From Pseudomonadota bacterium (GTDB lineage Bacteria > Pseudomonadota > Gammaproteobacteria > UBA5335): a stretch of DNA of 37,639 nucleotides. The notes beneath the pieces were generated by a model. The model was not told the origin of the DNA. It did no database searches and was given only the letters and a program-made list of their open reading frames with translations. Within the stretch, counting starts at the first letter, position 1. Each line of letters begins with the position of its first letter. Location of the stretch: positions 1 to 37,639 of the forward strand of contig JAXHTV010000008.1 of assembly GCA_034189865.1 (NCBI GenBank). The letters run 5' to 3'. Shown piece by piece: positions 1 through 37,639 of this stretch. The translations under genes were made by a program, and so were the position numbers.

Positions 1-258
1 CAATCTAGTGTGGCAGACGGTCGATTGACCGAATCGCCGGAGGAGAGATTAAAACCAAATTCAACGATTCAAAGACTCAGTGCGATCATTAACCTGTTGA
101 ATCTAATTATTATTAAAGTTTCTGCAGTTTATTCTTTTAGTCCGTTATTACGATCGCTCCAATTGGTTTTTCTCTCGCGGGTGCAAGAATGACAAGCGTT
201 GTGGGTGACCGATAGCGTCAGTTAGTCGGTCACAATGTGACGACAGACGTCACCTTCC
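1..258. other. Left-edge non-coding stretch with an inverted repeat
   Basis: I see no convincing gene here. An open frame of 60 codons beginning with GTG at 10 has no ribosome binding site and a composition unlike its neighbours, so I do not call it. The stretch from about 50 to 165 is clearly more AT-rich than the rest of the window, which suits a promoter region. An 8-bp perfect inverted repeat (GTGACCGA at 205-212 and TCGGTCAC at 226-233, 13-base spacer) lies 26 bases before the first possible start of the next gene. It could be an operator or the base of a hairpin. Confidence 0.4.
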
Positions 259-1263
259 ATGGCGCTGAATACCAACACGAGCGGTATCATGTTAATGAAA
301 ACGCTATTGAACCGTGTCGCCCTTTGGTCTGTTGTGGCATTGGTTGGCTTCGTGATCTCGACCGAGTTCCGACCGGCCAAATATCATGCCCTGTTGTGTA
401 CTGACCCTGCCGCGGTGCAGGCCGGTGGGTGGAATTTCCGATACGACGGTTTTTACATCGGTGCTGACGGGTGTCTTTACGATCCAAGCAAAACGTCTCT
501 AGAAGATGTACCTCCCGTTATTGGCGACAATGCAACTACCGACCGGGTACCGTTGCTATACGTCAACGGGGCTAATCATCGCGTCGATTGGACCATGCCA
601 GAGCTTCATATCTTGGCCGAGGACAGCGAGCGGCCCGTGATCGGGATTTATAATGCCACCGCAGGTGGTCGCTTCCCCGACGCGATAACCGATAGTTTGG
701 CGGGTGACCAAAGTCGTGTCGTTGAAACACTCGAAACAATAATCTGGCAGGCGTTCGAGCGTGGAGAGGAAGTGCACCTCAAGGCGAACAGTCAGGGCGC
801 CGTGCACTCGTCAAACGCGTTGTTCGCCGTTTCAGCTCAGCTTCATAATCAGTTCGGTGCCGAAAGAGCCAAAGAACTGTTGTCCAAGGTTCATCTGGAA
901 ACTGCCGGTGGTGCAGCAACCCATTACCCCGACGGTCCGCGCTATCTTCACTACGTCAACGAACGAGATCCGGTCCCAAGGGCGGCAGGCGTTATGGTAA
1001 GCGGTAGCCAGCCAGGTACGAATGCCGTGATCGCGACGTTTACCGATCTCGATATCGATCCGTTAGAGCCCAAGTATCGCTGGGTCGGTCCACTGACCAT
1101 GCGTTTTATCGCCGCGCACGGTTTTATGGTTTATCAGTATCATCGGCGCCCGTTTGAGCGCGTTTACGCAGCCAGTCGCGATGGATCAGTGAGGTATGTG
1201 TCCTTGGATGGGGCGCCTATCGAGGTCGCGCAGCAGCAACTCGTATTGGATCGTTTCAACTAG
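259..1263 (+). CDS. Membrane-anchored alpha/beta-hydrolase-like protein, function unknown
   Basis: The product has 334 residues. A hydrophobic segment at about residues 17-34, just after a Lys/Arg pair, looks like a signal anchor, so the body is probably periplasmic. The rest resembles a serine hydrolase fold. There is a strand ending in YVNGANH (101-107), a nucleophile-elbow-like ANSQG with Ser178 (Ala in place of the usual first Gly), then NERDP with Asp237 and AAHGF with His287. That is the Ser-Asp-His order expected of an alpha/beta hydrolase; the triad is my inference. I do not recognise the family. The start is uncertain: ATG codons at 259, 289 and 295 share the frame and none has a good Shine-Dalgarno sequence. 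The later starts place the hydrophobic segment nearer the N-terminus. It converges with the TVP38-like gene 150 bases on. Confidence 0.65.
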   Translation: MALNTNTSGIMLMKTLLNRVALWSVVALVGFVISTEFRPAKYHALLCTDPAAVQAGGWNFRYDGFYIGADGCLYDPSKTSLEDVPPVIGDNATTDRVPLLYVNGANHRVDWTMPELHILAEDSERPVIGIYNATAGGRFPDAITDSLAGDQSRVVETLETIIWQAFERGEEVHLKANSQGAVHSSNALFAVSAQLHNQFGAERAKELLSKVHLETAGGAATHYPDGPRYLHYVNERDPVPRAAGVMVSGSQPGTNAVIATFTDLDIDPLEPKYRWVGPLTMRFIAAHGFMVYQYHRRPFERVYAASRDGSVRYVSLDGAPIEVAQQQLVLDRFN

Positions 1264-1413
1264 GTTTCGGTTAGTCGGTTGCGTTGCTCGGTCGACGTTT
1301 CCCAGCGGCGTTCACGGTTTCGGTCGGTCGCAGACAACCATTGCTTGTAATCGGCTGTCGTTGACTCCAGCGCGGAAGGTACTCGACGCCAAGTGCCCTA
1401 TTCATCCTTACGT

Positions 1414-2184
1414 TCAGTCGGTACCAGCTCGTGTTTTTTCCCGGTGCGCGGAGATGCGGTCAAGTATCCTTGCGGCGATGGTTAAAGCGACCCCCAAAAA
1501 CATCGGGGCCAGTAGCTCCGGTGATATCCAGGAAATCTCTTCGTTGCGGGAGAGCATTTGAACAATCGTCCCTCCCAGCCAACTCCAAACCAAAATATGG
1601 GGGGTTGACCCCAAGGCAGTACCGACGAGAAAGTCTTTGATTCCTACGTTCATGCTGGCTAGGACCCAATTTACGGGCGGCAGCGCAAAAAAAATTAGCC
1701 GGGCGTAGGTGACGGTCTTCAGGCCATTTTTTTCGAAGTGAGCTTCGACCATCGGGATATATCGTCCGAAATGGCTTTTGAGGAACTCCCGGCCGAGGTA
1801 CTGGCTAACCCACCAGATCACGAACGTTGCAACGATTAGCGCCACGAACCCCATGGCCGCGGCGCCGGCCATGCCGTAGATCACCGCGGCAAAGGTAATG
1901 ACGACGATGGTGGGAATATTCAAGACGATGGCAACAATGCCGCCGAGACAAAATGCGACCGGGCCCAACAATCCCATGCGCTCTTCCGCAGCACGGACCT
2001 GTTCGATGCTTTGCCTCAGATTTTCATGGCTGAAATAGCTACCGATATCGAACCACTGATACAAAGCGGCGCCACAAGCCAAGAGGACAACTAAAGCGCC
2101 AAACCGAAGCAGTCGAAGACGGCTCGCGCGCCGGGGGTTTTTGACCGACGCGTTCTCCGGGAGTCGGGTATGCTCATCGTCCAT
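1414..2184 (-). CDS. TVP38/TMEM64 family (VTT domain) membrane protein
   Basis: The 256-residue protein has a cytoplasmic-looking, Arg-rich N-terminus, a first membrane segment at about 25-46 and a cluster of hydrophobic segments between about 72 and 245. The middle carries the features of the VTT/SNARE-associated (DedA-related) domain: a glycine-rich pair of helices with LNIPTIVV and FAAVIYG, a loop with YLGREF, then RLIFFALPPVNWVLA with the re-entrant Pro-rich motif. Members of this superfamily act in lipid scrambling or transport across the inner membrane; the substrate here cannot be read from sequence. The usual length (about 200-260) is matched. A GGAG about 12 bases upstream supports the ATG at 2184. 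It lies downstream of, and on the same strand as, the glycosyltransferase-sulfotransferase pair, 93 bases after the sulfotransferase stop, so it may be co-transcribed with them. Confidence 0.85.
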   Translation of the reverse strand: MDDEHTRLPENASVKNPRRASRLRLLRFGALVVLLACGAALYQWFDIGSYFSHENLRQSIEQVRAAEERMGLLGPVAFCLGGIVAIVLNIPTIVVITFAAVIYGMAGAAAMGFVALIVATFVIWWVSQYLGREFLKSHFGRYIPMVEAHFEKNGLKTVTYARLIFFALPPVNWVLASMNVGIKDFLVGTALGSTPHILVWSWLGGTIVQMLSRNEEISWISPELLAPMFLGVALTIAARILDRISAHREKTRAGTD

Positions 2185-2277
2185 GGCGACTATTCTCCGC
2201 TGTTTTTTGACGACTGCCCGTGACGAGCTAGCGCGGGTCCGTATTTCTGTTCCTGTCTACGTCGTTAGCGTCTGCCA

Positions 2278-3297
2278 CTAGGAGGCGCGTGCTCCAAAGT
2301 GTTTGATCTTCTTTGAGAGTCGCTTCATGAAACGATCCTCGTAGGATCGGAGGGTGTCGTTGAGATGTCCCTTGCGAGGCTTTGGAATGATCGCATCAGG
2401 CGGCGTTACGAAGGGTAAATCCAAGAACGCTTGCAATTCCGCGAGGTGTTGCTTGGGCGCCTCGTTGAAGTTCTGATAGTCGATGGCGAATACGTTCTCT
2501 GCGGGCAGCTCTTCGATGGCTCGATAGTAGCCTTCCAGTTCCTTCTGTACGGTCCACGAGCAGATTTGTCGCAGAATAAAAGCGTACAGTCCGTCGCCGG
2601 TGACTTTCTTGATGCCGCGAACCAGTTTCCACAATGCGTAAATCGCATTCTTTGTGATGCGGTCGCCCGGTACCTTGAAGTCATCGATGAGCATGGTCTG
2701 AAAAGGTTGTGGCCCCGTCATGAGAGCCAATGCGGCATTGATTTGGCTATTCAGGATGAAAATGGGGTCCCGAGTGATGTAGATGAAACGTGCGTTGGGA
2801 AACCACTCCAGAATTTGCTTTGCTTTCCCCGTGTCCCAAGGGTTCTTGAGCAAAATGGCTTGTGCTTCGGGGTGGAGAAAGGCAAGTTTCTTGCAAATTT
2901 GAGTAAAATAATCTTTGTTATTCTCGCTGACGGAAATCTGGTAGCTCCGGTTGCGAAGCATCCATCCGTACTCCTCCACGGTCGTGTCTTCAACGTAGAC
3001 GGAGTCCAGCTTGCGGTCGGTGATACCGAGTGCTCGGAACAGTCGATTCAGCGTTGCCCGATCGGATTCCTCGCCCCCCTCGATGGCATTTTTGAGCAGC
3101 CGATCATAGTAGAAGATATGATAGAGCGTCAGATTAGCGACGGGAAAGCATTTGGAGACGGAATCGTACAGGAAAGTCGTCCCAGAACGGTGGAGACCCA
3201 TAATAAAAACCGGACGGATCTCGATGTCATCCAATCGATCGAGATATGCATCGTCCTCGTGTCGCCCGGGAAATCCGGGGTCGAATGGGAATTTCAT
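2278..3297 (-). CDS. PAPS-dependent sulfotransferase
   Basis: This 339-residue protein belongs to the sulfotransferase family that transfers sulfate from PAPS to a hydroxyl acceptor. The N-terminal phosphosulfate loop is visible as GLHRSGTT (residues 34-41). The 3'-phosphate site follows as YITRDP with Arg176 and a Ser at 184, and LKNPWD with Lys151 precedes it. The frame is open back to 3405, but that start would overlap the upstream glycosyltransferase. The ATG at 3297 has a clear GGAG seven bases upstream and leaves a 37-base gap, so I choose it. With the glycosyltransferase just upstream it probably forms a two-gene operon, suggesting that a glycosylated lipid or small molecule is sulfated. 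The acceptor is unknown. Sulfated glycolipids would be one fit, but that is inference. Confidence 0.87.
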   Translation of the reverse strand: MKFPFDPGFPGRHEDDAYLDRLDDIEIRPVFIMGLHRSGTTFLYDSVSKCFPVANLTLYHIFYYDRLLKNAIEGGEESDRATLNRLFRALGITDRKLDSVYVEDTTVEEYGWMLRNRSYQISVSENNKDYFTQICKKLAFLHPEAQAILLKNPWDTGKAKQILEWFPNARFIYITRDPIFILNSQINAALALMTGPQPFQTMLIDDFKVPGDRITKNAIYALWKLVRGIKKVTGDGLYAFILRQICSWTVQKELEGYYRAIEELPAENVFAIDYQNFNEAPKQHLAELQAFLDLPFVTPPDAIIPKPRKGHLNDTLRSYEDRFMKRLSKKIKHFGARAS

Positions 3298-3334
3298 ACT
3301 TTCTCCGTAAAGCGATGGTTGGGGACTCGGCAAA

Positions 3335-4603
3335 TTATGCCACTTTGGTTGCCGACGTTGTGCTGTTCCCGCCATACATATGATATAAAATTTCATCCGC
3401 CGCACGCTGATAGCCGCCGATCTTGAGAGAAGCCCCCAGTTCCTTCGAACTTTCCCGATAATCCGGTTTGCTTAGGATCTCGTCGACGCTTTGGCGGAGC
3501 CGCTCTGGCGTGGCCATGTTTGGCATTAACATCACCCCCGCGCCTAGACGAGAAATCCTCAGGGCGCTGAACGCCTGTTCCACCTGCTGCGGAACCATGA
3601 CCAGCGGAACATTATAGTATAGGCTCTCATTGATACTATTCATGCCGCCATGGCTGACAAATGCGTCAGCTGTCTGGAGAACATCCAATTGGGGCACGCG
3701 AGCCTTGACGGTGAAGTTCTCCGGGATAGGTCCGAGTTGTTTGATATCGGTCCGGTCGCCGATGGACATGATGACTTGGTACGGTCGGTCACCAAACGCA
3801 CGAATACAGTTGACGTAAAAGTCAGTGCACATGTTGTGCACGCTTCCCAGCGATACATAGATGAGCGGTTGTCCCGGCTGTCTATGGATATCAAGCGAGT
3901 CGTTGTCCCGCTTCTCGGGTACAGAAGCACCAACGAATTTGACGTTATCGCCTAACTTCTCTGCCTCGGGTTGATAGAGTGGCGAGGTCACCGCGATGGT
4001 CAATTGCTCTTTATCGTCCAGCAGTTGCTTGAGAAGCGGGAATATTCCGGGATATTCCATGCCCAGCCCGGTGACGATGTCCGCTATTCGTCGTCGGGCA
4101 CCGATAATCTCCGGAATGATTGAAATAACAGAGGATAATCGTGTCGATTTCCCGACCATTCGGAAAAGCTTGAAGGAAAACCAATGCTTGACGGATTTAA
4201 GGACAGTGGGTGTCACCAGCACGTGGGTGACGAATCGGACTCCCGGCACGTTCAATCTCATCGCGAGCAACTGACCCCAGGGGGCGCAGGTGTCATAGAT
4301 AATGTAGTCCGGTTTGTCTTCCTGCATCTGTTGTAACAAACCCAGTACGCAGGACTCAGTCAGTTCGAACAGCTTGCTTCCCAGAGCGACCAAATCGGAC
4401 GCGATCTCGGTGGGATGGTCGTATTCGAAGAAGGGTTGATAACCGCGGAACGTGGCGCCGAGCGCTTCAATTTTTTGCCGACTTTTTTCGTCGGCGTAGT
4501 AGATAACTTCCTCACCTCGACTGATGAGTTCGGCGACGATTCCTAGTGACGGGTTGATGTGGCCTACGGCTCCTGGAAGGTTAAAAAAAACAGCCTTGCC
4601 CAT
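3335..4603 (-). CDS. MGT/UGT-type (GT1 family) glycosyltransferase
   Basis: The 422-residue protein has the two Rossmann-like halves of GT-B glycosyltransferases of family GT1 (macrolide glycosyltransferase/UDP-glucuronosyltransferase type). The N-terminal acceptor half begins with FFNLPGAVGHINPSL, whose His15 sits where the catalytic base lies in this family. The donor half contains YVSLGSVHN (249-257), VPQLDVL, and the nucleotide-sugar signature SHGGMNSINE at 317-326, followed by PLVMVPQQVEQ. It transfers a sugar from a nucleotide sugar to a small hydrophobic acceptor; the exact sugar and acceptor are not predictable. GAGGTG about 5 bases upstream supports the ATG at 4603. Its stop lies 37 bases before the sulfotransferase start. 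The upstream leader carries several perfect inverted repeats described separately. Confidence 0.88.
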   Translation of the reverse strand: MGKAVFFNLPGAVGHINPSLGIVAELISRGEEVIYYADEKSRQKIEALGATFRGYQPFFEYDHPTEIASDLVALGSKLFELTESCVLGLLQQMQEDKPDYIIYDTCAPWGQLLAMRLNVPGVRFVTHVLVTPTVLKSVKHWFSFKLFRMVGKSTRLSSVISIIPEIIGARRRIADIVTGLGMEYPGIFPLLKQLLDDKEQLTIAVTSPLYQPEAEKLGDNVKFVGASVPEKRDNDSLDIHRQPGQPLIYVSLGSVHNMCTDFYVNCIRAFGDRPYQVIMSIGDRTDIKQLGPIPENFTVKARVPQLDVLQTADAFVSHGGMNSINESLYYNVPLVMVPQQVEQAFSALRISRLGAGVMLMPNMATPERLRQSVDEILSKPDYRESSKELGASLKIGGYQRAADEILYHMYGGNSTTSATKVA

Positions 4604-4632
4604 TTAAACACCTCTACATGCACGCGAAACGG

Positions 4633-4650
4633 CGTCGACCGTGGTCGACG
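4633..4650. promoter_or_regulatory. Perfect 8-bp palindrome upstream of the glycosyltransferase
   Basis: CGTCGACC and GGTCGACG are perfect inverted copies separated by GT. The element lies 30-47 bases upstream of the glycosyltransferase ATG, close enough to be an operator overlapping the promoter or a leader hairpin. No regulator gene is nearby, so the binding protein, if any, is unknown. Confidence 0.4.
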
Positions 4651-4680
4651 GCTAGGTCTCCCCGACGTCCCTTGTTTCGG

Positions 4681-4716
4681 CGATGTGTCTTATCCCGTCC
4701 GGGATACCCTACATCG
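4681..4716. promoter_or_regulatory. Nested inverted repeat upstream of the glycosyltransferase
   Basis: An inner perfect repeat, TATCCCG-TC-CGGGATA at 4691-4706, sits inside outer arms CGATGT (4681-4686) and ACATCG (4711-4716), with four unpaired bases on each side. As RNA this forms a hairpin with an internal loop; as DNA it is a candidate regulator site. It is 78-113 bases upstream of the glycosyltransferase start. Confidence 0.4.
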
Positions 4717-5168
4717 CTTTGGCGTGTGCTTGGCGGGCGGTTTGCGGTCCTTGCGGCTGCTACAGTATTGGCAGCTTAAGTTTCTTCCCTGAGTCCGGCC
4801 CCAGAAACAGAGGCCGATTTTGCCGCATCGCGGATCAGTTCTACTAACGCCGTCGGGCCCGTCTTTGCGGGTCTTCGATTTATTTTTGGCGGTCCACTAG
4901 CCTGCGTTTCTCAGCGCCCCAATTCGAAGCGTTTACGATTGAGGGGCTGATTAACCGCGGATGTTCCCATGGAGATTTCCACCCAACAAGATTAAGCCTT
5001 CCCCAAGGCAGAACCCCGTTTGACTGGATCGGTCAAGCAGTCTAGCGATTGCTCCGATAATAACATCGGTCAGATGAACAATTTCTTAAACCGAAATTGC
5101 ATTTCGAGTACAAGCTTACCCTTGCCTGATGAGATATTTTGGCATACCCCTGAGGTTGTGCAAAGAAA

Positions 5169-5204
5169 AAAACCGCCTGCCAAGATTCCTAGGCAGGCGG
5201 TTTT
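5169..5204 (-). terminator. Rho-independent terminator after the aldehyde dehydrogenase gene
   Basis: CCGCCTGCC (5173-5181) and GGCAGGCGG (5192-5200) form a perfect 9-bp GC-rich stem with a 10-base loop. It is extended by four A-T pairs and, read on the minus strand, runs into a run of seven U residues. It begins about 30 bases after the aldehyde dehydrogenase stop codon. The symmetrical A and T runs mean it could also stop transcription in the plus direction. Confidence 0.9.
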
Positions 5205-5235
5205 AGATCGTCCGCAGCGGTATGCGGAATCTATA

Positions 5236-6705
5236 TTACCCAAGCAGTTTGATTGCTCGTTTCATCAGCTTTAATGCGACTTCGGGGTAGGGGCGGCCGA
5301 CGAAAGCAGCAGGAGAGAACCAACTGCGTTGATACAGGACGCCCTTTTTGTGCGAAAACTCGACGAACCCGTCAAAGCCGTGATAAGCGCCAATTCCGCT
5401 CGGACCGACACCGCCGAAGGGCAGGTTGGGGTGAGCGATATGAAGCATGGTGTCGTTTACCGTGGCACCGCCAGAAATGGTTTGGTTGATCACGTAGTCA
5501 GCACGGCGCTTGTTGTTGTCGAAGTAATATAGAGCGAGCGGACGCGGATGATTTTTCACGTACTGCACGGCATCTTCCAGTGTGTCATAGGTCATCACCG
5601 GCAGTACGGGGCCAAAAATCTCTTCCTGCATCACCGCCATGTCTTCGGTGACATTGGTAATCAGCGTGTGAGGAATGACGCGTTTGCCATCGGGGATCGC
5701 TTCGTTGCGCGGATTAATTTCTATGACATTCGCGCCTTTGGCCTTGGCATCGTCAATTAATCCCCTGATCCGACGATAATGGCGATCGTTGACAATCCAG
5801 GTGATATCTTGGTTGTCCGCTACGGTCGGGTACCGCTTGGTCATCAACTCGGAATAGGCCTGGACGAACTCTTGTTCTTTGGCCTTCGGAACCATCACAT
5901 AGTCGGGCGCGATACAGGTCTGTCCGGAATTTACCGACTTACCGAGCAGCATCCGCTGGGCAGCGGTACGAATCGGATAATCTTCGCCCACGATGGTCGG
6001 TGATTTTCCGCCCATTTCGAGGGTGACAGGGGTCAGGTTCTTAGCGGCGGCCATCATGATTTTCCGTCCCACTTCCGTGTTTCCGGTGTATATCAGATGG
6101 TCGAAAGGCAGTTCAGAAAACTGTATGGCGGCCTGAACATCGCCCGTTACCACGGTGACGAACTCTTCCTCAAAGTACTTGGCGATCAACTCCTGGATCA
6201 CTTCGGAGGTGCGCGGAGTCACATCCGGTGGTTTGATCATTGCGTGGTTACCGGCGGCGAGGACGCCGATTAGGGGTGAGAAAATAAGAAACGCCGGATA
6301 GTTCCAGGCGCCCATAATCCCAACGACACCCTTCGGTTGATAGACCACTTTACCGGTGGCGGGTAGTGATTGGATGCTGGCAGGGACTTTCTTGGGTTTC
6401 ATCCATTTCTTGATATGGCCTTTGGTGAGACGAATCTCGCCCATATTAGCCAATACCTCGGTCATCACCGTTTCGTGTGGGGAGCGATGGCCAAAGTCCG
6501 CCATGACCGCCTTAACCAACTCGTCGGCGTACTCGCCGATCGCTTTGTTCAAGGTATCCAAGGCCTGTATCCGGGTACGATAATCGGATATGCCGCGGTC
6601 GAGAAAAGCGGCTTGCTGTTTACGGAGTATCGGTAGCAACGGATTGGCGGCCGAATCTTCAGGGTGCGGTATTGCCGAGATCGATAAAGGTTCTGGGTTG
6701 CTCAT
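5236..6705 (-). CDS. Aldehyde dehydrogenase, coniferyl-aldehyde-dehydrogenase-like (class 3)
   Basis: The 489-residue protein is a complete NAD(P)-dependent aldehyde dehydrogenase. The oxyanion Asn lies in MGAWNYP (Asn135), the cofactor-binding turn is GNTEVG (208-213), the general base is in LEMGGKSP (Glu230), and the catalytic Cys is in SGQTCIAPDY (Cys264). EEIFGPVLP follows, and the C-terminus has FGGVGPSGIGAYHG. The short form without an N-terminal extension and the C-terminal hydrophobic/basic tail match class 3 enzymes, including bacterial coniferyl aldehyde dehydrogenases and fatty aldehyde dehydrogenases; the true substrate is not certain. The frame opens at 6903, but the ATG at 6705 has a strong AAGGAG upstream and matches the family's N-terminus. 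It is a single-gene unit ended by a strong terminator. Confidence 0.88.
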   Translation of the reverse strand: MSNPEPLSISAIPHPEDSAANPLLPILRKQQAAFLDRGISDYRTRIQALDTLNKAIGEYADELVKAVMADFGHRSPHETVMTEVLANMGEIRLTKGHIKKWMKPKKVPASIQSLPATGKVVYQPKGVVGIMGAWNYPAFLIFSPLIGVLAAGNHAMIKPPDVTPRTSEVIQELIAKYFEEEFVTVVTGDVQAAIQFSELPFDHLIYTGNTEVGRKIMMAAAKNLTPVTLEMGGKSPTIVGEDYPIRTAAQRMLLGKSVNSGQTCIAPDYVMVPKAKEQEFVQAYSELMTKRYPTVADNQDITWIVNDRHYRRIRGLIDDAKAKGANVIEINPRNEAIPDGKRVIPHTLITNVTEDMAVMQEEIFGPVLPVMTYDTLEDAVQYVKNHPRPLALYYFDNNKRRADYVINQTISGGATVNDTMLHIAHPNLPFGGVGPSGIGAYHGFDGFVEFSHKKGVLYQRSWFSPAAFVGRPYPEVALKLMKRAIKLLG

Positions 6706-7097
6706 AGAGCGTTCTCCTTCCGTGCGGAACGGGTGGTCAGGTGGGTATCGGGGTGGCAGTAGTGATCCGAGCCGCGCAATGCCTGGTGGGACACGTACCA
6801 GGCCTCTAGCCACTTGATCGTAATGCGCCGACACTATACGAGTGGAATCACCAGGTGTTGTTTGACAAGCGCCTAGCCCGAATGTCCACCGGACCTCCTT
6901 CACGCCCCTCGTGGGGTAGACGTCTCGGCCGTCGTAAGCGCTGACCGAGTTTGCTTTGCTTTACTTTAATTTACGGATCGCAGACAGACGTTGGCTGAGA
7001 TCTATCCGCCAGTCTACAACCGAAAGGCTAGCATATCAAAAACTTGCGCGCTGCCAAGGTTTTTTAGTCGTTTCCGCAAAAAAATGAGAGGTCCCCG
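6706..7097. other. Intergenic region upstream of the aldehyde dehydrogenase
   Basis: This stretch holds no gene that I can support. It contains a perfect 7-bp dyad, GCCTGGT (6781-6787) and ACCAGGC (6797-6803), about 76-98 bases upstream of the aldehyde dehydrogenase ATG, and a smaller CCCC-TCGT-GGGG at 6905-6916. On the minus strand TATAGT at about 6834-6839 could be a -10 element, but no matching -35 is seen. The part next to the CpdA-like gene is T/A-rich on both strands without a clear hairpin, so I do not call a terminator. Confidence 0.4.
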
Positions 7098-7856
7098 TCA
7101 GCGTTTTTCTAGCCGCATCACTTGGGTGCTAAACCGTCCGTCGGAGTGCAACTTGATCTGGCGCCATCCCGGCTGGCTGTCTGCCAGAGCGAAACAATCG
7201 CTGCGGGGCAAGAATTGAGCGGCAGTCGAAGGGCAGCCAAACATCGCCGGCGAACTATCTGGGCTCTCGAACGTTTGATGTATGTGCCCAAAAAACACTG
7301 CTCGGAGTTCGGGTCGTCCACGAATTGAGCGGATGAAATCATCCTTATTTGCCAGCCCGATTTCGTCCAGCCAAGCGCAACCTGTCAAGACCGGCGGATG
7401 GTGGAGAAAGATCGCTACGGGGTGGTCGAGTGGGGCTGACAGCATCTGGCGGATGCAAGCCATGTCATCCGGGTCGATTATGCCGTGATCGTGGCCGCCA
7501 ACGGTCGTGTTCAGCGCGATCAGTCGCCAGTCGCCCAGGCGCAACAGAGTAGGGGTGCTATGACATTGGACTCCTAAGACGTTCTGCGCCCGCTCGGCAT
7601 GATCGTGGTTACCGAGCAGGTAATGCGCTTCGATCCCAGTTGCGTCGACCAGCCGTTTTAAGCGCGTGTAAGCTTCCGTGCTGCCGTCGTCGGAGAGATC
7701 CCCGGTGAGTATGATGAGGTCAGGTTGGGCGAGGTTTACGGCGGCGAAGACCTCTTGTAGGGATCGATCAGGGGTGCAGTTCCACGGTCCATCGTCAGGA
7801 CGCTTACGGAGGTGGCAGTCACTGATTTGAATGATGGTGTGGGCAGGTGAAGGCAT
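7098..7856 (-). CDS. cpdA: CpdA-like metallophosphoesterase (3',5'-cyclic AMP phosphodiesterase)
   Basis: The 252-residue protein has all metal-binding blocks of the calcineurin-like phosphoesterase fold: SDCHL (Asp13, His15), GDLSDD (Asp53), GNHD (Asn83, His84), FLHHPP (His152/153) and FGHIHQ (His191, His193). The length, the N-terminal IIQISDCHL and the block FLHHPPVLTGCAWLDEIGL match the class III cyclic-nucleotide phosphodiesterase CpdA, which hydrolyses cAMP in the cytoplasm and tunes CRP signalling. Related enzymes act on other phosphodiesters, so the substrate is inferred. The start at 7856 lacks a strong Shine-Dalgarno but fits the conserved N-terminus. It begins 63 bases after the unknown gene on the same strand and is probably co-transcribed with it. 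Confidence 0.85.
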   Translation of the reverse strand: MPSPAHTIIQISDCHLRKRPDDGPWNCTPDRSLQEVFAAVNLAQPDLIILTGDLSDDGSTEAYTRLKRLVDATGIEAHYLLGNHDHAERAQNVLGVQCHSTPTLLRLGDWRLIALNTTVGGHDHGIIDPDDMACIRQMLSAPLDHPVAIFLHHPPVLTGCAWLDEIGLANKDDFIRSIRGRPELRAVFFGHIHQTFESPDSSPAMFGCPSTAAQFLPRSDCFALADSQPGWRQIKLHSDGRFSTQVMRLEKR

Positions 7857-7919
7857 GAATGAGGTGTAACCTGGACATATCTTGGGGCGCGCCCGCGGCG
7901 GAGCCGAGTGCCGGGAACT

Positions 7920-8942
7920 CTAGCGGTTCACATGATCCCACACATCCCGGTGAGAGGGATTATGACCTTGTAGGATGTCTTTGAGAAAAAGCATTTCTGC
8001 CATCACGTCCGCAGGAAAGCCTTCGCGACCACCTCGCTCGTCGATAATCAGTGAATCAAGAAAACGCTCCGTACGTCGATTGGGCCAACTTTCGGTAATT
8101 TTCTCGATCAGGCGCGGATAGTTTTCTTCAATTGCTGAGAGTAGTTCGGGGTTGATCACCGCTAAACTGGACAGTGATTCGGCTTCCGTCTTGGGCGTTC
8201 CTACCGTGAGCGTCGGTTGTTTGGTAGGTTGGGCGCGGCTTTCGGATTTGCCAGATTCGGCTCTCCAACGCCCCGTTTCCGTGACTTTTGTCTTCTGGGA
8301 GCCGGTACCGGTTGTTGCCGTCTTTACATCCAGTTTGTTATATGCGCCGCTACTCTCCGATCGGACTAGCTGGGCTCGAAGACGCATGAGTTCTTCGGCA
8401 TGTTTGACGCTGAATCGGGGTCGCCCGGGGCGAGTGGATTCTTGTATGAACCCTTCGATCATTTTTCGACTTTCTTCGGTCGATTTGGTGCCGCGTACTT
8501 GTTCGAGAAAGGCGGGGAAATCTTTCTTCAGGTTGTTTGCCTGGGGTTGTTGGCGCTTCCAGTCGTTGAATTCTGGAGGTCGCACACCCAGTGCTTGGCC
8601 AAAGGTCGGCGCCATCTCATCGAAGCGGGCGCGATTTCCGGTGCTGTGGTAAATGTCCATTAACATGATCCAGTCGTCTGCGGCGACACCGGAGCTGGAG
8701 TCAGTGACATGGCGTTCCAGGGAACGCATCGCCTTAGACGCATTGCCTGCCGCGATGGCGTATGACGCTTGTTTTCGAATTTCGAGTGATGTCTCAAAAA
8801 CGGAGTCGGAAGGATTCTGGGGTTTTTCTTGGTCCGGCTTGGATTCTGTCGGTTGCGCGTGGCGACGGCGCGAGATTATGGTTCCCACCGCCATCCCTGC
8901 GAGCGCTGCACATACCGTGATGAGAATCTCTGTACTTCCCAT
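7920..8942 (-). CDS. Membrane-anchored protein with TPR-like N-terminal part, function unknown
   Basis: The 340-residue product starts with a hydrophobic helix (about residues 5-24) followed by RRRH, a typical single-span anchor with the body in the cytoplasm. Residues 50-130 look like helical TPR or FimV-C-terminal-like repeats; ALGVRPPEFNDW follows the pattern seen in such repeats. Residues 190-260 are a low-complexity linker rich in Ser, Thr, Lys and Gly. The C-terminal 80 residues form a compact domain with ENYPRLIEKITESW and IDERGGREGFP; I recall similar unnamed domains in proteobacterial hypothetical proteins. I cannot assign a function. An AGGA eight bases upstream supports the ATG at 8942. 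It lies between metF and cpdA on the same strand, 245 bases after the metF stop. Confidence 0.75.
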   Translation of the reverse strand: MGSTEILITVCAALAGMAVGTIISRRRHAQPTESKPDQEKPQNPSDSVFETSLEIRKQASYAIAAGNASKAMRSLERHVTDSSSGVAADDWIMLMDIYHSTGNRARFDEMAPTFGQALGVRPPEFNDWKRQQPQANNLKKDFPAFLEQVRGTKSTEESRKMIEGFIQESTRPGRPRFSVKHAEELMRLRAQLVRSESSGAYNKLDVKTATTGTGSQKTKVTETGRWRAESGKSESRAQPTKQPTLTVGTPKTEAESLSSLAVINPELLSAIEENYPRLIEKITESWPNRRTERFLDSLIIDERGGREGFPADVMAEMLFLKDILQGHNPSHRDVWDHVNR

Positions 8943-9187
8943 AGTGTTCCTGCCCTTCTGATGTGTTCGGCTTTTTTATTTCTTATTTAAGGTGATAGCG
9001 GCTGTTTTGTCATGTTCTTGATATGAGGTATTTCGTCGGCCGTTTTGCCTGCATTGAAGCATGCCAATCAACGACAGGACGATGGTTGGGTTAGCCGGTC
9101 TGACGGTTGGCTTGGTGGGCTGGCGCTGCAGTCTATTTCGTTGTCTTTAATAGTGGCTTGAGAGCGTGTCGGTTCGTTGCAGGCGGC

Positions 9188-10039
9188 TCAGCTCAGGCGC
9201 AGGTTTTGCCAGATCTCCAGCGTGGGGCCGGCTTGGTTCAACGTATAGAAATGGAGGCCGGGTGCGCCCTCTTCCAGCAGTCGTTCGCACAAGCGGGTAA
9301 CCACTTCGCTGCCGAAACTTCGAATGGCGTCCAGGTCGTCGCCATAACTCTCCAGTCGTTTACGGATCCACCGCGGAATTTCCGCGCCGCATGCGTCGGA
9401 GAAACGAGCCAACTGGGTGAAGTTCATGATTGGCATGATGCCGGGCACGATGGGAAGATCGATGCCGCGTCGCTGACATTCGTCGACGAAGCGAAGGTAA
9501 GCGTCGCCATTGTAGAAGTATTGTGTGATGGCCGAATCGGCCCCCGCTTCCACCTTGCGCTGAAAATTATCCAAGTCGGCCAGGGGGGAAGGCGCTTGGG
9601 GGTGATATTCCGGGTAACACGCCACCTCCAAGTGGAAGTCGCTACCGGTTTCCTGTCGAATGAAAGCGATCAATTCACTGGCGTAATGAAATTCACCTGG
9701 ATCGACCGTGCCCGATGGCATATCGCCTCTCAGCGCCACCAGCCGATTAATCCCGTGGTTGCGGTACCGATCGAGCATTTCGCGAATGCCACTCGCGGAA
9801 GCCGAAATGCACGAGATGTGCGGCGCGACCGGAACGTTTGTGGTCTTTCCGACCTGAATCGCCGTTTCAAACGTTCGGTCTCGGGTGGATCCGCCGGCAC
9901 CGAACGTCACGGAGAAAAATTCAGGTCCTAAGTCTGAGAGCTGCCTTGCGGTGTCCAGCAGTTTCTCCAGGCCTAGCTCGCTCTTGGGCGGAAAGAACTC
10001 GAAACTGAAGGTTCGAGCGTTATGTTCGGTCTGGTTCAT
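9188..10039 (-). CDS. metF: 5,10-methylenetetrahydrofolate reductase
   Basis: This 283-residue flavoprotein reduces 5,10-methylene-THF to 5-methyl-THF, the methyl donor for methionine synthesis. The N-terminus shows the family signature FSFEFFPPKS (residues 11-20, with the catalytic-position Glu), then VTFGAGGS, and the FAD-site region with LVALRGDMP. FYNGDAY and PGIMPI, toward the middle, line the folate site. The length matches E. coli MetF (about 296). It is the third gene of metK-ahcY-metF, starting 54 bases after the ahcY stop; that gap contains a hairpin listed separately. The ribosome binding site is weak, which may mean that translation is limited or coupled. Confidence 0.95.
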   Translation of the reverse strand: MNQTEHNARTFSFEFFPPKSELGLEKLLDTARQLSDLGPEFFSVTFGAGGSTRDRTFETAIQVGKTTNVPVAPHISCISASASGIREMLDRYRNHGINRLVALRGDMPSGTVDPGEFHYASELIAFIRQETGSDFHLEVACYPEYHPQAPSPLADLDNFQRKVEAGADSAITQYFYNGDAYLRFVDECQRRGIDLPIVPGIMPIMNFTQLARFSDACGAEIPRWIRKRLESYGDDLDAIRSFGSEVVTRLCERLLEEGAPGLHFYTLNQAGPTLEIWQNLRLS

Positions 10040-10059
10040 GTCGATTAAGGGCGAAAATG

Positions 10060-10085
10060 GGAGCGGCGGTTCATCCCACCGCTCC
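10060..10085 (-). other. Hairpin between ahcY and metF
   Basis: GGAGCGG (10060-10066) and CCGCTCC (10079-10085) are perfect inverted copies with a 12-base spacer. Read on the minus strand the hairpin begins right after the ahcY stop and is followed by CATTTTCG, a very short U-run. It could be a weak terminator or attenuator that lowers metF expression, or an mRNA end-protecting hairpin. Confidence 0.5.
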
Positions 10086-10093
10086 GCTTGTTC

Positions 10094-11410
10094 TCAGTAA
10101 CGGTAATGGTCGGGCTTGAATGGACCGACGGGATCCAGCCCCAGATACTTGGATTGCTTTTCCGTCAACTTGGTGAGGTGTGCCCCCAGCCGATCCAGAT
10201 GGAGCTGTGCGACCTTCTCATCCAAATGCTTGGGTAGCACGTAAACTTCGTTCTGGTATCGCTCCGCGTGATTCCAAAGCTCAATCTGCGCCAACACCTG
10301 ATTGGTGAATGAATTGGACATCACAAAGCTGGGGTGACCGGTGGCGCATCCCAGATTCACCAGCCGTCCCTCCGCTAGAACGATAATCCGTTTGTCGTCC
10401 GGGAAGATCACATGGTCCACCTGAGGTTTGATGTTCTCCCATGTGTATTGACGCAGCGAGGCGATATCGATCTCCGAATCGAAATGACCGATATTGCAGA
10501 TGATGGCTTGGTCGCGCATGGCTTGCATGTGTTCGTGGGTGATCACGTCCACGTTGCCGGTTGCTGTCACGAAAATATCGCCCAGCGGCGCGGCCTCGTC
10601 CATGGTCACGACCCGGTAACCTTCCATTGCGGCCTGCAAGGCACAAATCGGGTCGATTTCCGTAATCCACACGGTGGCACCCAGACCGGCCAGAGACTGG
10701 GCGCAACCCTTGCCTACGTCGCCGTATCCGCAGACAATCGCGATTTTTCCGGCGATCATGACGTCCGTTGCGCGTTTGATGCCATCCACCAGTGATTCAC
10801 GACAGCCGTACAGATTGTCGAATTTGGATTTGGTGACCGAATCGTTCACGTTGATGGCTGGGGCTTTGAGGCTGCCTTCACGCATCATTTCGTACAGGCG
10901 ATGAACGCCGGTGGTCGTTTCCTCGGAGATGCCCTGAATCTCGTCCATGAGTTCGGGATATCTTTGATGCAATACGAGCGTGAGATCGCCGCCGTCGTCC
11001 AACACCAGATTGGGCCGCCAGCCATCGGGGCCGAATATGGTCTGGTCGATACACCACCAAAATTCCTCTTCGGTCTCACCTTTCCAAGCGAACACGGGGA
11101 TATCAGCCGCCGCCATGGCTGCTGCCGCGTGATCCTGAGTCGAGAAGATGTTGCACGAAGACCAACGAATCTCGGCGCCAAGTGCGATCAGGGTTTCCAT
11201 CAGTACGGCGGTCTGAATGGTCATGTGCAGGCAGCCGGCGATACGTGCACCTTTAAGCGGTTGCTGTGCTGCGTATTCGCGGCGGAGTGCCATCAGTCCC
11301 GGCATTTCCGTTTCGGCTATGGCAATTTCTCGGCGCCCCCATTCGGCCAGTGAGATATCGGCGACTTTGTAATCGGGGTCCAGATTTTGGATCGGTTGCG
11401 TTGTGCTCAT
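10094..11410 (-). CDS. ahcY: S-adenosylhomocysteine hydrolase (adenosylhomocysteinase)
   Basis: The 438-residue enzyme splits S-adenosylhomocysteine into adenosine and homocysteine, removing the product inhibitor of methyltransferases. Visible family landmarks are the substrate part with [14 protein letters not shown], the [11 protein letters not shown] block with the catalytic Lys/Asp, the NAD-binding GYGDVGKG loop, [11 protein letters not shown], and the invariant C-terminus KPDHYRY. The length (about 430-470 in bacteria) is normal. AGGAGA about 10 bases before the ATG is a good ribosome binding site. The gene starts 28 bases after the metK stop, so the two are surely co-transcribed. Together with metK and metF it makes up most of the activated methyl cycle. 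Confidence 0.97.
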
Positions 11411-11438
11411 GGTTCAATTGTCTCCTGTCGCGAACGGG

Positions 11439-12599
11439 TTACAAGCCGGCGCCCGCTCGAAGAGCGTCGGCTTTGTCGGTGCGTTCCCAGGAAAAGTCCG
11501 GCTCATCACGGCCGAAATGGCCGTAAGCGGCGGTGGGGTAATAGATCGGACGGATGAGGTCCAACATGCGAATCAACCCGCGTGGCCGCAAATCGAAATG
11601 CTCGCGTACCATGCCGACCAGACTGCTCTCCGGGATTTTTCCGGTACCGAATGTGTCCACACTGATGGAAGTGGGTTCGGCAACGCCGATGGCGTACGAT
11701 ACCTGTATTTCGCAGCGATCCGCCAGCCCGGCGGCGACAATGTTTTTTGCTACGTAGCGGGCGGCGTAGGCGGCGGACCGATCCACCTTGGACGGATCTT
11801 TGCCGGAAAATGCTCCGCCGCCATGGCGCGCCATACCGCCATAGGTGTCGACGATAATCTTGCGGCCTGTAAGTCCACAGTCACCCACGGGGCCGCCGAT
11901 GACGAATCGGCCGGTGGGATTGATGAAATAGCGCGTGTCTTCCTTAAGCCAGTCACGGGGCAGTACCGGTTTGATGATCTCCTCCATAACCGCTTCTCTA
12001 AGGTCGGCCTGACTGATGTCGGGATCATGCTGGGTCGACAATACCACGGTGTCGATGGCGATCGGGGTTGCGCCTTCGTAGCGTAGCGTAACCTGGCTCT
12101 TGGCGTCCGGACGCAACCAGGGGAGCGATTCGGTATGAAAACAATGGGCTTGGCGCTTGACCAATCGATGCGATAGTGCGATCGGTGCGGGCATTAGCTC
12201 TTCGGTTTCGTTGCTGGCGAAGCCGAACATCAGGCCCTGGTCCCCTGCGCCCTGATTGTCGAGGCTTTCGCGATCGACCCCCATGGCAATATCGGGCGAT
12301 TGTTTACCCAGTGCATTGAGTACCGCGCAGGTTTCCCAATCAAAGCCGTATTCGGCTTTGTTGTAACCGATACGTCGAATGGTATTTCGCACAATCGCTT
12401 CGTACTCGATGTGTGCGGAAGTCGTTATTTCGCCCCCAAGGAGAACCATGCCAGTTTTGACCATGGTTTCACACGCGACTCGAGCATTGGGGTCTTCCGC
12501 CAGGATCGCATCGAGGATCGCATCGGAGATCTGGTCGGCGATTTTGTCGGGGTGACCTCCGGATACGGATTCGGAGGTAAACAAACGGGTTTCAGCCAT
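11439..12599 (-). CDS. metK: S-adenosylmethionine synthetase
   Basis: The 386-residue enzyme makes SAM from methionine and ATP. It begins with the hallmark [29 protein letters not shown], the P-loop-like [18 protein letters not shown] and [12 protein letters not shown] all follow in order. The frame extends upstream to 12653, but the ATG at 12599 has AAGGAA about nine bases before it and gives the usual N-terminus ([12 protein letters not shown]). It is the first gene of the metK-ahcY-metF operon. The 452-base region upstream, shared with tkt, contains a short palindrome that may be its operator. Confidence 0.97.
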
Positions 12600-13051
12600 C
12601 GTGTCGGGTTCCTTGTTCCCTTTTTTGCTCAGGTAAACGGCCCATTCAGGCACACAGGTGTCGTGATTTTTGGTGTTTCGGTTTGGATAGTGGCTGGGGC
12701 TTGTCTCGGAGCGGCCATCGGAAACACTTCAAAAGGCCGCCATCGATGTTTCCACAAGTCGGACGGCTCATCGTACGTCACTGCAGCTGCGGTGCCTAGC
12801 GGCGCTTGCCTCGTGGTCTGCAGCAATGGCAAGAGCGTAAGTCATCGCCCGTTGCAATGCAAAGCATTGTTCCCTCTGGTGGCGTCGACACGCTAAGTTG
12901 CCGCAATGGCTTGAGTAAGCGAGAATACGCGCCTCAAATTATCCGGGGTCGTCATCGGTTTTGCTACGGGCGTCCACCGTTTTAAGCCAGCATAACAATC
13001 CGAAGCCGGCGAGTACGGGCGTGCTCGGTGCCGGTTGGGGCAGGAGTCGCC
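12600..13051. other. Divergent regulatory region between metK and tkt
   Basis: The two start codons face away from each other, so both promoters must lie here. I see no gene that I would support. A perfect short palindrome at 12855-12869 is listed separately. A looser repeat, TTGAG at about 12911 with CTCAA at about 12933, is also present. I looked for the core of the SAH riboswitch (the GCGCUGC block and ACGGCGCU block) on the minus strand and did not find it. In pseudomonads an ArsR-family regulator gene occupies this position, as I recall; it is missing here. Confidence 0.5.
12855..12869. promoter_or_regulatory. Palindrome CAATGC-AAA-GCATTG, possible operator
   Basis: Two perfect 6-bp inverted half-sites are separated by three bases. 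The site is 256 bases upstream of metK and about 183 upstream of tkt. The compact, symmetrical form fits a dimeric helix-turn-helix regulator such as the ArsR-type regulators of the methionine cycle, but I cannot match it to a known consensus from memory. Confidence 0.4.
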
Positions 13052-15046
13052 ATGCCTTCTCGTCGAGAACTCGCCAATGTCATCCGTGTGCTCAGCATGG
13101 ATGCCGTTCAAAAAGCCAAGTCCGGGCATCCGGGTGCTCCCATGGGGATGGCGGATATTGCCGAAGTGTTGTGGAACGATTTTCTACGTCACAATCCCGC
13201 CAATCCCAAATGGAGCAATCGTGATCGGTTCGTGATGTCCAACGGCCACGGCTCGATGTTGATCTACGCGCTGTTACACTTGTCCGGCTACGATCTGTCC
13301 ATCGACGACATCAAAAATTTCCGGCAACTCCATTCGAAAACACCCGGTCATCCCGAATATGGCGTGACGCCCGGTATCGAGACCACCACCGGTCCGTTAG
13401 GGCAGGGGCTGGCCAATGCGGTGGGGATGGCGATCGCCGAAAAAGTGCTGGCCGATCAGTTCAATCGGGATGATTTCCCCATCGTCGATCATTACACCTA
13501 TGTATTTGCTGGGGACGGTTGCTTGATGGAGGGGGTCTCCCACGAAGCCTGCTCGTTGGCTGGGACCCTGGGCTTGGGGAAGCTGATCTGTTTCTACGAC
13601 GACAACGGAATCTCCATCGACGGCGAGGTCGAAGGTTGGTTTACCGACGATACCGCGCGGCGTTTTGAAAGCTACGGATGGCATGTCATCCGCGGGATCG
13701 ACGGTCATGATCCCGAAGCCGTGCGGGCGGCGGTGGATGTCGCGCGGCAGGTCGAAGATCGGCCGAGTTTGTTGTGTTGTAAGACCGTGATCGGATGGGG
13801 TGCGCCGACCAAGGCTGGAACCGAGTCTGTTCACGGGGCGCCGCTAGGGGATGAAGAAATCGCTGCGGCGCGTGAACAATTGAGTTGGCCGCATGCTCCC
13901 TTTGAGATTCCAGGCCCCATTCGCGAGGCGTGGGATGCGCGTTCGCGCGGGGCCGAACTGGAACAGTCCTGGGACCGAATGTTCGATGCCTACCGATCGG
14001 CGTTCCCGGAGTTGGCAGCAGAGTTTGAGCGCCGCATCACCGGCGATCTTCCGGCGCAGTGGAGCGATCATGTCGCGCGCTTCGTCAATCAGGTCGCCGA
14101 GCGGGGCGAGACCATCGCCACCCGGAAAGCGTCTCAGCAGGCCTTGGAAGGTCTCGCGCCATTGTTACCCGAATTGACCGGTGGTTCAGCCGATTTGACG
14201 GGCTCCAATCTCACCAAATGGTCGGGCTCGATTCCTCTGAGCCGTGAGGGGGCGGATGCCAACTATATTTATTTTGGCGTGCGCGAATTCGGCATGTCGG
14301 CCATCCAAAATGGTTTGGCGCTCCATGGTGGCTTTATCGCCTACTCGGGTACTTTTCTGGTCTTCTCGGACTACGCTCGCAACGCGATCCGCATGGCCGC
14401 TCTGATGAACCAGGGTTCGATTTTTGTTTACACTCACGATTCAATCGGCTTAGGCGAGGACGGACCGACCCACCAGCCGATTGAACACATGGCCAGCCTG
14501 CGTATTATCCCGAATATGGATGTATGGCGGCCGTGCGACGCAGTCGAGTCCGTGGTGGCCTGGCAGTCGGCGATCGAACGCCGTGACGGGCCGACCTGTC
14601 TTGTCTTTTCCCGGCAAAATTGTCAGCACCAAGAGCGCACCACGGAACAAATTGCACTCATTCGGAAAGGCGCCTATGTGTTGTTTGACCAGGGTGGTGA
14701 GCCCGACGTCATTCTGATTGCGACGGGTTCGGAAGTGGCGCTGGCTATGTACGCAGCGCAAGAACTGTCTCAGAAAGGTGTCCGGGTGCGCGTGGTGTCG
14801 ATGCCAAGCAGCCGTCAGTTCGATAGGCAGGATTCCAATTATCGGGAGTCCGTGTTGCCGTCCACGGTTACTTGCCGTGTGGCTATTGAAGCCGGTGTCA
14901 CGGATCATTGGTATCGGTATGTGGGGCCTTCCGGGAAGGTGATCGGCATCGATCGCTTCGGTGAGTCCGCGCCCGCCGGGCGCTTGATGGAATATTTCGG
15001 ATTTACTGTGGACAATGTGGTGGCCACTGTCGAGTCGATACGCTAG
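13052..15046 (+). CDS. tkt: Transketolase
   Basis: The 664-residue thiamine-diphosphate enzyme moves two-carbon units between sugar phosphates in the pentose phosphate (and, where present, Calvin) pathway. The N-terminus has [17 protein letters not shown]; the cofactor motif begins with AGDGCLMEG and ends with FYDDNGIS. The pyrimidine-binding half has [11 protein letters not shown] and [12 protein letters not shown]. The length equals that of E. coli TktA (663). The frame opens with GTG at 13028, but the ATG at 13052 has CAGGAG seven bases upstream and fits the family. The gene begins a plus-strand run tkt-gap-pgk, divergent from metK. Confidence 0.96.
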
Positions 15047-15119
15047 TCGGCCGGCACGGGGTTCAGTGCGATAGGAAATCGGGCTCGTTGGGTTCGAATT
15101 AAGCAGGAGAGTGAAGGAC

Positions 15120-16133
15120 ATGACGATCAAAGTCGCGATAAACGGGTATGGCCGGATCGGTCGCAATGTACTGCGGGCCCTGTATGAGTCGGGCCGGGGC
15201 AATGAGATTCAGATCGTCGCCGTCAACGATCTGGGCGACGCGAAAACCAACGCTCACCTGACGCGTTACGACTCGGCGCATGGTCGGTTTCCCGGAGATG
15301 TCCAAGTGGACGGTGACAGTCTGGTGGTGAACGGTGATCGGATCCAGGTGTTTGCGCAGCGAGATCCGGCTCAACTGCCCTGGGGTGATCTGGGTGTGGA
15401 CGTGGTCATGGAATGCACGGGCTTTTTCGCCTCTAAAGAAAAAGCCATGGCGCATGTGAAAGGTGGGGCGAAGAAGGTCTTGATTTCCGCCCCCGCGGGT
15501 AAGGATGTGGATGCTACCATCGTTTATGGGGTGAACCACAAAACGCTCAAGGCCTCCGATATCGTAGTGTCCAATGCATCGTGTACCACCAACTGTTTGG
15601 CGCCTTTGGTCAAGCCGTTACACGAAAAAATCGGCCTCGTGCAGGGGTTGATGAACACCATTCACGCGTATACCAACGATCAGGTTTTGACGGATGTCTA
15701 TCACTCAGACCTCCGGCGTGCCCGGTCTGCCACCCAATCCATGATCCCCACCAAAACCGGGGCCGCTGCTGCGGTGGGACTTGTCCTACCGGAGCTGAAC
15801 GGCAAGCTGGACGGTTTCGCGGTCCGCGTGCCGACCATCAACGTGTCCATGGTCGATCTGACCTTCACGGCGGGGCGTGATACGACGGTCGAAGAAGTGA
15901 ACCAGATTCTCCGCGAGGCCGCCGCGGGCGAACTCAAGGGAATCCTGGCGGTGAATGAGGAACCCCTCGTTTCCATCGACTTCAATCATGATCCGGCGTC
16001 TTCGACCGCCGATCTTGGTTTGACCAAAGTCATCGACGGCCGTTTGGTCAAGGTTTGTTCCTGGTACGACAACGAATGGGGCTTCTCCAATCGTATGCTG
16101 GATACGGCCCTGGCGTTGGCCAACGCCGGTTAA
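15120..16133 (+). CDS. gap: Type I glyceraldehyde-3-phosphate dehydrogenase (or erythrose-4-phosphate dehydrogenase)
   Basis: The 337-residue enzyme has the NAD-binding [10 protein letters not shown] at the start, the active-site SNASCTTNC with Cys155, and the partner His182 in [20 protein letters not shown] lies near the C-terminus. GAPDH oxidises glyceraldehyde 3-phosphate to 1,3-bisphosphoglycerate (or the reverse). The closely related Epd oxidises erythrose 4-phosphate for pyridoxal phosphate synthesis and often sits in the same tkt-pgk neighbourhood; sequence reading alone does not decide firmly between them. A GTG at 15111 is in frame, but the ATG at 15120 sits at the proper distance from AGGAG and matches family N-termini. 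It lies 73 bases after tkt and 106 before pgk. Confidence 0.93.
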
Positions 16134-16147
16134 ATCCGAAGGGCCGG

Positions 16148-16176
16148 CGGGAGGGGGTTGGTGATACCCCCTCCCG
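16148..16176 (+). other. Strong GC hairpin between gap and pgk
   Basis: CGGGAGGGGGT (16148-16158) and ACCCCCTCCCG (16166-16176) pair perfectly over 11 bp around a 7-base loop, starting 15 bases after the gap stop. No U-run follows, so it is probably not an intrinsic terminator. Hairpins placed like this often protect the 3' end of the upstream message or mark a processing site, giving different levels of the two enzymes. Confidence 0.65.
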
Positions 16177-16203
16177 GCTCGTTGGACCGATAGGGATTCG
16201 TCG

Positions 16204-16232
16204 GGACGGGTTATGTGAATCCCCGTCCGGGG
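16204..16232 (+). promoter_or_regulatory. Two mutually exclusive hairpins at the pgk ribosome binding site
   Basis: GGACGGG (16204-16210) can pair with CCCGTCC (16222-16228) over 7 bp with an 11-base loop. The same CCCC (16221-16224) can instead pair with GGGG (16229-16232), the first part of the GGGGAGG Shine-Dalgarno of pgk. The two pairings cannot form together, which gives the layout of a small translation switch. Function is inferred only. Confidence 0.35.
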
Positions 16233-16239
16233 AGGCATC

Positions 16240-17415
16240 ATGAATATCCTCAAGATGACAGAGTTGGAATTGACCGGTCGGCGGGTGTTGATCCGGGAAG
16301 ATCTGAATGTGCCGATCAGAGATGGTCGCGTGACCAACGATGCACGCATTCGGGCCAGCTTGCCGACCATACAAGCGGCGCGCGACGCCGGTGCGGCCGT
16401 GATGGTGATGTCGCACCTTGGGCGGCCGAGCGAAGGCGCCTACGACGATACGTTTTCACTGGCACCGGTAGCCGCTGCGCTGTCGGAAGCCCTCGGCTGT
16501 GCGGTTCCACTTAGAAAAGACTGGCTTGATGGCGTGAGCGTGGCGCCGGGAGAAGTGGTTCTGCTGGAAAATGTTCGATTTAACGTCGGCGAGAAGCGCG
16601 ATGACGAGGCCTTGGCGCGAAAAATGGCCGCGCTGTGTGACGTCTACGTGATGGATGCCTTCGGCACCGCCCATCGTGCTCAGGCTTCCACCCACGGGGT
16701 TGGCCGCTTTGCCCCGACCGCTTGCGCCGGTCCTTTGTTGGTGAACGAGTTGGACGCCTTGAACCGGGCCCTCGCCGAGCCTGCCCGCCCCGTGGTCGCC
16801 ATCGTCGGCGGGTCGAAAGTGTCCACCAAGCTCACAGTGCTCGATGCGTTAACGGGCATCGTCGACCGCCTGATTCCGGGCGGGGGCATCGCCAATACTT
16901 TTCTGGCGGCTGCGGGACATCCGGTCGGGCGTTCTTTGTACGAGCCGCATTTGCTGCCGCAAGCCGAGCGATTGATGTCCGCAGCCGCCGCCAAAGGCGG
17001 TGAGATCCCTTTGCCGACGGACGTGGTGGTGAGTTCGGAGCTCTCCGAGCAGGCGCAGGCGCGCCTGGTCTCGGTGGCCGATGTGGGCCCAGAGGACATG
17101 ATTCTGGACATCGGGCCCGAGACGGCAAGCCGCTACGGCGCGCTGCTGGCCGATGCCGGAACGATCGTCTGGAACGGACCTGTCGGCGTCTTCGAGTTCC
17201 CGCAATTTAGCGCCGGAACCCGGGCAGTGGCCGAAGCCATTGCCGATAGCCCGGCCTTTTCCATTGCCGGTGGTGGCGATACGTTGGCGGCGATTGGACA
17301 GTTCCAGCTTGCCGATCGCATTTCCTACATCTCAACAGGTGGCGGTGCGTTCTTAGAGTTTTTGGAAGGGAAAAAACTGCCCGCCGTTGCCATGCTCGAA
17401 TCGCGGGCGTCTTAG
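16240..17415 (+). CDS. pgk: Phosphoglycerate kinase
   Basis: The 391-residue monomer interconverts 1,3-bisphosphoglycerate and 3-phosphoglycerate with ADP/ATP. The N-terminal substrate domain has [22 protein letters not shown] and LLENVRF. The nucleotide domain has [27 protein letters not shown] and the loop GGGDTLAAI, with [13 protein letters not shown] near the end. The length is typical of bacteria (about 387-400). A strong GGAGG sits six bases before the ATG, partly inside a possible hairpin. Together with tkt and gap it serves central sugar-phosphate metabolism. No fructose-bisphosphate aldolase or pyruvate kinase gene follows in this window. Confidence 0.96.
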
Positions 17416-17576
17416 TCGCTCCGGCTGGCAGGTCCACACTCGGCAAAAAATCGTTAGAATGATGGATCTTTCGTCAAAAACTTGGCGAAGCGGTTGTATG
17501 CGCCATCGTTCTGCGTGATCTCTCGCGGGCGGGCGACACAGCCCCGTGATGTGAATCATTGAAGGTGGACAAGCTT

Positions 17577-18422
17577 ATGCGTTTCGAAGGGACGGAATCA
17601 TACGTCGCAACCGACGATCTGATGATGGCGGTCAACGCTGCGATTACACTGGAGCGGCCGTTGTTGATCAAAGGTGAACCGGGTACCGGCAAGACCATGT
17701 TGGCCGAGGAGGTCGCACGGGCTCTGAATCGGCCGCTCTACCAGTGGCACATCAAGTCCACCAGCAAGGCCCAGCAGGGTTTGTACGAATATGATGCGGT
17801 ATCGCGTCTTCGTGATTCTCAGTTGGGCGATCCGCGCGTTGCGGATATCGCCAACTACATCAAGCGAGGGCCGGTGTGGGAGGCTTTTGAGTCCGAAGAG
17901 CGTCCGGTTTTACTCATCGATGAGATCGACAAGGCGGATATCGAGTTTCCCAATGACTTGCTGCGGGAACTGGATCGAATGGAATTCTTCGTCTACGAGA
18001 CGCAATCCTTGGTTCGTTCCAACCATCGCCCCATTATCATTATCACCAGCAACAACGAGAAAGAACTTCCCGACGCGTTCCTGAGGCGGTGTTTCTTCCA
18101 CTACATTCGGTTCCCCGAAAAGGCCACGATGGCGGGGATCGTAGATGTCCATTTCCCTGGCCTGAAGAAAAACCTTTTGAGCGAAGCGCTAGAGGTCTTT
18201 TTCGATTTGCGGGACGTGCCGGGGCTCAAGAAAAAACCGTCGACATCGGAGCTTCTGGATTGGTTGAAACTCTTATTGGCGGAAGACATCCCGGCGGAGA
18301 CATTGCGCAGCAACGACCCGAGTCAGGTCGTTCCCCCGCTGTACGGAGCCTTGCTGAAGAACGAGCAGGACGTGCAACTCTTTGAGCGGCTAGCATTTAT
18401 GGCACGACGTCAGCAGATCTGA
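17577..18422 (+). CDS. MoxR-family AAA+ ATPase (CoxD-like)
   Basis: The 281-residue ATPase has Walker A GEPGTGKT (33-40), Walker B VLLIDEID (111-118), a sensor-1 region IIITSNNEKELPDAF and an arginine-finger-like LRRCFF. MoxR ATPases work as chaperone-like partners of VWA proteins, remodelling or inserting metal cofactors in client enzymes; CoxD does this for the molybdenum/copper CO dehydrogenase. The next gene encodes such a VWA partner, so they form a MoxR-VWA pair, but no client enzyme is next to them. The frame opens with TTG at 17559; the ATG at 17577 has GAAGGTGG at a proper distance and is preferred. It lies 161 bases after pgk and may have its own promoter. Confidence 0.9.
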   Translation: MRFEGTESYVATDDLMMAVNAAITLERPLLIKGEPGTGKTMLAEEVARALNRPLYQWHIKSTSKAQQGLYEYDAVSRLRDSQLGDPRVADIANYIKRGPVWEAFESEERPVLLIDEIDKADIEFPNDLLRELDRMEFFVYETQSLVRSNHRPIIIITSNNEKELPDAFLRRCFFHYIRFPEKATMAGIVDVHFPGLKKNLLSEALEVFFDLRDVPGLKKKPSTSELLDWLKLLLAEDIPAETLRSNDPSQVVPPLYGALLKNEQDVQLFERLAFMARRQQI

Positions 18423-18483
18423 TGCGATCATCTGCCATGAGTCGTCCTGATGTGCGGCGTGGGCCGCGCGGAGGGCTTTACTG

Positions 18484-19677
18484 ATGTTAATCGATTTTTT
18501 CTATTCCCTTCGGGCAGCCGAATTGCCTGTATCGGTCACCGAGTATTTGAGCCTGCTCGAGGCGTTGGAAAAGCGTGTGGTGTCCACCAGTGTGGATGAT
18601 TTCTATTTCTTGGCGCGAACGTGCCTGGTCAAGGATGAGAAAGACTACGATAAGTTTGATCGCGCTTTCGGTTCTTATTTCAAAGGCGTAGACGACGCCA
18701 CCAGCCTGCTCACCGAAGCTGTTTCCAAAGGCCATATTCCGCCCGAGTGGCTGGCTCGCCGCAAAGAGCTCAACCTGACCCCTGAAGAAATGGCTATGGT
18801 GGAGTCCATGGGCGGCTGGGAAAAGCTCATGGAGGCCCTCCGAGAACGCCTGGAGAACCAACAAGAACGGCACGAAGGGGGCAACAAAAACATCGGCACG
18901 GCGGGCCGCTCGCCATTCGGCGCTCACGGATTCAATCCCGAAGGGATTCGGATCGGTCAGGGCGGCGGGCGCCAGCGTAGTGCCGTGAAGGTGTGGGATC
19001 GACGGGAGTTTCGCAATTACGACGATTCGGTAGAGCTGGGCACGCGAAATATTAAAGTGGCCTTAAAGCGGTTGCGTCGTTTCGTCCGCGAAGGCACAGA
19101 GCTTGAGTTGGATTTGGACGATACCATTCGCTCTACGGCCCATAATGCCGGCTACCTCGACATCAAGATGGTTCCTGAGCGCCATAACAAGGTCAAAGTG
19201 CTTTTGTTTATGGATGTTGGCGGTTCCATGGACGACCACGTCAGGCTGGCCGAAGAATTGTTTTCGGCGGCCCGCGGGGAACTCAAGCACTTAGAGTATT
19301 TCTACTTCCACAACTTCATTTACGAGTGGATCTGGAAAGACAACTTTCGACGTCGGGCCAACCGGCTTTTTCTGCCGGATGTGCTCCACACCTTCGGCCG
19401 GGATTACAAAGTCATCTTCGTTGGCGATGCCACCATGAGTCCTTATGAAGTCGTCTATGAAGGGGGGAGCATCGAACATCACAACGCCGAAGCCGGTGCG
19501 GTTTGGATGCAGCGAATCCGCCGACATTTCGATCGTCTGATCTGGCTTAACCCGGAACCGGAGTCGCGGTGGGAGAGCACACCTTCCATCAAGATCATCC
19601 GTGAACTCATGGAGGGCGAGATGTATCCGCTCACCATTGATGGATTGAGCCAAGGTTTTCGGGCATTGAGTGCCTGA
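18484..19677 (+). CDS. VWA-domain protein, CoxE-like
   Basis: The 397-residue protein starts with FFYSLRAAELPVSVTEYLSLLEAL, the typical N-terminus of CoxE-like VWA proteins. A helical region and a Gly/Arg-rich linker (130-170) follow. The VWA domain from about 235 contains the metal-ion-dependent adhesion site DVGGS (Asp244 to Ser248), where Gly replaces the middle Ser, and a later DAT motif in IFVGDATMSPYE. It probably works with the MoxR ATPase encoded 61 bases upstream to mature a metalloenzyme or assemble a complex. GGAGG nine bases before the ATG is a strong ribosome binding site. No CO dehydrogenase, methanol dehydrogenase, Rubisco or nitric oxide reductase gene is in the window, so the client is unknown. 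Confidence 0.88.
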   Translation: MLIDFFYSLRAAELPVSVTEYLSLLEALEKRVVSTSVDDFYFLARTCLVKDEKDYDKFDRAFGSYFKGVDDATSLLTEAVSKGHIPPEWLARRKELNLTPEEMAMVESMGGWEKLMEALRERLENQQERHEGGNKNIGTAGRSPFGAHGFNPEGIRIGQGGGRQRSAVKVWDRREFRNYDDSVELGTRNIKVALKRLRRFVREGTELELDLDDTIRSTAHNAGYLDIKMVPERHNKVKVLLFMDVGGSMDDHVRLAEELFSAARGELKHLEYFYFHNFIYEWIWKDNFRRRANRLFLPDVLHTFGRDYKVIFVGDATMSPYEVVYEGGSIEHHNAEAGAVWMQRIRRHFDRLIWLNPEPESRWESTPSIKIIRELMEGEMYPLTIDGLSQGFRALSA

Positions 19678-19702
19678 GCGTTCCTCCCCAAAGGGCTCAG
19701 CC

Positions 19703-20554
19703 ATGAGTCGTCCGGCGTGGTGGCGACGTCTGGCGAATGTTTCCCCGTGGCCGGCTGGGCGGATTGTGGCCCAAGGCGAGTATGGTTCGTTGTCCAGGCA
19801 ACACCTGGACGTCTACGTGCCCCGCCGCGAGGGGGGGCATTGGCCGGTCGTGGTCTTTTTCTACGGCGGTCGGTGGAAGAGTGGGGACAGGCGACTGTAC
19901 GATCCGTTGGCACGTAGCTTGGCGGCGGCGGGAATAGTCGTCGTGGTGCCCGATTACCGGCTCTACCCCGAAGTGCGTTTCCCCGCGTTCGTTCAGGACG
20001 GTGCGGCGGCCGTTGCGTGGGTCATGTCCCATATCCACCGATTCGGTGGCGATCCCAGGCGTGTTTATTTAATGGGGCACTCCGCCGGGGCGCATATCGG
20101 GTCCATGCTGGCCTTGGATGCCCGCTATCTGGGGCATCACAGCCGAAAGAGATCCGATCTCGCCGGATTCATCGGTTTGGCAGGGCCTTACGACTTTCTG
20201 CCGTTCCAAACACCGGAGTTGGCGGATACCTTCGGCCCGGAGGAACAGCATCGGGAATCTCAGCCTATCCATTGGACCGATGGAAATAACCCGCCGTTTT
20301 TGTTGTTGCATGGCTCAGCTGACAATGTTGTCGGTGCCGGTAACAGCAAGCGTTTGTGGCGCAAAATTGAGTCTTCGGGCGGGCGGGCGCGAATGGTCTT
20401 TTTCTCCCGTGCGAATCACACCAACATACTCTTTGCGGCCGCGGTTTCAACGAATCGAGTGGGGCCGGTTCAGCGGGAAATCTATGACTTCGTCGTCCAG
20501 GGTGGGTCCACGCGCCTGCCGGATCCGCCGTCGGAGTTTTGTTCTTACGATTGA
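19703..20554 (+). CDS. Alpha/beta-hydrolase esterase
   Basis: The 283-residue protein is an esterase/carboxylesterase of the acetyl-esterase (BD-FAE-like) type. The oxyanion motif appears as FYGGRW (53-58, Tyr in place of the usual His). The nucleophile elbow is GHSAG with Ser127, the acid is Asp207 in GSADNVV, and the base is His239 in ANHTN. DYRLYPEVRFP lies between, as usual. The substrate is unknown. GTG at 19670 is in frame but would overlap the CoxE-like gene; the ATG at 19703 follows AAAGGG and leaves 25 bases, so I prefer it. It is probably the last gene of the moxR-coxE transcript, and a bidirectional terminator lies 35 bases after it. Confidence 0.87.
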   Translation: MSRPAWWRRLANVSPWPAGRIVAQGEYGSLSRQHLDVYVPRREGGHWPVVVFFYGGRWKSGDRRLYDPLARSLAAAGIVVVVPDYRLYPEVRFPAFVQDGAAAVAWVMSHIHRFGGDPRRVYLMGHSAGAHIGSMLALDARYLGHHSRKRSDLAGFIGLAGPYDFLPFQTPELADTFGPEEQHRESQPIHWTDGNNPPFLLLHGSADNVVGAGNSKRLWRKIESSGGRARMVFFSRANHTNILFAAAVSTNRVGPVQREIYDFVVQGGSTRLPDPPSEFCSYD

Positions 20555-20588
20555 CGGGAACGGATTTTGGTCGCCGATGTGTTTAATG

Positions 20589-20618
20589 AAAACGGGCCCG
20601 CCAATGCGGGCCCGTTTT
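20589..20618. terminator. Bidirectional rho-independent terminator
   Basis: CGGGCCCGC (20593-20601) and GCGGGCCCG (20606-20614) form a perfect 9-bp stem with a 4-base loop, flanked by AAAA and TTTT. It sits between two converging genes (esterase on plus, acyl-CoA synthetase on minus) and can stop transcription from both sides. Confidence 0.92.
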
Positions 20619-20676
20619 GTTTATTGAGGCGTATTTTACAACGTGGTCGTGCTGTTGTTTGACCAAAGCCGGCGGC

Positions 20677-22455
20677 TCAGCCGTGCGTTTCGACGCCTTC
20701 CCAAAAACGTGCTTCGAGTTGTTTCTTGGGCAGCTTGCCGGCCAAATTTCGCGGCAGCTCTCCGAACTCGACAATTTTGGGGAGTTTGAAACCGTACAAA
20801 CCTTCCTTTTTACAGTGTTCCAGGATCTCTTCGGCCGTGGCCGTTTCGCCTTCCTTGAGTTGTATCACCGCTGCGGGAACTTCACCAAGGTCATTGTCCG
20901 GGGCGCGCACTACCGCCACATCCAGTACTTTGGGGTGGTGTTTGATGGCATGTTCGATCTCGTTGGGAAAGAGGTTGACTCCACCGGAGATGATCATCTC
21001 CTTGACCCGAGAGGTCAGGTAGAGAAAGCCGTCATCGTCCAGATAGCCGATCAGGCCGTCGTCGTACCAGGTGAGTCCGTCGATTTCCAGGTAGCATTCG
21101 TCGGTTTTCTGCTGATCTCCGACATACTTGAGTCCGAAGGTGAGGGCCGAGCGTACTAATACCTTTCCTTCCTTACCCGGCGGTGCCCAGGTTTGCGTTT
21201 CCGGGTCGTAGATGCGGCATTGCGCGGCACGTACTTTGCCCACGCTGTTGTACCGGTCGGCTTTCTCTTGATAGTCATCAGGAACCAGAATCGTGATCAG
21301 GCCGGTTTCCGAGGCGCCGTAGTATTCGTGGAAGACGTCTTTCTTCGCCCCTTGGCGGCGGAATAAAGCATTGATCTCCTTCTTGACCTTCGGCGGGCAG
21401 GGCGCGGCTGCACACACGATGGTGTGCATGGACGAGAGGTTGTACTTGTTTTTGACCTCGTCGGGCAGGCCCAAAACCCGTTCCAGCATGGTCGGGGCCA
21501 CGAAGGTCCAGTTGATGCGTTCTTCCTGAATGCCTTGAAGGAAACCTTCCGGCGAGAATTTGCGCATAGGGACTACAGTGCCGCCGAATATGAAAGGCAA
21601 TACACCGATTTGGACGCCGGCGTGATAAAGCGGGCCGGGGATGAGCGATCGGGCATTGCGGGTGACGGGGTCGTGTAGGTCGCCGAGTCCGTACCAGCCC
21701 AGGGCGCTGGCTTGCATGATGCCCATGCGCGCAACCTCTTCTCGTGAAGCGCCACGCCGGCCGGAGTCTTCCTCGCCCATCATCGCGGTTTGATCGATGT
21801 TGATGTATTTCGGCGTGCCGGTGGTCCCGCCGCTGTACGTTTTGGCGGCCATGCCGAATTTACCGGGCGGCAGCTTGGGTTCGCTGCGGGCCACCAAGTC
21901 TTGATAGGCGATCATTCCATCCGGTGTCTCGGTTGCACCGACGATAATAAAATGCTTTACCGAGGTGAGTTGATCGCGAACAGACTGAACGGTTTCTAAA
22001 AATTCGGAATCGAAAACCAAGGCCTTCGGTTGCGCCCGATTGATGCAATGCTCCAACTCTTTGGGGCGTAAATGCCAGTTCAGCATGGGCATGGCGTAAC
22101 CGGAAAGGCTGCAAGCCTGGTTCAGTTCGAACCAAGTCGCGCCGTTGTAGAGTAATTCGGCGCAAGCGTCGTCCTGGCGAAGGCCTAATTCGTAGAGCGC
22201 GTTGGCCAAACGCAGCACACGATCTTTGAATTGTCTGAAACTCAAACGGGTTTCGCCGGCGACCACGGCTTCGCGGTCACCTAACGTATCCCAAAACGCC
22301 AGCATGAAAGCTCGGGCCAAGTCGTCGCGCTTAAAGCGGCTGCGAACAAGTGCTTTGGTGAGGCTTTTGGCGATGTTGCCGACACCAATTTGCTTGACGG
22401 CGGCGCCAGCGGCGCGCCGCGTTTCTTCCATACGCAAGAGATCCATTCTGGACAT
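20677..22455 (-). CDS. Acyl-CoA synthetase (AMP-forming, ANL superfamily)
   Basis: The 592-residue enzyme activates a carboxylic acid with ATP and joins it to CoA. The ATP loop is YSGGTTGTPK (207-216), the adenine-binding YYGASETGL is at 378-386, and the C-terminal catalytic Lys is in NLAGKLPKK. The length fits medium/long-chain FadD-like enzymes. Two motifs are unusual: where most members have TGD, this protein has DGL (466-468), and the hinge Asp of DRxK is Ser482 (SRVKE). The N-terminal 50 residues are a helical extension. The ATG at 22455, with GGGAG upstream, is chosen over the TTG at 22458. It follows the alpha/beta hydrolase gene on the same strand after 148 bases full of hairpins. The substrate is unknown. 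Confidence 0.87.
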   Translation of the reverse strand: MSRMDLLRMEETRRAAGAAVKQIGVGNIAKSLTKALVRSRFKRDDLARAFMLAFWDTLGDREAVVAGETRLSFRQFKDRVLRLANALYELGLRQDDACAELLYNGATWFELNQACSLSGYAMPMLNWHLRPKELEHCINRAQPKALVFDSEFLETVQSVRDQLTSVKHFIIVGATETPDGMIAYQDLVARSEPKLPPGKFGMAAKTYSGGTTGTPKYINIDQTAMMGEEDSGRRGASREEVARMGIMQASALGWYGLGDLHDPVTRNARSLIPGPLYHAGVQIGVLPFIFGGTVVPMRKFSPEGFLQGIQEERINWTFVAPTMLERVLGLPDEVKNKYNLSSMHTIVCAAAPCPPKVKKEINALFRRQGAKKDVFHEYYGASETGLITILVPDDYQEKADRYNSVGKVRAAQCRIYDPETQTWAPPGKEGKVLVRSALTFGLKYVGDQQKTDECYLEIDGLTWYDDGLIGYLDDDGFLYLTSRVKEMIISGGVNLFPNEIEHAIKHHPKVLDVAVVRAPDNDLGEVPAAVIQLKEGETATAEEILEHCKKEGLYGFKLPKIVEFGELPRNLAGKLPKKQLEARFWEGVETHG

Positions 22456-22484
22456 CAATCACTCCCTTTTCGGTGTTGTATTTC

Positions 22485-22595
22485 CCGGTCCATCCCGGAC
22501 CGGTGGTGAACCTCGAACGTGCTGGCTGGCGTTCGAGGTCACCTGTCTCCTCGTTAGACATCTTACCGACGAAAACGCATAGCGAAAAGATGTCT
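22485..22595 (-). repeat. Three consecutive hairpin-forming inverted repeats
   Basis: In the gap between the hydrolase stop and the acyl-CoA synthetase start are three repeats. AGACATCTT/AAGATGTCT is at 22556-22564 and 22587-22595 (9 bp, 22-base loop). A 14-bp stem with one bulged A is at 22505-22519 and 22530-22543 (core CCTCGAACG/CGTTCGAGG, 10-base loop). CCGGTCC/GGACCGG is at 22485-22491 and 22497-22503 (7 bp, 5-base loop). None is followed by a U-run on the minus strand. Confidence 0.7.
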
Positions 22596-22603
22596 TATGC
22601 GGG

Positions 22604-23470
22604 TTAGCTGAGAAACTCGATCAGTGCCTCAGCCAGTCGCTCAGGCTGATCGTGGTGCAACATATGCCCGGCGTCGGGTATGACGGCTTCTCGCAGCTCG
22701 CGATAACAGCGGCGATTGGCGTCCATTACCGCCCCATGCATCTTGGCGAAGGGGGAGGCGGATCCGGTGATCCAAAGCGTTTGGGCCTGCGTTTGCGTCC
22801 AGCAGGCACGCGATTCCTCCAGGCGGTAGAGGATGGGGTTGCGGGTCCTATGGCGCGGGTCTGCTCGCAGTACAATTTGTTTGCCTTCACTCTCGCGAGC
22901 CCAGCAACGGGCAACGAACGCGGCACGATCGTCTCCTAAGCGGGGATTGTTTTTGCTGAGCTTTCTCGCCAGTGCATCGAAGTTCGGATAGTGGCGCGGG
23001 GTCCAATCTTCCCGTTGCTGATCCATCCAACTACGGTACCTTGTCGGTGCCTGTTCAGGTCGGGTGGGGGGCAGGCCGAAACCTTCCAAGCTGACGAGCC
23101 GACTGACGCGTTGGGGGCGAATGCCCGCATAGAGGGAAGCGATGTTTCCGCCCATGCTGTGACCCACCAAGGCTACGCCGGCATTGGGGCTGAAGTGATC
23201 GATGATGATGTCGAGGTCAGCCAGGTATTCCGGAAAGTAGTACCCTCCCTGGGCCCACTCGCTGTCGCCGAAACCCCGCCAGTCCGGCGCGATGAGGTGC
23301 CATCCCTGTGGCAGGTGATCGACCAAAAATTGAAAGGAGGCGCCGCAATCCATCCAACCGTGGAGCAACAAAACGGGGGGGGCATCGCTGGAGCCCCAGC
23401 GATGAAAGTGGTAACAAAGACCGCGCACCGCGAGTCGCTCGCTCGTGGCGGATCGAATGGTTTGATACAT
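22604..23470 (-). CDS. Alpha/beta hydrolase
   Basis: The 288-residue protein has the standard alpha/beta-hydrolase layout. LLLHGWMD (35-42) provides the oxyanion hole, APDWRGFGDS (61-70) is the loop typical of haloalkane dehalogenase, epoxide hydrolase and esterase relatives, the nucleophile elbow is GHSMGG with Ser105, and DAGHMLHHDQP near the C-terminus holds the catalytic His. A Ser rather than Asp nucleophile points to an esterase, thioesterase or C-C hydrolase and away from an epoxide hydrolase. The substrate is unknown. AGGAAGAG just upstream supports the ATG at 23470. It is divergent from the Anbu gene (209 bases between starts) and upstream of the acyl-CoA synthetase, so it may act on the same acyl compounds. 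Confidence 0.87.
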   Translation of the reverse strand: MYQTIRSATSERLAVRGLCYHFHRWGSSDAPPVLLLHGWMDCGASFQFLVDHLPQGWHLIAPDWRGFGDSEWAQGGYYFPEYLADLDIIIDHFSPNAGVALVGHSMGGNIASLYAGIRPQRVSRLVSLEGFGLPPTRPEQAPTRYRSWMDQQREDWTPRHYPNFDALARKLSKNNPRLGDDRAAFVARCWARESEGKQIVLRADPRHRTRNPILYRLEESRACWTQTQAQTLWITGSASPFAKMHGAVMDANRRCYRELREAVIPDAGHMLHHDQPERLAEALIEFLS

Positions 23471-23679
23471 CGTCTCTTCCTGTGTGCTTGCGCTTTTTTT
23501 TCGACCCCAGTGCGGTTCATTGCTGCGGATGCCCGAGGCACGAGGGCTGTTTTTTATGGCTTTCGGCAGACCGGGAATGATAGCACCGTTCGTCAGTGGG
23601 TTAGGGCGGCGCGCTATCTGCCGATCTGGGATATTGATAGAATGAGCGGATTTCGGTTCGTTGTGTTCGGTGTTTTTTA

Positions 23680-24405
23680 ATGACCTATTGTCTTGCCATT
23701 CGTTGCGATCAAGGGTTGGTGTTTGCCTCCGATTCGCGAACCAACGCCGGCGTCGATCAAGTTACGACGTATAGCAAAATGCATGTGTTCGAGTTTCCGG
23801 GTGAGCGCATTTTTGTGCTGCTCAGTGCCGGTAATCTGGCCACCACACAAGAGGTTGTGCTCACACTGCAACGTGACTTGGACGAGCACAACGCCGAAAA
23901 TCTCCGGAGCTTCAGCCATCTTGCGGATGCTGCCGCTTATGTCGGGCGTATCAGTACCCGCGTCAAGGAGGCTTACACTCAGGGGCCCAATCAGGGGTTC
24001 AGCCCGGGTGCCAGTTTTATCCTCGGTGGTCAGATCGGCGACTCACCACCGGATATTTACCTCATTTATCCGGAAGGTAATTTCATTACCTGCTCTGCAC
24101 CGCATCCTTTTTTGCAGGTGGGGGAGAGCAAGTACGGGAAGCCGATTCTCGATCGTGTGATCAGTGCCAAGACTTCGCTGGAGGATGCCGCGCGTTGTGC
24201 CTTGGTGTCTATCGACTCGACCATGCGAAGCAACGCGACGGTAGGTCCCCCGATTGAGTTGCTGCTCTATCAAGCCGGTAGTTTGGAAGCATTCCGTCGG
24301 CTCAGCTTCGATTTGGATACGCCTTATCTGTCAGCCATTCGCGATGAATGGGCCGGCGCGCTGCGACGGGCGTTCGACGGTTTACCGAGGTTCGATTGGG
24401 AATAA
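23680..24405 (+). CDS. Anbu, proteasome-like peptidase (ancestral beta subunit)
   Basis: The 241-residue protein matches the bacterial proteasome-type family known as Anbu (also called predicted proteasome-type protease). It begins MTYCLAIRC. After removal of Met the new N-terminal Thr would be the nucleophile. With that Thr as residue 1, Asp17 (in FASDSRTNAG) and Lys32 (in YSKMHVFE) fall at the proteasomal catalytic positions, so the active site looks intact. LLSAGNLATTQ and SFILGGQIG follow. Anbu proteins assemble into open or helical rings, and their physiological substrate is not established. The start is fixed by the need for Thr at position 2, yet there is no Shine-Dalgarno before it, only a U-rich leader. 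The gene faces the transglutaminase-like gene, with 13 bases between the stops. Confidence 0.93.
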   Translation: MTYCLAIRCDQGLVFASDSRTNAGVDQVTTYSKMHVFEFPGERIFVLLSAGNLATTQEVVLTLQRDLDEHNAENLRSFSHLADAAAYVGRISTRVKEAYTQGPNQGFSPGASFILGGQIGDSPPDIYLIYPEGNFITCSAPHPFLQVGESKYGKPILDRVISAKTSLEDAARCALVSIDSTMRSNATVGPPIELLLYQAGSLEAFRRLSFDLDTPYLSAIRDEWAGALRRAFDGLPRFDWE

Positions 24406-24418
24406 CGGCCAAGCTCAT

Positions 24419-25315
24419 TCAGCGGACCACCTCATTGTCTTCAAGATAGCGCCGCACGTCGACCGATACCGACAACTTGGTCTTGCCGCCGCCGTAGATT
24501 ACGCCATTCATAGGAATCACATCGCCGTAGTCTCGCCCCCAAGCCACGGTCACGTGGTGCATGGATGGGCGATGGTTATTGGTGGGATCGAAATCGACCC
24601 AGCCATGGTGGGGGCAGTGGACGGAAACCCAGGCATGCGATGCGTCGGCGCCTTGTAACTTGGTCTGTCCTGGGGGCGGTAGGGTTTCCAAATACCCGCT
24701 GACGTAGCGTGCCGGCAATCCCAGTGATCGCATGGCCGCGAGAAACAAATGGGCGAAATCTTGGCAGACCCCGCGTTGATGTCGCATTACGGTTCTGATC
24801 GGTGTTGCCAGTGTGGTAAAGGTTGGGTCGTACTCGAACTCTGTGTAGATTTGCTCCATCAGAGCGTGCGCGCCTTCCAGCAGGGGGCGGTTCGGAGGGA
24901 ATGCGCGTTGCGCAAAATCCACGAATTGACGGTGGAGCGGCACATAAGGTGAGGCAAGACAGTATTCGCGAAGGGCCACTTGCTCGGCCGTGGTGGGTGG
25001 GTTCAACGAATCGGCGACACGGTTCCAGCTTGGTGATACCGACAGGTTTACCTCCGTAGGCGGTCGCAGGACGATGTCGGTGGAGCTGACGACTTCCAGT
25101 CGGCGGTGTGGCTCCTGCACGGCGAAGTAGTGTACCCGGTTGCCATAGTAGTCGAGCCAATCCCGCGACGTTTGTGGTTGCGGCGTGACCGTTAGCGTGG
25201 ATTCGGCGCAGGTTTGTCGGGGGTGTTCGCGGGGACGTAGACGTGTCTCATTGTGGCACAAGGTGACCGCCTCGCTGTAATCGTAGCGGGTACGGTGAGT
25301 AATCAAGTAGCGCAC
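24419..25315 (-). CDS. Transglutaminase-like cysteine peptidase of the Anbu cluster
   Basis: The 298-residue protein has the bacterial transglutaminase N-terminal beta region followed by the transglutaminase-like core. The catalytic triad is visible as Cys184 (GVCQDFAH), His228 (SHAWVS) and Asp243 (DFDPTNN). Such proteins are thought to be peptidases or amidases more often than protein cross-linkers. An ATG at 25351 is in frame but would overlap the upstream gene by 13 bases and has no ribosome binding site. The GTG at 25315 has GAGGAA at the right distance and gives the usual family start (xRYLITHRTRYDYSE), so I choose it. It is the last gene of the four-gene minus-strand operon and converges with Anbu. 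Confidence 0.92.
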   Translation of the reverse strand: MRYLITHRTRYDYSEAVTLCHNETRLRPREHPRQTCAESTLTVTPQPQTSRDWLDYYGNRVHYFAVQEPHRRLEVVSSTDIVLRPPTEVNLSVSPSWNRVADSLNPPTTAEQVALREYCLASPYVPLHRQFVDFAQRAFPPNRPLLEGAHALMEQIYTEFEYDPTFTTLATPIRTVMRHQRGVCQDFAHLFLAAMRSLGLPARYVSGYLETLPPPGQTKLQGADASHAWVSVHCPHHGWVDFDPTNNHRPSMHHVTVAWGRDYGDVIPMNGVIYGGGKTKLSVSVDVRRYLEDNEVVR

Positions 25316-25338
25316 GGCTGATTCCTCGTCACCGGTAG

Positions 25339-27819
25339 TTAGATGCGCCATAGCTGACGCGTTGCCTGGGGTCGACGCAGGAAGTCGCGGGTCAATGCGT
25401 CGGAGCAGGCCCGAATCCGATCTTCCAACAGATTGGACAGTTCGGCCAGAGCGTGCGGTTGTTCCAATGCGTCAGGCGATTCGGTCTCCAGGGCGCGGCG
25501 GGCTTCCAGGATCAGACGCTGGGCTTCGGTGGGTTTGAGTGATGGCCCCACTTGAGCGGCTGCGAATGCTTCCAAGTCCTGATCAAGCCGCGCTAGATGA
25601 TGCGCCACCGAGCGGGGGTTTCGCATTTCCAGCAACAACAGGCGAATTACGCCTTCGCGGATAACCAGGCTGGACCCGGCCTGGCGGTATTGATTGAGAT
25701 TGGTGGCAGCAGCGGCAAACAAACTGGTGGCCAGTTCGGTCTCTTGCGGCAGTCCGGAAACCGGCGCGTGGCGAACGATGAAAACGCCTTGCAGCGCGCG
25801 TTCCAAGCGGTGTCCCATTTGGAGTAGCGTCCGGCCTTGCCCCTCATGCATCTCCTCGACGGCGAGCAGTCTAGCCGCGGCAAGTTGAATCTTCAGGCGT
25901 CCAAGGGTTTCCGGCAGTGCCCACGGCTCGTTCGCCTGTTGCAAAGCCTGTTCGATGGTATTGGCCAATACCAGGACATCCTGGTTGAGCCAGTCCGCCA
26001 CCGCGCGCGTATTTCGACTCAGGGCACTCAGGCTGTGCCGCAAACTGCCCGGATTGGTGTTGGCCATTGCCGCAAGAACCCGTGGGATGATGCCTTCAAC
26101 GGATGGTGCGCGTGCGATGTCCAGCAATTGATCCGCAACGAAATCTTTGTCTGCACCCCCCAACTCGTTGAAGTAGGAGAGCGTCTCCCGAAGAAAGCTG
26201 ACGAGGTGTTCGGCGCGTGCTGCGTGCCGGCCGAACCAGTACAAGTTGTCCGCCGCGTGGCGGGACAGCGCCGCCTCGGTATGGGCGAACGGCCAGGGGC
26301 GGCGGAGCACCGGGCTCAGTCCCAGCTCGCGTTCCGGTTCGGTTGCCAGCACCCAGACATCCTTGGTGATACCGCCCGGTTCCAAACTGACATCCCGGCC
26401 ATCGGCGTGGGGCGCGATCCGACCGAGCCCCCCCGGCATGACGTAGTGACTGTGCTGATCGGCCACCAGAAAGCTGCGTATCTCCACGGGCTGCGGGATC
26501 AAGTGTCGCTCGCCGAGGACAGGCGCCGTGGAGTGCTGCATCGGTTCCTGCGCCACATAGAGGTGCGGCTGGGCTTCGATGCGTTGTTTGAGGTAACTCA
26601 ACTGTCGACGCGAGAGCAAAGGTCCGACTCGGGGTCGGCCGCCGAGAGAGGGGTGGATGGGGCGAATAATCAACTTGTCCAAACGGTTCAGAACCCGTGC
26701 CCGTTCCTGGGGTTGGCCGCACCACCACGTGGCAACCGAGGGTAGGCGCAGGTCTTCTCCCAGGAGCGTTCGGCACAATCGCGGCAGGAAGGCCATCAGG
26801 GCAGGATTTTCCAATAATCCCGTGCCCAAAGGATTGGCGGAAATCACGGCTCCCTGCCGCATCAAGTGAACCAGTCCGGGCGTGCCTCGGGTGGATCGTC
26901 GATCCAACTCGAGCGGATCACATTCGCGATCCGGCACGCGTCGGAGCAGCACGGCCACTGGCTGGCGGCCACCGACGCTCTGTAACCAGAGATTGCCGTC
27001 GGCAACGACCAGGTCGGAGCCCTCGACGAGTTGATAGCCGAGATAATGGGCCAAGTACGCTTGCTCGAAAAACGTATGACTGCGGGCGCCTCCGCTGAGC
27101 ACCGCAACACGGGGCGATTCCCAACCCAGGCCAGAGAGCCGTCCTAGGGTGTCGCGCAGTGTCTGAAAGAACATACGCAGGCGGTGGGGGTGAGCGTCCC
27201 GAAAAATGCTGGGTATCAGGCGCGATAGGGTGACCCGATTCTCCAGTGCATAGCCCATACCGATGGGGGTTTGGGTGTGGTCAGCCGTGACCCACCAGCG
27301 ACCGTCGTTGGAGCGAGATAAATCGGCGCCGTAAAGAATTAGGCTTCGTCCGCCGGGCGGTCCGATGTCGATGCAACTTCGCAGGAATCCTGGGTGGGCG
27401 AACACCAATTCGGCTGGAAGCCAGCGTTCACGCAACAAGCGTCGCGGGCCGTAGAGATCTTCAAGAATGATCTCGAACAGTTGGGCGCGCTGTTGCAGCC
27501 CGCGTTCGATGGTTTGCCACTCCAGGCTTTCGATCACCAGTGGAACCGGGTCTAGGGCCCAGGGGCGGTGCACCTCGCCGCGATCTTCGATTCCGATCTG
27601 CGACGCGCTGGTGGTGCGCAATAGCCTGTTAGCGTCTTCCCGGCGCTGAGCGAGGCCGGCGATCCCCACTTGGTTGAGGGCATCAATGACATATTTCCAA
27701 TGGGGGCGAAGTGCCCCAGGCTCGGGGCTCATCTCATCAAAATGGTCGCTCGGGGGAACGTAGGCGTCCAGTAAGTGGGCGGCGCGCTTTGTATTGCTCA
27801 ACGGGCTCGGTTTTTCCAT
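25339..27819 (-). CDS. Circularly permuted ATP-grasp / Alpha-E fusion protein
   Basis: The 826-residue protein joins two domains. Residues 30 to about 500 are a circularly permuted ATP-grasp ligase (GGARSHTFFEQAYLA, EGSDLVV, LLRRVPDRECDP, GTPGLVHLMRQG). Residues 515 to about 820 are an Alpha-E domain, an all-helical module starting with LSRHAADNLYWFGRHAARAEHL. Compared with the stand-alone ATP-grasp three genes upstream in the operon order, key positions differ: VVKP is IIRP (Arg386), NESGGYG is HPSLGGR, DLRPF is EIRSF and VVNSSQGGG is DVSLEPGG. ATP binding may therefore be altered or lost, although Arg may be normal in this subfamily. The start ATG at 27819 lies 12 bases after AAGGAAGG. A GC hairpin precedes it. 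Confidence 0.92.
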   Translation of the reverse strand: MEKPSPLSNTKRAAHLLDAYVPPSDHFDEMSPEPGALRPHWKYVIDALNQVGIAGLAQRREDANRLLRTTSASQIGIEDRGEVHRPWALDPVPLVIESLEWQTIERGLQQRAQLFEIILEDLYGPRRLLRERWLPAELVFAHPGFLRSCIDIGPPGGRSLILYGADLSRSNDGRWWVTADHTQTPIGMGYALENRVTLSRLIPSIFRDAHPHRLRMFFQTLRDTLGRLSGLGWESPRVAVLSGGARSHTFFEQAYLAHYLGYQLVEGSDLVVADGNLWLQSVGGRQPVAVLLRRVPDRECDPLELDRRSTRGTPGLVHLMRQGAVISANPLGTGLLENPALMAFLPRLCRTLLGEDLRLPSVATWWCGQPQERARVLNRLDKLIIRPIHPSLGGRPRVGPLLSRRQLSYLKQRIEAQPHLYVAQEPMQHSTAPVLGERHLIPQPVEIRSFLVADQHSHYVMPGGLGRIAPHADGRDVSLEPGGITKDVWVLATEPERELGLSPVLRRPWPFAHTEAALSRHAADNLYWFGRHAARAEHLVSFLRETLSYFNELGGADKDFVADQLLDIARAPSVEGIIPRVLAAMANTNPGSLRHSLSALSRNTRAVADWLNQDVLVLANTIEQALQQANEPWALPETLGRLKIQLAAARLLAVEEMHEGQGRTLLQMGHRLERALQGVFIVRHAPVSGLPQETELATSLFAAAATNLNQYRQAGSSLVIREGVIRLLLLEMRNPRSVAHHLARLDQDLEAFAAAQVGPSLKPTEAQRLILEARRALETESPDALEQPHALAELSNLLEDRIRACSDALTRDFLRRPQATRQLWRI

Positions 27820-27845
27820 TGCATGCCGTTGCCTTCCTTGGTTTT

Positions 27846-27863
27846 GGGGCCGCGTGCGGCCCC
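27846..27863 (-). other. Hairpin just upstream of the fusion gene's ribosome binding site
   Basis: GGGGCCGC (27846-27853) and GCGGCCCC (27856-27863) are perfect inverted copies with 2 bases between; as RNA this gives a 7-bp stem with a 4-base loop. It sits between the Alpha-E stop and the Shine-Dalgarno of the ATP-grasp/Alpha-E fusion. It has no U-run on the minus strand and so is more likely a stability or processing element than a terminator. Confidence 0.55.
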
Positions 27864-27894
27864 GGGGAATTCTCTGGGTTGCACGCTCAGAAGC

Positions 27895-28854
27895 TCATGC
27901 ACACTGCTCGAGTTTGGCCGTATCGCCAAAGTAGCAGCTGGAAATATGCGTGTGGCAGTCGGCCAGTTTGACTTGAAGATCATCCATGTAATGATGGAGA
28001 GCCGCCGAGTCATTTGCCATCTTTTTAATATCCGCCTGCTGGATTAGGCGTTGCAACCGCGTCACGGGTCGCAGCGCGTCTTCATTGGCTGGTAATTGTT
28101 TCAGACATGACTCCATTTCGCCCAAGCAATGAAGCAGTGCACGGGGGAATTTGGTGTCCTGGGTGAGGAAGCGAATCACATCGGCGGCCGTGACGCGGGT
28201 GCGCACGTGACGACGATACATCTGGTAGGCAGTCAACGACTTTAGAACACTCATCCACTGGATCCTGTCATAGGCCGTGACCTCGGTCGGTCGTTCTTCC
28301 AGCAGATCTTCGGTGCGTACATCGAGGATACGGGTGGTCATATCGGCCCGTTCCAGGTTCCGGCCCAGTCGAATGAACTCGTAGGCTTCATCGTGGCTCA
28401 TCGTGCCGGCCAATAGCCCGGTGATGAGCTGACAATTGTCGATGATGGTTCGCAAATACTCGTGGCGGCCCCGGCGCGACAAGCCCAGGTTAGCGTGTTC
28501 CTCGGCGTAGAAAAACAGCGAGTTCAAATGTTCCCACGCCTCCCGCGGCACGATATCGCGCGTGGTGCGAAGGTTCTCGCGGGCATTGATCAGCGATGAG
28601 ATCAACGACCCTGGGGTTTTCTTCTGGGATAGCATAAAGCGTAAGACGTTGCGTTCTTCCATCCCCTTATACAAGGCGTCGAAACTTTCACGACTTCCAG
28701 TAATCGCGATGAGCGGTTCCCAACCGAAAGTTACGTCTTTCGGAAGGTCTAACACCAAGTTGGCATTGACCGTGATGATGCGCGCGGTGTTTTCCGCTCG
28801 TTCTAGGTAACGCGCGAACCAGTACATGTTAGAAGCGACTCGGGACAACATCAT
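27895..28854 (-). CDS. Alpha-E domain protein
   Basis: The 319-residue, almost wholly helical protein belongs to the Alpha-E family (DUF403). It begins with LSRVASNMYWFARYLERAENTAR, which has the same layout as the Alpha-E half of the neighbouring fusion protein, and has FIRLGRNLERADMTTRI near the middle and the EQCA tail. Alpha-E proteins have no proven activity; they occur with circularly permuted ATP-grasp enzymes and are predicted to assist ligation or bind the peptide product. The frame opens at 28884, but ATG codons at 28854/28851 follow a clear GGAG and fit the family. It starts 37 bases after the ATP-grasp gene, so the genes are co-transcribed. Confidence 0.9.
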   Translation of the reverse strand: MMLSRVASNMYWFARYLERAENTARIITVNANLVLDLPKDVTFGWEPLIAITGSRESFDALYKGMEERNVLRFMLSQKKTPGSLISSLINARENLRTTRDIVPREAWEHLNSLFFYAEEHANLGLSRRGRHEYLRTIIDNCQLITGLLAGTMSHDEAYEFIRLGRNLERADMTTRILDVRTEDLLEERPTEVTAYDRIQWMSVLKSLTAYQMYRRHVRTRVTAADVIRFLTQDTKFPRALLHCLGEMESCLKQLPANEDALRPVTRLQRLIQQADIKKMANDSAALHHYMDDLQVKLADCHTHISSCYFGDTAKLEQCA

Positions 28855-28891
28855 GAACACTCCGTTCGTTGTCGAATTGAGCACGGTGGTT

Positions 28892-30409
28892 TCAGATCGT
28901 CTCTTGCTGTGGTTCCACTACCCAGGTGTCTTTGCTGCCGCCACCCTGGGATGAATTGACCACCAACGACCCCTTGCGCAGAGCGACCCGCGTGAGCCCA
29001 CCCATGGTCACAAAGATTTCGCTGCCGGACAGAATGAAAGGCCGCAAATCCACATGCCGCGGCTCGATGCCTTCGTCGCACAGGGTGGGAACGGTGGATA
29101 AGCTCAAGGTGGGTTGAGCAATATAGTTACGGGGATTTTCCTGAATGAGCGTGGCGAACTGTTCCCGTTCTTTTTTGGTGGAGTTCCGTCCCACCAACAT
29201 GCCATAACCGCCCGACTCGTTGGCCGGTTTGACGACTAGCGATTCCAGGTTGGCCAGCACGTACTCCCGGTCCTTGTCTTCCATGCAACGGTAGGTGGGC
29301 ACGTTGGGGATCAGGGGTTCCTCGTCCAGGTAGTATCGGATGAAGTCCGGCACGAACGAGTAAACGACTTTGTCGTCGGCCACGCCCGCACCCGGCGCAT
29401 TGGCCAGTGCAACTGTTCCTTTACGCCATGCGCGCATCAGTCCCGGGACGCCCAATGTTGTGTCGGTGCGAAAACACTCCGGGTCGAGGAAATCGTCGTC
29501 GATGCGCCGGTAGATCACATCCACGCGTTCCGGACCGGCGATGGTTTGCATGTAGACACAATCGTCATCGTCAACAAGCAGGTCGGATCCCGTGACCAAT
29601 TCCACACCCATTTGCTGTGCCAGATAACTGTGCTCGAAATACGCCGAGTTATAGATTCCGGGTGTGAGGACCACAATGCACGGGAAGTCGGCTGGGCGAG
29701 GAGAGAGCGAGGCGAGGGTGTCAAACAGCTGGGCCGGATAATCGTCGACCGGCAAAATGCTTTGATCCTGGAACAGTTCGGGAAACACGAATTTCATCAC
29801 CAAGCGGTTCATCATCATGTACGACACGCCCGATGGAACCCGCAGATTGTCCTCCAGCACGTAGAGCGTGCCGTCCTTGTCACGGACCAGATCGCTGCCG
29901 CAGATGTGTGCCCAGACATCAAATGCTGGCCGGATGTGGCGGCACTGGGGCCGGAAATTCCGCGAACTGCGAATCAATTCTTCCGGGAATACTTTGTCTT
30001 TCAGGATTTTTTGTTTGCCGTAGACGTCCGCGAGGAAATGGTTGAGTGCCGCCACCCGTTGTTTCAAACCGGCTTCGGTGCGGCGCCACTCGTCGGCGGC
30101 GATCACCCGAGGAATCATGTCCATGGGCCACACGCGATCGATGTTCTGCCCCTCGCTATACACGGTGAAGGTGATGCCCATCGCTTTGATTTCGAGGGCT
30201 GCGGCCGCTTGGCGGGCCCGAAGCTCCTCCAAACCCAAAGTTTGGATATAGCCGGTGAGGCCGCGCGCCGCGGGTCGAGGGCCTTTCGGCCCGATCAGTT
30301 CGTCGTGCAGTTGGTCCACAGGGTACTTGAACCAGTCAATCTCCCGCGTCGGTGGAGACTTTCGGTCGACTGTGGACGTCGTGGGAGGCGAGGCCGTTTC
30401 TTTCACCAT
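28892..30409 (-). CDS. Circularly permuted ATP-grasp ligase (stand-alone)
   Basis: The 505-residue enzyme belongs to the circularly permuted type 2 ATP-grasp family (DUF404/407). Characteristic blocks are EDNLRVPSGVSYMM (186-199), GSDLLVDDDD, YRRIDDDFLDPE (300-311), GVPGLMRAW, and the ATP-binding VVKPANESGGYG with Lys394 and Glu398. DLRPF (Asp454) and VVNSSQGGGSKDTW (Asn485) follow as likely metal ligands. All expected residues seem intact. ATP-grasp enzymes join a carboxylate to an amine through an acyl phosphate; this family is predicted to make a peptide-like bond on an unknown substrate. A TAGGAG 11 bases upstream supports the ATG at 30409. It is the first gene of the four-gene operon and divergent from hypA. 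Confidence 0.93.
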   Translation of the reverse strand: MVKETASPPTTSTVDRKSPPTREIDWFKYPVDQLHDELIGPKGPRPAARGLTGYIQTLGLEELRARQAAAALEIKAMGITFTVYSEGQNIDRVWPMDMIPRVIAADEWRRTEAGLKQRVAALNHFLADVYGKQKILKDKVFPEELIRSSRNFRPQCRHIRPAFDVWAHICGSDLVRDKDGTLYVLEDNLRVPSGVSYMMMNRLVMKFVFPELFQDQSILPVDDYPAQLFDTLASLSPRPADFPCIVVLTPGIYNSAYFEHSYLAQQMGVELVTGSDLLVDDDDCVYMQTIAGPERVDVIYRRIDDDFLDPECFRTDTTLGVPGLMRAWRKGTVALANAPGAGVADDKVVYSFVPDFIRYYLDEEPLIPNVPTYRCMEDKDREYVLANLESLVVKPANESGGYGMLVGRNSTKKEREQFATLIQENPRNYIAQPTLSLSTVPTLCDEGIEPRHVDLRPFILSGSEIFVTMGGLTRVALRKGSLVVNSSQGGGSKDTWVVEPQQETI

Positions 30410-30942
30410 GTGTCAAAAACTCCTAAAGATGCCGCGATCCCTAGCCCGTTTGGACGCTTTAGAGCGACGAAGCACGAAACGTGCCCACGTCAGTTTATTG
30501 CGGCTTAGATAACATGCCAATGGGTTTCGGTTCGCCGATTGCGCGACTGGACGTGTTCGGTCCGCAGACGTCTGGCGAGCCGCTTTTGCGATGGACTGTA
30601 ATATCATGTGCCGGTGCCGCTTTGCCGGCCCGGACACCTGCCGTTTTGGTTAGCGTATCGGGCATACCAAGCGCTTTAAAATCGATCGATTGCACCATAA
30701 AAGTGCGCCACTTCCACGGACTTGGTCGGCTGCGGTCGAACTCGGAGCGAATCGGTGGCGACCTGGCAGCGTATTTTCCTGGATTGGAGGTGGCGTTTAT
30801 CCGATTTAAGTTGTAACAATTGCCTATAAGCAGATCCCTGTCCCCCTTTGGATTTTTCGGGGGCGGAGGTCTCTGCGGAAACGGCCGCCCATACCGATTG
30901 GATTGGCCTTGTTTGTAACCGACAGCAGGGTTGGCCCGGCGC
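30410..30942. other. Divergent promoter region between the ATP-grasp operon and hypAB
   Basis: This 533-base region separates two oppositely directed transcription units and must hold both promoters. Open frames across it on either strand have no ribosome binding site and no family resemblance. TATAAG at 30825-30830 could be a -10 element toward hypA, but I found no good -35 beside it. CCCCC (30842-30846) and GGGGG (30859-30863) can pair around a T-rich 12-base loop. I recognise no riboswitch or nickel-regulator site. Confidence 0.45.
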
Positions 30943-31308
30943 ATGCATGAAATGTCAGTGTGCATGAGCTTGTTGGATGAAGTGGAATCCGTCGTGCGGC
31001 AACATGGCGGTGGCACTGTGGTGCGTGTGGAGCTTCGAATCGGCCCTTTGGCCGGTGTCGAAATCCCGCTGCTCGAAGAAGCCTTCAAGTTCGCTCGCGA
31101 AAACACCTGTGCGGCCAAGGCCACGCTGCAGATCGAGCCGATTCAGGTGCGCGTGCGTTGCATGTGCTGTGGCGCGGAATCCGCGGCCAACCCCAACCGA
31201 CTTGTCTGTTCGGCCTGCGGCGAGTGGCGAACGGCGTTGATCCAGGGCGATGAGATGTTGTTGATGCGCGTGGAGCTGGAATGTGATCGGGCCAGTGAGT
31301 CAAACTGA
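30943..31308 (+). CDS. hypA: HypA, nickel metallochaperone
   Basis: The 121-residue protein is HypA, which hands nickel to hydrogenase (and in some species urease) precursors. The N-terminal MHEMSVC carries the nickel-binding His2. The zinc site is CMCC (Cys73, Cys76) with CSAC (Cys89, Cys92). The length is typical (113-120). An in-frame TTG at 30931 is rejected because the free N-terminal Met-His is needed for nickel binding. The ribosome binding site is poor. It forms a pair with hypB, 32 bases downstream. No hydrogenase subunit or other hyp gene is in the window, so its client is encoded elsewhere or is not a hydrogenase. Confidence 0.95.
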   Translation: MHEMSVCMSLLDEVESVVRQHGGGTVVRVELRIGPLAGVEIPLLEEAFKFARENTCAAKATLQIEPIQVRVRCMCCGAESAANPNRLVCSACGEWRTALIQGDEMLLMRVELECDRASESN

Positions 31309-31340
31309 GTACAAACAGACCGTCCGGTGGGGTGCGATTT

Positions 31341-32177
31341 ATGTGCAATGACTGCGGCTGCGGTATAACGGACCTCGGGCAGCGTTTTGTTACGATCGAT
31401 TCGTCGTCGGGCCAGGGCACGACGGCCGTTGGCGTGATGCGCCGTTTGTTACACGCGAATGACCATCAGGCGACCCATAACCGTGCGCATTTCGATCAGC
31501 GAGACATCCTCGCCGTCAATCTCATGTCTTCTCCGGGATCGGGAAAGACAGCGCTGTTAGAGGCCACTATCGACGCCTTCGGGAACGAGTTGGCGGTCGC
31601 CGTGATCGAGGGGGATCTGGAGACTGAAAACGATGCCCTTCGAATTCGCCGAAAAGGCGTGCCTGTTCACCAAATCACCACCGGTACGGCCTGCCATCTC
31701 GATGCCCACATGGTGCACGGTGCCTTGCACCATCTCGATTTGGACGGCATCGACGTGTTGTTCATCGAGAACGTGGGTAATTTGGTGTGTCCCGCCAGTT
31801 TCGATCTGGGTCATCATCTGAATGTCACGCTTTTGTCGGTGACCGAAGGTGACGACAAGCCAGCCAAGTACCCGGTGATGTTCCGGGCTGCCGACGCGAT
31901 GGTCTTAACCAAGACTGATCTGCTGCCTTTCTTGGATGACTTTGATCCTGATCGGGCAACGCAACATTTGCGCGCGCTGGCCAATCCGGCACCGGTGATC
32001 TCGCTTTCCGCTCGCACCGGTAGTGGCATGGAATCCTGGCTCGATTGGCTGCGTGCCGCGGTCGAGGCCCAACGCGCGCGCGTGCGACGAAACCAGACCA
32101 GCTATCCGAAGTTGCAGCGCGAGGGTTTGCGCCGGCACGAGAGCGATACCGGGGCCATGCACGAACCAGATTCCTGA
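31341..32177 (+). CDS. hypB: HypB, nickel-inserting GTPase
   Basis: The 278-residue GTPase drives nickel delivery with HypA. The N-terminal high-affinity nickel site is CNDCGC (Cys2, Cys5, Cys7), as in E. coli HypB. The P-loop is SSPGSGKT (63-70), and the G-domain metal site is Cys118-His119 with Cys150 (NLVCP). IEGDLETEND, FIENVGNL and the guanine-specific motif LTKTDLL are also seen. There is no His-rich nickel-storage stretch, so its role is delivery and not storage. The ATG at 31341 is chosen because it gives the conserved MCNDCGC start; the GTG at 31332 is in frame. It is followed after 112 bases by the transglutaminase-amidoligase gene on the same strand. Confidence 0.95.
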   Translation: MCNDCGCGITDLGQRFVTIDSSSGQGTTAVGVMRRLLHANDHQATHNRAHFDQRDILAVNLMSSPGSGKTALLEATIDAFGNELAVAVIEGDLETENDALRIRRKGVPVHQITTGTACHLDAHMVHGALHHLDLDGIDVLFIENVGNLVCPASFDLGHHLNVTLLSVTEGDDKPAKYPVMFRAADAMVLTKTDLLPFLDDFDPDRATQHLRALANPAPVISLSARTGSGMESWLDWLRAAVEAQRARVRRNQTSYPKLQREGLRRHESDTGAMHEPDS

Positions 32178-32289
32178 TATCGCAACGCGCATGTGGTTGC
32201 GGCGTTTCTGACGTATTGTCCAGCGTGAACAGTGAGTTGAACCTGAGGGGTATCAACTCGGTATATCGGCCAGTTAGTAGGAGGCTTAG

Positions 32290-35200
32290 ATGACGATTCG
32301 CGTGGCCATTCACCACAAGACGCACTACGAGTACAGCAGTCCCGTCGCGTTGTCGCCTCATGCATTCCGCTTACGGCCAGCCGTTCACTCGCGCACCCCC
32401 ATCGAAGCTTATTCGTTCAGGGTTACGCCCAAGAAGCATTTCATTAACTGGCAACAGGACCCCTTCGGTAATTTTCTGGCGCGGGTTGTTTTTTTGGAAA
32501 AGACCCGGGTGCTGGATTTCGAAGTGGATTTGATTGCCGACATGACGGTGATCAACCCGTTCGATTTTTTTGTCGAGGAGTTCGCCAAGCACTATCCCTT
32601 CCAGTATCCGCCACAGCTCTTGAAGGAGTTGGCTCCCTATCTGGAAATTCGCGAAGACGGGCCGGAATTGAAAAAGTGGCTGGCGTCGATCAAGGCCGAC
32701 AACAAGCCTGAAATTGTCGATTTCCTGGTGGAGACCAATCAGCGCTTGCAGAAAGACATCGGCTACGTGATTCGCATGGAGCCCGGCGTGCAGAGCTGCG
32801 AGGAGACCTTGTCCAAGGCTCTGGGTTCGTGTCGGGATACTGGCTGGTTATTGGTCCAGATCATGCGCCATCTTGGACTGGCCGCCCGCTTCGTATCGGG
32901 TTATTTGATCCAGTTGACCGCGGATGTGAAGTCCCTGGACGGGCCCAGTGGCCCGAAAGCCGACTTCACCGATTTGCATGCCTGGTGTGAGGTTTACGTT
33001 CCCGGCGCCGGATGGGTCGGGCTGGATCCCACCTCAGGACTGTTCGCCGGCGAAGGTCACATCCCATTGGCCTGCACACCGGGACCGGAGAGTGCGGCGC
33101 CGATCACGGGTGATTTCTGGGGTAACGACGACACGGAGGTGGAGTTTTTTCATTCCAATGAGGTTCGGCGCTTCCACGAGGATCCGAGGGTGACCAAACC
33201 CTACACCGAGGATCAGTGGTCGAGAATCCAGACCCTCGGCCAATATGTCGATCGCCAACTGGAAGCCGGTGATATCCGTTTGACCATGGGTGGGGAGCCG
33301 ACCTTCGTCTCCATCGACGATATGGAGTCGGCTCAGTGGAACATTGCAGCACTGGGTGCCCACAAGCGTGAGCTGGCTGGCAACCTATTGGGGCGGCTTT
33401 GGCGTCGATTCGGTTCGGGAGGCGTGTTGCAACACGCCCAGGGCAAGTGGTATCCCGGCGAGCCGTTACCCCGTTGGTCACTGGGCTGTTTCTGGCGGGC
33501 CGACGGGACATCCATTTGGCGCCGGCCGGAGCTTTTGGCCGAGGATGGCAAGGACTACGGCTGCGATCACCGCGAAGCGGCCCGTTTCGCCGAGGCGCTG
33601 ACGCAGACCCTGGGGATCGATCCGGACTACGTCGCTCCGGCCTATGAAGATGTGTTTTACCAGAGCTGGGAAGCCGAGAACTTGCCGGTTGATCTGGATC
33701 CGCTCAAGGCGGCCAAAAAAGACACCGACGAGCATCGACGACTGGCGGCGCTGTTAAATCGGGGTTTGGAAACCCCTGCTGGCTACGTCCTTCCGCTGCG
33801 CTGGGATGACGACGGTCAGTCTTGGGTTAGCGTGCATTGGCCATTCCGGCGTAATCAACTGTTTCTGACGCCCGGGGATTCGCCTATCGGATACCGTCTG
33901 CCCCTTGATCGGCTGCCGTGGCGGGCACGGGAGCGGCGCCGCAAAGAGCCGGCAGTGGAGCGGAGTCTGTTCGAACCCTTGCCACCGCTGGGTGACTACT
34001 ACGGCGAAGTGACTCGTCGGTTCAGTCGCGTGAGTCAGATCAATTTGGCTCAGGATCGACGCCAGGAAATGCCACTGGCGGATAATGGGCCGGCGTTCGA
34101 GGATGCAGCGACGGATCGTGTCACGGACGTGTTTCACACCGCGCTGTGTGTGGAAGCCCGAGAGGGACGGATCCATATATTTATGCCGCCGCTTGTTCAC
34201 TTGGAGCATTTTCTTGATTTGGTCGCCAGCATCGAAGCGACTGCCGATCGTCTGGATATGCCAGTACGGTTGGAAGGCTACGAGCCACCCCATGATTACC
34301 GCCTGAAGCGCTTGATGGTGACGCCCGATCCCGGCGTCATTGAGGTCAACGTGCATCCCGCCCACAACTGGCGGGAATTGGTGGACATCACAGAATCCTT
34401 GTATGAAGAGGCGCATTTTTCGCGGCTGGGTACGGAAAAATTCATGCTCGATGGGCGTCATGCGGGTACCGGTGGTGGCAACCATGTCACGCTCGGGGGG
34501 GCAACGCCCGCTGACAGTCCTTTTCTCCGGCGGCCGGATTTGCTTCGAAGCCTGATCACCTACTGGCAGCACCACCCGGCCTTGTCCTATTTGTTTTCCG
34601 GCTTGTTCATCGGTCCGACCAGCCAGGCACCCCGCGTGGATGAGGCACGCGACGACAGTTTGTACGAGTTGGAGATTGCCTTTCGCGAAATGCCGGAAGG
34701 CGAAGTACCCGAGCCCTGGTTAGTCGACCGGCTGTTGCGGCATCTTCTGGTGGATGTGACTGGCAACACCCACCGTGCCGAGTTCTGCATCGATAAACTG
34801 TATTCGCCCGATAGTCAGCGTGGGCGTTTGGGCTTGGTCGAGTTTCGGGCCTTCGAAATGCCGCCGCACGCGCGTATGGCTGCGGTTCAGATGCTGTTGC
34901 TGCGAACCTTGATCGCCTACTTTTGGCATCGACCTTACAAAAAGGATCTGGCGCGCTGGGGGACCGAATTACACGACCGCTTCATGTTGCCGCATTACGT
35001 CGCGCGCGACATGGAGGACGTCGTTTTGGACTTGCGTAACGCGGGCTTTGCGTTCGAAGCCGAGTGGTTGGATCCGTTCTTAGAGTTTCGCTTTCCCCAC
35101 TACGGCACGGTCCGTGTGGGGGATATCAAACTGGAGCTGCGCTGGGCCATCGAGCCATGGCACGTGTTGGGTGAGGAAGTCTCGAATGTGGGGACGGCTC

Positions 35201-35715
35201 GGTTCGTGGACTCGTCGGTGGAGCGGGTTCAGGTCAAACTTAACGGCTTGACCGACAGTCGTTACGTGCTGACTTGCAACGGACGCCGGGTTCCGCTGCA
35301 TAACACTGGAACTCAGGGCGAGTATGTCGCCGGCGTGCGCTACCGGGCATGGCAGCCACCTTCGGCGCTACATCCCACCATCGGCATCCATTCGCCCTTG
35401 GTCTTCGACATTATCGACACCTGGCATGGCCGATCCATCGGCGGATGTACCTACTACGTAGGGCATCCAGGCGGTCGACATTATGATGTGTTCCCCGTCA
35501 ATGCTTATGTGGCCGAAACCCGACGCGTGAGCCGGTTTTGGGGTTTCGGGCATACCCCCGGGAGAATTGAACCGCCGCCTGAGTACGCACGAATGGGACA
35601 ATTTGTTCCCGAAGGCAGTGGTCTCGGTCCCGCTCAGCCACCCACGGAGGATGTCAATCCCGACTACCCTCACACCTTGGATATGCGCAAGCGATCCCGT
35701 TGGCGAATGTCTTAA
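32290..35715 (+). CDS. Transglutaminase-like / putative amidoligase (DUF2126) fusion protein
   Basis: The 1141-residue protein starts with the transglutaminase beta region (VAIHHKTHYEYSSPV) and a core whose triad is intact: Cys181 (GSCRDTGW), His230 (DLHAWCE) and Asp246 (GLDPTSG). From about residue 325 to the end it belongs to DUF2126, described as a putative amidoligase related to the glutamine-synthetase/GCS fold. Blocks such as LTMGGEPTFVS, DGRHAGTGGGNHVTLGG and FRAFEMPPHARM are conserved-looking and rich in His, Glu and Arg, as expected for metal/ATP sites. Such fusions of about 1100 residues are known partners of the Anbu/ATP-grasp/Alpha-E gene set. TAGGAGGC before the ATG is a strong ribosome binding site. 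The presence of a hydrolase-type and a ligase-type domain in one chain suggests exchange or remodelling of amide bonds. Confidence 0.92.
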   Translation: MTIRVAIHHKTHYEYSSPVALSPHAFRLRPAVHSRTPIEAYSFRVTPKKHFINWQQDPFGNFLARVVFLEKTRVLDFEVDLIADMTVINPFDFFVEEFAKHYPFQYPPQLLKELAPYLEIREDGPELKKWLASIKADNKPEIVDFLVETNQRLQKDIGYVIRMEPGVQSCEETLSKALGSCRDTGWLLVQIMRHLGLAARFVSGYLIQLTADVKSLDGPSGPKADFTDLHAWCEVYVPGAGWVGLDPTSGLFAGEGHIPLACTPGPESAAPITGDFWGNDDTEVEFFHSNEVRRFHEDPRVTKPYTEDQWSRIQTLGQYVDRQLEAGDIRLTMGGEPTFVSIDDMESAQWNIAALGAHKRELAGNLLGRLWRRFGSGGVLQHAQGKWYPGEPLPRWSLGCFWRADGTSIWRRPELLAEDGKDYGCDHREAARFAEALTQTLGIDPDYVAPAYEDVFYQSWEAENLPVDLDPLKAAKKDTDEHRRLAALLNRGLETPAGYVLPLRWDDDGQSWVSVHWPFRRNQLFLTPGDSPIGYRLPLDRLPWRARERRRKEPAVERSLFEPLPPLGDYYGEVTRRFSRVSQINLAQDRRQEMPLADNGPAFEDAATDRVTDVFHTALCVEAREGRIHIFMPPLVHLEHFLDLVASIEATADRLDMPVRLEGYEPPHDYRLKRLMVTPDPGVIEVNVHPAHNWRELVDITESLYEEAHFSRLGTEKFMLDGRHAGTGGGNHVTLGGATPADSPFLRRPDLLRSLITYWQHHPALSYLFSGLFIGPTSQAPRVDEARDDSLYELEIAFREMPEGEVPEPWLVDRLLRHLLVDVTGNTHRAEFCIDKLYSPDSQRGRLGLVEFRAFEMPPHARMAAVQMLLLRTLIAYFWHRPYKKDLARWGTELHDRFMLPHYVARDMEDVVLDLRNAGFAFEAEWLDPFLEFRFPHYGTVRVGDIKLELRWAIEPWHVLGEEVSNVGTARFVDSSVERVQVKLNGLTDSRYVLTCNGRRVPLHNTGTQGEYVAGVRYRAWQPPSALHPTIGIHSPLVFDIIDTWHGRSIGGCTYYVGHPGGRHYDVFPVNAYVAETRRVSRFWGFGHTPGRIEPPPEYARMGQFVPEGSGLGPAQPPTEDVNPDYPHTLDMRKRSRWRMS

Positions 35716-35832
35716 GTCCGTACTTGGATCAAGCTCTCGGCGCATTTCGCCTTGCACACTGTGAGCGTGCGAGGGGTGGCGTTGTAGCGGACGCCGTGAA
35801 TGGTTTGCGACTTGAGCGAGAGAACTTGATCG

Positions 35833-37032
35833 ATGAATGCTATGGATTTGCCGGAATACCGGATCGCCCACCGCGTTGCGGATGCCCGAATATCTGCCAT
35901 TAAAGAAATGGCCATGTTGAGCGCCCGTATTGAGGGTGCCGCATCATTGACCTGGGGATTGCCTTCGTTCCAAACGCCCGAGTGGATTCGCGAAGCGGTC
36001 GCCGGATCGTTGGCCATCGACCCCGACATCGGCAAGTACGCGCTGCCCGACGGATTACCCGTTTTACGGCAACTGGCCGCAGAGCGGCACGCACGTGAGA
36101 CGGGGATATCGGTCGACGTCGATCATCACGTGATGATCACCGCCGGTAACATGCAGGCGCTCAATACGCTTTTTCATGTGCTGATCAATCCCGGCGACGA
36201 GATCATTCTGACCGACCCCGGCTTTGCTTCGCACTTTCAGCAGGTCCAGATCTGTGGCGGTCTGTCGGTGCACTGGGCGCTGGATGAGGCCAACGGCTGG
36301 CGCCTGAATGTTGATGCCCTGCCGCAATTGATTACCCCACGTAGCAAAGCGATCGTGTTGGTGTCGCCTTCCAATCCCACGGGTGCCATTTTTGAGCGTG
36401 AGTCTTTGTTGCGCGTCGGTGAGATCGCCCGAGCCCACAATTTGTTGGTGATCTTGGATGATCCCTATTCCGCCTTCACCTATGAGCACCGGGAGGAATA
36501 TTTCAATTTGGCCTCGGTCCCCGCACTGCGCGAGCGAGTGATCTACTGCTTCACGTTTTCCAAGTGTTACGCTATGAGTGGCTGGCGTTTGGGGTATATG
36601 ATTCTGCCGTCGGCGTTAAAGCGGGAAGCGTTGAAGGTCCATGATGCCACCATGATTTGCGCGCCGCGTATCTCTCAAGTCGCCGGTGTGGCCGCCTTGC
36701 GTCATGACATTGATCCGTTCGAAGAATTCGAGGCTGTCCTGGCCCGGCGGCGAGCATTGATTTGCGAGCGGTTGGATCACATGAGTCATGTGTTCCGTTA
36801 TTCCCGGCCACAGGGCGCCTACTACGTATTTCCTCGGATTGTGGCGCCGCATCAAGACGCGTGGGAGTTCTGCCGACGCTTGCTGGAAGAGGCGAGCGTT
36901 ACACTGACGCCGGGCAGCGCGTTCGGCCCCTCGGGTGAGCATCACGTCCGAATGGCCTATTGCGTATCGGACGACACCATCAACCAAGCTTTTGACCGGA
37001 TGGAGCGCTACTTCGGACGCGAAGGGCGATGA
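35833..37032 (+). CDS. PLP-dependent aminotransferase, class I/II
   Basis: The 399-residue protein is a fold-type I aminotransferase of the aspartate-aminotransferase family. The PLP Lys is Lys244 in TFSKCYAMSGWRLGY. Asn181 lies in SPSNPTGAIF, Asp210-Pro-Tyr in DDPYSAF, and the carboxylate-binding Arg is in the C-terminal HHVRMAYCVS. The substrate specificity cannot be read. The N-terminus has two possible ATG codons (35833 and 35842) and no strong ribosome binding site; the first is given. It follows the transglutaminase-amidoligase gene after 117 bases on the same strand. It may be part of the cluster, supplying or removing an amino acid, or an unrelated neighbour. It converges with the cupredoxin gene, with 22 bases between them. 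Confidence 0.88.
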   Translation: MNAMDLPEYRIAHRVADARISAIKEMAMLSARIEGAASLTWGLPSFQTPEWIREAVAGSLAIDPDIGKYALPDGLPVLRQLAAERHARETGISVDVDHHVMITAGNMQALNTLFHVLINPGDEIILTDPGFASHFQQVQICGGLSVHWALDEANGWRLNVDALPQLITPRSKAIVLVSPSNPTGAIFERESLLRVGEIARAHNLLVILDDPYSAFTYEHREEYFNLASVPALRERVIYCFTFSKCYAMSGWRLGYMILPSALKREALKVHDATMICAPRISQVAGVAALRHDIDPFEEFEAVLARRRALICERLDHMSHVFRYSRPQGAYYVFPRIVAPHQDAWEFCRRLLEEASVTLTPGSAFGPSGEHHVRMAYCVSDDTINQAFDRMERYFGREGR

Positions 37033-37054
37033 ATCCGCAGGCTCTGCAGGCGAC

Positions 37055-37639
37055 CTAACGCAATCGCCGAATGATCGGCGGTATGATTAACAGCGAGGCG
37101 ATGACGCCCCCGAACACGCCCCATAGTTGAGCCTGTTTCGAGAGATAAATGTCCGGCCGAAAACGCGCCGTCACACCCGGAACGCTGGTGAGGTCGCCGC
37201 TGCCGCTGCCCACTACCAATTGCCCCTTCATACCTTTTTCCATGTGCTGAGCCAAATCGCAGTGGACCAGGTAGGTTTTGTTGTCGCTGGGTACGATGAA
37301 TGTGCCTTTCTTGGTGGCACCGCCGACTGCTTCCAAATGGAACATGCCCTGAGGATAGAGGTACTTGGGCAGGTTGTGCACCATAAACTGATGGCGGATC
37401 GCATCTTCATTGATGAACGTCACGGTGATTCGACTGCACGGTTCGACACGAAACTCGTGATCGCTCATACCGAATATGTCGCCGTGGTAGGGCTCTGCAT
37501 ACTGGGTCCCGGCGCGAACGGTAAATTCATAATCGCGCGAAATCTCTGCGCAGTCTTTGGGCAATTGGTCGGTATTGAAATTCATGACCATGCCTTCTGC
37601 ATCGAAGGTCATCGCATGGCCGGCATGCCCGGAGTGATC
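37055..37639 (-). CDS. Membrane-anchored cupredoxin-domain protein (5' part outside the window)
   Basis: The gene is open to the right edge: upstream of the first in-window ATG (37612) the frame continues through His- and Gly-rich codons reading HSGHAGHA. The true start is therefore probably beyond the window and 194 residues are visible. The cupredoxin core shows type-1 copper ligands: His in IRHQFMVH, then Cys-His-Met in VHCDLAQHMEKGM. The last 30 residues form one membrane segment (WGVFGGVIASLLIIPPII) followed by RRLR, so the copper domain is tethered to the outer face of the inner membrane. The His/Met-rich upstream part suggests extra copper binding. It may be an electron-transfer or copper-handling protein, or the last part of a larger multicopper oxidase. 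The call of cupredoxin is firm, the role is not. Confidence 0.8.
   Translation of the reverse strand, partial: DHSGHAGHAMTFDAEGMVMNFNTDQLPKDCAEISRDYEFTVRAGTQYAEPYHGDIFGMSDHEFRVEPCSRITVTFINEDAIRHQFMVHNLPKYLYPQGMFHLEAVGGATKKGTFIVPSDNKTYLVHCDLAQHMEKGMKGQLVVGSGSGDLTSVPGVTARFRPDIYLSKQAQLWGVFGGVIASLLIIPPIIRRLR

Follow-up and report, generated by a model that had tools for sequence, protein, structure and literature searches.

A conserved glycosyltransferase-sulfotransferase-VTT operon in an uncultured gammaproteobacterium and its possible product, a sulfated glycoside

Judged by gene order and sequence, the genes for an MGT-type glycosyltransferase (GT), a PAPS-type sulfotransferase (ST) and a VTT-domain membrane protein (VTT) form a real, conserved operon in a gammaproteobacterial genome (G000; 2.9 Mb, 72 contigs, 99.4% complete). 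They are located in the window, that is, the whole stretch of DNA analysed (positions 1 to 37,639), on contig C8. Taken singly, the proteins belong to ordinary families, and it is the three-gene set and its recurrence that make the locus of interest. The best reading, to which we assign a probability of about 0.5, is that of an operon whose dedicated product is a sulfated glycoside, probably a lipid, and whose VTT protein is scramblase-like. We prefer it because the three genes are kept as a unit, because ST and GT genes recur together, and because the VTT gene tracks that of the ST.

Organization and conservation of the operon

The features of the locus are collected in Table 1. The first-pass annotation had described a GT gene followed after 37 bases by an ST gene with intact motifs and then by a VTT gene, all on one strand, and the coordinates and family scores agree with it. 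The listed ST reading frame opens at a GTG (3405) inside the GT gene, but the conserved start, as seen in the alignment with relatives, is the ATG at 3297 (MKFPFDPGFP), preceded by a purine-rich stretch; since homologues align from this codon, the GT-ST gap is 37 bases and the ST has 339 residues. The ST-VTT gap is 93 bases, and no terminator-like site was listed within either gap of the window.

Table 1. Features of the locus in the window
Feature	Coordinates	Strand	Length (aa)	Family	Remarks
MGT-type (GT1) glycosyltransferase	3335-4603	-	422	TIGR01426	ATG start; first in trio
PAPS-type sulfotransferase	2278-3297	-	339	Sulfotransfer_3	Start at ATG 3297; second in trio
VTT (DedA-superfamily) membrane protein	1414-2184	-	256	PF09335	Third in trio
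Possible satellite	259-1263	+	334		Convergent to trio; membership in the system uncertain

Upstream of the trio lie genes for an aldehyde dehydrogenase, a CpdA-like phosphoesterase, a protein without assignment, MTHFR, AhcY and MetK. The calcineurin-like gene at 7098-7856 was considered as a lipid-remodelling phosphatase and rejected, its nearest model being CpdA at a score below the cut-off (160.5 vs 225); it was also left out of the system because the aldehyde dehydrogenase gene separates it from the GT gene. The possible satellite matched no family in Pfam or NCBIfam. Its homologues are likewise convergent to the ST locus in the relatives G002 and NORP74 (tblastn identities of 53% at L041 and 49% at L094), and it contains an N-S-Q-G-A stretch that, read by eye, may be a hydrolase elbow.

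The search for relatives covered 95 related genomes, with G001 to G005 belonging to the same family as G000. GT relatives were found in 16 of the 95 and ST matches in nine (E <= 0.001), the latter being weak beyond G002-G005, G018 and G021. Close ST relatives, 52-61% identical, are encoded by G002-G005 and by G018, of the same class; the G021 relative is 39% identical. In G002, G003, G004 and G005 the genes keep the order GT-ST-VTT on the same strand, with ST identities of 60-62% and ST-VTT gaps of 3, -4, -4 and -1 bases, respectively, so that in three of them the genes overlap by 1-4 bases. The GT gene of G004 is truncated by a contig end, and the VTT of this genome, as well as the GT of G001, was identified by tblastn and HMM. 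Because the trio is kept in these four other genomes of the family, its arrangement is beyond chance. G001 holds the GT gene at the syntenic place, with neither an ST nor a VTT gene beside it.

A single-sequence ST query of genome contigs and viral contigs gave no relatives, and the wider set of ST loci was found by an alignment (profile) query of genome contigs. The profile scan of named genomes yielded 25 ST loci, five of them duplicating G003, G004, G005, G018 and G021. An ST more than 50% identical to that of the window is present in ten genomes (G000, G002-G005, G018/UBA5859, NORP74, UBA3067, DC_out226 and NORP332). A VTT gene adjoins it in eight of the ten and a GT gene in six, hence the bond between ST and VTT is at least as strong as that between ST and GT. 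In the metagenome-assembled genomes UBA3067, DC_out226 and NORP332 the VTT gene is immediately upstream of the ST gene, the reverse of the window order, and a contig end cuts at least one side of the locus. In the Thiotrichaceae MAG UBA5859 the ST gene is followed by a GT gene 61 bases away by called frames, in which the contig ends; NORP74 encodes an ST (62%) with neither GT nor VTT inside 8 kb. At the G021/WOFB30 locus the ST gene is followed by that of a second, weak ST (L109 7452-8654; PF13469 28 bits, cut-off 27) and then by a VTT gene, which is thus two genes downstream. The NORP332 ST (L112 812-1864) consists of three same-frame open pieces split by single in-frame stops, which may reflect a pseudogene, a sequencing error or readthrough.

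ST and GT genes are also paired independently of the trio. Contig C14 of G000 (L048 14468-16589) carries a second pair, ST then GT, again with a 37-base gap and with the GT gene cut by the contig end. Over 179 residues its ST (PF13469 124 bits) shares 23% identity with that of the window, and its MGT-type GT falls in a separate clade from the window GT; with three GTs in the genome, a same-strand GT neighbour for one ST is expected by chance at about 0.001. A third ST of G000 is represented both at the start of L047 (C43) and at the end of L093 (C55), and since both ends encode the same 40 residues, the two contigs probably join. Two further neighbourhoods were excluded from the count: in the archaeal locus L113 a PF13528 glycosyltransferase gene next to the ST gene is convergent to it, and at L116 the neighbour looked GT-like by eye and matched no Pfam family.

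A parallel arrangement was found in Zhongshania, Spongiibacter, Neomelitea and Microbulbifer, where all ten loci (L101-L108, L110 and L111) encode, in this order, an ST 40-44% identical to that of the window, a long protein belonging to one cluster, and a GT-profile match. The long protein of L104 is a one-module NRPS with condensation, adenylation, carrier and thioesterase domains (C-A-T-TE), and that of L111 matches the same NRPS families in an NCBIfam scan only. In the two of the ten loci that were scanned, L104 and L101, the GT was confirmed with Pfam and a phosphopantetheinyl transferase gene is next. The adenylation code, read by eye, is D-I-L-Q-L-G-L-I-W in most of the L101-L111 loci, presumably specifying glycine. 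These loci share with the window an ST homologue and a GT, but differ from it in having the NRPS, a GT of another subfamily and no VTT match. As their GT is of a different subfamily, we take them as parallel evidence from another pathway. A search of G000 for condensation domains returned no match, which places this genome outside the Spongiibacteraceae-type NRPS system.

Properties of the three proteins

The window ST scores above the cut-offs of both Sulfotransfer_3 (PF13469; 74.1 bits, cut-off 27) and Sulfotransfer_1 (27.6 bits, cut-off 22). The motif GLHRSGT (R37 S38 G39 T40) and residues R176, P178 and S184 are invariant in two alignments of homologues (18 of 18 and 20 of 20); we take RSGT to be the 5'-phosphosulfate loop and R176...S184 the 3'-phosphate site. 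Compared with solved structures by sequence alone the protein gave no match. Its AF2 model, built from 20 sequences (pLDDT 88.8, pTM 0.87), has the PAPS-type sulfotransferase fold: the best hit of a fold search was STF9 of Mycobacterium avium (2z6v; Z 19.5, rmsd 3.4 over 275 residues, 16% identical), followed by STF1 of M. tuberculosis (2zq5; Z 18.7) and then by tyrosylprotein and heparan sulfotransferases at Z 14.3 and below. The two mycobacterial enzymes thus are the nearest folds and share the PAPS-type binding-loop motif, but they are only 16-17% identical to the window ST and come from another phylum. An amphipathic, basic helix begins at about residue 212 of the model (moment 0.51), with higher moments near the C-terminus, and might weakly suggest a membrane-near substrate. 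No descent was drawn from the ST tree, since it contains no well-supported clade with the window ST and places a divergent sequence from contig C29 of G000 on a branch of length 10.

The GT passes the curated cut-off of the MGT subfamily (TIGR01426; 309.2 bits, cut-off 260) and also matches EryCIII-like_C and UDPGT. Its nearest solved chain is 10zg (E 1.4e-68), with YjiC chains matching at about 1e-54, and in the GT tree its clade (support 99/99) also contains the GTs linked to an ST in G002-G005 and the one at the syntenic place in G001. It resembles in this way the macrolide-family enzymes of the Bacillus YjiC and OleD type. However, it is far below the cut-offs for the macrolide-inactivating Mgt (163.2 bits vs 700) and for the self-resistance enzyme OleI (151.9 vs 700). 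Because the macrolide family takes in detoxifying enzymes, the acceptor of the GT could be something other than a lipid.

The VTT protein scores 42.4 bits with PF09335 (cut-off 33.9) and fails the model of the undecaprenyl-phosphate transporter UptA (NF052604; 29.3 bits vs 250). Its structure model (pLDDT 78, pTM 0.62) has two broken helices, and the sequence lacks acidic residues around the first re-entrant helix and has a single arginine at the second. According to PMC10127716, members of the COG0398 branch of the DedA superfamily lack acidic residues at the first re-entrant helix and have at most one of two basic residues at the second; they are judged there unlikely to be undecaprenyl phosphate flippases and are likened to eukaryotic scramblases, their function being left unresolved. 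By its VTT domain and this residue pattern, the window protein looks more like the scramblase-like COG0398 branch than like the undecaprenyl-phosphate flippases. The portion of PMC10127716 considered here, unlike the present loci, does not link the branch with sulfotransferases.

Sulfate donor and acceptor

The first-pass annotation had proposed a check for PAPS-synthesis genes elsewhere in the genome, and in this respect the assembly as it stands speaks against the sulfated-glycoside reading. APS kinase had no match in the G000 assembly in a search that was positive in 11 of 14 control genomes, and a strong match (frames of 552-606 aa) is present in all five family relatives; the ATP sulfurylase of the relatives (Sat; queried with the fused-type Sat-CysC of G005) had no match in G000 either. 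The CysH encoded on contig C12 is nevertheless of the PAPS-reductase type (TIGR02057; 297 bits, cut-off 254.2). In G002 and G005 the Sat-CysC gene lies by PhzF-like and malic-enzyme-like genes, with a transporter gene near in G002 (names given by eye). At the syntenic place in G000 the malic-enzyme-like gene is cut by the end of contig C53, and close orthologues of the transporter and of the PhzF-like protein were not found in this genome, the PhzF-like gene being also absent from G001. Given the PAPS-type CysH and the contig break at the syntenic place, an assembly gap would be the simplest account of the missing APS kinase, likely but unproven.

Contig C53 also holds a frame (L089; 607-2643, minus strand) in which an APS-reductase-type domain (TIGR02055; 237.9 bits, cut-off 235.3) is joined to a UDP-sulfoquinovose-synthase-like domain (347 bits, cut-off 575). 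Its neighbours are a NusG-family gene and a gene for a flippase-like protein, by eye a polysaccharide flippase. Such a fusion would tie the supply of sulfite to sulfoquinovose. On contig C205 of G004, a frame of 595 aa contains a reductase of that family too.

Terpenoid acceptors such as carotenoids and hopanoids, which had been named as candidates for the GT, are weakened by the gene content of G000. The genome encodes one protein of the squalene/phytoene-synthase family (SQS_PSY), below every curated NCBIfam cut-off tried: it scores 49.5-59.3 bits with the CrtB models (cut-offs 480-550), as would bear on a CrtX-like carotenoid glycoside, and, for the hopanoid pair HpnC and HpnD, 76.4 (cut-off 250.45) and 191 bits (cut-off 278.6). 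Reading by eye the genes beside it, no other terpenoid gene was seen. Searched with Pfam and NCBIfam, none of the genes next to the trio hints at an aglycone or an acceptor pathway.

Proposed pathway and its alternatives

From the gene set we infer every part of the following pathway: the reactions, the acceptor, the order of the steps, the sulfation and the transport. With a nucleotide sugar as donor, the MGT-type GT would first attach a hexose, at the cytoplasmic face, to a hydroxyl group of an acceptor that is small and hydrophobic. The ST would then use PAPS to sulfate a hydroxyl of the GT product, most likely one on the sugar, and the VTT protein may aid the resulting anionic glycolipid in crossing or spreading in the inner membrane. 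The sulfated glycoside made at the membrane, as proposed in the first-pass annotation, thus gains from the conserved unit, from STs beside GTs of differing subfamilies and from the tracking of ST by VTT, but finds no support for its terpenoid acceptors. The sulfated glycolipids known best are mycobacterial: in sulfolipid-1 (Stf0) and the sulfated glycopeptidolipids a lipid carries a sugar, which in turn is sulfated, and export is dedicated. The likeness to the trio lies in this scheme; the trio differs in having no adjacent acyltransferase, PKS or MmpL gene, and its kinship in sequence is limited to the fold.

Lipid and soluble metabolite cannot be told apart as the product from sequence, and the alternative to be taken most seriously, though we hold it somewhat unlikely, is that the GT and ST decorate the diffusible aglycone of a soluble or secreted secondary metabolite, the VTT protein being a co-transcribed general scramblase. 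It would agree with the placement of the GT in the MGT family and with the natural-product-like set of one-module NRPS, GT and phosphopantetheinyl transferase around ST relatives. However, G000 is devoid of condensation domains, other biosynthetic enzymes are absent beside the trio, and the link of ST to VTT is no weaker than that to GT. The GT and ST could also be merely co-expressed and act on separate substrates, the ST for example on a quinone or hydroxylated lipid, as is the case for mycobacterial Stf3, and the GT glucosylating or inactivating something else. This is what the ST without GT in NORP74 and the GT without ST at the syntenic locus of G001 might indicate; the linkage of ST and GT in several arrangements, involving unrelated ST and GT subfamilies, argues against it, and we consider it quite improbable.

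The two remaining alternatives concern sulfur supply, and both appear very improbable. One would have the GT use UDP-sulfoquinovose from the SqdB-like protein of contig C53, with the ST adding a second acidic group or being unrelated; the fused frame exists in G000, but on another contig than the trio, beside genes of the NusG family and for a flippase-like protein, and with its synthase part under the curated cut-off. The other holds that the pathway does not run in this organism because PAPS is lacking, as could be concluded from the lack of APS kinase and relative-type Sat matches in so complete an assembly. Against it stand a CysH that requires PAPS, the gap-like pattern at the end of C53, where neighbours of the Sat-CysC block are missing too, and the intact ST motifs. 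We retain as the best reading the sulfated glycoside, with a step at the membrane.

A bolder version, which we consider rather doubtful, is that the sulfated glycolipid made by these uncultured, marine-type Gammaproteobacteria is a new one and has its own COG0398-like DedA transporter, ST and GT being a reusable module whose aglycones differ by lineage. If the transporter reading were true, the VTT protein would be, to our knowledge, the first bacterial member of the COG0398 branch to have a particular lipid as its substrate. Neither the trio nor the Spongiibacteraceae ST-NRPS-GT locus was found described in the open-licence papers searched. The conserved ST-VTT pairing offers a concrete gene pair for study, and the cultured genera Zhongshania, Spongiibacter and Microbulbifer carry the parallel ST-NRPS-GT locus. 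Should the proposed pathway be true, the operon would provide a handle both on the sulfated lipids or glycosides that Gammaproteobacteria produce and on the substrates moved by bacterial COG0398-type DedA proteins.
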